Positions 1-64,000 of a stretch of 64,000 bases of DNA are shown here, piece by piece (position 1 is the first letter of the stretch; each line of letters starts with the position of its first letter). Position numbers and translations under genes: made by a program. Below the pieces are notes generated by a model. It was not told the DNA's origin. It made no database searches and saw nothing but the letters and a program-made list of their open reading frames with translations. Origin of the DNA: Microbacterium sp. EYE_78 (GTDB lineage Bacteria; Actinomycetota; Actinomycetes; Actinomycetales; Microbacteriaceae); assembly GCF_023149035.1 (NCBI RefSeq), contig NZ_JAHXMY010000002.1:310001-374000 (forward strand). The letters run 5' to 3'.

Positions 1-497
1 CGGACTGGCGGTGGATGTTCGAGGCGAACGTCCTGTCAGCCCAGCTGCTCACGGCGGCGCTCCTGCCGCAGCTGCGTCGGGCGGCCCACAGCGACGGGCA
101 CGCCGACACGGTCTACGTCACCTCGACCGCGGCGACCACGGCCTACCCCGGCGGCGGCGGATACAACGCCGCCAAGGCGGGGGAGTCGATGCTCGTGCAC
201 GCGCTGCGCCTCGAGTTGAACGGCGAGCCCATCCGCGTCGTCGAGATCGCACCCGGCATGGTGCAGACCGAGGAGTTCTCCCTCAACCGGCTCGCGGGCG
301 ATCGCGCCGCCGCGGAGAAGGTCTACGACGGCGTCGCCGACCCCCTCACCGCCGGCGACGTCGCCGACGTCATCGCCTACGCCCTGGGCGCTCCCGCGCA
401 CGTCAACCTCGACCTCGTGACCATGCGCCCGGTCGCGCAGTCGGCGCAGCACCTGCTCGCGCGCGGGCCGCTGCATCCGCGCAACATCGAGGACTGA
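1..497 (+). CDS. SDR-family oxidoreductase, C-terminal part (5' end outside window)
   Basis: The reading frame is open through the left edge (first full codon at base 3), so this is the C-terminal part of a longer gene. The YxxxK catalytic pair of short-chain dehydrogenases is visible in YNAAKAGE, preceded by a V-TST segment that supplies the catalytic Ser/Thr. A later PGMVQTEEF segment is the usual substrate-loop PG motif. The NAD(P)-binding GxxxGxG would lie upstream of the window. The family reduces or oxidises a carbonyl/alcohol with NAD(P)H in the cytosol; the substrate cannot be told. The gene converges with the MFS gene 8 bases after its stop. Confidence 0.85.
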   Translation, partial: DWRWMFEANVLSAQLLTAALLPQLRRAAHSDGHADTVYVTSTAATTAYPGGGGYNAAKAGESMLVHALRLELNGEPIRVVEIAPGMVQTEEFSLNRLAGDRAAAEKVYDGVADPLTAGDVADVIAYALGAPAHVNLDLVTMRPVAQSAQHLLARGPLHPRNIED

Positions 498-505
498 CCC
501 GCGGG

Positions 506-1996
506 TCAGGCGACGGGGGCGTCGGCGAAGGCGACCTTCGGTACGGCCATGAGGAGGATCGCCGCGAGGAACCCGCCCGCGGCGCAGATCGCCCACACCG
601 TCATGTAACCGCCCAGGCTGCTCGCGGTCTGGCCGGCGACGGCGCCGACGCCCGCGGCCAGGACGACGCCGAAGATCGCCGACGAGAACGCCCCGCCCAC
701 CGTCTTGGTCGTGTTCGTCATGCCCGACGCCTCGCCGGTCTTGCCGAACGGCGCTGCTGCGGCTGCCGCCGCGGGCATCGCGCCCACGAGCGCGCCGCAT
801 CCGATCCCCGCGATGGAGAGGTTCAGCAGCACCTGCCACACCTCGACGTGGAACGGCAGGAACAGCGCGTATCCGACTCCCACGAGGACGGCGGCGACGA
901 TGAGGACGATGCGGGGGCTGAGCCGGCGTGAGGTGGCGGCGAAGCCGACGGCGCCCACGATGAGCGACACGAGATAGAGCCCGATGACGTAGGAGCGCTC
1001 GGTCGCGTCCAGCCCGAGACCGTACCCGAGAGAGCTGTCGGTGCCGGCGTAGGTGGACAGCGGTCCCTGGGCGCCCAGCAGGCTGATCCCGACGAGGAAC
1101 GCCGTCGCCTGGACCGGCCACATCTCGGGCTGTGCGAGCACTCGCATGTCCACCACTGGATTGGCCTGCCGCAGCTCGTGGCGCACGAACCACACGAGCA
1201 CTGCGACGCCGAGCACGAGGACGAGTGCGACGCCGGCCCAGGCGACCCCGCCGAGCTGCAGCTCGCCGATGAGCCGCATCCACGCCAGCGCCCCCGTGAT
1301 GAGCAGCAGGCCCCAGGCGAGCAGGATGACGCCCCTCGTGTCGAGGGACCGCACCCCGCTGGGGGTCGACTCCGGGACGAAGATCCAGATGATCACCGCG
1401 ACGAGGGTGACGCAGACCGCCGGCACCATGAGGGTGAGGGTGAGGTCGCCGCCGGTAGCGGCGTAGACGCGCCCGGCCGCGAGGGCGCCGATGATCGCGC
1501 CGGCCTCGAGGCCCACGACCAGCAGACCCGCTGCGCGCCGGGTGAGGGACACGCCCCGGTTCTGCTGCCGACCGCGTTCGAAGATGAGGGCGATCTCGAG
1601 CGGCAGCCAGACGACGTAGAAGCCCTGCAGCGACCAGAACAGCAGGAACGTCCAGAACGAGTCGGCGAAGGCGAGGCCCCACGACGCCAGGGCGGTCAGG
1701 ACGGCGGCCACGAGCAGGATCCGCTTGTGCCCGAACATGTCGCCGAGCTTCGCAAGGATCGGCACCACGATCGCGCACAGCAGGAGCTGCCCCGCTTCGA
1801 ACCAGTTGACGTCCGCGTCGCGGATGCCGAGCTCGATGACGATGTCGCTGAACAGCGGCACGTAGAAGCCCTGCAGGATGCCGCTGACGATCTCGACGAC
1901 GATGAACCAGCCGATGAGGCCCGCGGTGATGCCGAGCGCGGACGAGCGCAGGGCCGACGACCGTGTCGGGGAGGGCAGGGGCGGGATGCCGGTCAC
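506..1996 (-). CDS. MFS transporter, probable 14-helix drug exporter
   Basis: A 496-residue integral membrane protein with a major-facilitator motif A between the second and third helices (GDMFGHKR, about residue 87). Its length fits the 14-helix DHA2-type drug/proton antiporters. Hydrophobic segments run through nearly the whole protein, and there is no fused domain. The start is GTG at 1996. I prefer it because a TAGGCT hexamer ends 7 bases upstream on the same strand, suggesting leaderless transcription. The gene is divergent from the phosphoribosyltransferase gene and shares a 43-bp promoter gap with it. The exported substrate is unknown. Confidence 0.85.
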
Positions 1997-2003
1997 GAGG
2001 GGG

Positions 2004-2009
2004 AGCCTA
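2004..2009 (-). promoter_or_regulatory. -10 hexamer TAGGCT for the MFS gene
   Basis: TAGGCT on the minus strand, 7 bases before the GTG start at 1996. It fits a leaderless transcript. No clear -35 element. Confidence 0.5.
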
Positions 2010-2024
2010 GCGGCGCTCGCGGCC

Positions 2025-2030
2025 TAGGCT
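2025..2030 (+). promoter_or_regulatory. -10 hexamer TAGGCT for the phosphoribosyltransferase gene
   Basis: TAGGCT lies 9 bases before the ATG at 2040. With the minus-strand copy at 2004-2009 it forms a compact divergent promoter. Confidence 0.5.
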
Positions 2031-2039
2031 GGGAAGGAC

Positions 2040-2558
2040 ATGGACGAAGGGATGCCGGTGACCACCGAGCGCGAGACGTTGACCTGGGACGGCTTCGGCG
2101 ACGCGTCCCGAGACCTGGCACGACGCATCCTCACCGACGGGTTCGAGGCCGACGTCGTGGTCGCCATCGCCCGCGGCGGGCTGCTGCCTGCCGGCGCCAT
2201 CGCCTACGGCCTCGGGGTGAAGAGCTGCGGGGCACTGAACGTCGAGTTCTACACCGGCATCGGCACGGTCCTCGAGGCCCCGGAGCTGCTCCCGCCCGAC
2301 CTCGACCTGGGGTACCTCCCCGGCAAGCGCGTGCTGCTCGTGGACGACGTCGCCGACAGCGGCCGCACGCTCGCCCTCGCGGTGCGGATGCTCCAGGAGG
2401 CAGGAGCGGACGTGCGGTCGGTCTGCATCTACACCAAGCCCGGCTCGATCGCCGTGCCCGACTACTCGTGGCGCGAGACCGACCTCTGGATCGACTTCCC
2501 CTGGTCCTTCCGCGGCACCGTCGCGCAGGAGGACGCGGGCCTGCCGGCCGGGGCATGA
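2040..2558 (+). CDS. phosphoribosyltransferase family protein
   Basis: A 172-residue cytosolic protein of the type I phosphoribosyltransferase fold. The PRPP-binding motif [13 protein letters not shown] is at residues 98-110, with the paired acidic residues intact, and an ARGG loop follows beta-1 at about residues 44-47. The family transfers phosphoribosyl groups to or from purine or pyrimidine bases; this version resembles the xanthine/hypoxanthine (Gpt-like) group, but the base is not determined. An alternative ATG five codons in (MPVTT) is possible. The stop overlaps the ung start (ATGA), so the two are co-translated. Confidence 0.8.
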
Positions 2559-3247
2559 CCGCTCGCACGCTGACCGAGCTGGCGGCCGATGGGCTGATCC
2601 ACCCCGAGTGGGCGGACTCGCTCGCCCCCGTGGGTGCCGACATCGCCGCGCTCGGCGAACGACTCCGCTCGGACGACCGCGGGTACCTCCCCGCCGGCGA
2701 CCGGGTGCTCCGTGCGTTCTCCGCACCGCTGTCGCGTGTCCGGGTGCTGATCGTCGGCCAGGACCCGTACCCCACGCCGGGGCACGCGATCGGTCTGTCG
2801 TTCGCGGTCGAGCGGCACGTCCGTCCGCTGCCGAGGAGTCTCGCGAACATCTATGCCGAGCTCGAGGACGACCTCGGCATCCCGCGCGCCCTGCACGGCG
2901 ACCTGTCGGCGTGGACCGATCAGGGCGTCATGCTGCTCAACCGCGTCCTCACCGTCGCGCCCGGCGAGGCGGGGTCCCACCGGGGGTGGGGCTGGGAGCA
3001 GGTCACCGAGCACGCGATCCGCAGCCTCGCCGGTCGCGGCGGACCCCTCGTGGCGATCCTGTGGGGGAAGGATGCCGCGAACCTCCGGCCGCTGCTGGGT
3101 GAGACGCCCGCCGTGGTGTCGCCGCATCCGTCCCCACTGTCGGCCAGACGCGGCTTCTTCGGATCCCGGCCGTTCTCACGGGCGAACGAGCTGCTCGTCC
3201 AGCAGGGCGCGGACCCGATCGACTGGCGCGTGCCCGCGGCGCTGTGA
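2555..3247 (+). CDS. ung: uracil-DNA glycosylase (family 1)
   Basis: A 230-residue DNA-repair enzyme that removes uracil from DNA to start base-excision repair. The water-activating loop [11 protein letters not shown] is at residues 68-78 (catalytic Asp at 70), and the DNA-intercalation loop HPSPLSA is near residues 191-197, both full family 1 signatures. LLNRVLTV in mid-protein is the uracil-binding strand. The length matches the bacterial Ung family. The ATG at 2555 overlaps the preceding stop, giving an ATGA junction. The gene belongs to the two-gene operon starting at 2040. Confidence 0.95.
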
Positions 3248-3264
3248 GCGGTGCAGTCGGGGCC

Positions 3265-3270
3265 TAGGCT
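3265..3270 (+). promoter_or_regulatory. -10 hexamer TAGGCT for the GNAT gene
   Basis: TAGGCT, 6 bases before the ATG at 3277, consistent with a leaderless mRNA. Confidence 0.5.
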
Positions 3271-3276
3271 GAGCAC

Positions 3277-3900
3277 ATGCTGGAAGAGGAGTACGAGCGC
3301 GACCGTCGGCGCCTGCCTCGTCACCTCCGCCGCCGCGCCGAACCCGAGGCATCGTTCGCCTTCGAGCTGCGTCCGGCGCTGCGCACCGACATGGCGGACG
3401 TCCGCGAGATCTACAACTACTACGTCACCAACTCCGTCGTCACCTTCGACGAGAAGCGATGGACGCACCGGCAGTGGGTCGAGAAGTACGACTACCTGAC
3501 GAAGCTCGGCCTGCCCTTTCTGGTCGCCGTCTCACCGACGGGGCAGGTCCTCGGCTACGGACTCGTGTCGCCGTGGACGGGCAAAAGCGGGTTCCGCTAC
3601 ACGGTCGAGAACTCGATCTATCTGGGGCAGGCGGCCGCCGGCAAGGGCCTGGGCAAGGCACTCCTCCAGGCGCTCATCGAGGCGTGCGAGGAGAAGGGCA
3701 TCCGCGAGATGGTCGCCGTCGTGAGCGACAAGGGAGCCGAGGCCTCGCTCGCGCTGCACGAGCGGCTCGGCTTCGTCGAGGTCGGTCGCATGGGCAAGGT
3801 CGGCTTCAAGTTCGGACGCTCGCTCGGCACCATCTACCTCCAGAAGCATCTGACGCCGAAGAAGAAGGATTCGCTGCTGACGAAGCTCCGCGTGCGCTGA
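3277..3900 (+). CDS. GNAT N-acetyltransferase, phosphinothricin-acetyltransferase-like
   Basis: A 207-residue acetyl-CoA-dependent N-acetyltransferase. Residues ~28-190 form the GNAT domain, beginning with LRPALRTDMADVREIYN. The acetyl-CoA pyrophosphate loop is GQAAAGKGLGKALL near residues 117-130, and the ALHERLGF helix follows. The YNYYVTNSVVTFDE segment is typical of the PAT/Bar and MnaT-like group, which acetylate phosphinothricin, methionine sulfone or related amines. About 30 basic and polar residues precede the domain, and a Lys-rich tail (TPKKKD) follows it. The true substrate cannot be read from the sequence. Confidence 0.85.
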   Translation: MLEEEYERDRRRLPRHLRRRAEPEASFAFELRPALRTDMADVREIYNYYVTNSVVTFDEKRWTHRQWVEKYDYLTKLGLPFLVAVSPTGQVLGYGLVSPWTGKSGFRYTVENSIYLGQAAAGKGLGKALLQALIEACEEKGIREMVAVVSDKGAEASLALHERLGFVEVGRMGKVGFKFGRSLGTIYLQKHLTPKKKDSLLTKLRVR

Positions 3901-3909
3901 CCCGAGCGC

Positions 3910-4245
3910 TCACGCGGCGTGGGGCGGCACCGGTTCGCCGTCGGCGCGCACGCGGTCGATGAGCTCGCGCCAGGGGCCCGCGGCATCCGTCTCGGACAGC
4001 AGCGCGCGCTGGTCGGCGTCTCCGCGCGCGGCGGCCACCTCCCACGCGAACCGGTCCGCGCCCGCGGTGGGACTGCTCGCGACGGCCTCGGCCGCGTGCA
4101 CCGCATCCCAGGGGCAGGCGTCGACCAGCGGCGTCCACGCCTCGGTGTCGGCGCCCTCCGCGAGCACGCGCCAGGCGCGGCGGATGCCGGCGAACCCGCC
4201 GGTGCGCACGACCAGGATGGTCAGGCGTTCAGTCGGCTGCGACAT
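3910..4245 (-). CDS. emfourin-like protealysin inhibitor
   Basis: A 111-residue soluble protein without signal peptide, lying directly downstream of an M4 protease gene and overlapping its end by 17 bases. Sequence style (LTILVVRTGGFAGIRRAW at the N-terminus), size and position match the emfourin family, first described as the proteinaceous inhibitor encoded next to protealysin in Serratia. I infer that it keeps the cytosolic protease inactive. The start ATG at 4245 was chosen because residues upstream of it are coding sequence of the protease in another frame. The family call rests on recall plus the diagnostic gene pairing, so it is good but not certain. Confidence 0.75.
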   Translation of the reverse strand: MSQPTERLTILVVRTGGFAGIRRAWRVLAEGADTEAWTPLVDACPWDAVHAAEAVASSPTAGADRFAWEVAAARGDADQRALLSETDAAGPWRELIDRVRADGEPVPPHAA

Positions 4246-5287
4246 CCTCCACGACCCCGACGCTCGCCCACGCGGTGCGGACGGCGACGGCCTCCTCAGA
4301 ATCCTCACCGTACTCGCCCGACGCGGTCCGCGCCGTTGCGGCCGCGAACTGCGCGAAGGTCGTCGAGGGCGAGAGCGACCCCGAGGTCAGGGTGAGGTAC
4401 CAGATGCGGCCGGCGCGTTCCCAGGCGTAGCCGCCCAGGGCGGTCGCGACGAGGTGGAACGCCTTGTTCGGGATGCCCGAGTTGATGTGCACGCCCCCGT
4501 TGTCGCCCGAGGTCTCGACGAAGTCGCGCATGTGGGCGGGCTGCGGGTCTTTGCCGAGGACATCGTCGTCGTACGCGGTGCCGGGCGCGGCGAGGGAGCG
4601 GAGGGCCGAACCGGTGACGGCGTCCGTGAAGATCTCGGCGCCCACGAGCCAGGTCGCGGCATCCGCCGTCTGTCCGCGGTGGTGCTGCTCGGTGAGCGCG
4701 CCGAAGACATCGGCGATCGACTCGTTCAGGGCGCCCGACTGGTTCGAGTAGTCCAGGCCGCCGGCGGCCTCGATGACGCCGTGGCCGAGTTCGTGCGCGA
4801 TCACGCTGAGCGAGCGCGTGAACCCGGCGAACACCTCGCCGTCGCCGTCGCCGAAGACCATCCGCTGGCCGTCCCAGAACGCGTTGTCGTAGTCGCGGCC
4901 GTAGTGCACCGTCGCCAGCAGCGTCCCGCTGCGGCCGTCGAGTCCGACCCGTTCGAACGCCTCCCAGAAGAACGCGAACGTCGCGCCGAGGCCGTCGTAG
5001 GCCTCATCGACCGCGGTGTCGCCGGTCGGCGCCGCGCCCTCGGCGCGTGCGGGCGTGCCGGGGAGTTCCTCTCGGTTCTGCGCGTCCGACACGAGTCGGT
5101 CGGCATCGGGGGTGGCGGACACGACCAGGGTGTCGCCGTCGACCGAGAGGTCGAGGTGGGCGGGGAGCGGGGCGTAGGGACGCGCGACGGCGAGCGTGGC
5201 GCGTGCGGCTGCCACGGCGGCGGGGAATCGTTCGGCCGGAGCGGCCGCGAGACGGGCGAGCAGGTACGGCGGGACGATGGGATGCAT
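4229..5287 (-). CDS. M4 family metalloprotease, protealysin type
   Basis: A 352-residue thermolysin-family zinc protease. Zinc ligands and catalytic Glu are in HELGH (residues 165-169), the third ligand Glu is at about 189 in NESIADVFG, and the catalytic-His region carries HINSGIPNKAF. The N-terminus lacks a signal peptide and instead has a short (~50-residue) propeptide with the PPY motif (IVPPYLL, residues 4-10) that marks the protealysin subgroup. The enzyme is therefore probably made inside the cell and matured by removal of the propeptide. It overlaps the emfourin-like gene downstream. The ATG at 5287 has a TAGCGT hexamer 6 bases before it. Confidence 0.93.
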   Translation of the reverse strand: MHPIVPPYLLARLAAAPAERFPAAVAAARATLAVARPYAPLPAHLDLSVDGDTLVVSATPDADRLVSDAQNREELPGTPARAEGAAPTGDTAVDEAYDGLGATFAFFWEAFERVGLDGRSGTLLATVHYGRDYDNAFWDGQRMVFGDGDGEVFAGFTRSLSVIAHELGHGVIEAAGGLDYSNQSGALNESIADVFGALTEQHHRGQTADAATWLVGAEIFTDAVTGSALRSLAAPGTAYDDDVLGKDPQPAHMRDFVETSGDNGGVHINSGIPNKAFHLVATALGGYAWERAGRIWYLTLTSGSLSPSTTFAQFAAATARTASGEYGEDSEEAVAVRTAWASVGVVEDVAAD

Positions 5288-5293
5288 GCGGCC

Positions 5294-5299
5294 ACGCTA
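5294..5299 (-). promoter_or_regulatory. -10 hexamer TAGCGT for the protealysin-emfourin operon
   Basis: TAGCGT on the minus strand, 6 bases before the ATG at 5287. Confidence 0.45.
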
Positions 5300-5324
5300 G
5301 CCGCATCCTCCGACACGCCGGTCG

Positions 5325-6119
5325 TCAGCCTCGCGGGTCGATGACCGGGATCGATGCGAGCAGGCGGCGGGTGTAGGCGACCTGCGGTTCGAGCAGCACC
5401 TTCTCGGTGGGGCCCTCCTCGACGATGCGTCCGTCCTTCATCACGACGACGTCGTCGCAGAGGTTCTGAACGACGCCGATGTCGTGGGAGACCATCACGA
5501 GCGTCAGGCCGTCGCGTTCGCGCAGGTCGCGGAGGAGCCCCAGGATCTGCGCGCGCACCGTGACGTCGAGGGCGGACAGGGGCTCGTCGCCCACGAGGAC
5601 GTCCGGGCGGTGCACGAGCGCGCGGGCGAGCGCGATCCGCTGCCGCTGACCGCCGGAGAACTCGTGCGGGAAGCGCTCCGCCGCGTCGGCGGGCAGGTCG
5701 ACGTCGGCCAGGACCTCGCGCACCCGCGCGCGGTGGTCGCCCTCGATGCCGAGGGCGCCGAGCGGCTCGGCGACGATGCGCCCGACGCTCATCCGCGGGT
5801 CCAGCGACGCGTACGGATCCTGGAACACGATCCCCGTGCGCCGGCGGAGCCAGTGCAGCGACCGCGCCGACGCACCCGCGTCCACCGGGCGGCCGTCGAA
5901 TTCGACCGTGCCCGAGGTGGGGGCATCCAACCCCATCAGGAGTCGGACGAGCGTCGACTTGCCCGACCCGGACTCGCCGATGATCCCGAGGGCCGCGTGT
6001 GCGCGGACGTCGATGTCGGCGTCCTCCAGCGCGGTCGTCCACCGCGGCCGCTCGAAGGGCCGGGTGCCGGGGGTGCGGAAGCGGCGGGTGAGCTCGCGCC
6101 CGCGGATGATCTCGCTCAT
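5325..6119 (-). CDS. peptide-type ABC importer, ATP-binding subunit (DppF/OppF)
   Basis: A 264-residue cytosolic ATPase, one of two that power the importer encoded by the five genes at 5325-10228. Walker [10 protein letters not shown] is at residues 48-56, the ABC signature FSGGQRQR at about 154-161, and Walker B VLVGDEP at 174-180. The sequence is closer to the DppF/OppF half than to DppD. It is the last gene of the operon; its ATG overlaps the stop of the upstream ATPase (ATGA). The C-terminus is short and lacks the long oligopeptide-transporter C-terminal extension, ending soon after the [11 protein letters not shown] segment. Confidence 0.93.
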
Positions 6120-6907
6120 GCGTCCCCCCGCGGTCTCCACAGCGTCGCGGTCGCATCCCGCAAAAGCCCCTGCGTCACCTCGGACGCGGGTGCGGTCAGC
6201 AGCGTCGTGAGCGGTCCGCGCTCGACCGCGCGGCCGGCGTCGAGGACGACCGCGTCGGTCGCGACCTGCGAGAGCACGGCCAGGTCGTGCGTGATGAAGA
6301 CGAGCGACATGCCGTCCTCCTCGACGAGCTGCTGCAGGAGGTCGAGCATCTCGGCCTGGATCGTCACGTCGAGTGCGGTCGTCGGCTCGTCCGCGATCAG
6401 CAGCCGCGGACGGCAGGCGAGGGCCATGGCGATCGCGACCCGCTGCCGCTGCCCGCCCGAGAGCTGATGCGGGTACCGCCTGACGATCTGCTCCGGCTCG
6501 GGCAGACGGACCCGGCGCGCCTGCTCGACCGCCCGGGCCGCGGCATCCTTCCGCGTCGCGCCGCGCTCGTGGATGCGGATCGACTCCGCGATCTGCCGGC
6601 CCACCGTGCGGATGGGGTTCAGTGCCGTCTGCGGCTCCTGGAACACCATGCCGATCTCGTCGCCGCGCAGGCGCGCGAGGTCGCGGTCGCGCAGGCCGAC
6701 GAGCTCCCGGTCGTCCCAGCGGATGCTGCCGGACACCGTCGCCCCGTCGGGGAGCAGCCCGAGCAGGGCGAGCGCGGTCAGCGACTTGCCGGATCCGGAT
6801 TCGCCGATGAGCCCGACGCGGGCGCCGCCAGCGACGTCGAGGTCGAGGCCGTCGACGACGCGGCGACCCGAGATGTCGATCGTGAGACCGCGCACGACGA
6901 GACTCAT
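6116..6907 (-). CDS. peptide-type ABC importer, ATP-binding subunit (DppD/OppD)
   Basis: A 263-residue ATPase pairing with the downstream DppF-like subunit. Walker A GESGSGKS is at about residues 35-42, the Q-loop follows VFQEP near 89-92, the signature LSGGQRQR is at 149-156, and Walker B LLIADEP is near 170-176, followed by [11 protein letters not shown], a hallmark of the DppD/OppD branch. The ATG at 6907 overlaps the stop of the permease gene (ATGA). The Cys-containing C-terminal extension of Fe-S-carrying OppD proteins is absent: the protein ends at WRPRGDA. Confidence 0.93.
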
Positions 6908-7773
6908 GCGGTCACCGCGGGGACAGGGGATGCCGCGGCGCGGCGGGCCAGCGTGGGGTCGGTGGCGTCGCGCAGGCCGTCGCCGAGCAGGTTGCAGCCG
7001 AGCACGGTGAGCGTGATCGCCAGCCCCGGCCAGACGACCGAGCCCGGATGCACACTGATGTACTGCTGCAGGTCGGACAGCAGCAGCCCCCAGGAGGGCT
7101 GCGTCAGCGGCGCCCCGAACCCGAGATAGGACAGGCCCGCCTCGGCGAGCACGGCCACCGCCATCCCCCAGGACAGCTGCACGATGAAGACGGGGGCGAC
7201 GTTGGGGAGCAGGTGCCGCCACAGGTTCTGCGCGGGCGTGAGCCCCGCTGCGCGGCCGGCGAGGACGAAGTCGCTGTGCAGGACGCGACGGAGCTCGGGC
7301 CGGGTCACGCGGGCGATGTTCACGCCGAAGCCGATCCCGACGGAGACGACGACGACGAGCAGCGATCCGCCCCACACCGCCGAGATCATCATCGCGATCA
7401 GGAGGACGGGGAACGCGATGAGGATGTCGACGAGGACCGCCACGACCTCGCGCACGGGCCGCACCGTCAGCGCGCCCGCGACGGCGAGGGCGAGACCGAC
7501 GAGGGTCGCGATGACGCCCGCGCCGACGGCGACGAGGACGGTGGTCCGTGCCCCGACCATGAGCAGGCTCAGGATGTCGCGGCCCGAGCCGTCGGTGCCG
7601 AGGAGGTGATCGCCGCCGGGTGTCGCCCAGCGGTTCGCGATATCGACGCGCTGCGGGTCGTGCGGCGTCCAGAACAGCGAGACGAGCGCCGTCAGCGCGA
7701 TCACGGCGACGACGATCACGCCGAACCGCCCCGACGCCGTCGCCCAGAGCCGTCGCACCCATGCCGGTCTCAT
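6904..7773 (-). CDS. peptide-type ABC importer, permease (DppC/OppC)
   Basis: A 289-residue membrane protein with about six helices. An N-terminal anchor (FGVIVVAVIALTALVSLF) is followed by the DppC-type periplasmic segment containing HLLGTDGSGRDI and then the permease core. The EAA-like cytoplasmic loop, which docks the ATPases, is in the RAAGLTPAQNLWRHLLPN region. The ATG at 7773 overlaps the stop of the other permease (ATGA). It forms the heterodimeric channel with that gene's product. Confidence 0.93.
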   Translation of the reverse strand: MRPAWVRRLWATASGRFGVIVVAVIALTALVSLFWTPHDPQRVDIANRWATPGGDHLLGTDGSGRDILSLLMVGARTTVLVAVGAGVIATLVGLALAVAGALTVRPVREVVAVLVDILIAFPVLLIAMMISAVWGGSLLVVVVSVGIGFGVNIARVTRPELRRVLHSDFVLAGRAAGLTPAQNLWRHLLPNVAPVFIVQLSWGMAVAVLAEAGLSYLGFGAPLTQPSWGLLLSDLQQYISVHPGSVVWPGLAITLTVLGCNLLGDGLRDATDPTLARRAAASPVPAVTA

Positions 7774-8723
7774 CGGTCTGCCTCCCGCTGTCGGGGGTCG
7801 AGGACGCGGTGGAGCAGGTCGACGAGGAATCCGATCAGCAGGACGAGCCCGGTGAGCACGAGGAGCTCGCCCTGGACCTTCACGAGGTCGCGGTTGCCGG
7901 TGTCCTCCACCAGCATCCGTCCGATGCCGGGCAGGCTGAAGAGCTGTTCGATCACGACGGCGCCGACCATGATGCCCGCGACCTGCAGGCCCAGGACCGT
8001 GACAATCGACAGGCCGACGCTCGGCAGCCCGTGCTGCAGGAGCGCCCGCGTGCGGGTGAGTCCCTTCGCCGCGGCGGTCCGCACGAAGTCCTGTCCCATC
8101 GCCTGGAGGGTGGCCGACCGCACGAAGCGCAGCAGCACGGCGCCCTCGACGACGCCGATCGTGATCGCCGGGAGCGTGATGGCGCGCAGCGCCGCCGCGG
8201 GGTCCGACCAGCCGCCGCGCGGGAAGCCCTGCGCCGGCAGCCAGCCGAGGCCCACCGCGAAGACGATGACGAGCATCATCCCGGCCCACACCACCGGCAC
8301 CGCGGCGAGCGCCTGCGCGCCGATCGAGACCGCGATGCCGTCGGCGCGACGGTGGCGGACGGCGGCGAGGACCCCGAAGGGCACCGCGACCAGCAGGGCG
8401 ATGAGCAGCGACAGGATGCCGAGGGGCACCGTGACCTCGGCCTTCTGCGCGAGCTCGGCGGCCACCGACGACCCGGTCAGCTGCGAGCGGCCGAGGTCGC
8501 CGGTGACGACGCCCGCGATCCACTCGCCGTACTGCTGGAGGAGCGGGCGGTCGAGTCCGAGCCCTTCGCGGATGGCGGCGATCTGCTCGGGCGTGGAGTT
8601 CACGCCCGCGATCAGCTGCGCGACATCGCCGGGGAGGACCCGCAGCGTCACGAAGATCAGCGCGCTGGCGACGAACAGGCCCAGCACCAGCAGGGCCAGT
8701 CTCGTCAGCGCGTAGCGGATCAC
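7770..8723 (-). CDS. peptide-type ABC importer, permease (DppB/OppB)
   Basis: A 317-residue six-helix permease. It starts with the typical single helix (RYALTRLALLVLGLFVASAL), then the DppB signature with RVLPGD and GLDRPLLQQYGEW, and an EAA-type loop in the AAAKGLTRTRALLQHGLP region. The start is GTG at 8723, overlapping the TGA of the binding-protein gene (GTGA); no upstream start fits. It acts with the DppC-like subunit in the membrane. Confidence 0.92.
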   Translation of the reverse strand: MIRYALTRLALLVLGLFVASALIFVTLRVLPGDVAQLIAGVNSTPEQIAAIREGLGLDRPLLQQYGEWIAGVVTGDLGRSQLTGSSVAAELAQKAEVTVPLGILSLLIALLVAVPFGVLAAVRHRRADGIAVSIGAQALAAVPVVWAGMMLVIVFAVGLGWLPAQGFPRGGWSDPAAALRAITLPAITIGVVEGAVLLRFVRSATLQAMGQDFVRTAAAKGLTRTRALLQHGLPSVGLSIVTVLGLQVAGIMVGAVVIEQLFSLPGIGRMLVEDTGNRDLVKVQGELLVLTGLVLLIGFLVDLLHRVLDPRQREADR

Positions 8724-10228
8724 CCCTCGCTCTTGGCCAGCTCGGCGACGTTCAGCCGCTCGTTGACGTTGACCGTCGGCATCCCGCTGACATCCGACCC
8801 GATCGCGAGCACGGACGCGCCGTTGTAGAGCCAGTCGGCGGCGTGGTCCTCGGAGACGATGCGGGCGGCCTGCGCGAGCAGGTCGGCGGCCTCCGCCTCG
8901 TCGGTCGATGCGACGGCCTGTGCGTACAGCTCCTGCACCTCGGGGTTGTCGTAGGTGAAGTAGTAGTCGGGGTTCGCCCAGTTCTCGAAGTCGCGCGCCT
9001 CGGTGTGGAGGACGAAGCTCAGTTCGTAATCCCGGTTGACGTAGACGTCGTTCAGCCAGGCGGGGAACTCGACGGGGTTCACCTGCAGCGTGATGCCGAC
9101 GTCGCGCAGGTTCGAGACGAGGATCTGCGGGACGGTCGTGCCGTATGCCGACGGGATCGTCAGCGTGAGAGTGAGGTCCTCGGCGTCGGCCTCGGCGAGC
9201 AGGGCTCGTGCGGCCTCGGGATCGAAGGGGGCGACGTCGGAGAGGTCCTCGTAGCCCGGGTCGAGGGAGGGGATCGGGCCGTACAGCGTCTGACCTGCGC
9301 CGAGGGCGTCGACGATCGACTGCGTGTCGATGGCCTGGCGGATGGCCTGGCGCACGCGGACGTCGGCCAGGGGGCCCTCGGTCTGGTTGATGGCGAGCGT
9401 CCCCTTGTCGGTGGAGTCGCCGACGGAGAGGGCGAAGTCGCCGTTCGCCTCGATCTGGTCCTTCAGGTTCGCGTCGAAGCCGGTGAGGACGTCGAACTCC
9501 CCGGCGAGGGCGCCGCTGAGCGCCGCCTGGTTGTCGGGGACGTAGGAGAAGACGACCTCGGCGGCGGCGGCCGGCTCGCCCCAGTAGTCGGCGTAGCGGT
9601 CGAAGACGATGCTGTCGCCCTGACGCCACTCGCCGAGCTCGAAGGGACCGGTGCCGTTGGCGTCGGTCTGACGGTCGATGTCGTCACCCTCCTTGAGGAT
9701 GAGCCCCGCGCGGCCGGTCAGGCTCCACAGGAGCGTGGAGTCCGGCGCGCTGAGGGTCAGCGTGATCGTCTGCCCCTTGGCGGAGATGTCCTCGACGTTC
9801 GCGAGCCGCGCGGAGTCGCGGAACTCGGCGGTGTCGCGCACCTGGGTGAGCGACCACACCACGTCCTCCGGCGTCAGCTCCTGGCCGTCGTGGAAGGTCA
9901 CGCCCTCGCGCAGGGTGAACGTGTACGTCAGACCGTCGGGCGACACCTCGTAGTCGCTCGCGAGCGCGGGCACGATGTCCTGGTCGGGCGTGCGGGCGAT
10001 GAGTCCCTGGTAGACGTTGTCGATCAGGATCTGGTCGAGCGCGGCACCGGCGGTGGTCCGCACGTCGAGGTTGCTCGGCTCGAGGACCAGACGGACGGCG
10101 ACGGATGCGTCGGGGTCGGGGGTGCCGGCGGACTGCGAGGGCCCGGGCTGGGTGCCCGTGCAGCCGGCGAGCAGGAGTGCGCCGGCGGCGAGGAGGGCCG
10201 TTGCGGCCAGGGCGGAGCGGCGGAACAT
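8720..10228 (-). CDS. peptide-type ABC importer, substrate-binding lipoprotein
   Basis: A 502-residue extracytoplasmic solute-binding protein of family 5 (SBP_bac_5). A lipoprotein signal ends in LLAGC, with the lipidated Cys at residue 23, followed by a Pro/Ser/Gly-rich linker. The body carries family 5 features such as YTFTLREGVTFHDG and an R-QAI helix. It delivers ligand (peptide, or possibly nickel or an opine; not decided by sequence) to the permeases. The start ATG at 10228 has a Shine-Dalgarno-like AAAGGA upstream. It is the first gene of the five-gene operon, with a TAGGCT -10 at 10303-10308. Confidence 0.93.
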   Translation of the reverse strand: MFRRSALAATALLAAGALLLAGCTGTQPGPSQSAGTPDPDASVAVRLVLEPSNLDVRTTAGAALDQILIDNVYQGLIARTPDQDIVPALASDYEVSPDGLTYTFTLREGVTFHDGQELTPEDVVWSLTQVRDTAEFRDSARLANVEDISAKGQTITLTLSAPDSTLLWSLTGRAGLILKEGDDIDRQTDANGTGPFELGEWRQGDSIVFDRYADYWGEPAAAAEVVFSYVPDNQAALSGALAGEFDVLTGFDANLKDQIEANGDFALSVGDSTDKGTLAINQTEGPLADVRVRQAIRQAIDTQSIVDALGAGQTLYGPIPSLDPGYEDLSDVAPFDPEAARALLAEADAEDLTLTLTIPSAYGTTVPQILVSNLRDVGITLQVNPVEFPAWLNDVYVNRDYELSFVLHTEARDFENWANPDYYFTYDNPEVQELYAQAVASTDEAEAADLLAQAARIVSEDHAADWLYNGASVLAIGSDVSGMPTVNVNERLNVAELAKSEG

Positions 10229-10302
10229 GTGGGGGGATCCTTTCGCAGGGAGCGCGGGCGTCGTCGCTGCCGACGCGGCCGCGGTGCTCGGGTGCGCGTT
10301 AC

Positions 10303-10308
10303 AGCCTA
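10303..10308 (-). promoter_or_regulatory. -10 hexamer TAGGCT for the ABC importer operon
   Basis: TAGGCT on the minus strand, about 74 bases before the ATG at 10228, giving a roughly 65-70 base leader with its own ribosome-binding site. No convincing -35. Confidence 0.45.
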
Positions 10309-10346
10309 GAGTCCCGGACGGCCCAGGGTTCGCGGCGCCGCGCTCG

Positions 10347-11288
10347 TCACAGGCCGTCACGCGCGTCGCGGACGACGTCGGCGAGCTCGCGCGGCCGCTC
10401 CTCCTGCACGTTGTGGGCCGAATCCAGCGTGATGATCCGGGCCTGCGGCATCCGCCGGGCGAACTCGTCGCGGTCGGCGTCGGTCAGGAATCCCCGGGCG
10501 CCGACGACGAGGGTGACGGGGGCGGTCACGGCCGCCAGGTGCTCCCACCCGGATGCCGACAGGATGCCTGCGCCGGCGCGCTGCTGTGCATCCACCGCCT
10601 CCGCGGCGCCCGGATCGGCCGCGAGTCGGTTCGCGAGGTGGGCGTAGTGGTGTTTCCACTCGACGCGTCCGTCCTCGCGGACCCGCGAGTTGAGGAACAC
10701 GCCCCGCGTCGCGGCCTCGCGGGTGCCGCCCAGGCCGAACGACAGCGCCCGCTCGACGAGGTCATCGCGGCTCGCCCAGTCCGTGGGCCCGGCGAAGAAC
10801 GCGCGGACGGACGCGGCGGCGCCGTTCGGGTCGATGCCGGGGGAGATGTCGACGAGGACGAGGGCCGACACGAGTTCCGGATGCCTCGCCGCGAGCGCGG
10901 CCGCGGTCAGGCCGCCGAGCGAGTGCCCCACGACGAGCTGCGGCCGGTCGGTCCATGCCGCGAGCGCCGGGGCGATGTCGTCGGCGAGGGTCGCGCCGGT
11001 GTAGGTCGCATCCTCCCGCCACGACGAGTCGCCGTGTCCCGGCAGGTCGAGGACCAGCGCCGGGACGCCGAGGGCGAGGACGGTCGTGTCCCAGGTGTGC
11101 GCATTGAGGCCCGCGCCGTGCAGGAACGTCACGCCGGGTGCGTCGCCGTACTGGAGCGCGCTCACGGTTCTGCCGTCGGCGAGCCGGTGCGAGACACGCC
11201 GCGCCGCCGGCACGGGCACGCCGAGGGCCTCGGCCTGCGAGGGGAGGAAGGAGAATTCGTCCATGGCGGCGTCGCTCACGCAGACCAT
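10347..11288 (-). CDS. alpha/beta-fold hydrolase
   Basis: A soluble alpha/beta hydrolase of about 313 residues. The oxyanion-hole motif is in FLHGAGLNAHTW, the nucleophile elbow is GHSLGG with Ser in the middle, and the late Asp and His are in VVGARGFLTDADRDEFA and ITLDSAHNVQEE. The substrate is not recognisable; the fold covers esterases, haloperoxidase-like enzymes and C-C hydrolases. The start is uncertain: ATG at 11288 (MVCVSD...) or ATG at 11264 (MDEFSF...), neither with a good Shine-Dalgarno. It is divergent from the AhpD-like gene. Confidence 0.85.
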   Translation of the reverse strand: MVCVSDAAMDEFSFLPSQAEALGVPVPAARRVSHRLADGRTVSALQYGDAPGVTFLHGAGLNAHTWDTTVLALGVPALVLDLPGHGDSSWREDATYTGATLADDIAPALAAWTDRPQLVVGHSLGGLTAAALAARHPELVSALVLVDISPGIDPNGAAASVRAFFAGPTDWASRDDLVERALSFGLGGTREAATRGVFLNSRVREDGRVEWKHHYAHLANRLAADPGAAEAVDAQQRAGAGILSASGWEHLAAVTAPVTLVVGARGFLTDADRDEFARRMPQARIITLDSAHNVQEERPRELADVVRDARDGL

Positions 11289-11336
11289 TCTGACGGATGC
11301 CGCGGCGTCGCCGGCCCCATCGCGGCGCCGGGCGGA

Positions 11337-11342
11337 TAGGGT
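11337..11342 (+). promoter_or_regulatory. -10 hexamer TAGGGT for the AhpD-like gene
   Basis: TAGGGT, 6 bases before the ATG at 11349; leaderless type. Confidence 0.5.
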
Positions 11343-11348
11343 GCGTTC

Positions 11349-11861
11349 ATGCGCGAACAGGCCTTGGAGAGCACCCAGCACCGCGTCCATCTGTCGCGTG
11401 CGGCCCGGCCCGCCTATGACGCGCTCGAGACCTTCTCCAAGACGGTGGCGGCCCTCGCCGTCGACGCCGGGATCGATGAGCGCCTCAAGGAGCTGAGCCT
11501 CATCCACGCCTCGCAGCTGAACGGCTGCGCGTACTGCGTCCGCCTCCACACCGACCGCGGGGTCAAGGCGGGCCTGACCGCCGACGATGTCGGCCAGATC
11601 GCCGTCTGGCGGGAGTCGTCGATCTTCACCGAGCGCGAGCGCGCCGCCCTCGAGCTCACCGAGGCCCACGTCTTCATCCACGAGGAAGGCGTCTCGGACG
11701 AGGTGTACGACCGCGTCGGCGGCATCCTCTCGGAGGAGGAGTACGTCGCCCTCAGCTGGCTCCTGGTGTCGATCAACGCCTTCAACCGCGTCGCCATCGC
11801 GGGTCGGTACCCGGTCCTCCCGCGTCGCTCGGCCCCGAAGGCCGCCGCGGACGACGCGTGA
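11349..11861 (+). CDS. carboxymuconolactone decarboxylase family (AhpD-like) protein
   Basis: A 170-residue all-alpha protein with the AhpD-type redox site NGCAYCVRLH: Cys60 and Cys63 in CxxC, and His67 four residues after the second Cys. In AhpD this motif recycles peroxiredoxin using lipoyl-linked thiols; many family members are simply annotated as peroxidase-related. RERAALELTEA is a second family motif. The stop overlaps the GTG start of the following phosphatase gene (GTGA), so the two form an operon. The link to oxidative-stress defence is inferred from the family only. Confidence 0.88.
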   Translation: MREQALESTQHRVHLSRAARPAYDALETFSKTVAALAVDAGIDERLKELSLIHASQLNGCAYCVRLHTDRGVKAGLTADDVGQIAVWRESSIFTERERAALELTEAHVFIHEEGVSDEVYDRVGGILSEEEYVALSWLLVSINAFNRVAIAGRYPVLPRRSAPKAAADDA

Positions 11862-12571
11862 GCGCCCTCGACGTCCCGGGCGCCTTCAACTTCCGCGACG
11901 TCGGCGGCCTGCCCGCCCGCGGCGGCGAGACCCGCGCCGGTGTGCTGTTCCGCTCGGGGAACCTCGCGCACCTGACCGACGACGGTCGTGCGGCCGTGGC
12001 GGCCCTCGGCATCCGTCGTGTCGTCGACCTGCGCGATGACGGCGAACGCCGGTGGGAGCCCTCGCTCCTCGGGGATCTGCCGTTCGACGTCGTGCATCTG
12101 CCGATGTTCGCGGGGTCGGTGGCGTCGTTCTTCGACGACGACCTGTCGCTCGCGGACCTCTATCGGGCCATCGTCGACGGGTCGGCGTCGCGCCTGGTGG
12201 AGGTCGTGCGCGCCGTCGTCACCGCGCAGCCGGTGCTCGTGCACTGCACGGTCGGCAAGGACCGCACGGGGGTGAGCGTCGCACTCGCGCTCGCCGCTGC
12301 GGGCGTCGACGAGGACGCCGTCATCGCCGACTACGCGCGGACCGAGGCTCTGCTGCCGGTCGCCCGCAACGAACGGATCCTGGGGTTCCTGCGGGGGACT
12401 TATCCGCACGCGCGCCACCTCGAGGACCTCGCGACGAGGTCGCCGGCGTCGGCGATGCGGGGCGTGTTCGACGATCTCCGCGCCCGCTACGGCGGCCCGG
12501 TCGACTACCTGCGGGCGCACGGTCTCGGCGACGACGAGGTCGCAGCGCTCCGCCGCGTCCTCGTCGGCTGA
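11858..12571 (+). CDS. tyrosine-protein phosphatase (Y_phosphatase3 type)
   Basis: A 237-residue phosphatase of the bacterial PtpB/LpcA-like group. It begins with the diagnostic FNFRDVGGLPA and carries the P-loop HCTVGKDRTG (Cys130 nucleophile, Arg136 phosphate binding), with Lys and Asp in the P-loop as in the dual Tyr/phosphoinositide group. The start is GTG at 11858, overlapping the previous stop by four bases. No signal peptide or membrane segment is seen. The physiological substrate is unknown. Confidence 0.9.
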   Translation: MSALDVPGAFNFRDVGGLPARGGETRAGVLFRSGNLAHLTDDGRAAVAALGIRRVVDLRDDGERRWEPSLLGDLPFDVVHLPMFAGSVASFFDDDLSLADLYRAIVDGSASRLVEVVRAVVTAQPVLVHCTVGKDRTGVSVALALAAAGVDEDAVIADYARTEALLPVARNERILGFLRGTYPHARHLEDLATRSPASAMRGVFDDLRARYGGPVDYLRAHGLGDDEVAALRRVLVG

Positions 12572-12577
12572 GCACGG

Positions 12578-13024
12578 TCAGCGCCGCGGGACGTACCGCC
12601 CGTCCTCGAGGCCGGCCTCGATCTCGAACCGGTTCCGCAGCGGATCGCGACCCGCGGCGAGGTAGAGGAACGGCATGAGGGCGCCGTAGCGGCGCCACTG
12701 GTCGCGGTGGGTGGCCTCGTGCGCGAGCAGACGGTCGTCGATGCGCCCGGCGCCGGTCAGGAAGCATCCGCCGACGCACACGCCGCCGCGGCCGAAGGTG
12801 GCGTTCGGCATGCCGCGGAAGACCCACAGGCCGCCGCGCCGACTGACCCGTCCGGTCGACCACAGCAGGCCCCAGCAGAAGCCGAACGCGGTGAAGAAGG
12901 CGTACCCGGCATGGCTGAGGGGTGAGTCGAGGAGGATGCCGGGGATCCACCGGTCCCACCGCCGGCCGCGCTCGACGGCCCGTGCCGCCCGCTCCTCCCA
13001 CCCGGCCGGGGGGACGGGACTCAC
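12578..13024 (-). CDS. small protein with an HExxH motif, function unknown
   Basis: A 148-residue protein with a mid-protein hydrophobic stretch (AGYAFFTAFGFCWGLLW) and a glycine-rich segment with two Cys (GGVCVGGCFLTG). The segment LLAHEATHRDQWRRYG contains HEATH, the zinc-binding pattern of metallopeptidases, followed by residues that could place it on a helix. I do not recognise the family with confidence. The start is GTG at 13024 and overlaps the ureohydrolase stop (GTGA), so it is the second gene of that operon. Confidence 0.75.
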   Translation of the reverse strand: MSPVPPAGWEERAARAVERGRRWDRWIPGILLDSPLSHAGYAFFTAFGFCWGLLWSTGRVSRRGGLWVFRGMPNATFGRGGVCVGGCFLTGAGRIDDRLLAHEATHRDQWRRYGALMPFLYLAAGRDPLRNRFEIEAGLEDGRYVPRR

Positions 13025-13833
13025 GCGAGTGCCCCGACGATGCGGAGGATCGTGCCGAGGTCGTCGACCGCCGCGTCCGGGGACGACGGCGCGAATCCGG
13101 CCACGGATGCGCCCACCAGGGGCATCCGCTCCCGCAGCCGTGCCAGGGCCGCCGTGAGTGCGGCCGGCTCGAGCCCGAACGGCACCGGCTCGAGGACGCC
13201 GTCGATCGAGGCCGGGTCGAGCACATCGAGGTCGACGTGGACGTAGACGGCGTCGGCGCCGGTGGCGGCGACTGCGTCGGCGAGCGCCGCGGGGTCGACG
13301 AGGGCGTCGACGGTCAGGTGCGTGAGCGGCGACCCCGTGACGTGATCGACCTCGGCGTCGTCGAGGGTGCGGGCCCCCGCCAGGACGACGCGGTTCAGCG
13401 GAACGGGCGGATCGTCCACGAACGGTCCGGCGGTCGACACCGCCCGCAGCGCCATCCCCGCGAGCGCGCCCGAGGGCGACGAGTCGACGGTGTGCGAGTC
13501 GGCGTGCGCGTCGAACCACACGACCGCGAGCGACGGGTGCTGCGCGGCCGCGTGCCGGATGGCCGGGACGGCGACGGCGCAGTCGCCCCCGATCACGATC
13601 ACCCGATCGCGCTCGCCGTCGAGGGCGTCCGCGATGTCGTCGCGGACCCGACTGAGCGTGCTGAACCGTCGGATGCCGGTGCCCACCGCCTCACCGGCTT
13701 CGGCCGGGACACCGACGCGGGTGACCGCGGAGCGCGGCAGGTCCCCGGCGATCGCCTCCGCACCGTCGATCAGGCGCATCGCACGCGCGGACGGCGAGCC
13801 CTGCCACTGCGGGGCGACGATGAATCGGGTCAT
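13021..13833 (-). CDS. arginase/agmatinase-family (ureohydrolase fold) protein
   Basis: A 270-residue cytosolic protein of the arginase/agmatinase/formiminoglutamase fold. Metal-binding motifs are DAHAD (residues 108-112) and DLDVLDP (201-207). The usual GGDHS, whose His binds a manganese, reads GGDCA here with Cys85 in the His place. The family hydrolyses guanidino groups to urea or formamide; with the Cys substitution I cannot say which reaction, if any, it performs. A Shine-Dalgarno-like CCGGAGG precedes the ATG. It sits downstream of pspA but is separated from it by a strong hairpin. Confidence 0.85.
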   Translation of the reverse strand: MTRFIVAPQWQGSPSARAMRLIDGAEAIAGDLPRSAVTRVGVPAEAGEAVGTGIRRFSTLSRVRDDIADALDGERDRVIVIGGDCAVAVPAIRHAAAQHPSLAVVWFDAHADSHTVDSSPSGALAGMALRAVSTAGPFVDDPPVPLNRVVLAGARTLDDAEVDHVTGSPLTHLTVDALVDPAALADAVAATGADAVYVHVDLDVLDPASIDGVLEPVPFGLEPAALTAALARLRERMPLVGASVAGFAPSSPDAAVDDLGTILRIVGALA

Positions 13834-13848
13834 GGGGCACCTCCGGGA

Positions 13849-13890
13849 GCACGACGGCGCCGGACCCCAGGGCCCGGCGCCGTCTCGTGC
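13849..13890 (-). terminator. hairpin between pspA and the ureohydrolase gene
   Basis: A perfect 10-bp inverted repeat (13854-13863 with 13874-13883), extended by outer GCACG/CGTGC arms (13849-13853 with 13886-13890). It lies just downstream of the pspA stop. No T-run follows, as usual in GC-rich actinobacteria. A likely terminator or processing hairpin for the TPM-pspA operon. Confidence 0.55.
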
Positions 13891-13896
13891 GGTTGA

Positions 13897-14631
13897 TTAC
13901 TGCTCGATCGCGCCGGCGTTGCCGCCGGTCTTCAGCGCGGCCAGGCGCGCCTCGACCTCGGTCAGCTCGCCGATGTCCTCGAGCTGGTTGAACTGGGCGT
14001 CGATCGAGGATGCCGCGATCTCGGCCTTGCCGGCCGCGAGGGCCTCCTGGCGCCGGACCTTGTCCTCGAAGCGGCCGAGCTCGCTCGTCGGGTCGAGGAC
14101 GTCGATCGACTTGACGGCGTCGTGCACCTTGTTCTGCGCCTCGGCCGTCTTCGCCCGGGCGAGCAGCTCCGAACGCTTCGACCGCAGCTGGTCGAGCTTC
14201 TGCTTCATGCCGTTCAAGCCGTCCTTGAGCTTCTCGACGACCTCGGTCTGGGCGGCGATCGAGGGGGCGATGGCGCGGGCCTCGTTCTCCTCGCTGATCT
14301 GACGCTGCAGGGCGATCTTGGCGAGATTGTCGAACTTGTCGGCATCCGTGGTGTTGCCCGAGGTCCGCAGCTCGTCGGCCTTGCGGCTGGCGGCGATGGC
14401 CTTGTTGCCCCACTCGGCGGCGGCCTTCACGTCCTCATCGTGGTCGCGCTCGAGCAGACGCAGATTGCCGATCGTCTCGGCGATGGCCGTCTCGGCGTCC
14501 GCGATGTTGTTCGTGTAGTCGCGGACGAGCTGGTCGAGCATCTTCTGCGGGTCCTCGGCGGAGTCGAGGAGGGCGTTGATGTTCGCCTTCACCAGCGTCG
14601 AGATGCGTCCGAAGATGGACTGCTTTGCCAT
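13897..14631 (-). CDS. pspA: PspA/IM30 family protein
   Basis: A 244-residue coiled-coil protein of the PspA/IM30/Vipp1 family, which assembles on the inner face of the membrane and protects it under envelope stress. It starts with the family's amphipathic N-terminal helix (SIFGRISTLVKANINALLD), then the EDPQKMLDQLVRDY motif, followed by long heptad-rich helices rich in Ala, Glu, Lys and Arg. The ATG at 14631 has a purine-rich AAGGAAA Shine-Dalgarno. The gene lies 62 bases downstream of the TPM-domain gene on the same strand, so the two probably form an operon. Confidence 0.93.
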   Translation of the reverse strand: MAKQSIFGRISTLVKANINALLDSAEDPQKMLDQLVRDYTNNIADAETAIAETIGNLRLLERDHDEDVKAAAEWGNKAIAASRKADELRTSGNTTDADKFDNLAKIALQRQISEENEARAIAPSIAAQTEVVEKLKDGLNGMKQKLDQLRSKRSELLARAKTAEAQNKVHDAVKSIDVLDPTSELGRFEDKVRRQEALAAGKAEIAASSIDAQFNQLEDIGELTEVEARLAALKTGGNAGAIEQ

Positions 14632-14693
14632 CGTGTTTCCTTTCCTAGCGGGAGGTCGTGGGGTCTGGTTCTGCGGGGCACGTCGTCGGAAGA

Positions 14694-16673
14694 TCAGAAT
14701 CGACCGCCCCCTCGTCGGGATCGGGAGCCGCTGCTGCGGCCGCCGGAGGAGCGGCCGCGGGACGGCCCGCCGAAGCCGCCACCGCCGCCGAACCCTCCGC
14801 CGCCGAATCCGCCGCTCCGTCGGCTGGAGCCGCCGAAGCCGCCCCCGCCGCCGTTCAGCAGCGATCCGAGGATGATGCCGCCCAGCATGCCGCCGAAGTC
14901 GCCTCCGCCGCCACCGGTTCCGCCGCCGGCGAACGACCCGACGTCGTTCTGCGCGTGCTGCGTCGCCTGACCGGCCAAAGCGCCGGCGCGCTGGGCGAGG
15001 GACAGTGCCCGCTCGGGGTCGGTGTCCTGCAGCTGGGTCGCCTGGACGAGCGTGGCGCCCGCTTCGGCCAGTCGCGTCCTTGCGGTCGCACCGACGGCGC
15101 CGCGGCGCGCGCTGATGAAGTCCTCGGCCGCGGACACCTGGGCCTTGGCCTGCAGGATCGTCTGTGCGAGCACCGACCGCGCCCGGTCGGCGCGCTGCTG
15201 CGCGTCGCGGACGGCGCCGAGTGCCGCGTCGATCTCGGCGTTCGCGCCGTCGAGCAAGGCGACGGCGGCGAGCGGGTCGCGCGCTGCGCCGCTGAGCGTC
15301 TGACGCGCCGAGTCGACCTTCTGCCGGGTCGAGGCGACGACCGGCGCCAGGCGGCCCTCGGGATCGGGGGTCGCCGCAGCGGCGGCGAGGTCGGCGTCCA
15401 GGTCCGTCAGCAGTGCGGCGGCGGCGCGCTCCGCGGTGGCGAGGTCTGCGCCGAGGCGATCGATCGCCTCCTCGAGGACTGCCGCCTGGTCGACGGCCTG
15501 CTCGGCCGCGCGGATGCCGACAGCCGCCGCCGCGCCGTCGCCCGACTCGACCGCGGTCTGGGCCTCGGTCAGCCGCTCGTCGGCGAAGGCCAACCGGTCC
15601 CGCGCCTGTGCGGGGTTGTCGGCGACCGTGGCCAGGGCGCCGGCGGCGTAGTCCCCGCGGAGCTCGTCGAGCCGGGTCGATGCGGCGTCGAGGCTCGCTG
15701 CGACCTCGGCGCGGCGAGCCTGGACGCGCCCGAGTGCCTCGGGTGCGTTCTTCGCGAGGCTGCGGAGGGCGTCGAACGCGTCGGCCTTCTCGTCGAGTGC
15801 CGCGTCCGCGTTCCGGCAGAGCTCGATGATCTCGGTGTACCAGGCGCGTCGCTGCTCAGGGGTGTCGGGCGTCTCGTCGTCCATCTGCTGCTGCAGCGCG
15901 AACGCGCGCTCGAGCGCGGTTCGCGCAGCGGCGATGGCCTGCTCGAACTCGACGGTCGCGGCGTCGCCGAACTCCGCCTTGGCGAAACCGAGCTCCTGCG
16001 CGCTCGCGGTGACCGCGTCGTCGGTCTGCACGAGGGCGGTCCCTGCCTGCCGTTCGAGGTCCTCGAGCGGCACCTGCGGTGCCGCGGAGGGCTGGGTGCC
16101 GCGCTGACGACGTCGTCGCAGCACCGCCCAGACGACGAGGGCAGCGATGGCCGCCACGACGAGGAGGACGACCCAGAGACCGCCCATCCCGCCACCCGAG
16201 CGTGCTTCCTGCAGTCCGTCGGCCGCGGCGACGCCCGCGCCCGTCCAGTCGCCCGCTTCCAGACGCGGCGCGACGGCGTCCTGCTCGATCTCCCCGATCC
16301 GGTCGTCCGCGATGGGTCCCGACGAGTCCGAGGAAAGGTAGAACGCGCGGCCCTCGGTGGCGATCGCGAGCAGGTACTGGTTCGGACCGAGGCTGTTGAG
16401 CTCCGCGGTGTCGTTCGCCCACTCGCGTGCCGACGCCGGGTCGGTGAACGCGTCGACGTAGACGACCCAGAGCCCCACCTCGGCCTCTTCGGCGAGGGTG
16501 TCCAGGCGAGCGTTCAGCTGCGCCTCCTCGTCGTCGGAGAGGACGCCTGCCTGATCGAGCACCTGGTCGGCGTCGAGGGTCACGGGCTCGGTCGCCGATG
16601 CCGCGGGCAATGCGATCGGTGCGAGCGCGACGGCGACCGCGGCCGCGAGTGCGGCTGGCACGCGGAATCGCAT
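14694..16673 (-). CDS. TPM-domain membrane protein with Gly-rich tail
   Basis: A 659-residue exported membrane protein. A signal peptide (residues 1-27, ending LPAASA) is followed by a TPM domain (~28-160; TPM domains occur in thylakoid phosphatase TLP18.3 and bacterial repeat proteins), a transmembrane helix (GLWVVLLVVAAIAALVVW, ~170-187), a basic segment, about 350 residues of Ala/Glu/Arg-rich predicted coiled coil, and a Gly/Ser/Arg-rich C-terminus. An ATG 29 codons further upstream is in frame, but the ATG at 16673 starts the signal peptide and has GGAGG before it. The pairing with pspA suggests an envelope-maintenance role. Confidence 0.88.
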   Translation of the reverse strand: MRFRVPAALAAAVAVALAPIALPAASATEPVTLDADQVLDQAGVLSDDEEAQLNARLDTLAEEAEVGLWVVYVDAFTDPASAREWANDTAELNSLGPNQYLLAIATEGRAFYLSSDSSGPIADDRIGEIEQDAVAPRLEAGDWTGAGVAAADGLQEARSGGGMGGLWVVLLVVAAIAALVVWAVLRRRRQRGTQPSAAPQVPLEDLERQAGTALVQTDDAVTASAQELGFAKAEFGDAATVEFEQAIAAARTALERAFALQQQMDDETPDTPEQRRAWYTEIIELCRNADAALDEKADAFDALRSLAKNAPEALGRVQARRAEVAASLDAASTRLDELRGDYAAGALATVADNPAQARDRLAFADERLTEAQTAVESGDGAAAAVGIRAAEQAVDQAAVLEEAIDRLGADLATAERAAAALLTDLDADLAAAAATPDPEGRLAPVVASTRQKVDSARQTLSGAARDPLAAVALLDGANAEIDAALGAVRDAQQRADRARSVLAQTILQAKAQVSAAEDFISARRGAVGATARTRLAEAGATLVQATQLQDTDPERALSLAQRAGALAGQATQHAQNDVGSFAGGGTGGGGGDFGGMLGGIILGSLLNGGGGGFGGSSRRSGGFGGGGFGGGGGFGGPSRGRSSGGRSSGSRSRRGGGRF

Positions 16674-16723
16674 CGTCCAGTCCTCCGGGGAGTCGCTCGG
16701 TGCGGTCGGAACCGCCTCTCGCG

Positions 16724-16729
16724 AGTCTA
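16724..16729 (-). promoter_or_regulatory. -10 hexamer TAGACT for the TPM-pspA operon
   Basis: TAGACT on the minus strand, 50 bases before the ATG at 16673. Confidence 0.45.
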
Positions 16730-16800
16730 TGCCGCGTTCCGCATGTCTCGATAGCGGCATCCGCGCGGTGCGCCTGTGCGTTCACCATGTGTTCGTGTCC

Positions 16801-16806
16801 TAGGCT
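16801..16806 (+). promoter_or_regulatory. -10 hexamer TAGGCT for the DUF3097 gene
   Basis: TAGGCT, 20 bases before the ATG at 16827. A short leader carries GGGAGG as ribosome-binding site. Confidence 0.5.
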
Positions 16807-16826
16807 CGCGCCTTCGGGAGGTGCCG

Positions 16827-17660
16827 ATGGACGACCGGTACGGAAGCGATGTGCTCGCGAAGGGATGGCGCGATCGAGGACGCCCGGTGGTGGCGAAGGT
16901 GGCCGCCGAGCGGGATCTCGTCGTCGAGGTCGCCGGCGACGGCTACGTCGGCGCGGTGACCCGCGTGGCGTCCGGCCACGTCGAGCTCGAGGACCGCCAC
17001 GGCCGCATCCGGCTGTTCCCGCTCGGCGGCGGATTCCTCGTCGACGGCGCGGCCGTCGAGCTGACGCCGCCCGCCGCCCCCGCACCGGCCGGACGTGCGC
17101 GGACGGCCTCGGGATCGTTCGCGGCGCCGCAGGCACGTGCTCGGGTGGCGCGCGCGTCGCGCATCCTCGTCGAAGGCAAGCACGACGCCGAGCTCGTCGA
17201 GAAGGTCTGGGGCGACGACCTCCGGATCGAGGGCGTGGTCGTCGAGTTCCTGCAGGGCATCGACCTGCTCGACGAGCTGCTCCGCGACGAGCCGCCCACC
17301 GCGGAGCGGCGCTACGGCGTGCTCGTGGACCATCTGGTGCCGGGGTCGAAGGAGACCCGGATCGCGGAGCAGATCCTCCGCGGGCCGCACGGCCGACACC
17401 TCAAGATCGTGGGGCACCCGCACGTGGACGTCTGGCAGTGCGTGCTGCCGGCGACCCTCGGCATCCCGTCGTGGCCGCAGGTGCCGCGGGGGATCGACTG
17501 GAAGACCGGCGTCAGCCGCGCGCTCGGCTGGCCCGCGGACGACCATGTCGACCTCGCCCGCAACTGGCAGCGCATCCTCCGCTCGGTGAAGACCTATCGC
17601 GACCTCGACCCGGCCCTGCTCGGCCGTGTCGAGGAGCTGATCGACTTCGTGACCGCGTGA
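16827..17660 (+). CDS. DUF3097 family protein
   Basis: A 277-residue cytosolic protein matching the actinobacterial DUF3097 family. An N-terminal beta-rich part with a DRHGRIRLFPL segment is followed by a Toprim-like core (RILVEGKHDAELVEKVWGDD, ~112-131) and a YGVLVDHLVPGSKE segment that holds the acidic Toprim-type residues. The Toprim reading is my inference and would suggest nucleic-acid metal chemistry; no function is established to my knowledge. The ATG at 16827 has GGGAGG spaced correctly. An alternative upstream ATG at 16776 would precede the promoter and is rejected. Confidence 0.85.
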   Translation: MDDRYGSDVLAKGWRDRGRPVVAKVAAERDLVVEVAGDGYVGAVTRVASGHVELEDRHGRIRLFPLGGGFLVDGAAVELTPPAAPAPAGRARTASGSFAAPQARARVARASRILVEGKHDAELVEKVWGDDLRIEGVVVEFLQGIDLLDELLRDEPPTAERRYGVLVDHLVPGSKETRIAEQILRGPHGRHLKIVGHPHVDVWQCVLPATLGIPSWPQVPRGIDWKTGVSRALGWPADDHVDLARNWQRILRSVKTYRDLDPALLGRVEELIDFVTA

Positions 17661-17704
17661 GCGGCAGGCGCAAGGGCCCCGCGGGTCCGCCGGCGACCGC
17701 CGGA

Positions 17705-17710
17705 TACCCT
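17705..17710 (+). promoter_or_regulatory. -10 hexamer TACCCT for trmB
   Basis: TACCCT, 6 bases before the ATG at 17717. This supports that start over the GTG at 17657. Confidence 0.45.
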
Positions 17711-17716
17711 GGTGGC

Positions 17717-18463
17717 ATGCCCGACCCTGACGCGCCGGAGTCCGCGCCGCGCTTCCGCGACAAGCCCGTCTCGTTCGTCCGCCGCAGCGGTCGCATGAGC
17801 GACGCGCAGGAACGGGCCTGGGAGGAACTCTCGGGCACGTACCTGCTCGAGGTCGAACGGGATGCCGCGGCCACCAGCATCCGCCCCGGGACGACGATCG
17901 ACCCGGCGCTCGAGTTCGGCCGCGCCGCACCCCTCGTGGTCGAGATCGGCTCCGGCCAGGGGCACGCCATCGTGCACGCCGCGTCGTCGGACCAGGGTCG
18001 GGACTTCATCGCCGTCGAGGTGTTCCGCGCGGGCCTTGCCCGCACGATGCTCGACGCCGACCGGGCGGGCGCCCGGAACCTCCGTCTCGTCGAGGCGAAC
18101 GCGCCCGAGGTGCTCGAGCACCTGCTGCCCGAGGCATCCGTCGACGAACTGTGGATCTTCTTCCCCGACCCGTGGCACAAGGCTCGGCACAACAAGCGCC
18201 GCCTCGTCGCGGGGGAGTTCCCCGCCCTCGCCGCCCGCGCGCTGCGCGACGGCGGCATCCTGCGCCTCGCGACCGACTGGGAGGACTACGCGCTCCAGAT
18301 GCGGGAGGTCCTCGCGGGCGCAGCGGATCTCGTGCCCGCGTTCGATGGGGAGTGGGCCGAGCGCTTCGACGGCCGCATCATGACCGCGTTCGAGCGGAAG
18401 GGCATCGCCAAGGGACGCGACATCCGGGACCTCACGTACCGGCGCGGGCCGCGGACCCCCTGA
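17717..18463 (+). CDS. trmB: tRNA (guanine-N7)-methyltransferase
   Basis: A 248-residue SAM-dependent enzyme that makes m7G at position 46 of the tRNA variable loop. The SAM motif EIGSGQGH starts at residue 76. The TrmB signature FFPDPWHKARHNKRR lies near residues 150-164, and the C-terminal TDWEDYA motif near 190. A GTG at 17657 overlapping the previous stop (GTGA) would give a 268-residue protein; I prefer the ATG because of the hexamer 6 bases before it and because family proteins usually start near here. The stop overlaps the next gene by one base (TGATG). Confidence 0.93.
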   Translation: MPDPDAPESAPRFRDKPVSFVRRSGRMSDAQERAWEELSGTYLLEVERDAAATSIRPGTTIDPALEFGRAAPLVVEIGSGQGHAIVHAASSDQGRDFIAVEVFRAGLARTMLDADRAGARNLRLVEANAPEVLEHLLPEASVDELWIFFPDPWHKARHNKRRLVAGEFPALAARALRDGGILRLATDWEDYALQMREVLAGAADLVPAFDGEWAERFDGRIMTAFERKGIAKGRDIRDLTYRRGPRTP

Positions 18464-19314
18464 TGGTCCGCGGGGACGCCGCAGTCAGGCCGGTCGTCGA
18501 CGTGCGCGTCGTGCCGGCGCTGCTCGTCTGTCTCGCGGCTCCCGCGTTCTTCGTCGCGTTGATCCCGTGGCTCGGGTGGCTGCTGCTGGCCGCGGGGCTC
18601 GCGGTCGCGGTGCTGATCGAACGGCGGGATGCCGCGGCATCCACCCCATCGCTGACGCGCGACCTCTCGCTCATCGCGGTCGGACTGCTCATCGTCAGCG
18701 TCATCCCGCTGAAGGCCGAGCTCGACAACGCGGCGATGCTCCGGTTCACGCTGGCGCTCGGCGGCGCGGTGCTGGTCCCGTACCTGGTGTCGCGGTTCGT
18801 CTACCGTGATCACGCGATCCGGTTCCCCTGGCGGGGTGGCGGCCGGTGGACCGGATGGCAGTGGGCGTGGCTGGTGGGGGTGCTCGTCCTCGGCTGGCTG
18901 CTGCTGCCGTTCTACTTCATCACGTCGGGCGTCTACGAGAACTGGCCCGTCGTCGACACCTCGGACCTCATCGCCCGGCTGTTCGTCGGGGTCGGCGCCG
19001 TCGGCATCTGGGACGAACTGTTCTTCATCTGCACGTGCTTCGCGCTCCTGCGTCGGCATTTCGCCGATGCGACGGCCAACGTGCTGCAGGCGATCGTCTT
19101 CGTCTCGTTCCTGTGGGAGCTCGGCTACCGCGCGTGGGGTCCCGCGCTGACGATCCCATTCGCCCTGCTCCAGGCCGTGATCTTCCTGCGGACGAAGTCT
19201 CTCGCCTACGTCGTGACCGTCCACCTGCTGTTCGACGCGGTCGTCTTCGGTGTGCTCGTCCATGCGCACAACCCCGGCCTGCTGGACGCGATCTTCCTCG
19301 TCCCGTCGCCCTGA
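18463..19314 (+). CDS. CPBP-type intramembrane protein, catalytic motif divergent
   Basis: A 283-residue protein with about eight hydrophobic helices. The C-terminal half resembles the CPBP/Abi family of intramembrane proteases. The first family motif, normally EExxxR, reads DELFFI here (Asp184, Glu185, no Arg at 189), and a later helix carries the HLLFD motif near residue 255. The protein may be an inactive or altered member. The ATG at 18463 shares a base with the trmB stop, so translation is probably coupled. Partners and substrate are unknown. Confidence 0.75.
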   Translation: MVRGDAAVRPVVDVRVVPALLVCLAAPAFFVALIPWLGWLLLAAGLAVAVLIERRDAAASTPSLTRDLSLIAVGLLIVSVIPLKAELDNAAMLRFTLALGGAVLVPYLVSRFVYRDHAIRFPWRGGGRWTGWQWAWLVGVLVLGWLLLPFYFITSGVYENWPVVDTSDLIARLFVGVGAVGIWDELFFICTCFALLRRHFADATANVLQAIVFVSFLWELGYRAWGPALTIPFALLQAVIFLRTKSLAYVVTVHLLFDAVVFGVLVHAHNPGLLDAIFLVPSP

Positions 19315-19326
19315 CGCGCGTCGGGC

Positions 19327-19827
19327 TCAGCGCGCCGGCGCGGCCTGAACGCGACGGGACGACGTGGCGAGGGCGACGACCCACACGACGAGTGCGACAC
19401 CGGCGGCGGCGCTGACGGCCATGAGGTACGAGCCGCCGGGAGCGTGATCGCCGCCGCTCGTCGCGAACGCATCGGCGATCGCCATCCCGGGGCCGAACGA
19501 TGCGGTGACGTAGGCGGGTGCGCCACCGACGAGCAGCGCCAGGTACATCGCCGCGAACGCGGGCGCACTCCCGCGCCTCGACACGGTCGCAAGCACGAGG
19601 ATTCCCACCGCCACCACGATCCCGGCGCCGGCGACGAACGGGGGGAAGGCGCTGAAGACCGTGTCGCCCCGCGCCGCCGCCTGGGCGCCGATCTCCTCCA
19701 GCGTGAGCCCCGGGACGGCGGCCATCGGGTTCCAGACGGTGATCTGGCGGAGGAGAACCACGGCATAGGCCGTGACGGCGGCGGTCCCGAGGACGGCGAT
19801 GAGGATGCGGAGCTGTCGCGTCGACAT
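19327..19827 (-). CDS. four-helix membrane protein, unknown function
   Basis: A 166-residue protein with four hydrophobic segments: LRILIAVLGTAAVTAYAVVL, an AGAGIVVAVGILVLATV helix, AAMYLALLVGGAPAYV and AVSAAAGVALVVWVVALA. The loop between the first two is about 40 residues and probably extracytoplasmic. No family is recognised. The ATG at 19827 has a CAGGCT hexamer 6 bases upstream, supporting it over an ATG 12 codons further out. It converges with the CPBP gene, 12 bases away. Confidence 0.8.
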   Translation of the reverse strand: MSTRQLRILIAVLGTAAVTAYAVVLLRQITVWNPMAAVPGLTLEEIGAQAAARGDTVFSAFPPFVAGAGIVVAVGILVLATVSRRGSAPAFAAMYLALLVGGAPAYVTASFGPGMAIADAFATSGGDHAPGGSYLMAVSAAAGVALVVWVVALATSSRRVQAAPAR

Positions 19828-19833
19828 GCGGTG

Positions 19834-19839
19834 AGCCTG
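19834..19839 (-). promoter_or_regulatory. -10-like hexamer CAGGCT for the four-helix membrane protein
   Basis: CAGGCT on the minus strand, 6 bases before the ATG at 19827; leaderless type, first base C instead of T. Confidence 0.4.
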
Positions 19840-19886
19840 GCACACGCGCCGCCGTCGCGGCATCCCGGACGCGCAGTCCCCGCGGC

Positions 19887-19926
19887 TGTCAAGCCCTGCG
19901 AGCCCTCGCCGGTGCGGTGCGAGCCT
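19887..19926 (+). promoter_or_regulatory. TGTCAA-N28-GAGCCT promoter element (copy A)
   Basis: TGTCAA at 19887-19892 is followed after exactly 28 bases by GAGCCT at 19921-19926, 24 bases before the PPOX gene. The same layout recurs at 20445 and 21570. See findings. Confidence 0.45.
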
Positions 19927-19950
19927 GACGGTGAGACGAAGGAGGGCCGC

Positions 19951-20433
19951 ATGGCCACCGAGAAGGATCCGCGCGCGACACTCATCGACCTGCTGCCGAA
20001 GTTCCGCTTCGCGATGGTCACGACGACCGACGAGGACGGCGCGCTGACGGCGCGTCCGCTGACGGTGCAGGACAGGGAGTTCGACGGCGATCTGTGGTTC
20101 ATCGTCGCCCGCGACTCATCGTTCGCGGCCCACATCGCGCAGCGCCCGCGCGTCGGGGTCGCACTCAGCACGAACGACGCGTGGGTGTCGCTCGCGGGTC
20201 GGGCTGAGATCGTCGACGATCCCGCCCGGCTGCGCGAGTACTGGTCGCCGGCCGTCGAGGCCTGGTTCCCCGACGGGCCGGAGGACCCGAACATCACGCT
20301 CGCCAAGATCGACGCGGTGTCGGGGGAGTACTGGAGCAGCCCCGGCGGCGTGGTCGCGTCGATCGTGAGTCTCGTGAAGTCGAAGGTGACGGGCGAGCCC
20401 TACGAGGGCCGCAACGAGACGGTCGACCTCTGA
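19951..20433 (+). CDS. pyridoxamine 5'-phosphate oxidase-like general stress protein
   Basis: A 160-residue split-barrel flavin-binding-type protein of the PPOX superfamily, general-stress-protein 26 branch. FAMVTTTDEDGALTARPLT near residues 20-38 is the first barrel hairpin, LWFIVARDSS the second, and EYWSPAVEAWFPDGPEDP the conserved C-terminal region. Members bind FMN, FAD or F420 and are often stress-induced; the reaction is usually unknown. The ATG at 19951 has a strong GAAGGAGG Shine-Dalgarno. It is the first of three genes preceded by the TGTCAA-N28 element. Confidence 0.88.
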   Translation: MATEKDPRATLIDLLPKFRFAMVTTTDEDGALTARPLTVQDREFDGDLWFIVARDSSFAAHIAQRPRVGVALSTNDAWVSLAGRAEIVDDPARLREYWSPAVEAWFPDGPEDPNITLAKIDAVSGEYWSSPGGVVASIVSLVKSKVTGEPYEGRNETVDL

Positions 20434-20444
20434 TCGGCGCGGAC

Positions 20445-20484
20445 TGTCAAGGCCCTCCGTGTCGGCCGAAGCGATGCGTAGCGT
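20445..20484 (+). promoter_or_regulatory. TGTCAA-N28-TAGCGT promoter element (copy B)
   Basis: TGTCAA at 20445-20450 and TAGCGT at 20479-20484, 28 bases apart, 37 bases before the small ORF at 20522. Confidence 0.5.
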
Positions 20485-20521
20485 CGCGATCACGTGACCG
20501 ACAGCGACCGGAAGGACCGCG

Positions 20522-20677
20522 ATGAGCGACACGAACGGCTCGGACCAGCACAACACCCACGGCGTCCCGGATGAGGGGACCGAGGCCGACACCGCGTCGG
20601 GCGGCTCGCCCGACGAGAATCCGCCGGTGACGACCGATGAGGACGGCACGCCCATCGAGAACCCCTCGGGCGGCTGA
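20522..20677 (+). CDS. 51-residue acidic, disordered small protein
   Basis: A 51-residue ORF (MSDTNGSDQHNTHG...) rich in Asp, Glu, Gly, Thr and Pro, with no hydrophobic core and hence probably unstructured. It begins at an ATG with AAGGA about 9 bases upstream, has its own TGTCAA-N28 promoter, and is followed by a strong hairpin, so it looks like a real monocistronic gene. It resembles the 68-residue protein at 21665 in its MSD start, composition and promoter. No family is recognised. A stress role is inferred only from sharing the promoter type with the PPOX gene. Confidence 0.7.
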   Translation: MSDTNGSDQHNTHGVPDEGTEADTASGGSPDENPPVTTDEDGTPIENPSGG

Positions 20678-20695
20678 CCCCTGATCGACCCCGAC

Positions 20696-20733
20696 CCGCC
20701 GTCGCGCGCAGTTCGCCTGCAGCGCGGCGGCGG
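20696..20733 (+). terminator. hairpin terminator after the 51-residue gene
   Basis: A 12-bp stem (20696-20707 with 20722-20733, one G-T wobble), extended inward by GCAG/CTGC, loop TTCGC. It starts 19 bases after the stop and is followed by TTCT. It could also serve the minus-strand gene ending at 20769. Confidence 0.6.
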
Positions 20734-20768
20734 TTCTCATGTGGGCGGGCGCTCCCGCGTCGGAGATG

Positions 20769-20945
20769 TCAGAACAGCTCGATCACTGTCGGCAAGAAGA
20801 CGATCGCGAGCGCGACCGGGACGACGAGCAGGCCCACGGCGGCGATCGCGATGGCGGCGACGCTGCCGAGGATTGAGAGCACTGCCGCTGACGCGGTGCT
20901 GCGCGCACGTGAGGTCGAGGGAGTCGAGAGGGTCGCTGTGGCCAT
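20769..20945 (-). CDS. 58-residue membrane protein
   Basis: A 58-residue ORF. Twenty Ser/Thr/Ala/Arg-rich residues are followed by a continuous hydrophobic stretch (AVLSILGSVAAIAIAAVGLL, then VVPVALAIVFL) long enough for one or two helices, and it ends TVIELF. There is no Shine-Dalgarno, but TACCGT sits 6 bases before the ATG, which fits leaderless expression. No homologue is recognised. The consistent promoter and membrane-helix pattern make it more than a chance ORF. Confidence 0.65.
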   Translation of the reverse strand: MATATLSTPSTSRARSTASAAVLSILGSVAAIAIAAVGLLVVPVALAIVFLPTVIELF

Positions 20946-20951
20946 GATTCG

Positions 20952-20957
20952 ACGGTA
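20952..20957 (-). promoter_or_regulatory. -10 hexamer TACCGT for the 58-residue gene
   Basis: TACCGT on the minus strand, 6 bases before the ATG at 20945. Confidence 0.45.
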
Positions 20958-21002
20958 TGAATCGGCCCTACCGCTGCGCGTCCGCCCGCGGGCTCGACGT
21001 GG

Positions 21003-21112
21003 TCATCCTTGAGGATGATGTCGCTCGCGAGAGCGGTGGTGGGTCTGCATCCCACCCCCGGTTCCCCTGTCGCGAAGAGCAGCGCCCCACGGCATGTCAC
21101 GACAGGTGAACC
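21003..21112. other. cluster of four hairpins, possible structured RNA
   Basis: Four consecutive inverted repeats with no ORF: 21003-21018 (6 bp, TTGA loop), 21022-21035 (5 bp, GCGA tetraloop), 21038-21056 (6 bp, 7-base loop), and a 13-bp imperfect pair 21060-21072 with 21100-21112. They lie between the divergent 58-residue gene and the guanidinium exporter gene. The rest of 20958-21150 shows nothing recognisable. Confidence 0.35.
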
Positions 21113-21154
21113 GAGACGCGGCACCCTGCCCAGGCGGTGCCCAGGCCGGCTCTA

Positions 21155-21160
21155 TAGACT
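21155..21160 (+). promoter_or_regulatory. -10 hexamer TAGACT for the riboswitch-exporter transcript
   Basis: TAGACT (overlapping TATAGA at 21153-21158) lies 23 bases before the riboswitch. The transcript would start near 21167. Confidence 0.5.
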
Positions 21161-21183
21161 CCCCGCGGGTCCCGATCGGACCT

Positions 21184-21224
21184 CCGGACGACGGATCAGT
21201 ACCCGGTGAGCGACAAGACTGGCC
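21184..21224 (+). promoter_or_regulatory. guanidine-III riboswitch (ykkC-III)
   Basis: This 41-nt element matches the class III guanidine riboswitch known from actinobacteria: a 5' CCGGACGA block, a central TACCCGGT block and a 3' GACAAGAC block, in the right order and spacing. CCGG at 21184-21187 can pair with CCGG at 21203-21206 (pseudoknot), and 21196-21200 with 21218-21222 (stem). The Shine-Dalgarno AGGAGG at 21225-21230 follows directly, so ligand binding most likely controls ribosome access to the exporter gene. Identification is by recall of the family consensus. Confidence 0.85.
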
Positions 21225-21236
21225 AGGAGGTCAGTG

Positions 21237-21557
21237 ATGTTGTCTTGGGTCATCCTCATCCTTGCGGGGATCCTCGAAGCCGTCTGGGCGACGGCGCTCG
21301 GGCGCTCGGAGGGCTTCACGAAACTCTGGCCCACCGTCACCTTCGGCGTCGCACTCGTCGCCAGCATGGGCGGTCTCGCATACGCCCTGCGGGAGATCCC
21401 CACCGGCACCGGGTACGCGGTGTGGGTGGGCGTCGGCGCCTCGCTGACGGTCGCCTGGGCGATGATCACGGGCGCCGAGTCGGTGTCCATCGTGAAGGTG
21501 CTGCTGCTGCTCGGCATCGTCGCCTGCATCGTCGGCCTCAAGATCGTGTCGGACTGA
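21237..21557 (+). CDS. gdx: guanidinium exporter, SMR family (Gdx/SugE)
   Basis: A 106-residue four-helix small multidrug resistance protein of the SugE/Gdx subgroup. The proton/substrate Glu14 lies in GILEAVWATALG, the pattern of guanidinium exporters. It works as a dual-topology dimer exchanging guanidinium for protons. The ATG at 21237 is preferred over the GTG at 21234 because AGGAGG is then 6 bases away rather than 3. The guanidine-III riboswitch immediately upstream supports the substrate. No guanidine carboxylase or hydrolase lies next to it. Confidence 0.92.
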   Translation: MLSWVILILAGILEAVWATALGRSEGFTKLWPTVTFGVALVASMGGLAYALREIPTGTGYAVWVGVGASLTVAWAMITGAESVSIVKVLLLLGIVACIVGLKIVSD

Positions 21558-21569
21558 GCGCGCCCACCC

Positions 21570-21609
21570 TGTCAACCCCGCGCAGAGCACCTGCTGCCAG
21601 GGTTACCGT
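21570..21609 (+). promoter_or_regulatory. TGTCAA-N28-TACCGT promoter element (copy C)
   Basis: TGTCAA at 21570-21575 and TACCGT at 21604-21609, again exactly 28 bases apart, 55 bases before the small ORF at 21665. Confidence 0.5.
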
Positions 21610-21664
21610 CGCGGCATCGGCAGCCTCGCGAGGCGGGGCCGGCCGCCTGCGACAGGAGGAGCGA

Positions 21665-21871
21665 ATGTCCGACGACAGCCAGCTGGACCGCGACGAGAAC
21701 GCGTACGAGGGTGCAGACGTCGAAGTGCCCACCCACGACGACGAAGGGACCCCGAAGCCCGACGGTCTCGGGCAGGACGGGACGATCCCGAGCGACCCCG
21801 AGGGCGTGGCCGCCGGTCACACCGGCACCACGTCGACGTTCGAGCCCGAAGAGGACGAGCAGAGCGACTGA
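21665..21871 (+). CDS. 68-residue acidic, disordered small protein
   Basis: A 68-residue ORF (MSDDSQLDRDENAYEG...) strongly acidic and rich in Asp, Glu, Gly, Pro and Thr, with no hydrophobic segment. CAGGAGG stands 6 bases before the ATG, a TGTCAA-N28 promoter lies upstream, and a strong hairpin follows, so the unit is complete. It parallels the 51-residue gene at 20522. Function unknown; the composition recalls disordered stress-associated proteins, but no named family is assigned. Confidence 0.75.
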   Translation: MSDDSQLDRDENAYEGADVEVPTHDDEGTPKPDGLGQDGTIPSDPEGVAAGHTGTTSTFEPEEDEQSD

Positions 21872-21887
21872 CGGCTGCTCCAACAGT

Positions 21888-21918
21888 GAAGGGGACCCGG
21901 CTAGGCCGAGTCCCCTTC
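21888..21918. terminator. bidirectional hairpin terminator
   Basis: A perfect 9-bp stem GAAGGGGAC/GTCCCCTTC (21888-21896 with 21910-21918) between the convergent 68-residue gene and the tRNA gene. It can serve both strands. Confidence 0.6.
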
Positions 21919-21928
21919 GCTTCTCCTG

Positions 21929-22001
21929 TGCCCCCGGAGGGATTCGAACCCCCGACCTTTGGTACCGGAAACCAGCGCTCTATCCCCTGAGCTACGGAGG
22001 C
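21929..22001 (-). tRNA. tRNA-Arg (anticodon CCG)
   Basis: The minus strand folds into a full cloverleaf of 73 nt. The acceptor stem is GCCTCCG with CGGGGGC, the D-arm GCTC...GAGC, and the T-arm contains TTCGAAT. The anticodon loop holds CCG, which reads the Arg codon CGG. The encoded sequence ends at the discriminator A without a clear CCA. The anticodon stem has one weak outer pair. Confidence 0.93.
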
Positions 22002-22061
22002 GCACCGGTCGAGACTATCACCGGTGGAGACCGTCCCCGCGCCGCCGTCGTCCCGGTCGCT

Positions 22062-22067
22062 TAGCCT
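22062..22067 (+). promoter_or_regulatory. -10 hexamer TAGCCT for the Nudix gene
   Basis: TAGCCT, 6 bases before the ATG at 22074; leaderless type. Confidence 0.5.
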
Positions 22068-22073
22068 GTCGTC

Positions 22074-22820
22074 ATGGACCTGACCGCGCGACCGTCGACG
22101 GCGCGCGAGCAGTTGCAGGCCGTCATCGCAGACGTCACGGCGGGGCGATCGGATGCGGCGTTCGACGCCCTCCGGTCGATGCCGGCGGCCGCCGACGCGC
22201 GCGATGCGGCGGTGCTCATCCTCTTCGGCGTGCTCGACCGCTCGCCCTCGCGGAGTGCGCCACAGGACGGTGCGGTCTCGCGCGATCTCGACGTGCTGCT
22301 CCTCTCGCGGGCCGAGACGCTGCGGGCGCATCCCGGTCAGGTCGCCTTCCCCGGCGGCCGGGTGGACCCCGAGGACGCGGATGCCGTCGCCGCCGCGCTC
22401 CGAGAGGCCCATGAGGAGACGGGGCTGGATGTCACGGGCGTCGAGGTGCTGGGTGTGCTCGAGCGCATCCCCCTCGCCTTCTCGCGTCACCTCGTGACCC
22501 CGGTGGTCGGCTGGTGGCGACGGCCGTCGCCCGTGCAGGTGATGGACGTCGCCGAGTCGGCGGACGTCTTCCGTGCGCCTGTCGCCGACCTGGTCGATCC
22601 CGCCAACCGTGGTGTGACGATCGTCCGGAGCGACCGCGGGGAGTTCCGCGGTCCCGCCTTCCTCCTGCCGACGGCGCGCGGCGAGCGGCTCGTCTGGGGG
22701 TTCACCGCCCTCATCCTGGACGGCCTGCTGTCCCGGCTCGGGTGGGACGAACGATGGGATGCCTCCCGGGTCATCCCGCTGCCGGCTCCCCCTGCCGGCC
22801 GGGAGCCTCAGAAGTCGTAG
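22074..22820 (+). CDS. Nudix hydrolase, CoA pyrophosphatase-like
   Basis: A 248-residue cytosolic hydrolase. The Nudix box starts with Gly95 and runs to about residue 117, with the core REAHEETGL intact. Upstream, LSRAETLRAHPGQVAFPGG is the extra signature of the NudL/PCD1 group that cleaves coenzyme A and acyl-CoA to phosphopantetheine and 3',5'-ADP. Substrate assignment is by this motif only. The last 13 bases overlap the 3' end of the convergent DUF2510 gene. Confidence 0.9.
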   Translation: MDLTARPSTAREQLQAVIADVTAGRSDAAFDALRSMPAAADARDAAVLILFGVLDRSPSRSAPQDGAVSRDLDVLLLSRAETLRAHPGQVAFPGGRVDPEDADAVAAALREAHEETGLDVTGVEVLGVLERIPLAFSRHLVTPVVGWWRRPSPVQVMDVAESADVFRAPVADLVDPANRGVTIVRSDRGEFRGPAFLLPTARGERLVWGFTALILDGLLSRLGWDERWDASRVIPLPAPPAGREPQKS

Positions 22821-23728
22821 AAGGACCGGTAGTCGGCCAGTTCGAAGTCCTCTGCGCCCACGGGCACGAGGTACGCCACGACGCCGGTGACGCGCTCACC
22901 CTCGTCGAGGGTTCCGAAGTCGGTCAGCAGCGGCACGCCGCCCTCTTCGCCGAGGATGAAGGCGGGGCCGTACACATCCTGCGCCGAGGTGGCGAGCGAG
23001 AGATCGTATGCCGCATACGAGGCCTCGGTCCCCTCGGGGTTGCCGCCCGTGACCGTCATCTCGACGAGCACGTACTTCTCGCCCGCGCCCGGGGCGGGGT
23101 TGTACTCGTTCCACGCGGCGACCTCGGCCGTGGCGTCGTCGTCCCACATCCGCACCTCGGCGCGGTAATCGACGCCGGATGAGCCCTCGGACACGTAGGG
23201 CTGGGGGAGCGGTTCGGCGAACGAGCCCGCTCCGGACTCGGGGGCGAGCGGGCCGATCCCGGTCCCGTCCGAGGGGTCGGATGCCTCAGGCGCCGGCGCC
23301 GACGGCGCCTCGGCATCGACGCTGCTTCCGGCGGCATCGACGATCGAGACAACGACGGCTGCCGTCACGAGTCCGCCCCAGACCAGGGCGACCCCCGAGA
23401 GCACGAGGCCGAGGACCGACAGCACCCTGTGCTGACGCTTCACGAGCGCAACGATCCCGAGAACCGTACCGGCGAGGGCGATCGCGGCACCCACGAACGG
23501 CACGAGACCCAGGAACAGCGCGCCGGCGCCCACGACGAGCGCGGCGACCGCCACGCCCTGGCGTGCCGTCGGCGCCGCAGGCCCGTACGGGTGCGGACGG
23601 GACATGCCCGGCGCCGTCCCCGGCGGCACGAACGGGGGAGCGGCATGCCAGGCCGCACCATCCCAGTAGCGCAGCTCGCCTCCGGCGTGCGGCGCCGGAT
23701 ACCAGCCGGCGGCAACGGTCTCGGTCAT
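22808..23728 (-). CDS. DUF2510-domain membrane protein
   Basis: A 306-residue protein. The N-terminal DUF2510 module (GWYPAPHAGGELRYWDGAAW, residues 8-27) is an actinobacterial domain rich in aromatic residues. After a Pro-rich linker come two to three hydrophobic helices with the KRQHRVLSVLGLVLSG loop typical of DUF4190 proteins, then a Ser/Pro/Glu-rich linker and a C-terminal extracytoplasmic domain of about 130 residues that looks beta-rich and of the DUF4352 type. Likely a surface-exposed accessory protein; function unknown. Confidence 0.82.
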   Translation of the reverse strand: MTETVAAGWYPAPHAGGELRYWDGAAWHAAPPFVPPGTAPGMSRPHPYGPAAPTARQGVAVAALVVGAGALFLGLVPFVGAAIALAGTVLGIVALVKRQHRVLSVLGLVLSGVALVWGGLVTAAVVVSIVDAAGSSVDAEAPSAPAPEASDPSDGTGIGPLAPESGAGSFAEPLPQPYVSEGSSGVDYRAEVRMWDDDATAEVAAWNEYNPAPGAGEKYVLVEMTVTGGNPEGTEASYAAYDLSLATSAQDVYGPAFILGEEGGVPLLTDFGTLDEGERVTGVVAYLVPVGAEDFELADYRSFYDF

Positions 23729-23770
23729 CAGGGTCCCCCTTCGCCGGCGGTCGCGCCGTCTTCCACGTCG

Positions 23771-23776
23771 AGGCTA
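23771..23776 (-). promoter_or_regulatory. -10 hexamer TAGCCT for the DUF2510 gene
   Basis: TAGCCT on the minus strand, 42 bases before the ATG at 23728. Confidence 0.4.
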
Positions 23777-23813
23777 CAAGCGCAAGGGGACCCGCTCGTC
23801 GAGATGTCCGACC

Positions 23814-23819
23814 TAGGGT
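23814..23819 (+). promoter_or_regulatory. -10 hexamer TAGGGT for the NAD(P)-binding protein gene
   Basis: TAGGGT, 24 bases before the ATG at 23844, with GAAAGGAG as ribosome-binding site in the leader. Confidence 0.5.
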
Positions 23820-23843
23820 CGTGAGTCGACGAAAGGAGCCGTC

Positions 23844-24488
23844 ATGGCCCGCATCCTGCTCATCGGTGGACACGGCAAGGTTGCCCTCCTGCTCTCCCCC
23901 CTCCTGGTCGAGGCGGGGCATCACGTGACCTCGGTGTTCCGCAACCCCGCGCACGAGGAGGAGGTCGCCGCGACCGGCGCCACGCCCCTCGTCGCCGACG
24001 TCGAAGGCTTCGACCTCGGCCAGTTCACGAACCTCGTCTCGGGCAACGACGTCGTCGTGTGGTCCGCGGGTGCCGGCGGGGGCGACCCGCAGCGCACCTG
24101 GGCGGTCGACCGCGACGCCGCGATCCGATCGATCGAGGCCGCCGAGGCCGCGGGCGTCCCGCGCTACGTGATGGTGTCGTACTTCGGTGCAGGCGCGGAT
24201 CACGGCGTGGACCCCGAAGACGCCTTCTTCGCTTACGCGGAGGCGAAGGCCGCCGCAGACGAGCGGTTGCGCACGAGTGGTCTGGACTGGACGATCCTCG
24301 CGCCGTCCGCGCTCACGCTGGACGAGCCCACGGGGCGGATCGACGCTGACGCCGAGCAGGGCGAGTCCGTCTCGCGGGCAGACGTCGCGGCGGTCATCGC
24401 GGCGACCGTCGACGATGCGACGACGGTCCGGCGCACCATCTCGTTCAACGCGGGGCAGACACCGATCGCCGAGGCGATCCGCGGCTGA
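23844..24488 (+). CDS. atypical SDR, NAD(P)H-binding protein
   Basis: A 214-residue Rossmann-fold protein of the atypical SDR5 (NmrA/BVR-B-like) group. The dinucleotide motif is shifted to GGHGKVA (residues 8-14), as in YwnB/YhfK-type proteins. YAEAKAAADERL at about residues 131-142 holds the Tyr-xxx-Lys pair, and the SGLDWTILAPSALT segment follows, a constant feature of this group. The reaction is unknown. It has a good Shine-Dalgarno and appears monocistronic. Confidence 0.87.
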   Translation: MARILLIGGHGKVALLLSPLLVEAGHHVTSVFRNPAHEEEVAATGATPLVADVEGFDLGQFTNLVSGNDVVVWSAGAGGGDPQRTWAVDRDAAIRSIEAAEAAGVPRYVMVSYFGAGADHGVDPEDAFFAYAEAKAAADERLRTSGLDWTILAPSALTLDEPTGRIDADAEQGESVSRADVAAVIAATVDDATTVRRTISFNAGQTPIAEAIRG

Positions 24489-24519
24489 CGCCGATCGGGG
24501 TCGTGAGGGCCCCCGGCGG

Positions 24520-25311
24520 TCAGGGCACGACCGGGGTCAGATCCTCGTCGGCCGGAGCACCGGCATCCGTCGTCGCGGTCCGCTCGGCCAATGCGGCGAC
24601 CAGTCGCTCGGCCAGGTAGCGGTGCCCCTCGGTCGAGGGGTGCCACCGACCCGCGCCCGGGTCGATCACGTCGAGGTAGTTGGCGGGCGTGATCCACTGC
24701 TCCTGCAGCGGGGAGATATACCACCAGTGGCGCTCCGCGGCTTCGGCCTGGAGGTCGCGGTCGATGCGGCCCGTCCCCTCGTGCACCGGAAACGCATGGG
24801 GCGTCGGTCCGAGGATCACGAACTGCGCCCGCGGGTAGGTGCGCTCGAACCTGTCCCAGGCGACGTCGACGGCGTCGCGATACCCGAAGGCGCCCTGCAG
24901 ACGATCGTTGATGGACCCCTGGATGATCACCAGGTCGTAGTCGGCGTCGGGGTCGAGGTACTCGGCGCGGGTGGCGAAGTCCGGACCGTCGATGCCGGCG
25001 CGCATGTACCCCGAGCCGCGCACGCCGTCGACGGTGACATCCCATCCTTCGAGCTCCCCGAGGCGGTACGCATACCCCTCGGTCGGGCGGTTCGCCGCAG
25101 CCCCGTAGGTCCAGGAGTCCCCGAAGACGAGCACCCGCGCGTCGGCCGGCACCGAGAGCGGTTCGACGTCCGACGCCGACGCGGCACCGGACGCGGCGTC
25201 GAGGGTCGCCGCAGTACGCCACGGCTGCCAGGCGGAGAGGGCGACGATCGCGGCCACACCGGTGGCGACGACGGCGAGCCCCCAGGTCCGCGCACGTCGT
25301 TCAGAAGTCAT
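24520..25311 (-). CDS. SGNH/GDSL-type hydrolase, membrane-anchored or secreted
   Basis: A 263-residue protein. An N-terminal signal-anchor (WGLAVVATGVAAIVALSAW, residues 10-28) is followed by an Ala/Ser-rich linker and an SGNH hydrolase domain: block I FGDSW with Ser66, block III GSIND near residue 134, and block V HPSTEGH near 229-235 with the catalytic His. It probably deacylates or hydrolyses an ester outside the membrane; the substrate is unknown. The ATG at 25311 is supported by TACCCT 7 bases upstream; longer upstream reading frames are rejected. Confidence 0.87.
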   Translation of the reverse strand: MTSERRARTWGLAVVATGVAAIVALSAWQPWRTAATLDAASGAASASDVEPLSVPADARVLVFGDSWTYGAAANRPTEGYAYRLGELEGWDVTVDGVRGSGYMRAGIDGPDFATRAEYLDPDADYDLVIIQGSINDRLQGAFGYRDAVDVAWDRFERTYPRAQFVILGPTPHAFPVHEGTGRIDRDLQAEAAERHWWYISPLQEQWITPANYLDVIDPGAGRWHPSTEGHRYLAERLVAALAERTATTDAGAPADEDLTPVVP

Positions 25312-25318
25312 GCGAACG

Positions 25319-25324
25319 AGGGTA
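25319..25324 (-). promoter_or_regulatory. -10 hexamer TACCCT for the SGNH hydrolase gene
   Basis: TACCCT on the minus strand, 7 bases before the ATG at 25311. Confidence 0.45.
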
Positions 25325-25435
25325 AGCGATGACGGATGCATCCAGTGCGATGAATTCTCGGCGCGAGCAACGCGACCCGCGAACGCCATGCCGAGGGATC
25401 GGCCGGTGGGGGATGCCCCGTGCGAGGATTGCCCG

Positions 25436-26260
25436 GTGCAGCGCGTCGTCCGGTCCGAGCTCGACCTCGAGGTGGAGGGCGAACTCGACCTCATCCTCTC
25501 GGTCGCGGTGGCCGACGGCGTCCCCCGGCACAGCGAGCGCATGACGCTCAGCCGCGACGGCGAGTACCTCGAGCCCGAGGTCGTCCTGGACGCGACCGGC
25601 AGCCGGCTGCATCGCCTCCGGGTCGGACCAGGACCGCTGGAGATCCGCTACGACGCGGTCGTCGGCGACGCCGGCCCGCCGGCCGCCGCCTCGTCCCTCG
25701 ACACCGCCGTCTACCTGCGGCCGAGTCGCTACGCGCCTTCGGACTCCGTCTTCGCACAGGCGCGCAGGCAGTTCGGCGCGCTGCGCGGCGCCGACCTCCT
25801 GCGCGCCGTCGAGCGCTTCGTCGCCGAGACGGTGACGTACTCACCGGGGCTGTCGCTCGGGACGGATTCGGCGGTGACGACACTGGCGACCGGCCGCGGG
25901 GTCTGTCGGGACTACGCCCACCTGGTGATCGCGCTCCTGCGCGCGATGGACGTGCCCGCTCGATACGTCGCCTGCTACGCGCCGGGTCTCATCCCGATGG
26001 ACTTCCACGCCGTGGCCGAGGCGTGGATCGACGGCCGGTGGCTCGTCGTCGACGCGACGCGGCTCTCGCACCGCCGAGGCCTCGTGCGCATCGCGACGGG
26101 GAGGGATGCCGCGGACTGCGCCTTCCTGAGCTACTACGGCGCGAACCTCACCCTGCGGCGGATGTTCGTCGATGCGCGCGTCGAGGGGGATGTCGAGCTC
26201 GTCGCCGCGGCATCCGACCCCCTCCTCGATGACCGCGCGGAGCTCGTCTCCCTGTCGTGA
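25436..26260 (+). CDS. transglutaminase-like family protein
   Basis: A 274-residue protein. An N-terminal beta-sandwich of about 95 residues precedes a transglutaminase-like core with the papain-type triad Cys157 (GRGVCRDYAH), His191 (DFHAVAEAW) and Asp206 (LVVDATR). Such bacterial proteins are usually treated as cysteine proteases or amidases of unknown substrate. I place the start at GTG 25436 because MQRVVRSELDLEV is the normal family N-terminus; an in-frame ATG at 25388 would add 16 residues of no known type. There is no signal peptide. Confidence 0.85.
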   Translation: MQRVVRSELDLEVEGELDLILSVAVADGVPRHSERMTLSRDGEYLEPEVVLDATGSRLHRLRVGPGPLEIRYDAVVGDAGPPAAASSLDTAVYLRPSRYAPSDSVFAQARRQFGALRGADLLRAVERFVAETVTYSPGLSLGTDSAVTTLATGRGVCRDYAHLVIALLRAMDVPARYVACYAPGLIPMDFHAVAEAWIDGRWLVVDATRLSHRRGLVRIATGRDAADCAFLSYYGANLTLRRMFVDARVEGDVELVAAASDPLLDDRAELVSLS

Positions 26261-26299
26261 CGCCGACGCGACACGGACCCGTCCCCTCGTCGGCATGGC

Positions 26300-26305
26300 T
26301 AGGGT
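26300..26305 (+). promoter_or_regulatory. -10 hexamer TAGGGT for the histidine kinase gene
   Basis: TAGGGT, 31 bases before the GTG at 26337. It lies downstream of the ATG at 26295, arguing against that earlier start. Confidence 0.5.
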
Positions 26306-26336
26306 GAATCGCGAGACTTCCTGGGGGGATGGACAC

Positions 26337-27509
26337 GTGCAGACGGCTGACGACGCGATCCGACGCGCGATCATCGAGGACTACGGTGTGGTCGGGCGGG
26401 CGCCCGAACCCGACCTCGAGGGACTCGTGCAGCTCGCGGCCACCGTCTGCGATGCGCCGACCGCCGTCATCAACATCATCGACGACCGCTTCCAGCACCA
26501 GATCGCGGCGGTCGGGATCGAGCCCGCCGTCTGCAGCCGCGAGGACTCGATGTGCGCGGTGGTGTTCCGCAAACCCGGGCACACGGTGATCGAGGACGTC
26601 ACCCTCGACGAGCGGTTCGCGACCAATCCGTTCGTGACGGGCGAGATCGCGAACGTGCGCTTCTACGCGTCGAGCCCGCTCATCACCCCCATGGGTGTGC
26701 CAATCGGCACCATCTGCGTCTTCGACGAGACACCGCGCGAACTGGCCGACGCCGACAGCGAAGCGCTGAAGCTGATCGCGCACCAGATCGTGGACGTCCT
26801 CGAGCTCCGCCGTCTGACCCGGGAGCTCGGCGAGTCCAACGAGCAGCTCGAGAGCTTCGCGGCGCAGGTCGCCCACGACCTGCGCAACCCGCTGACGGCG
26901 CTCGCCGGGTACATCGAGCTCGCCTCGGAGGTGCCCGAGGTGGCCGGGCTGCCGGCGGCATCCCGCGCCCTCGCCCGCGCCGAATCCGTCGCCGACCGCA
27001 TGACCGGCATGATCGGACGCCTGCTCGACTACGCCCGCGTCGGGGGCGCGCCCGTTCGCCGCACCTCTGTCGACGTCCGCCCGTTGGTCACATCGGCGGT
27101 CGAGGACCTGCGGACGGCGGGGATGGCGGACGGCGCGGACATCACGGTCGACACGACCGTCGCGGTCGACGGCGATCCCACGCTGCTCGGTGTGCTCGTG
27201 CAGAACCTCGTCGGCAACGCCGTCAAGTTCGCCGGCGCAGCCGGAGGCACGGCCCGCGTGGAGATCACCGTGCGTCCGACGATCGGCGGCGTGCAGATCG
27301 CTGTCGACGACAACGGCCCCGGCGTGCCCCTCGCCGAGCGGGAGCTCGTGTTCGAGCCCCTCGAGCGCGGGTCGAACACGACGGCGCCCGGCTTCGGCAT
27401 CGGCCTGGCGACGTGCCGCCGGATCGCGGAGTCCCACGGCGGGCGCATGGGGATCGACGATTCGCCGCTCGGCGGTGCGCGGGTGTGGGTGGTCCTCCCC
27501 GTCTCGTGA
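26337..27509 (+). CDS. GAF-domain sensor histidine kinase
   Basis: A 390-residue soluble kinase with no transmembrane segment. An N-terminal GAF domain (about residues 20-155) has typical phrases such as SREDSMCAVVF and YASSPLITPMGVPIGTICVFD. A dimerisation/phospho-acceptor helix follows with His180 in AHDLRNPL, then the ATPase with N-box NLVGNAVKFA, G1 DNGPGVP and G2 GFGIGL. It would autophosphorylate in response to a cytosolic signal. No response regulator lies within reach, so the partner is elsewhere. The start is GTG at 26337. Confidence 0.9.
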   Translation: MQTADDAIRRAIIEDYGVVGRAPEPDLEGLVQLAATVCDAPTAVINIIDDRFQHQIAAVGIEPAVCSREDSMCAVVFRKPGHTVIEDVTLDERFATNPFVTGEIANVRFYASSPLITPMGVPIGTICVFDETPRELADADSEALKLIAHQIVDVLELRRLTRELGESNEQLESFAAQVAHDLRNPLTALAGYIELASEVPEVAGLPAASRALARAESVADRMTGMIGRLLDYARVGGAPVRRTSVDVRPLVTSAVEDLRTAGMADGADITVDTTVAVDGDPTLLGVLVQNLVGNAVKFAGAAGGTARVEITVRPTIGGVQIAVDDNGPGVPLAERELVFEPLERGSNTTAPGFGIGLATCRRIAESHGGRMGIDDSPLGGARVWVVLPVS

Positions 27510-27547
27510 GCGCGCCGGCGCCGCGCATGGCCGGGCGGGCGCGACCG

Positions 27548-27553
27548 TAGACT
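27548..27553 (+). promoter_or_regulatory. -10 hexamer TAGACT for argS
   Basis: TAGACT, 9 bases before the ATG at 27563; near-leaderless. Confidence 0.5.
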
Positions 27554-27562
27554 TGACGGGTT

Positions 27563-29230
27563 ATGACTCCCGACGCCCTCTCCGCAGCCCTCCTCGCCGT
27601 CATCGCCCCCCTCGTCGAGGCGCGACGACCCGGTGCGAGCGACGCGCTGACCGTTGCGGACTTCCCGGTCGAGCGGCCGAAGAACCGCGACCACGGCGAC
27701 TGGGCCTCCAACGCAGCCCTGAAGCTCTCGAAGCAGATCGGTGCGAACCCGCGCGAGTTCGCCGCCGACGTCGCGACGGCGCTCGCCGCCGTCGACGGTG
27801 TCGCGTCGGTCGAGGTCGCCGGCCCGGGGTTCATCAACATCCGACTGGATGCCGCAGCCGCCGGCGCACTCGCGAAGACCATCGTCGAGGCGGGCGCCGC
27901 GTTCGGTCACAACCGGTCGCAGGACGGCAACACCATCAACCTCGAGTTCGTCAGCGCGAACCCCACCGGGCCGATGCACATCGGCCACACGCGGTGGGCC
28001 GCGCTCGGCGACGCCATCGCGCGTCTGCTGCTCGCGAGCGGGGCCACCCTCGTGCGGGAGTTCTACATCAACGACGCCGGCGCGCAGATGGAGCGCTTCG
28101 GACGCTCCGTTCTTGCGCGGGTGAAGGGCGAGCCGGCGCCCGAGGACGGGTACGCCGGCGCGTACATCGACGACCTCGCCGACCGCGTGAAGGATGCCGA
28201 GCCCGGCATCCTGGACCTGCCCGACGACGAGCAGCTGATCCTCGCTCGCGACCGTGCGTACGCGTTCCAGCTCGGCGAGCTCCAGGCATCCCTCGAGAAG
28301 TTCAACGTCCACTTCGACGTGTTCTTCAGTGAGCGCCTGCTGCATGCGGCGGGCGAGGACGGCGGCCCGAGCCTCGTCGACGAGGCCGTGGACCGGCTGC
28401 GCGAGCAGGGGCACGTCTTCGACTCCGAGGGTGCCGTCTGGGTGCGGACGACCGACTTCGGCGACGACAAGGACCGCGTCATCCGGCGCTCCAACGGGGA
28501 GTACACCTACTTCGCCGCCGACGCCGCCTACTACCTGAACAAGGGCGACCGCGGCTTCGCGCACAAGATCTACCTCCTCGGTGCCGACCACCACGGCTAC
28601 GTCCACCGTCTCAAGGCGCTCGCGGGCGCGGCGGGCGACGACCCCGAGAAGGACATCGAGGTGCTCATCGGGCAGCTCGTGTCGGTGAACGGGGCGCGGC
28701 TGTCGAAGCGGGCCGGCAACATCATCGAGCTCGACGACCTGCGCGAATGGCTCGGCACGGATGCGCTGCGCTACTCCCTCGAGCGGTCGCCGGCGGACTC
28801 GCCGCTGACCCTCGACCCCGAGATCCTGCAGAAGCGCACGAACGACAACCCTGTCTTCTACGTGCAGTACGCGCACGCCCGCACCCACAACGTCGCGCGG
28901 AACGCCGCCGACTCGGGTGTCGCGCGCGACGCGTTCGCCCCCGAGCTGCTCACGCACGAGACCGAGTCCGCGCTCCTGGGCGCGCTGCAGGAGTTCCCGC
29001 GGCTCGTCGCGTTCGCCGCAGAGCTTCGCGAGCCGCACCGCATCGCCCGCTACCTCGAGGAGCTCGCGAGCCTGTACCACCGCTGGTACGACAGCTGCCG
29101 TGTGACGCCCCTCGGCGACGAGGAGATCACGGACCTCCACCGCACGCGTCTGTGGCTGAACGACGCCACCGGCCAGGTGCTGCGCAACGGTCTCGACCTC
29201 CTCGGCGTCAGCGCACCCGAGCGGATGTGA
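27563..29230 (+). CDS. argS: arginyl-tRNA synthetase
   Basis: A 555-residue class I synthetase that charges tRNA-Arg. The HIGH motif is at residues 139-142 (MHIGHTRW), the KMSKS counterpart is RLSKRAG near residues 378-384, and the C-terminal DALR anticodon-binding domain includes [11 protein letters not shown] and ends with the ArgRS GLDLLGV...PERM. An N-terminal Add-1 domain of about 110 residues precedes the core. Length and order match bacterial ArgRS. It starts the conserved argS-lysA-hom-thrC-thrB-rho block. No T-box is seen upstream. Confidence 0.97.
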
Positions 29231-29231
29231 C

Positions 29232-30008
29232 ATGACCACCGCCGCCGCCCGTCGTCGCCGTCCCCGCGGCTGGATCGTCGCGATCGTGGTGCTGGTCGTC
29301 CTGGCGGCGCTGGTCGTCGCCCTCGAATTCGCGGCGCGGGCGATCGTGCCGCAGGTCGTCAGGTCGCAGCTCGTCGCCAACCTGGGCCTCGCCGAGGACC
29401 AGGCGATCGACGTCGACATCCCGGGTCTGCGGCTGCCGCAGCTGGTGGTCGGCAGCATCCCGCAGATGCATCTGGCGGCGGAGGACGTCGAGATCGAGGG
29501 TGTCTCGGGCGACGTCGACGTCGACATCCAGGATGCCCCGGTGTGGGGCGGCGGCGACTGGAGCAGCGCCCGCGCGGTCGTCGTCCTCGACGAGCAGCAG
29601 GTGCGGGGCATCCTCACCCGCGTCGACGGATTCCCGGTGGATGCGGTGTCGCTCGACGCCCCCGAGGTCGCCCTCGACACCGAGCTGTCCGTCTTCGGCG
29701 CGACCATCCCGCTGGGTGTGCGGCTGTCCGCGGTGGCGGAGGACGGGGAGCTCGTGCTCTCGCCGACGACGTTCCGCCTCGGGGGTGTCGACGTGTCCGC
29801 GGATGCGCTCCGACAGCAGGTAGGTCCGCTCGTCGGGGCGTTCGCCGAACGCTGGCCCGTGTGCCTCGCCGAGTACCTGCCGGCGGCGCTCACGCTCACG
29901 GACGTCGTCGTCGAGGACCGGGGGGTCGTGGCATCCTTCGACATCGACAGCGCGATCCTGCGCGACGAGGCCGCCCAGCAGCCCGGTTCCTGCAGCGACG
30001 CCTCGTAG
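29232..30008 (+). CDS. DUF2993 (LmeA-like) membrane-anchored lipid-binding protein
   Basis: A 258-residue protein. An Arg-rich N-terminus and one signal-anchor helix (WIVAIVVLVVLAALVVAL, residues 14-31) are followed by an extracytoplasmic DUF2993 domain. The mycobacterial member LmeA binds phospholipid and supports lipomannan elongation; by analogy this may handle envelope lipids or glycolipids. Conserved pieces include DVDIPGLRLPQLV and a duplicated beta-strand pattern. It begins one base after the argS stop, so it is translated with argS, and is followed by a separate promoter for lysA. Confidence 0.82.
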   Translation: MTTAAARRRRPRGWIVAIVVLVVLAALVVALEFAARAIVPQVVRSQLVANLGLAEDQAIDVDIPGLRLPQLVVGSIPQMHLAAEDVEIEGVSGDVDVDIQDAPVWGGGDWSSARAVVVLDEQQVRGILTRVDGFPVDAVSLDAPEVALDTELSVFGATIPLGVRLSAVAEDGELVLSPTTFRLGGVDVSADALRQQVGPLVGAFAERWPVCLAEYLPAALTLTDVVVEDRGVVASFDIDSAILRDEAAQQPGSCSDAS

Positions 30009-30042
30009 CGTCACGGGGCCGGGAGCGAGCCACCCGGTGCCC

Positions 30043-30048
30043 TAGACT
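30043..30048 (+). promoter_or_regulatory. -10 hexamer TAGACT for lysA-hom-thrC-thrB
   Basis: TAGACT 68 bases before the GTG at 30117. The resulting leader of about 60 bases contains the palindrome at 30063-30076. Confidence 0.45.
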
Positions 30049-30062
30049 GTGGGCACCGTCCG

Positions 30063-30076
30063 GGTGTGGCCACACC
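30063..30076. repeat. 14-bp perfect palindrome in the lysA leader
   Basis: GGTGTGGCCACACC reads the same on both strands and lies just downstream of the expected lysA transcription start. The flanking GGGTGT (30062-30067) can also pair with ACACCC (30085-30090). Possible operator or RNA hairpin. Confidence 0.45.
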
Positions 30077-30116
30077 GCCTGGATACACCCGTTCCCCGCC
30101 CGATTGGTGCCCCTGC

Positions 30117-31565
30117 GTGTCCACCGCCTCCGACCGTCCCGCCGTGCCCGAGTGGCTGTCCGCGCCGGAAGACCCGAACGCGCTCACGCCGATCGTCTGG
30201 CCCGCAGGATCGGACCGAGGCGATGACGGCGTCCTGCGCGTCGGCGGCGTGGCTGCGGATGATCTGGCCGCCCGCTTCGGCACCCCGCTCTACGTCCTCG
30301 ACGAGGACGGGGTGCGCTCGCGCGCCCGCGAGGTGCTCGCGGCGTTCCGCCACGCCGCAGCTCGCCACGGCGGCACGGCACGCGTCTACTACGCGGGCAA
30401 GGCGTTCCTCTCGACCGAGGTGGTCCGCTGGGTGACCGAAGAGGGGCTGGGCGTCGACGTCGCGAGCGGTGGGGAGCTCGCGGTCGCACTCGCCGCCGGG
30501 GCGGACCCTGCACGGCTCGGCCTGCACGGCAACAACAAGCTGCTGCCCGAGATCGCCGAGGCGGTCCGGGTCGGCGTCGGCACGATCGTCGTCGACTCGC
30601 GCATCGAGATCGAGCGCGTCGCCGAGACGGCGGCCGCGGAGGGTCGCGTGCAGACGGTCCTCGTCCGCGTGAACAGCGGCGTCCACGCCGAGACCCACGA
30701 CTTCCTCGCGACGGCTCACGAGGACCAGAAGTTCGGCTTCGCCATGGCGGATGCCGCGGCCGCGGTCGCCCGCATCCGTGAGCTCCCCTCGCTCCGCTTC
30801 GCGGGCCTGCACTGCCACATCGGCTCGCAGATCTTCGGGACGGCCGGCTTCGCGGAGTCCGCGGCGCGCGTCGTCGAGCTCCACGCCGCCCTCCTCGCCG
30901 GGGGCGAGGTGCCGCTCCTGAACCTCGGGGGCGGGTTCGGCATCGCCTACACGTCGACGGACGATCCGACCCCGATCGCGCAGCTCGCCGACGGGATCGT
31001 CGCGGCAGTCGCGCGCGAGTGCGCCGCTCGCGGCATCCCCCTGCCCGAGCTCGCCTTCGAACCGGGTCGGGCGATCGTCGGGCGCGCGGGCGTGACGCTC
31101 TACCGCGTGGGCACGGTCAAGCCGGTGCGGGTGTCGGACGACCTCGTGCGGCTCTACGTCAGCGTCGACGGCGGGATGAGCGACAACGCCCGCCCGGCGC
31201 TCTACGGCGCGGACTACTCGGCCCGCATCGCCGGCAGGCGCAGCGACGCCGCACCCGCGCTCGCCCGCGTCGTCGGTCGCCACTGCGAGTCGGGCGACAT
31301 CGTCGTCGACGCCGAGTACCTCCCCGCCGACGTCGCACCCGGCGACCTGCTCGCCGTGGCGGCGACCGGGGCGTACTGCTTCTCGCTCGCGAGCAACTAC
31401 AACTACGTGCCCCGTCCGCCCGTCGCCGCGGTCTCCGGCGGCGCGGCGCGACTCATCGTCCGCGGCGAGACCGTGGACGACCTGCTGGCCCGCGACCTCG
31501 GCGCTCCCCACGCGGAAGCCCCCGGCGTCGCATCGGCATCCCGCACCTCGGAGGAGTCCGCATGA
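30117..31565 (+). CDS. lysA: diaminopimelate decarboxylase
   Basis: A 482-residue PLP enzyme that makes L-lysine from meso-diaminopimelate, the last step of the pathway. The PLP Lys is near residue 95 in YYAGKAFLS, HCHIGSQI near 239 contacts PLP, and LNLGGGFGI and FEPGRAIVG follow. The substrate-side YNYVPRPP motif is near the C-terminus. The start is GTG at 30117: the preceding 17 in-frame codons from an ATG at 30066 include the palindromic leader. The stop overlaps the hom start (ATGA). Lysine may also feed cell-wall synthesis in this genus. Confidence 0.96.
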   Translation: MSTASDRPAVPEWLSAPEDPNALTPIVWPAGSDRGDDGVLRVGGVAADDLAARFGTPLYVLDEDGVRSRAREVLAAFRHAAARHGGTARVYYAGKAFLSTEVVRWVTEEGLGVDVASGGELAVALAAGADPARLGLHGNNKLLPEIAEAVRVGVGTIVVDSRIEIERVAETAAAEGRVQTVLVRVNSGVHAETHDFLATAHEDQKFGFAMADAAAAVARIRELPSLRFAGLHCHIGSQIFGTAGFAESAARVVELHAALLAGGEVPLLNLGGGFGIAYTSTDDPTPIAQLADGIVAAVARECAARGIPLPELAFEPGRAIVGRAGVTLYRVGTVKPVRVSDDLVRLYVSVDGGMSDNARPALYGADYSARIAGRRSDAAPALARVVGRHCESGDIVVDAEYLPADVAPGDLLAVAATGAYCFSLASNYNYVPRPPVAAVSGGAARLIVRGETVDDLLARDLGAPHAEAPGVASASRTSEESA

Positions 31566-32899
31566 TCGAACCCCGTCGCCTGCGCGTCGCGCTCCTCGGA
31601 GCGGGCGCCGTCGGATCCCAGGTGGCACGCCTGCTCCTGACCCATGCCGACGAGCTCGCCGACCGCGCCGGCGCTCCGCTGGACCTGGTGGGCATCGCCG
31701 TCCGCGACGTCGACGCGCCTCGCGAGGCGGACCTGCCGCGCGAGCTCTTCACGACCGACGCCGACACGCTGATCGCGGGCGCCGACATCGTCATCGAGGT
31801 CACCGGGGGGCTGGAGCCCGCGCGGACCCGCATCCTGCACGCCCTGACCTCGGGTGCCGACGTCGTCACGGCCAACAAGGCGCTCCTGGCGACCCACGGC
31901 ACCGAGATCTTCGAGGCCGCCGACCAGGTGGGTGCCACCGTCGCGTACGAGGCCGCCGTCGCCGGCGCGATCCCGATCATCCGTCCGCTGCGCGACTCGC
32001 TCGCCGGTGACCGGGTGCGGCGCATCATGGGCATCGTCAACGGCACGACGAACTACATCCTCGACCGAATGGACCGCGAGGGCCTCGGCTTCGACGAGGT
32101 CCTCGACGAGGCGCAGCGCCTCGGGTACGCGGAGGCCGACCCGACGGCCGACGTCGAGGCGTTCGACGCGGCGCAGAAGGCCGCGATCCTGGCGAGTCTC
32201 GCCTTCCACACCTCCGTCCCGCTCGACGCCGTCCACCGCGAGGGCATCACGGGGATCGACGCGGGCGTCATCGACGCCGCCCGCAAGGCCGGCTACGTCG
32301 TCAAACTCCTCGCGGTCTGCGAGCGCCTGGTCGATCAGCCCGACGCAGCCCCCTCCGGAGAGGCGATCTCGGTCCGGGTCTACCCGGCGCTCGTCCCGCG
32401 CGAGCACCCGCTCGCCTCGGTCCACGGCGCCAACAACGCCGTCTTCGTCGAGGCGGAGGCTGCCGGCGACCTGATGTTCTACGGCGCGGGCGCCGGCGGC
32501 GTGCAGACCGCCTCCGCGGTCCTCGGCGACGTCGTCTCGGCCGCTCGCCGGCACGTCGCGGGCGGCCCCGGAGTGGGGGAGTCGACCCGCGCGGGCCTGC
32601 CCATCGTCCCGATCGGCCGCATCACGACGAGCTGCCAGATCACCCTCGAGGTCGACGACCGACCCGGCGTCCTCGCCACGGTGGCCGGCATCCTCAGCGA
32701 CGGCAACGTGTCCATCGCGACCGTCGAGCAGACCACCTCTGGCGGCGCCGCCGCCGAGGAGGGCGAGGATGCCGTCGCGCACCTCGTCATCGGAACCCAC
32801 ACGGCCCGGGAGCAGGACCTGGCCGACACCGTCGAGCGTCTGGCGGCCACCGCCGCCGTGCGCCGGGTGGTCTCGGTCCTGCGCGTAGAAGGAGACTGA
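31562..32899 (+). CDS. hom: homoserine dehydrogenase
   Basis: A 445-residue enzyme that reduces aspartate semialdehyde to homoserine with NAD(P)H, the branch point to threonine and methionine. The Rossmann motif [14 protein letters not shown] is at residues 12-25, the [11 protein letters not shown] strand near 100, and the [10 protein letters not shown] catalytic-domain signature near 165. A C-terminal ACT domain ([20 protein letters not shown], from about residue 360) indicates feedback inhibition, normally by threonine. It overlaps lysA by four bases. Confidence 0.97.
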
Positions 32900-32900
32900 C

Positions 32901-33983
32901 ATGGCACATGTCTGGCGCGGAGTCCTCCGCGAGTTCGCCGACCGACTGGGCGTCACCGACGCCTCGACCGTCGTGACCCTCGGCGAGGGCGGCACACCGC
33001 TCATCCCGGCGGCGTCGCTGTCGCGCATCACCGGTGCCGATGTCTACATCAAGTTCGAGGGCATGAACCCGACCGGCTCGTTCAAGGACCGCGGCATGAC
33101 GGTGGCGCTCTCGCGCGCCGTCGAGCACGGCGCCGAAGCGGTCATCTGCGCCTCGACGGGCAACACGTCGGCATCCGCTGCCGCCTATGCGGCCCACGCC
33201 GGCATCACCGCGGCCGTCCTGGTCCCCGAGGGTAAGATCGCGATGGGCAAGCTGAGCCAGGCCGTCGCCCACAACGGCACGCTCATCCAGATCCGCGGCA
33301 ACTTCGACGACTGCCTCGAGATCGCTCGCGAGCTCGCCGTGGGCTACAAGGTGCACCTCGTCAACTCGGTCAACCCCGACCGCATCGAGGGCCAGAAGAC
33401 GGCCGCCTACGAGGTCGTCAGCCAGCTCGGCGACGCCCCCGACTTCCACTTCATCCCCGTCGGGAACGCCGGCAACTACACGGCCTACTCGCGCGGCTAC
33501 CGCGAAGAGGCCGAGCGCGGCGTCGCGACGCGCGTGCCCCGGATGTTCGGCTTCCAGGCCGAGGGCTCCGCGCCGCTCGTGCGCGGCGAGGTCGTGAAGA
33601 ACCCCGAGACGATCGCCTCGGCCATCCGCATCGGCAACCCCGCGTCGTGGGACCTCGCCCTCGAGGCCCGCGCAGCCACCGACGGCTGGTTCGGCGCGAT
33701 CGACGACGAGCGCATCCTGGCCGCGCAGAAGCTCCTCGCCGGAACGGTCGGCGTGTTCGTCGAGCCCGCCTCGGCGATCAGCGTCGCGGGTCTGCTCGAC
33801 CGTGCCGAGGCCGGGGTCATCCCGAACGGCGCCAAGGTCGTACTGACCGTCACCGGCCACGGGCTGAAGGATCCGCAGTGGGCGCTCCGCAACGCCGACG
33901 GCTCGCAGGTCGAGCCACTCGTCGTGGACGCGACCACGAGCGAGGTCGCGTCGGCGCTCGACCTCACCCGCGTCGCGGGATGA
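32901..33983 (+). CDS. thrC: threonine synthase
   Basis: A 360-residue PLP enzyme converting O-phospho-homoserine to threonine. The PLP Lys is Lys62 in [10 protein letters not shown], the phosphate-binding Gly-rich loop is in [17 protein letters not shown] near 190-205, and the short class (about 350 residues) is the actinobacterial type. AAGGAGA lies just before the ATG, one base after the hom stop. The downstream junction with thrB is ATGA. Confidence 0.97.
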
Positions 33984-34912
33984 CGATCGCCGGGCGCAGC
34001 GTCGCGGTCCGCGTGCCGGCGACGAGCGCCAACCTCGGCCCCGGGTTCGACACGCTCGGACTCGCGCTGAGCGTGCACGACGAGCTCGTGGTGACCGCCC
34101 TGCCCGAGCCGGGTCTCGAGATCGAGGTCTCCGGCGAGGGCGCCGCCGACGTGCCGACGGATGCCTCGCACCTCGTCGTCCGCTGCATCGCCTACGCCTT
34201 CGAGGCGGCCGGCCGGCCGATGCCCGGCATCCGCCTCACGGCGCACAACACGATCCCGCACGGGCGGGGCATGGGCTCATCGGGCGCGGCCGTGGTCGCC
34301 GGGCTCCTGGCCGCGAAGGGACTGCTCACCGGCGACGTCGAGCTGGGACCCGAGACGCTGCTGCGCCTGGCGACCGAGCTCGAAGGCCACCCCGACAACG
34401 TGGCACCGGCGCTGTTCGGCGGGCTCACGATCGCGTGGATGGACGAGGGCGGACCGCAGCACAAGAAGCTCGCGGTGCACCGCGGGGTGTCCCCGCTCGT
34501 CTTCGTGCCGGAATTCACGATGTCGACGTCGGTGGCCCGCGGTCTCGCGCCGCTGCAGGTGACACGCGAGGACGCGGTCTTCAACGTGTCGCGGTCGGCG
34601 CTGCTCATCGCGGCGCTCACGCAGAGCCCCGAGCTGCTGATGGCTGCGACGGAGGACAAGCTCCACCAGTCGTACCGCGCACAGGCGATGCCCGAGACGG
34701 ACGCGCTCGTGCGCGGTCTTCGCGCCGCAGGCTTCGCCGCGGTCGTCTCGGGGGCGGGGCCGAGCGTCCTCGTCCTCGCCGACGGTCCGGGTCGGCGCCT
34801 CGAGGCGGTCGCCCACGCGGCCGCCATCACCGACACGCGGTGGCAGCCGCTGCTGCTGGCCGTCGATGTCAAGGGTGGTACAGTGAGGGACCATACGGAG
34901 GATGCCACGTGA
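33980..34912 (+). CDS. thrB: homoserine kinase
   Basis: A 310-residue GHMP-family kinase that phosphorylates homoserine with ATP. It opens with [21 protein letters not shown] and carries the GHMP ATP-loop [13 protein letters not shown] near residues 93-105; the third motif is [15 protein letters not shown]. Length and motifs match the family. The last codons overlap a palindrome and a possible leader ORF preceding rho. It is the final gene of the lysine-threonine operon. Confidence 0.96.
34879..34884 (+). promoter_or_regulatory. candidate -10 (TACAGT) inside the thrB end, for rho
   Basis: TACAGT within the last codons of thrB, 17 bases before the possible leader ORF. It would give rho a leader of about 190 bases. 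Confidence 0.3.
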
Positions 34913-35009
34913 TCACGTGAATCTGCCCTCCATCGCAATCTGCGAAGCACCGCACACCCCCTCTCGACGGGCCTGCGCATCACCCGTGTTCGCGCGAACA
35001 CCCCTCTGA
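34902..35009 (+). CDS. possible 35-codon leader ORF upstream of rho
   Basis: ATG at 34902 directly after CGGAGG opens a 35-codon frame ([17 protein letters not shown]...) ending in TGA at 35007-35009. It overlaps the thrB end in another frame. The zero spacing between GGAGG and ATG is poor; a GTG at 34917 in the same frame is the other possible start. It covers two palindromes. It could be a leader peptide regulating rho, or chance. Confidence 0.25.
   Translation: MPRDHVNLPSIAICEAPHTPSRRACASPVFARTPL
34906..34919. repeat. 14-bp perfect palindrome at the thrB stop
   Basis: CACGTGATCACGTG, a perfect palindrome overlapping the thrB stop codon (34910-34912). Confidence 0.45.
34986..35001. repeat. 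16-bp perfect palindrome in the thrB-rho spacer
   Basis: GTGTTCGCGCGAACAC, a perfect 16-bp palindrome 76 bases before the rho start. Confidence 0.45.
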
Positions 35010-35014
35010 GGATC

Positions 35015-35036
35015 GGTCCCCGTCGTGGACGGGACC
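35015..35036 (+). terminator. hairpin upstream of rho (thr-operon terminator or attenuator)
   Basis: GGTCCCCGTC (35015-35024) can pair with GACGGGACC (35028-35036) with one bulge and a 3-base loop. No T-run. It lies 40 bases before the rho start. Confidence 0.35.
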
Positions 35037-35076
35037 ATCTGCGGTTATGACGTTCCACATCTGAAAGGGAGCACTC

Positions 35077-37134
35077 GTGGAGTCCATCTCCGAGATCCAG
35101 ACCGGCGACGACGTCGCCACCGGCGGCGCCGTCGCCGACGAGAACACCACCACCGACGCGCAGGCCCCCGTCGAGGCTCCGGCCGCCGACGCGACGCCGG
35201 TCGCCGACGACGCCGTCGCCGCCGAGGAGACGGCTGCCGACGAAGCCGTCGACGCGGACGCGCCCGCCGCCGAGGAGACCGCAGCCGAGGAGACCGCAGC
35301 CGAGGAGACCCCGGCCGCCGAGGAGACCCCGGCCGCGGAGTCGACCTCCGCCGAGGAGACCCCGGCCGCGGAGGAGACCCCGGCCGCGGAGTCGACCGAC
35401 GCGGAGGTCCCCGCCGCAGCGGCCGCGCCCGAGAAGCCGGCGAAGGCGCCCCGCAAGCGCGCGCCCCGCCGCGCGAAGAGCGCTCCCGTCGAGGAGTCCA
35501 CCGCTGACGCCGCCGCCGCCGACGCCGCACCGGCTGCAGACGCCGTCCCGGCTGCGGATGCCGCTCCGGCTGCGGATGCCGCTGAGGCTCCCGCCGTCGA
35601 GCACGAGTCGGCAGCCGACGAGGCCTCCGCGCCCGCATCGGACGAGGCGACCGCCACTGAGGCGCAGGACGCGCCCGCATCCGCCGAGGAGGCGCCCGCC
35701 GACGGCGAGGGGTCGGGCCGCAGCCGCAGCCGGTCCCGCAGCCGCAACCGCAACCGCAACAAGGGCGAGAGCGGCAACGCGCAGAACGGCAACGCGCAGA
35801 ACGGCAACGCGCAGACGCCGGCCGACAAGCCCGCCGTCGAGTCGACGTCCGACGACGACCAGGGGCAGGGTCAGGGTCGAGGCCGCCAGCGCAACAAGCG
35901 CCGCGGACAGAACACGAACGACGAGTTCGAGACCGAGATCAACGAAGACGACGTCCTCATCCCGATCGCCGGCATCCTCGACGTCCTGGACAACTACGCC
36001 TTCGTCCGCACCACCGGATACCTCCCCGGTCAGAACGACGTCTACGTCTCGCTCGGGCAGGTCAAGAAGTACAACCTGCGCAAGGGCGACGCCGTCGTCG
36101 GTGCGATCAAGCAGCCCCGCGAGGGCGAGCAGTCCAGCCGCCAGAAGTACAACGCACTCGTGAAGGTCGACGCCATCAACGGCCTCTCGGTCGACGACGC
36201 CGCGACGCGTGTCGAGTTCGGCAAGCTGACCCCGCTGTACCCGCAGGAGCGCCTGCGCCTCGAGACGGCGCCCGAGAAGCTCACGCAGCGCATCATCGAC
36301 CTCGTGGCGCCCATCGGCAAGGGGCAGCGCGGTCTCATCGTCGCGCCGCCGAAGGCGGGCAAGACGATCGTGCTGCAGCAGATCGCGAACGCCATCGCGA
36401 CGAACAACCCCGAGGTCCACCTGATGGTCGTCCTCGTCGACGAGCGGCCCGAAGAGGTCACCGACATGCAGCGCACGGTCAAGGGCGAGGTCATCGCCTC
36501 GACCTTCGACCGTCCTGCCGAGGACCACACCACGGTCGCGGAGCTCGCCATCGAGCGTGCCAAGCGCCTCGTCGAACTCGGTCGCGACGTCGTCGTCCTC
36601 CTCGACTCGATCACCCGCCTCGGCCGCGCCTACAACATCTCGGCGCCGACCTCGGGCCGCGTGCTCACCGGTGGTGTCGACGCGTCCGCGCTCTACCCGC
36701 CCAAGCGGTTCTTCGGAGCGGCGCGCAACATCGAGAACGGCGGCTCGCTCACGATCCTCGCGACTGCGCTCGTCGAGACCGGCTCCAAGATGGACGACGT
36801 CATCTTCGAGGAGTTCAAGGGCACCGGCAACAGCGAGCTGCGCCTGTCGCGCCAGCTGGCGGACAAGCGCATCTTCCCGGCGGTCGACGTCAACGCGTCC
36901 TCCACGCGCCGCGAGGAGATGCTGATGTCGGCGGACGAGGTCAAGATCACGTGGAAGCTGCGCCGCGCCCTCGCCGGGCTCGACCCGCAGCAGGCCCTCG
37001 AGGTCGTGCTGGGCAAGCTCAAGGAGACCCAGTCCAACGTCGAGTTCCTCGTGCAGATGCAGAAGTCGATCCCGGCTCCCGCGCACGGCAACGGCGGTGG
37101 CCACGGCCACGGACACGAGAACAGCATCCGCTGA
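35077..37134 (+). CDS. rho: transcription termination factor Rho with long disordered N-terminus
   Basis: A 685-residue hexameric RNA helicase that terminates transcription. Residues 1 to about 280 are low-complexity: Ala/Glu/Pro repeats, a basic [12 protein letters not shown] patch, a [16 protein letters not shown] stretch and NAQNG repeats. The RNA-binding cold-shock-like domain follows (~285-360, [18 protein letters not shown]), then the ATPase with P-loop APPKAGKT near 424-431 and the Q/R-loop helicase parts. The start is GTG at 35077 with AAGGGAG upstream; an in-frame TGA at 35062 rules out a longer protein. The usual N-terminal helical Rho_N module is not recognisable. Confidence 0.97.
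35263..35397 (+). repeat. tandem repeat coding for (P)AAEET/ST units in Rho
   Basis: Eight or nine imperfect units of 15-18 bases, each coding for [11 protein letters not shown] or PAAEST, at Rho residues 63-107. The near-identical DNA units suggest recent slippage expansion. Confidence 0.75.
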
Positions 37135-37141
37135 TCGACCG

Positions 37142-38215
37142 GTGTTCGAGTCCGTCCAGACGCTGATCGACGAGCACCGCGCGGTCCAGGAGGAACTCTC
37201 CGACCCCGCGGTGCACGCCGATGCGGCGCGCGCGAAACGCGTCAACCGGCGCTACGCCGAACTGTCGCGCATCGTGGCGGCCCACGACGCGTGGCGCGCG
37301 GCCTCGGACGACCTCGACGCCGCACGCGAGCTCGCGAAGGAGGATGCGGCCTTCGGCGAGGAGGTGCCGGCACTCGAGCAACGCCTCGCCGAGTCGCAGG
37401 AGCGACTGCGGCGCCTGCTGATCCCGCGCGACCCCGACGACGCGCGCGACGTGATCCTCGAGATCAAAGCGGGGGAGGGCGGCGCCGAGTCGGCGCTGTT
37501 CGCTGCGGACCTGCTCCGCATGTACCTGCAGTACGCGGCATCGCGGGGGTGGAAGACCGAGCTGCTCGAACGCAACGAGTCCGACCTCGGGGGCTATAAG
37601 GACGTCCAGATCGCGATCAAGGGCGGCTCGACCGACCCGGCGCAGGGCGTCTGGGCGCACCTGAAGTACGAGGGCGGGGTGCACCGCGTGCAGCGTGTGC
37701 CCGCGACCGAGTCGCAGGGCCGCATCCACACGTCCACGACCGGCGTCCTCGTCTTCCCCGAGGTCGACGAGCCCGAAGAGATCCAGATCGACGCGAACGA
37801 CCTGAAGATCGATGTCTTCCGGTCGTCGGGGCCTGGCGGGCAATCCGTGAACACCACGGACTCCGCCGTCCGCATCACGCACGTGCCGACCGGCATCGTG
37901 GTGTCGATGCAGAACGAGAAAAGTCAGCTGCAGAACCGTGAGGCGGGGATGCGGGTGCTCCGCGCCCGCCTGCTCGCGAAGCAGCAGGAGGAGCGGGACG
38001 CCGCGGCATCCGATGCCCGCAGGTCGCAGATCCGCGGCATGGACCGCTCCGAGCGCATCCGCACCTACAACTTCCCCGAGAACCGGATCGCCGACCACCG
38101 CACCGGCTATAAGGCCTACAACCTCGACCAGGTGATGGACGGGGCGCTCGGCCCGATCATCGAGTCCGCGATCGCCGCGGACGAGGAGGCTCGGCTCGCC
38201 GCGCTGGGCGACTGA
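37142..38215 (+). CDS. prfA: peptide chain release factor 1
   Basis: A 357-residue release factor recognising UAA and UAG. The GGQ catalytic motif is at residues 232-234 ([17 protein letters not shown]). The codon-recognition tripeptide is PAT in [13 protein letters not shown], the RF1 type rather than the SPF of RF2. The start is GTG at 37142, 7 bases after the rho stop. The gene product is expected to be methylated on Gln234 by the PrmC encoded at 40863. The 3' end converges with cysE. Confidence 0.96.
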
Positions 38216-38218
38216 GCC

Positions 38219-38797
38219 TCAGATGTGGTACTCGGGCGCCATCAGGATCGTCCGCGTGTCCTCGCCCGCCGCGCGTCGACGCGCCCGTGCGGGGACGCCG
38301 ACGAGCACCGAGTCGGCGGGGGCGTCCTTCGTCACGACGGCGTTGGCGCCGATCACCGAGTGCGCACCGATGACGACGGGGCCGAGGATCTTCGCCCCGG
38401 CGCCGACGGCGACGCCGTCTTCGAGGGTGGGATGCCGCTTGCCCCCGTCGCGGGTGCGCCCGCCGAGGGTGACCCCGTGGTAGAGCATCACGTCGTCGCC
38501 GACCTCGGCCGTCTCGCCGATGACGACGCCCATGCCGTGGTCGATGAAGAATCGGCGACCGATCGTCGCGCCCGGGTGGATCTCGATCCCGGTGAGCCAG
38601 CGGGACACCTGGGAGATCGCGCGAGCGGGGAAGCGCCACCCGCGCGTCCACAACGTGTGGGCGATCCGGTGACTCCACACGGCGTGGAGACCGGGGTAGA
38701 GGAGGGCGATCTCGACGCCGCCGCGGGCGGCCGGGTCGCGGAGCTTGGCAGCGGCGATGTCCTCGCGCGCCGCCCGCAGCATGTCGCCCGCGCTCAC
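38219..38797 (-). CDS. cysE: serine O-acetyltransferase
   Basis: A 192-residue enzyme making O-acetylserine from serine and acetyl-CoA, the first step of cysteine synthesis. An N-terminal helical part ([12 protein letters not shown]) is followed by a left-handed beta-helix of hexapeptide repeats, with [22 protein letters not shown] and the catalytic HP segment in [12 protein letters not shown]. It is the short EpsC form. The start is GTG at 38797, overlapping the stop of the upstream cysK (GTGA), so the two are translated together and can form the cysteine synthase complex. It ends EYHI, and a terminal Ile is what CysK binds in that complex. Confidence 0.95.
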
Positions 38798-39741
38798 GAG
38801 GCGACCTCCTCGCGGAGGTCGGCGTAGAGCGCCGTCGAGAGGTAGCGCTCACCGGCATCCGGGATCACGACGACGATGCGCGCGCCCGCCGACTCGGGCC
38901 GTCGGGCGATCTCCAGCGCCGCCCAGACCGCGGCTCCCGCCGACATGCCCGCGAGGATGCCCTCATCCGTGGCGAGCGCACGCGCGACGCGGATCGCGTC
39001 GTCGAACTCGGCGTCGAAGATCTCGTCGACGACGCTCCGGTCGAGGACATCCGGCACGAAGTTCGGCCCGATGCCCTGGATGCGGTGTCCGCCCGCGCGT
39101 CCTTCGGTGAGGACGGGGGAGTCCTTCGGCTCGACGAGCGCGACCCGGACCGCGGCATCCTTCGACTTCAAGGCCTGGCCGACGCCCGTCACGGTGCCGC
39201 CGGTGCCGGATCCCGCGACGAACCAGTCGACCCGGCCCTCGGTGTCCGCCCAGATCTCCTCGGCCGTCGTCCGGCGGTGGATCTCGGCGTTCGCCTGGTG
39301 CTCGAACTGGCGGGCGAGGATCGCCCCGGGGGTCTCCGCCACGATTCGCTTCGCGGTGTCGACCGCCTCGGTCATGCCCTTGTGCGGATCGGTGAGCACG
39401 AGTTCGGCCCCGTAGGCCTTCAGCAGCGTCCGACGTTCCTTCGACATCGAGGCGGGCATCGTCAGGATGACGCGGTAGCCGCGCGCGGCCCCGATCAGCG
39501 CCAGCGCGATGCCGGTGTTCCCGCTCGTGGACTCCACGATCGTCCCACCGGGCGGCAGTTTGCCCGCCGCCTCGGCAGCCTCCACGAGGGCAAACCCGAG
39601 CCTGTCCTTCACGCTCGCGCCGGGGTTGTAGAACTCCAGCTTCGCGAGGACCTCGGCGTGCAGACCGCGCGTGAGCGTGTGCAGGCGCACCAGCGGCGTG
39701 CGGCCGAAGGCGTGGGTGATGTCGGGGAGGATGCCGGGCAC
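38794..39741 (-). CDS. cysK: cysteine synthase A (O-acetylserine sulfhydrylase), copy adjacent to cysE
   Basis: A 315-residue PLP enzyme that adds sulfide to O-acetylserine. The PLP Lys45 is in GASVKDR, the Asn-loop is [10 protein letters not shown] near residue 71, and the phosphate-binding loop is [12 protein letters not shown] near 178. GIGPNFVP and [14 protein letters not shown] complete the family set. The start is GTG at 39741, with AAAGG about 9 bases upstream. It sits 22 bases downstream of a second cysK gene and overlaps cysE. Confidence 0.93.
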
Positions 39742-39763
39742 GGCGGGCCTTTCTGGCGGGAGC

Positions 39764-40699
39764 TCAGTCGCGCAGGTTCTCGAACAGCGCCGTCGACAGG
39801 TAGCGCTCCCCGAAGGACGGGATGATGACGACGATGTTCTTGCCCTCGGCCTCAGGACGCGCCGCGACCTGCAGCGCCGCCCAGACGGCTGCACCGGAGG
39901 AGATCCCGACGAGGATGCCCTCATTCTGCGCGACCTCGCGGGCCGTGGCGATGGCGTCGTCGAACTCGACGTCCTGCACCTCGTCGATCACACCCTGGTC
40001 GAGGATCGGGGGGACGAAGTTCGGGCCGATGCCCTGGATCTTGTGCGGGCCGGGCTTGCCCTCGGTCAGCAGCGGGGAGTCCTTCGGTTCGACCGCGACC
40101 ACCTTCGCCGACGGCACGCGCTCCTTGAGCACCTGGCCGACGCCCGTGATGGTGCCGCCCGTGCCGATGCCGGCGACGAAGTAGTCGACCGCGCCGTCGG
40201 TGTCGCGCAGGATCTCCTCGGCGGTGGTCTTGCGGTGGATCTCGACGTTCGCCTGGTTCGCGAACTGCTTCGCGAGCACCGCTCCCGGCGTCTCGGACGC
40301 GATGCGCTCGGCCTCGCCGACGGCGCCCTTCATGCCGAGGGAGGGATCGGTCAGGACGAGCTCGGCGCCGTAGGCGCGCAGCAGCATCCGGCGCTCGATC
40401 GACATCGACGAGGGCATCGTCAGGATGACCTTGTAGCCGCGCGCGGCGCCGACCATCGCGAGGGCGATGCCGGTGTTGCCGCTCGTGCCCTCGACGATCG
40501 TCCCGCCGGGCTGGAGCTCTCCGGAGGCCTCGGCAGCGTCGACGATCGCGACACCAAGGCGGTCCTTCACCGAGGAGGCCGGGTTGTAGAACTCGAGCTT
40601 GGCCAGCACGGTGCCGGGCAGGCCCTCGGACACGCGGTTCAGTCGGACGAGGGGGGTGTTGCCGAATGCGCTCGTGATGTCGGAGTGGATGCCGGTCAT
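39764..40699 (-). CDS. cysK: cysteine synthase, second tandem copy
   Basis: A 311-residue paralogue of the neighbouring cysteine synthase, alignable from end to end. Lys45 is in SSVKDR, with [22 protein letters not shown] and GIGPNFVPP all present. As both copies keep every catalytic element, both are probably active; one may prefer another sulfur donor or act as a cystathionine beta-synthase-like enzyme. The ATG at 40699 has GGAAGG upstream and a TAGGCT -10 at 40747-40752. It is the first gene of the cysK-cysK-cysE operon. Confidence 0.92.
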
Positions 40700-40746
40700 G
40701 GGATGCCTTCCGTGGGCGGTCGTGGGGCGGGTGGATGCCGTCTTCC

Positions 40747-40752
40747 AGCCTA
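40747..40752 (-). promoter_or_regulatory. -10 hexamer TAGGCT for the cysK-cysK-cysE operon
   Basis: TAGGCT on the minus strand, 47 bases before the ATG at 40699. Confidence 0.5.
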
Positions 40753-40846
40753 CGGCGGCGGGGAGGCCGGGGCCCGACTGTGACGCCGCACGACCGTCGT
40801 CGCTCGTCACCGATCGTCGCCGCCCGCCGCCGTCGCGGCGCCGCGG

Positions 40847-40852
40847 TATCCT
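40847..40852 (+). promoter_or_regulatory. -10 hexamer TATCCT for prmC
   Basis: TATCCT, 10 bases before the ATG at 40863. Confidence 0.45.
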
Positions 40853-40862
40853 GGCAGCTCCC

Positions 40863-41753
40863 ATGTCGACTTCCCGGACCTCCGACGCGCCCGCCGGCAG
40901 CGCTGTGGCGCAGCTGCTGCGCGATGCCGCCGCCCGCCTGGCCGCGGCGGGCGTGGCGACGCCCGACGTCGACGCCGAACTCCTCGCCGCGCACGTCCTG
41001 GACATCGGCCGTGGCGAGCTGGCGGCTGCGTCCCTCCGAGGGGATCGGATGCCGGAGCAGGCCGCCACGCGCTTCGCCGCCCTCGTCGAGCGTCGCGCCG
41101 CTCGGGAGCCCCTCCAGCACCTCACCGGGCACGCCCCCTTCCGACACCTTGAGCTGCGCGTCGGCCCCGGCGTCTTCGTCCCGCGGCCCGAGACCGAGAT
41201 GGTCGCGCAGCTCGCCATCGACGCGCTGCGCTCGGCGGCGTCCGGCTCGCCGATCGCAGTCGACCTCGGGACCGGCAGCGGTGCGCTCGCCCTCGCGATG
41301 GCGACGGAGGTCCCGCACGCGCTCGTGCACGCCGCCGAGAACTCGGTCGATGCGTTCATCTGGGCCAAGGAGAACTTCGCCCGTCTCGCGCCGCAGGCCC
41401 GGCTGGCGTTCATCGACCTCGCGCGGGCCTTCCCCGACCTCGACGGCGCCGTCTCGGTCGTGGTCTCGAACCCGCCGTACGTCCCCGACGACGCGATCCC
41501 GCGCGACCCCGAGGTGCGCCACTGGGACCCGCCGGCCGCGCTCTACGGCGGTGCGGACGGGCTCGACGTCGTCCGGGTCCTCTCGGGCGTCGCGCTGCGG
41601 CTCCTCCACCCGGGCGGCACCCTCGTGATCGAGCACGGCGAATGGCAGGGGGAGCCGATCCGCGACCTCCTCGCCGCCGACGGCTGGCGCGCCGCCTCGA
41701 CGCACCGCGACCTGACCCTGCGCGACCGGGCCACCACGGCCATCCGTCCCTGA
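40863..41753 (+). CDS. prmC: release-factor glutamine methyltransferase
   Basis: A 296-residue SAM enzyme that methylates the GGQ glutamine of release factors. An N-terminal helical domain (to about residue 90) has the [12 protein letters not shown] segment. The SAM motif is [13 protein letters not shown] near 137, and the NPPY catalytic motif is near residue 203, followed by [13 protein letters not shown]. Its substrate prfA lies 2.6 kb upstream, separated by the opposite-strand cys operon, so prmC has its own promoter here. Confidence 0.95.
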
Positions 41754-41806
41754 GCGTTCGCGCGTCTCCGCCGCGCCCCTCCCAGGCGCCGGCGGGCTCG
41801 TCCTCG

Positions 41807-41812
41807 TAGAAT
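41807..41812 (+). promoter_or_regulatory. -10 hexamer TAGAAT for the Sua5-type gene
   Basis: TAGAAT, 9 bases before the ATG at 41822. Confidence 0.5.
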
Positions 41813-41821
41813 GCTGCGGAT

Positions 41822-42514
41822 ATGTCTCCCGTCCTCGACTGCCGCGATGCCGGCCAGCTGCTCCCCGCGCTCCGCCAGGCACGTCAGGCCATCGGCCGCG
41901 GTGAAGTGATCGTCATGCCCACCGACACCGTGTACGGCGTCGCGGCCGACGCGTTCAACGCTTCGGCCGTCGCCCGTCTGCTGGCGGCGAAGGGACGCGG
42001 GCGTCAGTCCCCGCCGCCCGTCCTCGTCTCGGGGCCGACGACGATGCGCGCCCTGGTCGCCGAGGTGCCCGAGGCGGTCGAGCGGCTGATGGAGCGGTTC
42101 TGGCCCGGCGGCCTCACGATCGTGCTGCCGTCCCAGCCCTCGCTCAGCTGGGATCTGGGGGAGACCCGCGGCACCGTCGCCGTCCGGATGCCCGACGACG
42201 CGTTCGCCCTCGAACTCCTCGAGGAGACGGGTCCGCTGGCGGTCTCGAGCGCGAACCTCACGGGCAAGCCGGCGGCCCTCGACATCGACTCCGCCGTGGA
42301 GATGCTGCGCGACAGCGTCTCGGTGTACCTCGACGGCGGCATCGTCCGCACCGGCGTCGCCTCGACCATCGTCGACGCCACCGGGCTCGTCGGCGCCGAG
42401 CGGCGCCCGGTGCGCGTGTTGCGGGAGGGTGCCGTCTCCCGGGTGGAGCTGCGGGACGTGCTGGGCGACCTCCTCGAACCCGACGACGCTGCCGACGAAG
42501 ACGACGTCGCGTGA
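41822..42514 (+). CDS. L-threonylcarbamoyladenylate synthase (Sua5/YciO/YrdC family)
   Basis: A 230-residue enzyme that makes threonylcarbamoyl-AMP from threonine, bicarbonate and ATP, the first step of the t6A37 tRNA modification. VIVMPTDTVYGVAADA near residue 30 and the RFWPGGLTIVLP segment near 97 are family motifs; SSANLTGKPA binds the nucleotide side. The C-terminal acidic tail is short, so this lacks the full Sua5 extra domain. It lies downstream of prmC, as in many actinobacteria, and overlaps the next gene (GTGA). Confidence 0.94.
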   Translation: MSPVLDCRDAGQLLPALRQARQAIGRGEVIVMPTDTVYGVAADAFNASAVARLLAAKGRGRQSPPPVLVSGPTTMRALVAEVPEAVERLMERFWPGGLTIVLPSQPSLSWDLGETRGTVAVRMPDDAFALELLEETGPLAVSSANLTGKPAALDIDSAVEMLRDSVSVYLDGGIVRTGVASTIVDATGLVGAERRPVRVLREGAVSRVELRDVLGDLLEPDDAADEDDVA

Positions 42515-43671
42515 GGGACTACCTGCTCGCCTTCGCCGTCACCGGCGCACTCACCTTCGTGTTCTCGTGGGTGGTCTGGCGTGTGGCGATGCGATTCGGT
42601 CTGCACCCGGCCGTGCGCGAGCGGGACGTCCACAAGAACCCGACCCCGCGCCTCGGGGGCGTGGCGATGTTCATCGGCATGCTCGGCTTCTTCGCCGTGT
42701 CGTCGCAGCTGCCGGCGTTCGCCATCGTCTGGCAGGAGCCGGAGATGGTGTGGTCGCTGCTGGGAGCGGCGGCGCTCATGGTCGTCGTCGGCGTGGCCGA
42801 TGACCTCTGGGACCTCGACTGGATGATCAAGCTCGGCGCGCAGTTCGTCGCCGCGTGGATCGTCGTGGGCCTCGGCGGTCTGCAGATCTTCTTCCTGCCG
42901 TTCGGGCAGCAGGTGGTCGTCTCGAGCTGGGTCAGCATCAGCCTTCCGATCCTGCTGATCGTCATCGTGATGAACGCGGTCAACTTCATCGACGGCCTCG
43001 ACGGTCTGGTCGCCGGCGTCTGCCTCATCGCCAACGCCGTCTTCTTCGCGTACTCGGCGATGCTCGTGCGCGACTTCGACAACAGCGCGCAGAGCAACAC
43101 CGGGGTCTTCATCGCCGTCATGCTCCTCGGCATGTGCGCGGGCTTCCTGCCATTCAATTGGAACCCGGCGCGGATGTTCATGGGGGATGCCGGTGCCCTG
43201 GTGCTCGGCCTGATGATGGCCTCATCGGCGGTCGTCGTGACCGGCAACCTGGCGCCGAACCTCCTCGCCGACAACGACCTGTTCGGCCGCTCGCAGCTGC
43301 TCGGTGCCTTCATCCCGGTCATCCTGCCCGTCGTCGTCGTGCTGCTGCCCCTCCTCGACTTCGGCCTGGCCGTCATCCGCCGCATGGCCCAGGGGAAGTC
43401 CCCGTTCTCGCCCGATCGCAAGCACCTCCACCACCGCATGCTCGACATGGGCCACACCGACCGCAACGCCGTGTTCGTCTTCTATGCCTGGACCGCGGTC
43501 GTGTCGCTGTCGGTCCTCCTCATGTACATCGGCACCACGAAGGACTGGCCGGGGCGCTACTGGCCCGCCGTCGCCTTCCTCGTCGTCGGCGGCATCGCCT
43601 GCGTCCTCGTCACCCTCCCGCCCGCCCGCCGGCGCCGCGTCGTCGCGCCCGACCCGAAGGTGCTCTCATGA
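42511..43671 (+). CDS. wecA: undecaprenyl-phosphate sugar-1-phosphate transferase (WecA/TagO type)
   Basis: A 386-residue polytopic enzyme (about 10-11 helices) of the MraY/WecA family. It transfers a UDP-linked GlcNAc-type phosphate sugar to undecaprenyl phosphate at the inner membrane, starting wall-polymer synthesis. Catalytic motifs: VADDLWDLDW near residues 94-103, NAVNFIDGLDGL near 152-163, and the C-terminal HLHHRMLDMGH that marks WecA/TagO rather than MraY. The start is GTG, overlapping the Sua5-type gene stop. Confidence 0.92.
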   Translation: MRDYLLAFAVTGALTFVFSWVVWRVAMRFGLHPAVRERDVHKNPTPRLGGVAMFIGMLGFFAVSSQLPAFAIVWQEPEMVWSLLGAAALMVVVGVADDLWDLDWMIKLGAQFVAAWIVVGLGGLQIFFLPFGQQVVVSSWVSISLPILLIVIVMNAVNFIDGLDGLVAGVCLIANAVFFAYSAMLVRDFDNSAQSNTGVFIAVMLLGMCAGFLPFNWNPARMFMGDAGALVLGLMMASSAVVVTGNLAPNLLADNDLFGRSQLLGAFIPVILPVVVVLLPLLDFGLAVIRRMAQGKSPFSPDRKHLHHRMLDMGHTDRNAVFVFYAWTAVVSLSVLLMYIGTTKDWPGRYWPAVAFLVVGGIACVLVTLPPARRRRVVAPDPKVLS

Positions 43672-44168
43672 CCACCCCCGCTCTCTCGTCCACCCGTCTG
43701 TTCCGGACGACGCTCGTCTGGTCGGGCATCGCCACCGCGGCCCTGGCGGTCGTCGGCGGCGTCCTGGGGCTGATCGTCGCCGGTCCGTCCGGACTGTGGA
43801 GCGCGCTGGTCGCCGTCCTCATGGCGGCCGTCTTCCTGGGGTTCACCGCGGCATCCATCCTCATCGCCAACCGCTGGTACGGGGATCCGCTGTTCGTCCC
43901 GATCTTCTTCGGGTCGGTGATGGGCGGCTGGATCCTGAAGTTCGTCGTGTTCCTCGTCGTGCTGTTCCTGCTCCGTGACCAGCCGTGGCTCGCCCCGATG
44001 GTGTTCCTCATCGCCCTCGTGGTCAGCATCCTCGTCTCGCTGGCGATCGACGTGCTGGTGATGATGCGGATGCGGGTCTCCGCCGTCAGCGACACCACCC
44101 TCCCCACCGCCGCCGACGTCGAGGCGGGGGAGCGTCGAGGCGGGGACTCGAGCGGTCCCCAGGGCTGA
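43668..44168 (+). CDS. AtpI-like membrane protein upstream of the atp operon
   Basis: A 166-residue protein with four helices (two N-terminal hydrophobic hairpins around WSGIATAALAVVGGVLGL and VFLGFTAASILIANRWY, then GGWILKFVVFLVVLFLL and VFLIALVVSILVSLAID). Its position directly before atpB and its size match AtpI/actinobacterial ATP-synthase accessory proteins, which help assemble the c-ring. The sequence itself is weakly diagnostic. The ATG overlaps the wecA-type stop (ATGA); a TAGGCT -10 for atpB follows its own stop. Confidence 0.75.
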   Translation: MTTPALSSTRLFRTTLVWSGIATAALAVVGGVLGLIVAGPSGLWSALVAVLMAAVFLGFTAASILIANRWYGDPLFVPIFFGSVMGGWILKFVVFLVVLFLLRDQPWLAPMVFLIALVVSILVSLAIDVLVMMRMRVSAVSDTTLPTAADVEAGERRGGDSSGPQG

Positions 44169-44174
44169 TAGGCT
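44169..44174 (+). promoter_or_regulatory. -10 hexamer TAGGCT for the atp operon
   Basis: TAGGCT immediately after the AtpI-like gene stop, 72 bases before the atpB start. Confidence 0.5.
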
Positions 44175-44246
44175 GTTCTCGAGCCCGCCTGAATCCCGAC
44201 GGGAACGTCTGCGGAGTCAGCTCACCGACCATCGTCGCCCGATCCT

Positions 44247-45366
<1,120 letters not shown>

Positions 45367-45394
45367 TCTCGACACAGATTCCTAAGGAGACAGG

Positions 45395-45946
45395 ATGCTG
45401 AACGCTCTTGTCATTGCCGCCGAAGAGGGCGAGGCGCACAACCCGCTCCTCCCGGCCTGGTACGACATCATCTGGTCGGCAGTCTGCTTCGTCGTCATCC
45501 TCTTTGTCTTCTGGCGGGTCGCCCTCCCGAAGATGAAGGACCTCCTCGACCAGCGTGCTGCCGCCATCGAGGGCAACATCGCGAAGGCCGACGAGGCGCA
45601 GCGCAAGGCCGAGGCCGCGCTCGAGGAGTACACCGCGCAGCTGGCCGAGGCCCGCAAGGAGGCCGGCGAGATCCGTGACGCCGCCCGCGAGGACGGCAAG
45701 AAGATCGTCGCCGAGGCGAAGGACTCGGCGTCGGCCGAGGCGGCACGCCTCACCTCCGCGGCGCACACGCAGATCGAGGCCGAGCGCCAGACCGCACTCG
45801 TGTCGCTGCGCAGCGAGGTGGGCACGCTCGCCCTCGACCTCGCCGGCGGTGTCATCGGTGAGACCCTCTCGGACGACGCCAAGGCGAAGGCCGTGGTCGA
45901 CCGCTTCCTCGCCGACCTCGAGGCATCCGAGAAGGCGGCCAAGTAA
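45395..45946 (+). CDS. atpF: ATP synthase F0 subunit b
   Basis: A 183-residue stator subunit. An N-terminal transmembrane helix (IIWSAVCFVVILFVFWRVAL, about residues 25-44) is followed by a long Ala/Glu/Lys-rich helix with an 11-residue-like pattern, and ends in a delta-contacting segment. AAGGAGA precedes the ATG. The stop overlaps the atpH start (TAATG). Confidence 0.95.
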   Translation: MLNALVIAAEEGEAHNPLLPAWYDIIWSAVCFVVILFVFWRVALPKMKDLLDQRAAAIEGNIAKADEAQRKAEAALEEYTAQLAEARKEAGEIRDAAREDGKKIVAEAKDSASAEAARLTSAAHTQIEAERQTALVSLRSEVGTLALDLAGGVIGETLSDDAKAKAVVDRFLADLEASEKAAK

Positions 45947-46734
45947 TGGGCAGCGCGACCACTCAGGCCCTTGCGGCGACGACGTCGGCCCTCACGGCCG
46001 CGCCGGGCGTCGACCTCGGTGTCGCCCGCGAGCTCTTCGCCGCGGTGCGCGCCCTGGCCGGCTCGTCGCAGCTGAGCGGCGCGCTCTCCGACGCGTCGGT
46101 GCCCGCCGAGGCCCGACGCAAGGTCGTCTCGAGCGTCTTCGGCGGGTACTCGGCCGCGACCGTCTCGGTCCTCGACGCAGCCGTCGCGCAGCGCTGGTCG
46201 TCCGCGGACGACCTGATCTCGGGCATCGAGGAGGCCGGCATCCGTGCCGCGGCCATCTCGGCGCCGCAGGTCGACCTGGAGGCCGAGCTCTTCTCGGTCG
46301 CCCGCACGATCGCCGCGAACCCCGAGCTCGAGCTCGCGCTCGGCAGCCGACTCGGCGACGCATCGGCGAAGGGCGCGCTCATCGAGACGCTGTTGGGCGG
46401 ACGCGCGGCGGAGCCGACGGTCATCGTCGTCTCGTCGCTCGTCCAGCTCCCGCGCGAGCGTCGCGTGCGCTCCATGCTCAGCCGCGCGCTGCGCGTCGTG
46501 GCGGACCAGCGCGGCCGCTCGGTCGCGACGGTGTTCGCCGCGGCGACGCTGACGGCCGAGCAGACCGACCGCCTGCAGCGCACGCTCGCGGCGCGGTACG
46601 GCCACGAGGTCTCGCTGAACGTCGTCATCGACCCCTCGGTCGTCGGCGGCGTCCGCATCGAGATCGGCGACGACGTGATCGACGCCACCGTCTCGTCCCG
46701 ACTGGGCGACCTCCGCCAGCGTCTGGCGGGCTGA
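45946..46734 (+). CDS. atpH: ATP synthase F1 subunit delta
   Basis: A 262-residue delta subunit joining the b stalk to the alpha3beta3 head. It is the longer actinobacterial form. The C-terminal signature is VVIDPSVVGGVRIEIGDDVIDATVSSRL, which here spans residues 225-252. Mostly helical N-terminal half. The ATG overlaps the atpF stop by one base. Confidence 0.94.
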   Translation: MGSATTQALAATTSALTAAPGVDLGVARELFAAVRALAGSSQLSGALSDASVPAEARRKVVSSVFGGYSAATVSVLDAAVAQRWSSADDLISGIEEAGIRAAAISAPQVDLEAELFSVARTIAANPELELALGSRLGDASAKGALIETLLGGRAAEPTVIVVSSLVQLPRERRVRSMLSRALRVVADQRGRSVATVFAAATLTAEQTDRLQRTLAARYGHEVSLNVVIDPSVVGGVRIEIGDDVIDATVSSRLGDLRQRLAG

Positions 46735-46806
46735 CTTTCCCGCTCCACCTCGGAGCGGACCCGGCAGGCCCGATGCCCGCCACAAGATCTCACAAGAAGG
46801 AAGACC

Positions 46807-48447
46807 ATGGCAGAACTGTCCATCAGCCCCGACGTCATCCGTGACGCGCTGAAAGACTTCGTCGCCGCCTACGAGCCCACCGGGGCCGCGGCGACCGAGG
46901 TCGGCACCGTCGTCGACGCCGCGGACGGCATCGCCCACGTCGAGGGCCTGCCCGGCGTGATGGCGAACGAGCTCGTCCGCTTCGCGAACGGCGTCGAGGG
47001 CCTCGCCCAGAACCTCGACGAGCACGAGATCGGTGTCGTCGTCCTCGGCGACTTCGCCGGCATCGAAGCCGGTCAGAAGGTCACCCGCACCGGCGAGGTC
47101 CTCTCGGTCGGTGTCGGCGAGGGCTACCTCGGCCGCGTGGTCGACCCGCTCGGCAACCCGATCGACGGTCTCGGTGAGATCGCCACGACCGGTCGCCGCG
47201 CCCTCGAGCTGCAGGCTCCGGGCGTCATGCAGCGCAAGTCGGTCCACGAGCCGATGCAGACCGGCATCAAGGCGATCGACGCCATGATCCCCGTCGGCCG
47301 CGGCCAGCGTCAGCTGATCATCGGCGACCGCCAGACCGGCAAGACGGCGATCGCGATCGACACGATCATCAACCAGAAGGCCAACTGGGAGTCGGGCGAC
47401 GTCAACAAGCAGGTCCGCTGCATCTATGTCGCGATCGGCCAGAAGGGCTCGACCATCGCCTCGGTGAAGGGCGCGCTCGAGGACGCCGGTGCCATGGAGT
47501 ACACGACCATAGTCGCGGCCCCGGCATCCGACCCCGCCGGCTTCAAGTACCTCGCCCCCTACACCGGCTCGGCCATCGGCCAGCAGTGGATGTACGAGGG
47601 CAAGCACGTCCTGATCATCTTCGACGACCTCTCGAAGCAGGCCGAGGCCTACCGTGCCGTGTCGCTCCTGCTGCGCCGCCCGCCGGGCCGCGAGGCATAC
47701 CCCGGCGACGTCTTCTACCTGCACTCGCGTCTGCTCGAGCGTTGCGCGAAGCTGTCCGACGAGCTCGGCGCCGGCTCGATGACGGGTCTGCCCATCATCG
47801 AGACCAAGGCCAACGACGTCTCGGCGTACATCCCGACCAACGTCATCTCGATCACCGACGGCCAGATCTTCCTGCAGTCCGACCTCTTCAACGCCAACCA
47901 GCGTCCGGCGGTCGACGTGGGCATCTCGGTCTCGCGAGTCGGCGGCGACGCCCAGGTGAAGTCCATCAAGAAGGTCTCGGGAACGCTCAAGCTCGAGCTC
48001 GCCCAGTACCGCTCGCTCGAGGCCTTCGCGATGTTCGCGTCCGACCTCGACGCGGCCTCGCGCCGTCAGCTCGCCCGCGGTGCTCGTCTGACCGAGCTGC
48101 TCAAGCAGCCGCAGTACTCGCCGTACCCCGTCGAGGAGCAGGTCGTCTCGATCTGGGCCGGCACCAACGGCAAGCTCGACACCATCGAGGTGGAGGACGT
48201 CCTCCGCTTCGAGCGCGAGCTGCTCGACCACCTGAAGCGGAACACGTCGATCCTCGACACCCTGCGCGACAGCAACGTCCTCGACGACGCGACCGTCGCG
48301 GAGCTCGACAAGGCGACCGACGCGTTCGTCCTCGAGTTCCAGGGCGGCAAGGGCCAGGCCATCAACAAGCCCGGTCACGAAGAGGTCGCTGCAGCGGAGG
48401 TCGACGACGTGAACCAGGAGAAGATCGTCAAGGGCCGCCGCGGCTGA
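46807..48447 (+). CDS. atpA: ATP synthase F1 subunit alpha
   Basis: A 546-residue non-catalytic nucleotide-binding subunit. The P-loop GDRQTGKT lies near residues 172-179, the alpha signature [17 protein letters not shown] near 363-379, and the N-terminal beta-barrel contains [16 protein letters not shown]. The length includes a modest acidic C-terminal extension ([20 protein letters not shown]), common in actinobacteria. AGAAGGAAG stands before the ATG. Confidence 0.97.
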
Positions 48448-48471
48448 CGCCGACGGGAGACTCAGAAACCA

Positions 48472-50839
<2,368 letters not shown>

Positions 50840-50840
50840 C

Positions 50841-51101
50841 ATGGCGCTGACCGTCACCCTCGTCTCCGCTGAGGCGGAGGTCTGGCACGGCGAGGCGAAC
50901 CTCGTCGTCGCCAAGACGGTCGAGGGCGAGATCGGCTTCATGTCCGGTCACGAGCCCGTCCTCGCGATCCTCGCGGAGGGTCAGGTCCGCATCACGCAGA
51001 CCGACGGGTCCAAGATCGTCGCCACGGCCCAGGACGGCTTCCTCTCGATGGAGGGCGACGAGCTCACCATCGTCGCAGGCAACGCCGCACTGCAGTCCTG
51101 A
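50841..51101 (+). CDS. atpC: ATP synthase F1 subunit epsilon, short form
   Basis: An 86-residue epsilon subunit consisting only of the N-terminal beta-sandwich (LTVTLVSAEAEVWHGEANLV..., with GEIGFMSGHEPVLAIL). The C-terminal two-helix domain that can inhibit ATP hydrolysis in other bacteria is absent. The ATG follows the atpD stop by one base, and a strong terminator follows, so the gene is complete, not truncated by error. Confidence 0.95.
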   Translation: MALTVTLVSAEAEVWHGEANLVVAKTVEGEIGFMSGHEPVLAILAEGQVRITQTDGSKIVATAQDGFLSMEGDELTIVAGNAALQS

Positions 51102-51112
51102 GACACCCCTTC

Positions 51113-51146
51113 CACAGCGCCGCCCGCACCGTCGGGCGGCGCTGTG
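51113..51146 (+). terminator. terminator of the atp operon
   Basis: A perfect 14-bp stem (51113-51126 with 51133-51146) with a 6-base loop, 11 bases after the atpC stop, followed by CTGTTCC. Confidence 0.8.
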
Positions 51147-51165
51147 CTGTTCCCGGAGGCCCATC

Positions 51166-51924
51166 GTGCTGATCCTGCTGCCGCCGTCCGAGACCAAACG
51201 CGCGGGTGGTGAGGGACCGGCCTGGGCCGCCGAGGCGCTCGGTTTCCCCGAGCTCGGCGCCGCGCGCGAGGCCACGCTCGACGCCCTCGTCGCGCTCAGC
51301 CGCGACCCGGACGAGGCCGCCCGCGTCCTGAAGCTCTCATCCCGGCAGCTGGGTGAGGTCGCCGCGAACGCGGCACTGCGCACCGCGCCGACGATGCCCG
51401 CCGTCGATCGCTACACGGGGGTGCTCTTCGATGCGCTGGACGCGTCGACACTCCCCGCGGCGGCACGCCGCTGGCTCGGCGCGCACGTCGCGATCCATTC
51501 CGCGCCGTTCGGCCCCGTCCGCGCGTTGGATCCGATCCCGGCCTACCGTCTCGCAGCGGGCACACGCCTGCCGGGGCTGCCGACGCCGCGCCGGATGTGG
51601 GCGGATGCCGCCGGCTCCGCGATCGCGGCATCCTCACCCTCCTTCGTCCTCGACCTCCGCTCCGAGGCGTACGTCGGACTCGGGCCGGTGCCATCCGCGG
51701 TGCCGCACGCCTACGTCCGCGTGGTGACCGAGTCGGACGGCGGTGCGGTCCGCGCACTCAACCACTTCAACAAGCATGCGAAGGGCGACCTGGTGCGTCG
51801 TCTGGCGCTCAGCAGGCCTCGGGTGAGCGGTCTCGCCGCGCTGCTGCGGTGGGCCGCGGCCGACGGTGTCGACCTGCGCCCCACCGCAGCCGGCGAGCTG
51901 CAGCTGGTCGTGCCCGCTACTTGA
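51166..51924 (+). CDS. yaaA: YaaA-family peroxide stress protein
   Basis: A 252-residue protein of the YaaA/DUF328 family, which in E. coli lowers intracellular iron during peroxide stress and binds DNA. The opening ILLPPSETKRAGG and the C-terminal NHFNKHAKGDLVRRL are the two family signatures; the helix-rich rest matches in length. The start is GTG at 51166 with CGGAGG upstream. The last 8 bases overlap the convergent DUF4870 gene. Confidence 0.92.
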   Translation: MLILLPPSETKRAGGEGPAWAAEALGFPELGAAREATLDALVALSRDPDEAARVLKLSSRQLGEVAANAALRTAPTMPAVDRYTGVLFDALDASTLPAAARRWLGAHVAIHSAPFGPVRALDPIPAYRLAAGTRLPGLPTPRRMWADAAGSAIAASSPSFVLDLRSEAYVGLGPVPSAVPHAYVRVVTESDGGAVRALNHFNKHAKGDLVRRLALSRPRVSGLAALLRWAAADGVDLRPTAAGELQLVVPAT

Positions 51925-52444
51925 TGAAGCGGAAGTTGAACGGGTAGCGGTAGCTGCCGCCGGCGTTCGCCTTCATCCCGCCCTGCACGCAGAAGATCAC
52001 GTTCGCGACCCACACGCCGAACGGCAGGATCCAGGTGACCAGTCCGGCGAAGGGGATGATCGACAGGATGCTCGTGAGGATGATCGCTGCGACGTAGATG
52101 ATCAGGAATGTGATCTGCCAGTTCACGGACTCCTTGCCCTCGCCGTTCACCCGGGGCCCGCGGTCCTTGAAGACGAGCCAGATGATCAGCGGCGGCAGGA
52201 CGAACAGGATGCCGCCGAGGTGGGCCCACATCGCCCACTGCTTGTCCTGTTCCTGCGTGAGCGGAGCGCCGGGCGCCGCTGCGTAGCCGGGCTGGCCGTA
52301 CGGCTGCTGCGGTGCTGCGCCCGGGGGCGGGGTCGTGTACCCGCCGGGAGGCGGCGACGTGTATCCGGCGGGCGGGGACGCCGGGGCTCCCGGCGGGGGA
52401 GTCGGGGTCCCGTCGGCGGGCGGCGGCGTGTTCGGGTCGGTCAT
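51917..52444 (-). CDS. DUF4870-domain membrane protein with Pro-rich N-terminus
   Basis: A 175-residue protein. Residues 1-60 are Pro/Gly/Tyr/Thr-rich and probably disordered on the cytosolic side. The DUF4870 region follows (WAMWAHLGGILFVLPPLIIWLVFKD) with three to four short hydrophobic helices, including FIIYVAAIILTSIL-type and FAGLVTWILPFGVWVANVIF segments, and ends YRYPFNFRFIK. The family has no established function. AGAAGGGG precedes the ATG. Confidence 0.88.
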   Translation of the reverse strand: MTDPNTPPPADGTPTPPPGAPASPPAGYTSPPPGGYTTPPPGAAPQQPYGQPGYAAAPGAPLTQEQDKQWAMWAHLGGILFVLPPLIIWLVFKDRGPRVNGEGKESVNWQITFLIIYVAAIILTSILSIIPFAGLVTWILPFGVWVANVIFCVQGGMKANAGGSYRYPFNFRFIK

Positions 52445-52577
52445 TGCTCGTGCCCCTTCTGTTCGAGCGCGCCGAGCGGACGGCGCGGCGGTGCATCGCG
52501 GTGCTGAGCGTCACGGTAGTGGTGCGGGACGCGTCGTGGCAACGGCTCGCCGCGCCGGGCTGAAGCCGCGATTCCAC

Positions 52578-52583
52578 TAGAGT
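52578..52583 (+). promoter_or_regulatory. -10 hexamer TAGAGT for the PP2C gene
   Basis: TAGAGT, 35 bases before the GTG at 52619, with AGGAAGG in the leader. Confidence 0.45.
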
Positions 52584-52618
52584 GTGAGGACGCTGCACCG
52601 ATCAGGAAGGGTGGCCGC

Positions 52619-53437
52619 GTGCCCGACATCGTCACCTCCTCCCGCGTCGTCCCCTCCGGCGCAGGGCCGATCGAGGTGCGCTGGGCCGAGATCACGGACC
52701 GCGGCCGTCGGCGCGAGAACAATCAGGATGCCGTGCTCTCGGCGTTCCCGCTGTTCGTCGTCGCGGACGGCATGGGCGGTCACATCGGCGGCGAGATCGC
52801 GAGTTCCCGCACCGTCGAGCGGCTGGCCGACGTCGTGCAGGCCGGCGAGGTGAGCGCGGCGGCGATCGAGGCCGCGCTGGAGCGCGCAGTCGGGGACATC
52901 GCCTCCCACGCCGACACCACCGACGACGGCACGGGCACGACCGTGACCGGCGTCTGGCTCGATCTCACCGGCGACGAGCCGACGTGGGTCACGCTCAACA
53001 TCGGCGATTCGCGGGTGTATCTCTTCCGCGACGGCGCGCTCGCCCAGGTCACCACCGACCACTCCGTCGTGCAGGAGCTCATCGCCGCGGGCCGGCTCAG
53101 CCCCGAAGAGGCGGAGAACCACCCATACGGCAACGTGATCACACGCGCGGTCGGACCGAGCGACGGGGTCGTGCCCGACTACGTGCGTCTCGAAGTCGTC
53201 GACGGCGACCGCTTCGTGGTGTGCAGCGACGGGCTCACGAAGGAGCTCACCGATTACGGCATCCTCCATTTCCTCCTCCAGCACGCCGACCCGGCCGAGG
53301 CCGTCGCCGCGATGCTGGAGGCGGCGCTCGAGAACGGCGGGCGCGACAACGTGTCGATCATCGTCGTGAGCGCCTCGCGTCCCTCCGCCGACGAGGACAC
53401 GGCGACCGTCGAGATCTCCTCCCCGACTGCCGGCTGA
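52619..53437 (+). CDS. PP2C-family Ser/Thr protein phosphatase
   Basis: A 272-residue metal-dependent phosphatase. The metal-binding motifs are RRRENNQDA (first Asp), VADGMGGH near residues 46-53, VCSDGLTKELTD near 202-213, and GGRDNVSIIVV near 245-255. It has no membrane segment. Such enzymes usually counter a Ser/Thr kinase of the Pkn type, which is not within the window. The start is GTG at 52619. It lies 66 bases upstream of the EccC-like ATPase gene on the same strand. Confidence 0.94.
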   Translation: MPDIVTSSRVVPSGAGPIEVRWAEITDRGRRRENNQDAVLSAFPLFVVADGMGGHIGGEIASSRTVERLADVVQAGEVSAAAIEAALERAVGDIASHADTTDDGTGTTVTGVWLDLTGDEPTWVTLNIGDSRVYLFRDGALAQVTTDHSVVQELIAAGRLSPEEAENHPYGNVITRAVGPSDGVVPDYVRLEVVDGDRFVVCSDGLTKELTDYGILHFLLQHADPAEAVAAMLEAALENGGRDNVSIIVVSASRPSADEDTATVEISSPTAG

Positions 53438-53503
53438 CGGTCACCGTCCACAGACGCGACGGGACGAATCCGCGGCCGCGGTCCGCGGGCGCACGGTGGG
53501 TGC

Positions 53504-56236
53504 GTGTCCACCTCTGCACCCGCACATGAAGCCGTCGAGCTGCCGCGCTCGGCGCCGCCTGCCGCCCGCGCCCCGTTGCCGCTGCTGACGGCGATCGTCC
53601 CGGTGGTGGGAGCCGTGGTCCTCTGGGCGGTGACCGGATCGGCCTATGCGCTGCTGTTCGCCGTCCTCGGACCGCTGATCGCGCTGGCCTCCGTCGCCGA
53701 CGCGGCGCGCAGCTCGCGCCGAGCCCGCCGGAAGGACGGCGCATCGATGTCGCGTCGACTGGATGCCGCGCGCGTCGAGATCTCGCGACGTCATCAGGCG
53801 GAGCGGGATGAGCGGTGGAGTCTGCACCCCGACGTCGCGCGCTACCTCAGCCGACCCGAGGCGATCTGGCGGCCCGTGCCCGAGCGCGACGGGATGCTGG
53901 TCGTCGGCAGCGGTGACGACGACAGCGTGCTGCGCGTCAACGGCGGTGACGGGGACGATGACGCGACCGATCTGCGGCGGCGGTCCGCCCGCATCGAGGA
54001 CGTCCCCATCCTCGTCCCGATCGGTGTCGGCGTCGCGGTCGTGGGACCCCTTCCCCTCGCGGCTGCGGTCTCCCGGGCGCTCGCCGTCCAGGTGCTGTTG
54101 TCGCGTCCGCCCGGTGAGGTCCGCCTCGATGACGACGCGCCCGCGTGGGCCGACGCCGCCCCGCACCGCGCGGCCCCGTCGGGGGCGCTGCTCCGTCTGC
54201 TCGAACGCGGAGGTCTGGTCGGGGGCGACGCCGACATCCCGATCGTCGCGGTCCCCGACGGTGCGCCGCCTCCGCCGCGCTGCGGTGCCGTCCTGCGGCT
54301 CACCGGGCCCGCAGTCGGCGTGCTCGACGTCGGCGGTCGGCGACGGACGCTGTCGATCGATGCTCTCTCGACCGCACAGGCGACGCAGATCTCCCACATG
54401 CTCACCGAGCGTGCGGACCGGGCGTTGGGCGGTTCGACGACGGCAGCGCGGAGTCTGCGAGACCTCGTCGAGGCGTCCGTCGCGGGAACGGGAAGCGGTC
54501 TGGACGCCGTCTTCTCGAGTGCCTCCGGCGAACCGTTCGCCGTGGACCTCGTGGCTGACGGGCCGCATGCCGTCGTCGTCGGGATGACAGGAGCCGGCAA
54601 GAGCGAACTGCTCACGTCGTGGATCGTCGCCCTGTCGTCGCGTCACGCGCCGGCGCAGGTCGCCTTCCTGCTCGTCGACTTCAAAGGCGGCCGCACCTTC
54701 GATCATCTCGAGCCGCTGCCGCACGTGACCGGGGTGCTCACCGATCTCGACGAGCCTGCGGCGCTCAGGGCCATCAAGAGCCTGCGCGCAGAGGTCCGCC
54801 ACCGCGAACGCCGACTCGCCGACCTCGGAGCCCGCGACGTGGCGGAGGCTGCCGGCGCACTCGGCAGGCTCGTGATCGTCGTGGACGAGTATGCGGCGCT
54901 GGTCGCCGCGCACCCCGCCCTCCACGATGTGTTCGCCGATCTCGCCGCCCGAGGACGCGCCCTCGGCATCCACCTCATCCTGGCTGCGCAGCGCGCCACC
55001 GGGGTGTTCCGCGACGCCGTACTCGCGAACGCACCCTTGCGCATCGCGCTGCGCGTGGCCGACGGATCCGACTCCCGAGCTGTACTCGGGGTCGACGACG
55101 CGGCGCGCCTTTCGGGACGCCCCGAAGCCCGGGGGACAGCCCTCGTCCGGCGCAGCGCCGACACGGCCCCGTGGGTCGTGCGCGTGGCCCGCTGCGACTC
55201 GGCGATCGTCCGCGACGCGGCTGTCCGCCATGCCGGTGACGCCGCGCGCGCGCCCTGGCTGCCCGCACTTCCGCCGCACATCCCGCTGGATGCCGTCCGC
55301 GAGGAGGGGCAGCTCGTCCTCGGCATCGCGGACGAGCCCGAGCACCAGCGCCAGGCGCCGCTCCGATGGCCGGAGGGGGAGGGAGCCCTCGCGGTGGTGG
55401 GCGGTCCCGGCAGCGGCCGCACGAGCGTCCTCCGGGCGATCGCCGCACAGACGACGGCAATCCTCGTGCCGCCGCAGCCGGAACACGCGTGGGACGCCCT
55501 CGCAGGTCTCGACGACGTCCCCGCAGGGACGACCGTCCTCGTCGACGACGTGGACGCGTTGCTCGCCGCCCTGCCCGGCGACCACGGCGCGGCCGCAGCA
55601 GCTGCGCTCGAGCGCGCGATCCGCGGCGCTCGGACCCGCGGCATCCGGGTGGTGTTCGCATCGCAGCGGATGACGGGGGGCGCCGCCCGCCTGGCCGACC
55701 TCGCATCGCGTCGCCTCATCCTCGGCACCGCCGCCCGCGCCGACCACGTCGCCGCGGGCGGCGAGGCTGCCGATCATCTTCCCGACGTGCCACCCGGGCG
55801 GGGGCGGTACGGCCGGCTCCTCGTCCAGACCCCCTGGACCGACGCCGAGGAGACGACAGCCCTGCCTCCTCCGCCAGTGTGGCAGCCGGGTCGACGACCC
55901 GCCGCCGTCGTCATTCCCGACGGTCCGCGCCAGCGCCGGCTGCAGACCGCGTGGGAGCGGCTCGGCGTCCACGTCCAGGCGGTCGGGGCCGGTGCGGCGC
56001 TGGCCCGTGGGGGAGTGCTCATCGGCGCGCCGGACGCGTGGCTCGGTCAATGGCGGCTGCTCGCCGAGGCTCGTGCGGAGGCGGACCTCATCGTCGACAC
56101 CGCATGCGCGGTCGAGTACCGTGCCGTCGTCGGTGCCCGCGAACTCCCGCCGTTCGCGCTCGCCGGTGCGGGACGGGCCTGGGTGCACGCCCCTGATCGT
56201 CCCGTGCGTCGGGTGCTGCTCGAGGCGGAGCGGTGA
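53504..56236 (+). CDS. FtsK/SpoIIIE-type ATPase, EccC-like
   Basis: A 910-residue membrane-anchored ATPase. Two N-terminal helices (LLTAIVPVVGAVVLWAVTG and YALLFAVLGPLIALASV, ~28-65) are followed by a long linker. The first FtsK/SpoIIIE ATPase has Walker A GMTGAGKS with Lys366, LLVDFKGGRTF and Walker B VIVVDEYAAL, plus SDSRAVLGV as in EccC/YukBA. A second ATPase has a Walker A in which Lys is replaced by Arg639 (GPGSGRTS). This layout is that of type VII secretion motors, not of the DNA translocase FtsK (no gamma domain). No WXG100, EccB, EccD or mycosin gene is nearby. The start is GTG. Confidence 0.88.
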   Translation: MSTSAPAHEAVELPRSAPPAARAPLPLLTAIVPVVGAVVLWAVTGSAYALLFAVLGPLIALASVADAARSSRRARRKDGASMSRRLDAARVEISRRHQAERDERWSLHPDVARYLSRPEAIWRPVPERDGMLVVGSGDDDSVLRVNGGDGDDDATDLRRRSARIEDVPILVPIGVGVAVVGPLPLAAAVSRALAVQVLLSRPPGEVRLDDDAPAWADAAPHRAAPSGALLRLLERGGLVGGDADIPIVAVPDGAPPPPRCGAVLRLTGPAVGVLDVGGRRRTLSIDALSTAQATQISHMLTERADRALGGSTTAARSLRDLVEASVAGTGSGLDAVFSSASGEPFAVDLVADGPHAVVVGMTGAGKSELLTSWIVALSSRHAPAQVAFLLVDFKGGRTFDHLEPLPHVTGVLTDLDEPAALRAIKSLRAEVRHRERRLADLGARDVAEAAGALGRLVIVVDEYAALVAAHPALHDVFADLAARGRALGIHLILAAQRATGVFRDAVLANAPLRIALRVADGSDSRAVLGVDDAARLSGRPEARGTALVRRSADTAPWVVRVARCDSAIVRDAAVRHAGDAARAPWLPALPPHIPLDAVREEGQLVLGIADEPEHQRQAPLRWPEGEGALAVVGGPGSGRTSVLRAIAAQTTAILVPPQPEHAWDALAGLDDVPAGTTVLVDDVDALLAALPGDHGAAAAAALERAIRGARTRGIRVVFASQRMTGGAARLADLASRRLILGTAARADHVAAGGEAADHLPDVPPGRGRYGRLLVQTPWTDAEETTALPPPPVWQPGRRPAAVVIPDGPRQRRLQTAWERLGVHVQAVGAGAALARGGVLIGAPDAWLGQWRLLAEARAEADLIVDTACAVEYRAVVGARELPPFALAGAGRAWVHAPDRPVRRVLLEAER

Positions 56237-56245
56237 GGCTTCCGG

Positions 56246-57235
56246 TCAGACCGTCGGACGGATGACGCCGACGTCGCGTCCCCCGCCGGTGACCGTCAGG
56301 GGCAGTTCCGCAAGGGTCCGCGCGACGTCCGCGGCCTGCAGGGCGCCGGCTCGGACGAGGAGGGTGAGCGCGGTCACGGCCGACACGCGATTGCTGCCGT
56401 CGAGCACCTTCATGGCGACCGTCGTCCCGTCGGGGGCGACCATCGCCATGACGCCCTCCGCGCCGTGCTTGGCGAACACGCCGAGGCGTTCGGTGACGAC
56501 GGAATCGGGCTGGCCCGGCCCCTGGATGACCCACGGGTGCTCCCGGACGGCGCGCACGAGGGCCCCGGCACTCCGGTGCAGGGCGAACGGCGACCGCTCC
56601 GACGACGCGCCGATCCGATGGATCGCGCGCGCGAGTGCCGACAGGCTCATGGCGTGGACCGGCGCGCCGCATCCGTCGATCGCGGTCGCGCTGACCTTCG
56701 TCCCGGTGAGGCGTTCGACGACCTCGCGCGTGTGGATCTGCAGGGGATGCGACGCATCGAGGTAGGTCGCGGTGTCCCAGCCGTTCGCCTGGCAGGCGAG
56801 CAGCATGGCGGCGTGCTTTCCCGAGCAGTTCATCCGCACGCGCTGCGGCCCGATGAGCTCGCGCGTCATCTCGTCGCGGGTCGCCGCGTCGCTCGGCCAC
56901 GCAGGCGGGCACAGCAGATCGTCCTCGCCGAGACCGGCCCGGGTGAGGATGTCGGTGACGAGTGCCACGTGGCGGTCGGTGCCCGAGTGGCTCGCCGTCG
57001 CCACCGCGAGGTGCGGTCCCTCGAGCGCTGCACCTGCGGTCACGCTCGCGAGGGCCTGCATCGGCTTCATCGTCGATCGGGGGAGGATGACGGCGTCCGG
57101 CGATCCGAGGGAGGTGATCACGGCCCCGTCGGGGTCGAGGACGACGGCCGAGCCGCTGTGCCGCGATTCGACGAAGCCGCTCCGCTCCACGACGGCGAGT
57201 TCGGCGGCATCCGTCACGGCGAAGGTCTCTGGCAC
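56246..57235 (-). CDS. L-asparaginase II family protein
   Basis: A 329-residue protein matching the Asparaginase_II family (PF06089, the Rhizobium etli type), unrelated in fold to the classical E. coli enzymes. Family phrases include ILPRSTMKPMQAL, ASHSGTDRHV, MNCSGKHAAML, IDGCGAPVHAM and GPGQPDSVVTERLG. It would hydrolyse asparagine to aspartate and ammonia in the cytosol. The start is GTG at 57235, with TAGGCT 6 bases upstream. It converges with the EccC-like gene. Confidence 0.88.
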   Translation of the reverse strand: MPETFAVTDAAELAVVERSGFVESRHSGSAVVLDPDGAVITSLGSPDAVILPRSTMKPMQALASVTAGAALEGPHLAVATASHSGTDRHVALVTDILTRAGLGEDDLLCPPAWPSDAATRDEMTRELIGPQRVRMNCSGKHAAMLLACQANGWDTATYLDASHPLQIHTREVVERLTGTKVSATAIDGCGAPVHAMSLSALARAIHRIGASSERSPFALHRSAGALVRAVREHPWVIQGPGQPDSVVTERLGVFAKHGAEGVMAMVAPDGTTVAMKVLDGSNRVSAVTALTLLVRAGALQAADVARTLAELPLTVTGGGRDVGVIRPTV

Positions 57236-57241
57236 CCACCC

Positions 57242-57247
57242 AGCCTA
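57242..57247 (-). promoter_or_regulatory. -10 hexamer TAGGCT for the asparaginase gene
   Basis: TAGGCT on the minus strand, 6 bases before the GTG at 57235. Confidence 0.5.
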
Positions 57248-57306
57248 GCCAGGCCACCCCGCCGGTTGCTCCCGTGAGCACGGCCCGCCGGGGTGCGGCT
57301 GCGTGC

Positions 57307-57312
57307 CAGACT
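57307..57312 (+). promoter_or_regulatory. -10-like hexamer CAGACT for the OsmC gene
   Basis: CAGACT, 6 bases before the GTG at 57319. It supports that start over an ATG-like start further upstream. Confidence 0.4.
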
Positions 57313-57318
57313 GACCGG

Positions 57319-57792
57319 GTGCACGACGAACACCACTACCGCGTGACCAGCACCTGGACCGGCAATCGGGGCACCGGCACGAGCGGCTACCGGGACTACG
57401 ATCGCGCGGTCACCGTGGCCGTCGCGGGCAAGCCCGACCTGCTCGCGTCGAGCGACCGGCCATTCAGGGGCGACCCTGCGCGGTGGAACCCCGAGGATCT
57501 CCTGCTCGCCGCGCTGTCCGAGTGCCACCTCCTGTCGTACCTGCACGCGTGCGTCACCGCGGGTGTCGTCGTCGTCGCGTACGAGGACGACGCATCGGGT
57601 GTCCTGCAGCTGGACGGCCGGGGCGGCGGGGCGTTCCAGGAGGTCCTCCTGCGTCCGCGGGTCACCGTCGCCGACGAATCGATGCGGGCCGCAGCCGAGG
57701 CGGCGCACGCCCAGGCCCACGAGTGGTGCTTCATCGCGAACTCGGTGAATTTTCCGGTCCGGCACGAGGCCGTCGTCACCGTCGCAGGGTGA
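57319..57792 (+). CDS. OsmC/Ohr-family peroxidase
   Basis: A 157-residue protein of the OsmC/Ohr thiol peroxidase family. The two redox cysteines are Cys69 (LSECHLLSYL) and Cys137 (EWCFIANS); the NPEDLLLAALSECH motif is the family core. It reduces organic hydroperoxides in the cytosol. The length and N-terminus (HYRVTSTWTGNRG) fit the YhfA/OsmC-like branch rather than Ohr. The start is GTG at 57319. It converges with the acyltransferase gene, 9 bases away. Confidence 0.9.
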   Translation: MHDEHHYRVTSTWTGNRGTGTSGYRDYDRAVTVAVAGKPDLLASSDRPFRGDPARWNPEDLLLAALSECHLLSYLHACVTAGVVVVAYEDDASGVLQLDGRGGGAFQEVLLRPRVTVADESMRAAAEAAHAQAHEWCFIANSVNFPVRHEAVVTVAG

Positions 57793-57801
57793 CGCCGACG
57801 C

Positions 57802-58617
57802 TCAGCGGCGCTCGTGGGGGAGTACCTGCTTGAGTCGCTCGACCGGATTCTGCGCGGGGACCTCGTTGTAGGCCCCGGCGAGCTCCTGCCCCGACAGGGA
57901 ATGGATCGCCGTCATGATCTCGTCGGTCGCGAGACGTCGGGCGCGTCCGGACGACGCGGGACCGTGCGGCGAGAGGTCGATCGCGTCGCCGTAGCGGATC
58001 GTCACGCGAGGCGAGAGTCGCGGCCACTTCGCACCCACCGGCATGGCCTCGTTGGTCCCGACGATGCCGACCGGCACCACGCGGGCTCCGGTCTCCAGCG
58101 CGAGGAAGGCGACGCCTGTGCGCCCCTTGTAGAGGCGGCCGTCGAGGGAACGCGTCCCCTCGGGGTACAGGGCGATCGCCTTGCCCGACTGCAGGATGCG
58201 TCGCTGCTGGTCGAGGGCGTCCAGCGCCGCCTGGCCGGCGCCGCGACGGACCGGCGTCGCCCCCAGGGCGCGGAAGAAGCGGTTGCTGATCCATCCCTTC
58301 AGGCCGCCACCCTCGAAGTAGCTCGACTTCGCCAGGAAGTAGACCGGACGCGGTGCGAACAGCGGCAGCACGAACGAGTCGATGAAGCTCAAATGATTGC
58401 TCGCGAGGATGATCGGGCCCGTGCGCGGGATGTGATGCGCGCCCTCGATGCGCGGGCGGTAGATGAGCCGCGCGAGCGGTCCGAAGCCCCAACGCACCAG
58501 GTAGTACAGGGCGCCGGCGCGCGCGAGTTCGTCGTCGGCGTCCTCGGCGGGGGGCTCGGGCGCGGTCGCTTCGGTCACCAGAAGAGGGTACTGCTTCTCC
58601 CATGCGGAGCCGGACAT
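57802..58617 (-). CDS. 1-acylglycerol-3-phosphate O-acyltransferase (PlsC family)
   Basis: A 271-residue acyltransferase with the NHxxxxD motif NHLSFID near residue 73, a PVYFLAKSSYFE block II, and PEGTRS near residue 150 as the phosphate-binding motif. It probably makes phosphatidic acid from lysophosphatidic acid at the membrane. About 35 charged residues precede the domain, with no clear membrane helix. The ATG at 58617 is 13 bases from one arm of the inverted repeat at 58631-58700, divergent to the FKBP gene. Confidence 0.92.
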   Translation of the reverse strand: MSGSAWEKQYPLLVTEATAPEPPAEDADDELARAGALYYLVRWGFGPLARLIYRPRIEGAHHIPRTGPIILASNHLSFIDSFVLPLFAPRPVYFLAKSSYFEGGGLKGWISNRFFRALGATPVRRGAGQAALDALDQQRRILQSGKAIALYPEGTRSLDGRLYKGRTGVAFLALETGARVVPVGIVGTNEAMPVGAKWPRLSPRVTIRYGDAIDLSPHGPASSGRARRLATDEIMTAIHSLSGQELAGAYNEVPAQNPVERLKQVLPHERR

Positions 58618-58630
58618 GGCGGGTGCCCAC

Positions 58631-58700
58631 AGACCTCACACCCCGGACAAAAGAACATGGGGGAGGATGGGGGCATCCCTGCTCTCTGTATGTGAGGTCT
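58631..58700. repeat. 10-bp inverted repeat between plsC-type and FKBP genes
   Basis: AGACCTCACA at 58631-58640 and its exact complement TGTGAGGTCT at 58691-58700, 50 bases apart. Read outward, each gene therefore has TGTGAGGTCT just before its start. The right arm overlaps the FKBP ribosome-binding region (GAGGT). Possible operator pair or RNA switch. Confidence 0.5.
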
Positions 58701-58704
58701 TTCC

Positions 58705-59667
58705 GTGCGTCTTCGTCCCCTCGCCGCTCTCTCCGCCGCCGCAGCGACGGCCCTGCTGCTCGCCGGCTGCGCCACCGGGCAGGCGGCGCCCGAACCGACG
58801 GAGACCGCGGCGGCGGCTGACCTCTGCAGTGCGGCGGCGCCTTCGGGAGCGGCGTCGGACTCCGTGACGGTGGACGGTGACGTCGGGACACCCTCGAAGG
58901 CGACGTTCGAGCAGCCGCTCGAGCCGAAGGAGCTGGAGGTCACCGTCCTCGACGACGGATCCGGCGATGCGATCGAGGCGGGCACGTTCGTCTCCTACGC
59001 GATGACCGCGTACAACGCCGAGACCGGGGAGGAGCTCGCGACGATCGGCTACGAGCCCGGTGAGTTCCTGCCGTCCCAGCTGTCGGCCGACACCGTCCTG
59101 GGGCAGGTCTTCGGATGCGGCCGCGTCGGCCAGCGCGTCGTCGCCACCTTCCCGGCGACCGACAGTGCGCGCGCCGAGGTGTACGTCCTCGACCTGCTCG
59201 CGACCGTGCCGACGGCCGCGTGGGGCGAGCCGCAGGACGCACCCGAAGGATTCCCGGCGGTCACCCTGGGCGACGACGGCGCGCCGTCGGTCGCCATCCC
59301 CGAGGGCGAGGAGCCGCCGAGCGAGACCGAGATTGCGACCATCAAGCAGGGCGACGGATACGAGGTGCAGGAAGGCGACTACGCCCTCATCCAGTACACC
59401 GGCGTCCGCTGGTCGAACGGTGAGACCTTCGACTCGACCTGGCAGAACGGCGCACCGATCGCGTACCCGACGACGAACTACGTCGAGGGGTTCCAGAAGG
59501 CGCTCGAGGGCCAGAAGGTCGGTTCGCAGGTGCTCGTCGTCATCCCGCCCGCCGAGGGCTACGGCGAGGGCGAGATCAACGAGACCGACCTGAAGGGCGA
59601 GACGATCGTCTTCGTCGTCGACATCCTGGGCGCGCAGTCCGCGACCGCCGGGGCCGCCACCGAGTGA
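58705..59667 (+). CDS. FKBP-type peptidyl-prolyl isomerase lipoprotein
   Basis: A 320-residue lipoprotein: the signal ends LLAGC with Cys22, then a Ser/Thr/Ala-rich linker. A first FKBP-like region (~65-170, [20 protein letters not shown]) is divergent; a second (~215-310) has the canonical [24 protein letters not shown] and [13 protein letters not shown] segments. It would help fold exported proteins at the cell surface. The start is GTG at 58705, with GAGGT 8 bases upstream, overlapping an inverted repeat. Confidence 0.92.
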
Positions 59668-59691
59668 CCGCTCCCGCCGCGACGCCGCCGA

Positions 59692-59697
59692 TAGGGT
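59692..59697 (+). promoter_or_regulatory. -10 hexamer TAGGGT for dxr
   Basis: TAGGGT, 7 bases before the ATG at 59705. The in-frame GTG at 59696 lies inside this hexamer and is rejected as a start. Confidence 0.5.
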
Positions 59698-59704
59698 GAG
59701 GAGC

Positions 59705-60781
59705 ATGCGACGCATCCTGATCCTGGGTTCCACCGGTTCGATCGGGACACAGGCGCTCGATGTCATCCGCGCCAACCGTGACCGCTTCGAGGTCGTCGGG
59801 CTCGCCGCAGGGACCGACCGCGAGGGCATGCTCGCCCAGGCGGAGGAGTTCGGCGTGGCCGAGACGGCGCTCGGCGCCGACGAGGCGGAGCAGCTCGTCC
59901 GCGGCGTGGCGGCCGATGTGGTCCTCAACGGCATCACCGGATCGGTGGGGCTCGGGCCCACGCTCGCCGCGCTGGAGACGGGCGCGGTGCTCGCGCTCGC
60001 GAACAAGGAATCCCTCATCGTCGGCGGGCCGCTCGTCACCGAGATCGCGGCGCCCGGTCAGATCGTGCCGGTCGACTCGGAGCACTCCGCGATCGCGCAG
60101 GCGCTGCGGTCGGGGACGCACGACGAGGTGCGCCGACTGGTCCTGACCGCGTCGGGCGGTCCGTTCCGTGGACGCGCGCGCGCCGAGCTGGTGGACGTGA
60201 CGCCCGCGCAGGCGCTCGCCCACCCCACCTGGGACATGGGACGCGTCGTCACGACGAACTCCGCGACGCTCGTGAACAAGGGCCTCGAGGTCATCGAGGC
60301 GCACCTGCTGTTCGACGTCCCTCTCGATCGCATCGACGTCACCGTCCACCCGCAGTCGATCGTCCACTCCATGGTGGAGTTCGTCGACGGATCGACGATC
60401 GTCCAGGCCTCGCCGCCCGACATGCGGCTGCCGATCTCGCTGTCGCTGGACTGGCCGCGACGGGTCGCGGGGGTCGGGGCTCCGCTCGACTGGACGACCT
60501 CCTCGTCGTGGACGTTCGAGCCGCTGGATGCCGAGGCGTTCCCGAGCGTGGACCTCGCCAAGCAGGTCGGCCGCGCCGGCGGCACCTACCCGGCGGTCTT
60601 CAACGCGGCCAACGAGCAGGCCGTCGACGCCTTCCACGAGGGGAGGCTCCCGTTCCTCGGCATCGTGGAGACGATCGCCCGTGTCATCGAGGCGCACGAT
60701 GCCCCCGCGCAGTTGACGCGGGACACCCTCGCCGACGCCGAGCGCTGGGCGCGCGAGCGCGCCGACCGCCTCATCGGCTGA
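59705..60781 (+). CDS. dxr: 1-deoxy-D-xylulose 5-phosphate reductoisomerase
   Basis: A 358-residue enzyme of the non-mevalonate isoprenoid pathway, converting DXP to MEP with NADPH. The NADPH motif [14 protein letters not shown] is at residues 8-21, the metal and substrate block is NKESLIVGG...[10 protein letters not shown] near 100-130, and the [22 protein letters not shown] signature is near 178-200. Length is slightly short (380-400 is common) but all blocks are present. The usual downstream partner (M50 protease) is displaced to 63848 by an opposite-strand block. Confidence 0.95.
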
Positions 60782-60799
60782 TCGCGGACCCCGCCCGCA

Positions 60800-62374
60800 T
60801 CACTCGGGCGTCGGCCAGCCCGACGCCTGGAGCGCCGCGCGTCCCGCCGCTTCGGCGTCGAAGGGCGTGCGCACCCCGGCGATCTCGCGGTAGTGCTGGT
60901 GTCCCGGCCCCGCCCAGAGGATGGCGTCCTCGTCGCCGGCGAGGGCGACGGCGGCCGCGACCGCGTCTTCGGGCGGTGTCACCTCGTGGATGACGGCGTC
61001 GGGTCGCGCGGCAAGGGCTCCGTCGATGAGCGCCCTCCGGATGGTCGCCGGATCCTCGGAGCGGGGGTGCTGATCCGTGATGAACAGCACGTCGCTCCCG
61101 AGGGCCGCTGCGCGCCCCATGTCGGCGCGCTTGGTCGTGTCGCGGTCGCCGTTCGCGCCGCACACCATGATGACCTTCCCGGCGGTGACGCGACGGACCG
61201 CTTCGAGGGTCTTCGCGAACGCGTCGGGGGAGTGCCCGAAGTCGAGGAAGAGGGCTGGTCCCGTCGGACCCGACAGACGCTGGATGCGACCGGGCAGGTT
61301 CGCCTCGATCCGGCGCCCACCGACCAGGTCGACGAGAGCGGACCACTCCCATCCGGCGGTCAGCAGCATGACGATGGCGAGCGCGGCGTTCGAGGCCATG
61401 TGGGGTCCGATGACGGGCACGGTCGTCGTGAGCGCGCCGGCGGGTCCCGTCAGGGTGAAGGTCGTGCCGTCATGGCGCTCGCCGACGATGTCGACGCGCC
61501 AGTCGGCGGCGAGGCCCGGATCCTCGGCGATGGCGGGCGTGAGGACCGTGGTGACGGGGATGCCGGCACGCTCGGCGATCGCCGACCCCGCTGGCTGGTC
61601 GACGCAGACGACGGCGCGCCGAGCCCGGAGGGGCTCGAACAGGGCGGCCTTCGCGTCGAGGTACTCCGCCATGTCGCGGTAGTCGTCGAGGTGATCGTGC
61701 GAGAGGTTCGTGAAGCCGGCCACGTCGAAGACGAGCCCGTCGACGCGGTGCCGCGTGAGCGCCTGGGCGCTCACCTCCACGAGGATCGCCTCCACATCGC
61801 GTTCCCGCATGAGGGCGATGAGCGCGTGCATCTCGGACGCCTCGGGTGTCGTGAGCCGGGACGGGACGACGTGGCCCGCGATGTGGCGCTCGGCGGTGGA
61901 CGACATGCCCGTCACGACGCCGAGGCCGTGCAGCATCCCCTCCATCAGATGGGTGACGCTCGTCTTGCCGTTGGTCCCCGTGACGGCGAGCATCGGGGGC
62001 AGGGCGCTGTCTGCGCCGGTGCCGTAGATCCAGGCGGACACCTCGCCGAGGACGGCGCGCGGATCGTCCACGACGAGCACGGGGACGACGGCGTCTGCGA
62101 TGAGGTCAGCGCCGGCATCATCGGTGAGGATCGCGACCGCGCCCTGCTCCACCGCGTGGGACGCGAGCTCGGCACCGTGCCGGTTGGCGCCCTGCACGGC
62201 GACGAACAGCTCTCCCGAGCGGAGGTCCGCGGTCGCGAGCGTGACGCCGCGCACGGTGAGTCCCGACAGGTCATGGGTGCTCGACGCCCCGACGTGTGCG
62301 GCGAGATCGGCGAGCGGCCGGGTCGGCGGCGCCGAGGGACGGAGGACGGGCGGCATCGGGGAGGCGTTCGTCAT
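60800..62374 (-). CDS. MurE-like Mur ligase (orphan copy)
   Basis: A 524-residue ATP-dependent amide ligase. The ATP motif GTNGKT lies near residues 132-137, then VEVSAQALTRHRV and FTNLSHDHLDDY...YLDAK (with the Lys that is carbamylated in the family), and the C-terminal DFGHSPDAFAKTLE. The MurE motif that reads the third amino acid, DNPR in meso-DAP enzymes, is DQHPRSEDP here near residue 433. It lies outside any division/cell-wall cluster, so it is either a second MurE or a ligase for another substrate. The ATG at 62374 has GGGAGGA upstream. Confidence 0.85.
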   Translation of the reverse strand: MTNASPMPPVLRPSAPPTRPLADLAAHVGASSTHDLSGLTVRGVTLATADLRSGELFVAVQGANRHGAELASHAVEQGAVAILTDDAGADLIADAVVPVLVVDDPRAVLGEVSAWIYGTGADSALPPMLAVTGTNGKTSVTHLMEGMLHGLGVVTGMSSTAERHIAGHVVPSRLTTPEASEMHALIALMRERDVEAILVEVSAQALTRHRVDGLVFDVAGFTNLSHDHLDDYRDMAEYLDAKAALFEPLRARRAVVCVDQPAGSAIAERAGIPVTTVLTPAIAEDPGLAADWRVDIVGERHDGTTFTLTGPAGALTTTVPVIGPHMASNAALAIVMLLTAGWEWSALVDLVGGRRIEANLPGRIQRLSGPTGPALFLDFGHSPDAFAKTLEAVRRVTAGKVIMVCGANGDRDTTKRADMGRAAALGSDVLFITDQHPRSEDPATIRRALIDGALAARPDAVIHEVTPPEDAVAAAVALAGDEDAILWAGPGHQHYREIAGVRTPFDAEAAGRAALQASGWPTPE

Positions 62375-62415
62375 GGTCCTCCCATCATCCCACCCGGCCT
62401 CCGACCGGTCGGGTC

Positions 62416-63102
62416 TCAGACGCGTCGACGGTTCAGCAGCGCGACGACGAGAGCGGCCGCGCCGAGGACCAGCGCGCCTCCGGCGAGCCAGGTCGCCGTC
62501 GCATCGGCCGCCGGAGCGGTGGCTGCGGCGGGCTCGGCGTCGGCTGCGGCGTCGCCGTGGTCCTCGCCGTGGTCCGAGGATCCGGTCTCGGACGCGGCGC
62601 CGACGGCGACGAGCGGTGCGGGGGACTCGAGCTCGTCGGGATCCTGCCCGTCCTCGGCGATCTCGCTCCACGCGGTCTCCGCGGTGCCGCATTGCTGGAC
62701 GACGGGGAATGCGACGTCCGTACCGCCGGCATCCGACGAGAACAGCGCGTCGAACGCGACCGTGGCCGACAGCCCGTCCTCGACCGGCGTGACGGCGGTG
62801 TAGGTGATCCGGGTCGGGACACCGTTCTCACCCAGCTCGCGGTCGATGGTCCACGCGCCGTCGACGATGGGGGTCGCGTTGTCGACGGCGTCCGGGATGT
62901 CGAACACCAGGGCGGTCGTCGCCGCGCCGTCGCAGCCGTGGCTGAAGGTGAAGTCGAGTCTGCTGGTGGCGCCCGCCGCCGCGCCATCGGCGTGGACGTG
63001 GACGTGGGCGGATGCCGCGAGTGGTGCAGCGAGGACGAGGGCACCGCCGATGGCGGCACCGGTGAGGGCGAGCGCCGAACGGCGCGGGGCACGAGTGGTC
63101 AT
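62416..63102 (-). CDS. YcnI-type copper-binding membrane protein (DUF1775)
   Basis: A 228-residue exported protein. A signal peptide is predicted to be cleaved after Ala32, leaving an N-terminal His33 (HVHVHAD), which in Bacillus YcnI forms a mono-histidine copper brace. The beta-sandwich domain follows, with FTFSHGCDGAATTALVF and an aromatic DGAWTIDRE segment, then a His/Asp-rich linker (GSSDHGEDHGDAAAD) and a C-terminal helix with an RRR anchor. It probably binds or passes copper at the surface. GGAGAG precedes the ATG. Confidence 0.88.
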   Translation of the reverse strand: MTTRAPRRSALALTGAAIGGALVLAAPLAASAHVHVHADGAAAGATSRLDFTFSHGCDGAATTALVFDIPDAVDNATPIVDGAWTIDRELGENGVPTRITYTAVTPVEDGLSATVAFDALFSSDAGGTDVAFPVVQQCGTAETAWSEIAEDGQDPDELESPAPLVAVGAASETGSSDHGEDHGDAAADAEPAAATAPAADATATWLAGGALVLGAAALVVALLNRRRV

Positions 63103-63176
63103 GGGTTTCTCTCCAGAGCGGGGCGGCGGGGTGCCGCCGGGGGTGATGAGCGGTTCGTCGCCGGTCGGCGACGCGC

Positions 63177-63755
63177 TCAGCAGGGCGGTCCGCGCCGGGA
63201 GAGATCGGAGACGAAGAGTGCCGGGACCGGAGCCGGTGCGACGGTCGCCGGGACGGCGAGCGGGACGGCCGGGTGGGGCGAGGTGGGGAGCGTTCGTCGC
63301 AGGAGGCTCCGGATGCCCGCGGCGACGGCTCGCAGCATCCGTTCGCCGTGGCAGACGGCCAGGACGGTCACGACCGCTGCGATCGCGTGTCCGCCGAGCA
63401 TGGCTGCGTCCGGGGCGGGCGAGGCGGCACCGGGCGCGAGCAGGAGCGGTGCGTGGAGGTGTCCGTGCGCGCCGGCGGCGCTCGGTGCGGCGTCGCCGAC
63501 CATCGCGAAGGCGCCGTGCAGCATCGCCTGCGCCGCGACGACGGCCAGACCCGTCCGGGGTGCCGAGGCGGCGCGGCCGACGATCACGAGCGCGACGGGC
63601 CAGGCCAGGAGGATGACCGCCGCGACGAGCCACGGCGGCGGTGCGGATCCGCCGGCCACCGTGTGCGCGGCCGCTGCGGCCACGGTCGCGACGGCGGCCG
63701 CCGCGCCGGCGCGGATCGCCCGGCCGCGTCGGGTGTCGCGCGCTCCGGGGGTCAC
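63177..63755 (-). CDS. His-containing membrane protein upstream of YcnI
   Basis: A 192-residue protein with about five hydrophobic segments and several His (HTVAGG, AMLHGAF, AGAHGHLHAPLLL, GGHAIAAVVTVLAVCHGERML), ending SRRGPPC. No family is recognised; the His placement and the YcnI gene 74 bases downstream suggest a metal-related role. I choose GTG 63755 because TAGTGT stands 7 bases before it; an ATG at 63863 would overlap the next gene. Confidence 0.7.
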   Translation of the reverse strand: MTPGARDTRRGRAIRAGAAAAVATVAAAAAHTVAGGSAPPPWLVAAVILLAWPVALVIVGRAASAPRTGLAVVAAQAMLHGAFAMVGDAAPSAAGAHGHLHAPLLLAPGAASPAPDAAMLGGHAIAAVVTVLAVCHGERMLRAVAAGIRSLLRRTLPTSPHPAVPLAVPATVAPAPVPALFVSDLSRRGPPC

Positions 63756-63762
63756 GCACTCC

Positions 63763-63768
63763 ACACTA
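63763..63768 (-). promoter_or_regulatory. -10 hexamer TAGTGT for the His-containing membrane protein gene
   Basis: TAGTGT on the minus strand, 7 bases before the GTG at 63755. Confidence 0.45.
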
Positions 63769-63833
63769 GTTTCCGGCGACGCTCGCGGCGTCTCGCGCGC
63801 CTGTCCCAGCGGCGCATTCATAGCGGGCGGGGG

Positions 63834-63839
63834 TAGCGT
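63834..63839 (+). promoter_or_regulatory. -10 hexamer TAGCGT for the M50 protease gene
   Basis: TAGCGT, 8 bases before the GTG at 63848. Confidence 0.5.
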
Positions 63840-63847
63840 GTCGGCTC

Positions 63848-64000
63848 GTGACCGTTCTCGCATTCGTCATCGGCGTCCTCGTGCTGGTGGTCGGCCTCGC
63901 CGTGTCCATCGCGCTGCACGAGATCGGGCATCTCGCTCCGGCCAAGGCCTTCGGGGTCCGCGTGGGGCAGTACATGATCGGGTTCGGACCGACCGTCTGG
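63848..64000 (+). CDS. rseP: site-2 protease, RseP/M50 family (3' end outside window)
   Basis: The first 51 codons of an intramembrane zinc metalloprotease. A first helix (LAFVIGVLVLVVGLAVSIAL) carries HEIGH at residues 24-28, followed by the family phrase AFGVRVGQYMIGFGPTVW. Such proteases cut membrane anti-sigma factors or remnant signal peptides. The start is GTG at 63848, supported by the hexamer 8 bases upstream. It normally follows dxr directly; here three minus-strand genes intervene. Confidence 0.93.
   Translation, partial: MTVLAFVIGVLVLVVGLAVSIALHEIGHLAPAKAFGVRVGQYMIGFGPTVW

Follow-up and report, generated by a model that had tools for sequence, protein, structure and literature searches.

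A CAA-type element at fixed distance upstream of the -10 hexamer in a putative activator-dependent promoter class of Microbacterium

Three CTGTCAA units and a variant at the locus

The window analysed here, the whole stretch of 64,000 nucleotides from Microbacterium sp. EYE_78, contains on its forward strand three units (A, B and C) in which CTGTCAA stands exactly 28 bases ahead of a -10-like hexamer, an arrangement claimed in the preliminary description and true at all three. In unit A, CTGTCAA (19886-19892, followed by GCCCT) precedes the extended -10 TGC-GAGCCT (19918-19926, with GAGCCT at 19921-19926; predicted start at about 19933), and the downstream gene (19951-20433) encodes a PPOX-fold (Pyrid_ox_like) protein of 160 aa (PF16242, E 1.1e-46), whose best named relatives come from four M. 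oleivorans strains (84-88% identity). Unit B consists of CTGTCAA at 20444-20450 (then GGCCCT) and TAGCGT at 20479-20484 (predicted start at about 20491), upstream of the gene for acidic protein B (51 aa, 20522-20677), for which 54 of 198 Microbacterium genomes encode relatives (E 0.001). Unit C consists of CTGTCAA at 21569-21575 (then CCCC) and TACCGT at 21604-21609 (predicted start at about 21616), upstream of the gene for acidic protein C (68 aa, 21665-21871), with relatives in 57 of the 198 genomes (E 0.001). The earlier characterization of the three gene products was confirmed, as was the heptamer CGTCGCG common to units B and C; neither acidic protein had a Pfam match at 1e-5.

That the window holds no other such unit, as first stated, is correct for CTGTCAA, since all three occurrences lie in units A-C, but not for a variant, AGCGCAAG-N27-TAGGGT, found at 23779-23819. 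In this unit D, also on the forward strand and identified from the sequence, AGCGCAA (23779-23785, followed by GGGGA) precedes TAGGGT (23814-23819), and 3' of the unit lies a gene (23844-24488) for an NAD(P)-binding NmrA-like protein of 214 aa (PF13460, E 3.8e-42). The bare number of CTGTCAA words in the window is unremarkable, because 1.94 are expected by shuffling; a count so close to expectation, and the weakness of three sites alone as proof, would suit a chance or composition artefact. In addition, CTGTCAAG presumably resembles the stoperator of mycobacteriophage L5; the GGTGG flank of that stoperator is absent at units A, B and C.

Fixed spacing in this genome and its relatives

CTGTCAA occurs 45 times in the genome (3.10 Mb) and the reversed control word 59 times, and when 45 sites were placed at random, three on one strand within 1.69 kb came up in 0.4% of the placements. 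Downstream of the 45 sites, TANNNT was found eight times at a spacing of 28, twice each at 27 and 29, and at most once at each of the remaining spacings between 0 and 59, unit A (GAGCCT) lying outside these counts. A divergent promoter, with TTGACAG as -35 box of the other strand, was also considered; on that strand TANNNT lies 16-19 bases away in 4 of the 45 sites, the upstream flanks inspected in class members are GC-rich, and this arrangement is not favoured.

All 5-, 6- and 7-mers were then scanned at 62 spacings before TANNNT over 864,000 bases, comprising the window and 40 grid stretches. CTGTCAA at 28 was the top 7-mer (7 occurrences vs 0.01 expected, p 7.8e-19), with five of the seven lying outside the window, GCGCAAG at 27 ranked fourth (7 vs 0.06 expected), and GTCAA at 28 was first among the 5-mers. 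The third-ranking 7-mer, TGTCGGA at 9, is PafBC-like, as is the first-ranking 6-mer, TGTCGG at 10, which was followed by TGTCAA at 28; TGTCGG-N10-TANNNT (14 vs 0.47 expected) forms a separate PafBC-like class in the same genome. The looser word CAASSS stood before TANNNT 20 times at N28 and 7 times at N27, against 0-5 at each other spacing, and [GC][GT]CAA[GC] was found 28 times at N27/N28, or about 25 times once the background, on average about 1.7 per other spacing, is subtracted. Enrichment of CTGTCAA-N28 upstream of genes, on which the preliminary description had made its reading depend, was tested and borne out. TANNNT and CAA[GC] were imposed in most of these scans; a scan anchored on start codons with a free hexamer was drowned by coding sequence, and one admitting GANNNT tails was noisy and was left out of the counts. 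Counts of CGTCAACCCC per genome over the order, higher for the forward word than for the reversed control in most genomes, were set aside because coding bias can explain the forward excess.

Conservation was followed at 30 best-match Microbacterium loci per protein, where CAA[GC] and then TANNNT were sought at spacings 0-44. The loci came from 30 of the 54 genomes matching protein B among 198, from 30 loci of 57 for protein C among 198 and, among 59 genomes, from 30 of 54 for a Dps-like ferritin, 30 of 42 for DJ-1/PfpI and 30 of 57 for DUF4191, the control; the Dps and DJ-1 families were picked since members had been found in this genome, the other genomes being the test. The element was present at N27-29 in 18 of the 30 loci of protein B (15 at N28 and 3 at N29; 4 matches at all other spacings), in 17 of those of protein C (15 at N28, 1 at N27 and 1 at N29; 1 match elsewhere), in 23 of the Dps-like loci (18 at N28, the others 3 and 2; 3 matches elsewhere) and in 19 of the DJ-1/PfpI loci (18 at N28 and 1 at N29; 1 match elsewhere), and in 0 of the 30 DUF4191 loci, though 29 of these are leaderless with TANNNT 6-7 bases before the ATG. 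The strict pattern was missing in 7-13 of 30 loci per family, with L018 (protein B) and L326 (protein C), which could not be aligned, scored as misses, and the counts are not independent, since this genome is in each set of 30 and close relatives are over-represented.

Of the 77 orthologue matches, 66 lie at exactly N28. This bears on the possibility, raised in the preliminary description together with an activator site and an unusual sigma-factor promoter, that the element is a repressor site: as an operator over the -35 region it would be placed to block polymerase, and stress genes are often repressed during growth, but a repressor would not need an exact distance to the -10, and because the spacing is fixed we regard this explanation as very improbable. 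Chance or composition is already refuted by the spacing peaks in the k-mer, leaderless, CAASSS, CTGTCAA and orthologue scans, and its probability is negligible.

In the four families together there are 85 distinct N28 matches with an ATG at most 80 bases downstream, 66 of them being the orthologue matches and the rest neighbours or chance. Beyond the imposed letters (CAA, the G/C next to it and TA...T), this set prefers (C/T)(G/C)(G/T) before CAA and successive C residues behind it (68-81% at each position), and, near the -10, C at -14 (79%), C at -9 (78%) and G at -8 (80%), with nothing comparable further upstream or in the spacer. The broad element is therefore approximately (G/T)CAACCCC, 22 bases and CnTAnCGT, and given that (G/T)CAACCCC is favoured across the N28 set, TGTCAA is a local dialect: a real variant, as first described, but not the common core. 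A promoter model built from 34 sequences, unit B among them, has unit B as its second best match in the genome (E 4.2e-5). No inverted or direct repeat was seen in the element.

The arrangement of unit A is less widely kept. Ahead of PPOX genes, TGTCAA-N28-GANNNT was also found in eight loci (L031-L038), and in these as in the window TGn directly precedes GA(G/C)(C/G)(C/G)T, a kept extended -10 with a hexamer starting with G. TGTCAA lies at most 140 bases upstream of PPOX in 12 of 80 PPOX loci (L031-L040, L042, L048), and CAA[GC]-N27..29-TANNNT was found in just 2 of the 80.

With loci sorted according to the titles of their records, CAASSS was found 16 times at N28 and 6 times at N27 in 29 Microbacterium loci. 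In 25 other Microbacteriaceae loci the counts were 3 and 4; the matches came from Subtercola, Herbiconiux, a further family member with two, and one locus with one match (L047) that is labelled Corynebacterium-like and was placed there unchecked. The 26 loci from elsewhere gave 0 at N28 and 1 at N27, no more than at other spacings. No clear N28 peak was seen in five other families, where 80-140 kb each gave low power; one genome of this set (G237) had 3 and 2 CAASSS at N29 and N30 vs 0-2 elsewhere, and one of the same family as the window genome (G218) had just 2 at N28. A profile search of 79 genomes yielded, outside the family, three single matches with E <0.01, where rough E-values predict about 0.7, and all three have CAA-N28-TANNNT. 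Taken together, the sequence comparisons suggest that the class is present in Microbacterium and at least some other Microbacteriaceae.

Promoter architecture and genes of the class

The start codon provides an anchor independent of the motif. In this genome the distance from TANNNT to the ATG of a frame of at least 60 codons is 6 bases in 69 cases and 7 in 50, and each remaining distance between 0 and 29 accounts for 0-12; such genes would be transcribed as leaderless mRNAs, and the A of the ATG should be +1. CAA[GC] is present at N27/N28 in 14 of 118 leaderless-type promoters, and in at most 2 at any other spacing. As the start codon fixes +1 in these leaderless members, the hexamer occupies -12 to -7; the element then extends from about -47 to -36, which, taken as a position by itself, is that of a class II-type activator site, near -41.5 and replacing the -35. 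TTG was found at the -35 place in 0 of 28 class members vs 5 of 103 non-members, and the missing -35 lends weak support to activator dependence, because non-members also rarely carry TTG.

The proximal UP subsite of E. coli lies at -46 to -38, and the position of the element would agree with a basal UP-like site for the alpha C-terminal domain that needs no specific regulator. The looser CAA[GC] list does include a gene resembling that of ribosomal protein S8, which lies 123 bases from the hexamer and, as judged by eye, lacks [GC][GT] before CAA; however, none of the 30 members scanned is a ribosomal or transcription gene, and the element is absent from the control gene family (0/30), and we consider a basal site highly improbable.

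These 30 class genes of this genome were scanned with Pfam at 1e-5, and 19 had a match and 11, including those of B and C, had none. Among the matches there are three short-chain dehydrogenases, an NmrA-like protein, a zinc dehydrogenase, an aldo/keto reductase, glucose-6-phosphate dehydrogenase, DJ-1/PfpI, a ferritin-like protein (Dps by reading), two diacylglycerol kinases, a glycosyltransferase, a BCCT transporter and an alpha-amylase with CBM48 (glycogen debranching by reading), the remainder being DUF520 (YajQ), a metallopeptidase, DUF3072, DUF3253/DUF2256 and DUF6098. None of the 19 is a regulator, and in a random draw of 20 leaderless genes lacking the element, 15 had a match, four of these being regulators or a histidine kinase (p 0.03); no regulator was seen by eye among 103 listed gene starts. 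Small acidic products were found for 5 of 22 class genes vs 1 of 103 (p 6e-4), and for 3 of 20 (p 0.013) when B and C, which had prompted the test, were left out. By family names rather than expression, most of the recognisable targets appear to be redox, storage or osmotic proteins or small and acidic ones, a set like that of a general stress response. The small stress regulon foreseen in the preliminary description seems right as to a stress-type gene set with its own element, but it is not small: extrapolation from the 864-kb scan gives an estimate of about 90 promoters of the class per genome.

The -10 of the class is of the same TANNNT kind as in other leaderless promoters of the genome, with a preference for TAnCGT, and G at -8 was present in 82% of class -10s vs 39% in other leaderless promoters (uncorrected p 7.6e-5). 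Because the kind of -10 is shared, an activator seems likelier than a sigma factor with odd spacing; the differences leave room for another sigma factor. Sigma70_r2 had 11 matches in the genome, 10 of them over the cut-off, and among ten of the 11 sigma proteins that were scanned, one is over the cut-off for RpoD and the other nine look ECF-type, one of them being over the cut-off for SigH_actino. The SigB/F/G model TIGR02980 had three matches, none over its cut-off (best 130.6 bits vs 234.35), and the best lies in the protein that is over the cut-off for RpoD; this threshold is strict, being passed by just 1 of 14 control genomes.

Reading of the whole promoter by an alternative sigma factor, one of the ECF group, would fit the -10 region's own preference, CnTAnCGTCG, and the several ECF-type factors of the genome, including the one SigH_actino protein over cut-off, SigH being named the generic stress sigma factor of a relative, a reduced Microbacteriaceae genome, in the available part of PMC6106888. 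On the other hand, the 28-base gap is 11 above the usual 17 between -35 and -10, and T-12, A-11 and T-7 are like those of ordinary promoters of the genome, though imposed by the scans. We consider this alternative improbable.

Proposed mechanism and relation to known systems

The units probably belong to a large Microbacterium promoter class in which a putative dedicated activator over the -35 would act with the primary sigma factor in a general-stress or stationary-phase regulon. The activator would bind an asymmetric element of approximately (C/T)(G/C)(G/T)CAACCCC (variants TGTCAA and GCGCAA), located 27-29, mostly 28, bases from CAA to a TAnCGT-type -10 and centred near -41.5, at the would-be -35 box. 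It would thereby bring primary-sigma RNA polymerase to a promoter that has no -35 box, and the regulon would be switched on in a bacterium that has no recognisable sigma factor of the SigB/F/G type. More tentatively, and with some doubt on our part, the general stress response of Microbacteriaceae may run without a dedicated sigma, through one putative master activator, for which (G/T)CAACCCC over the -35 would be the recognition site and which would adapt the primary sigma to about 100 often leaderless promoters.

The element could also be read by a cofactor of sigma domain 4 (Wbl-type or WYL-type), with sigma adaptation as by PafBC in place of a free class II activator. The rigid distance to the -10, the asymmetric single site and the lack of a -35 suit such a cofactor, the PafBC-like class TGTCGG-N10-TANNNT is present in the same genome, and in actinobacteria PafBC and, differently, AfsR act in this way, according to the part of PMC11804915 available. 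However, the PafBC-like motif sits some 18 bases closer to the -10 than the element does. We take the cofactor to be possible, if rather unlikely.

Soil and plants are common habitats of Microbacteriaceae, and the open-access papers retrieved give no description of how they switch on stress protection. With the element come a list of targets, a grammar for the promoter and bait DNA for isolating the regulator, and the functions of many orphan small acidic proteins become testable as one regulon.

Among the open-access full-text matches listed, none gives an account of this promoter class or of a GTCAACCC motif; the class is not described in the available parts of PMC4255298 and PMC6106888, and the part of PMC3289904 that deals with a Microbacterium dps-like gene mentions no promoter. 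The nearest motif resemblance, which we take as a lead only, is to the sites of RamA, a LuxR-type regulator of Corynebacterium glutamicum: in the part of PMC4847777 available, its motifs are A/T/C-GGGG-N and A/T/C-CCCC-N, and these resemble the CAACCCC and CAAGGGG variants. In the bases right after CAA, several members (CAAGAGC, CAAGCCG, CAAGGCCC) do not fit these motifs, and, unlike the class here, RamA is presented in that part without a fixed spacing and as a repressor of the gene studied (PMC4847777).

The class resembles class II activator promoters in having a site centred near -41.5 and no -35 box, but differs from them in that no inverted or direct repeat was seen and that the activator is putative. 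Its target list is, we assume, like those of Bacillus SigB/SigF-type general stress regulons (Dps, DJ-1/PfpI, SDRs, PPOX and small hydrophilic proteins). The promoter consensus of SigB/F/G factors has a GTTT-type -35 and a GGGTA-type -10, whereas the -10 here is TAnCGT and the upstream element (G/T)CAACCCC; unlike bacteria with SigB/SigF-type regulons, this one has no SigB/F/G factor over the strict cut-off. Similarly to the PafBC system of the mycobacterial DNA-damage response, with its RecA-NDp promoters and sigma adaptation, this would be a regulon of an actinobacterium in which a short asymmetric motif keeps a constant distance to the -10, the -35 contact is replaced and, as we infer here, the primary sigma is used. 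According to the available part of PMC11804915, PafBC reads a -26 motif, whereas the element here lies at -47 to -36. The TGTC motif of that system stands some 10 bases ahead of the -10, and the TGTCAA of units A, B and C 28 bases ahead; the targets here are not those of DNA repair, and the same genome carries a separate TGTCGG-N10 class.

Small acidic proteins and the riboswitch between them

The two small acidic proteins preceded by CTGTCAA-N28-hexamer promoters, protein B (20522-20677) and protein C (21665-21871), belong to separate families. Of 198 Microbacterium genomes, 54 have the first family and 57 the second, and a Pfam scan (1e-5) returned no match for either protein. Between their two promoter units lie a Guanidine-III riboswitch (RF01763, 21164-21227, + strand, 55.7 bits) and, adjoining it on the 3' side, an SMR transporter gene (21234-21557), whose top NCBIfam match is SugE, with a score below the cut-off.

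Hexamers downstream of the element

By eye, in some species hexamers other than TANNNT (for example TTGGAT, TGGAAT, TCTACT or TTCACT) were seen 27-28 bases after the upstream element at six loci holding protein B relatives (L007, L008, L022, L024, L027 and L030) and two holding PPOX relatives (L042 and L048). These hexamers may perhaps represent another type of -10. At the same loci, GG often follows them (by eye).

Other promoter patterns in the genome

Judging from the distance between TANNNT and ATG, predicted leaderless-type genes are common in this genome, with 118 cases of 6-7 intervening bases in 864 kb (the window plus 40 further stretches). In the same 864 kb, CTCTTG was found six times at spacing 20 before TANNNT (0.04 expected), possibly a -35 TTG preceded by a fixed CTC.

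The window and the other stretches also hold another class of promoter, with the pattern TGTCGG(A)-N9/10-TANNNT, TGTCGG occurring 14 times at spacing 10 against 0.47 expected (864 kb); one site in the window, at 5315 on the - strand, has a leaderless-type ATG downstream. This class resembles the PafBC/RecA-NDp motif.
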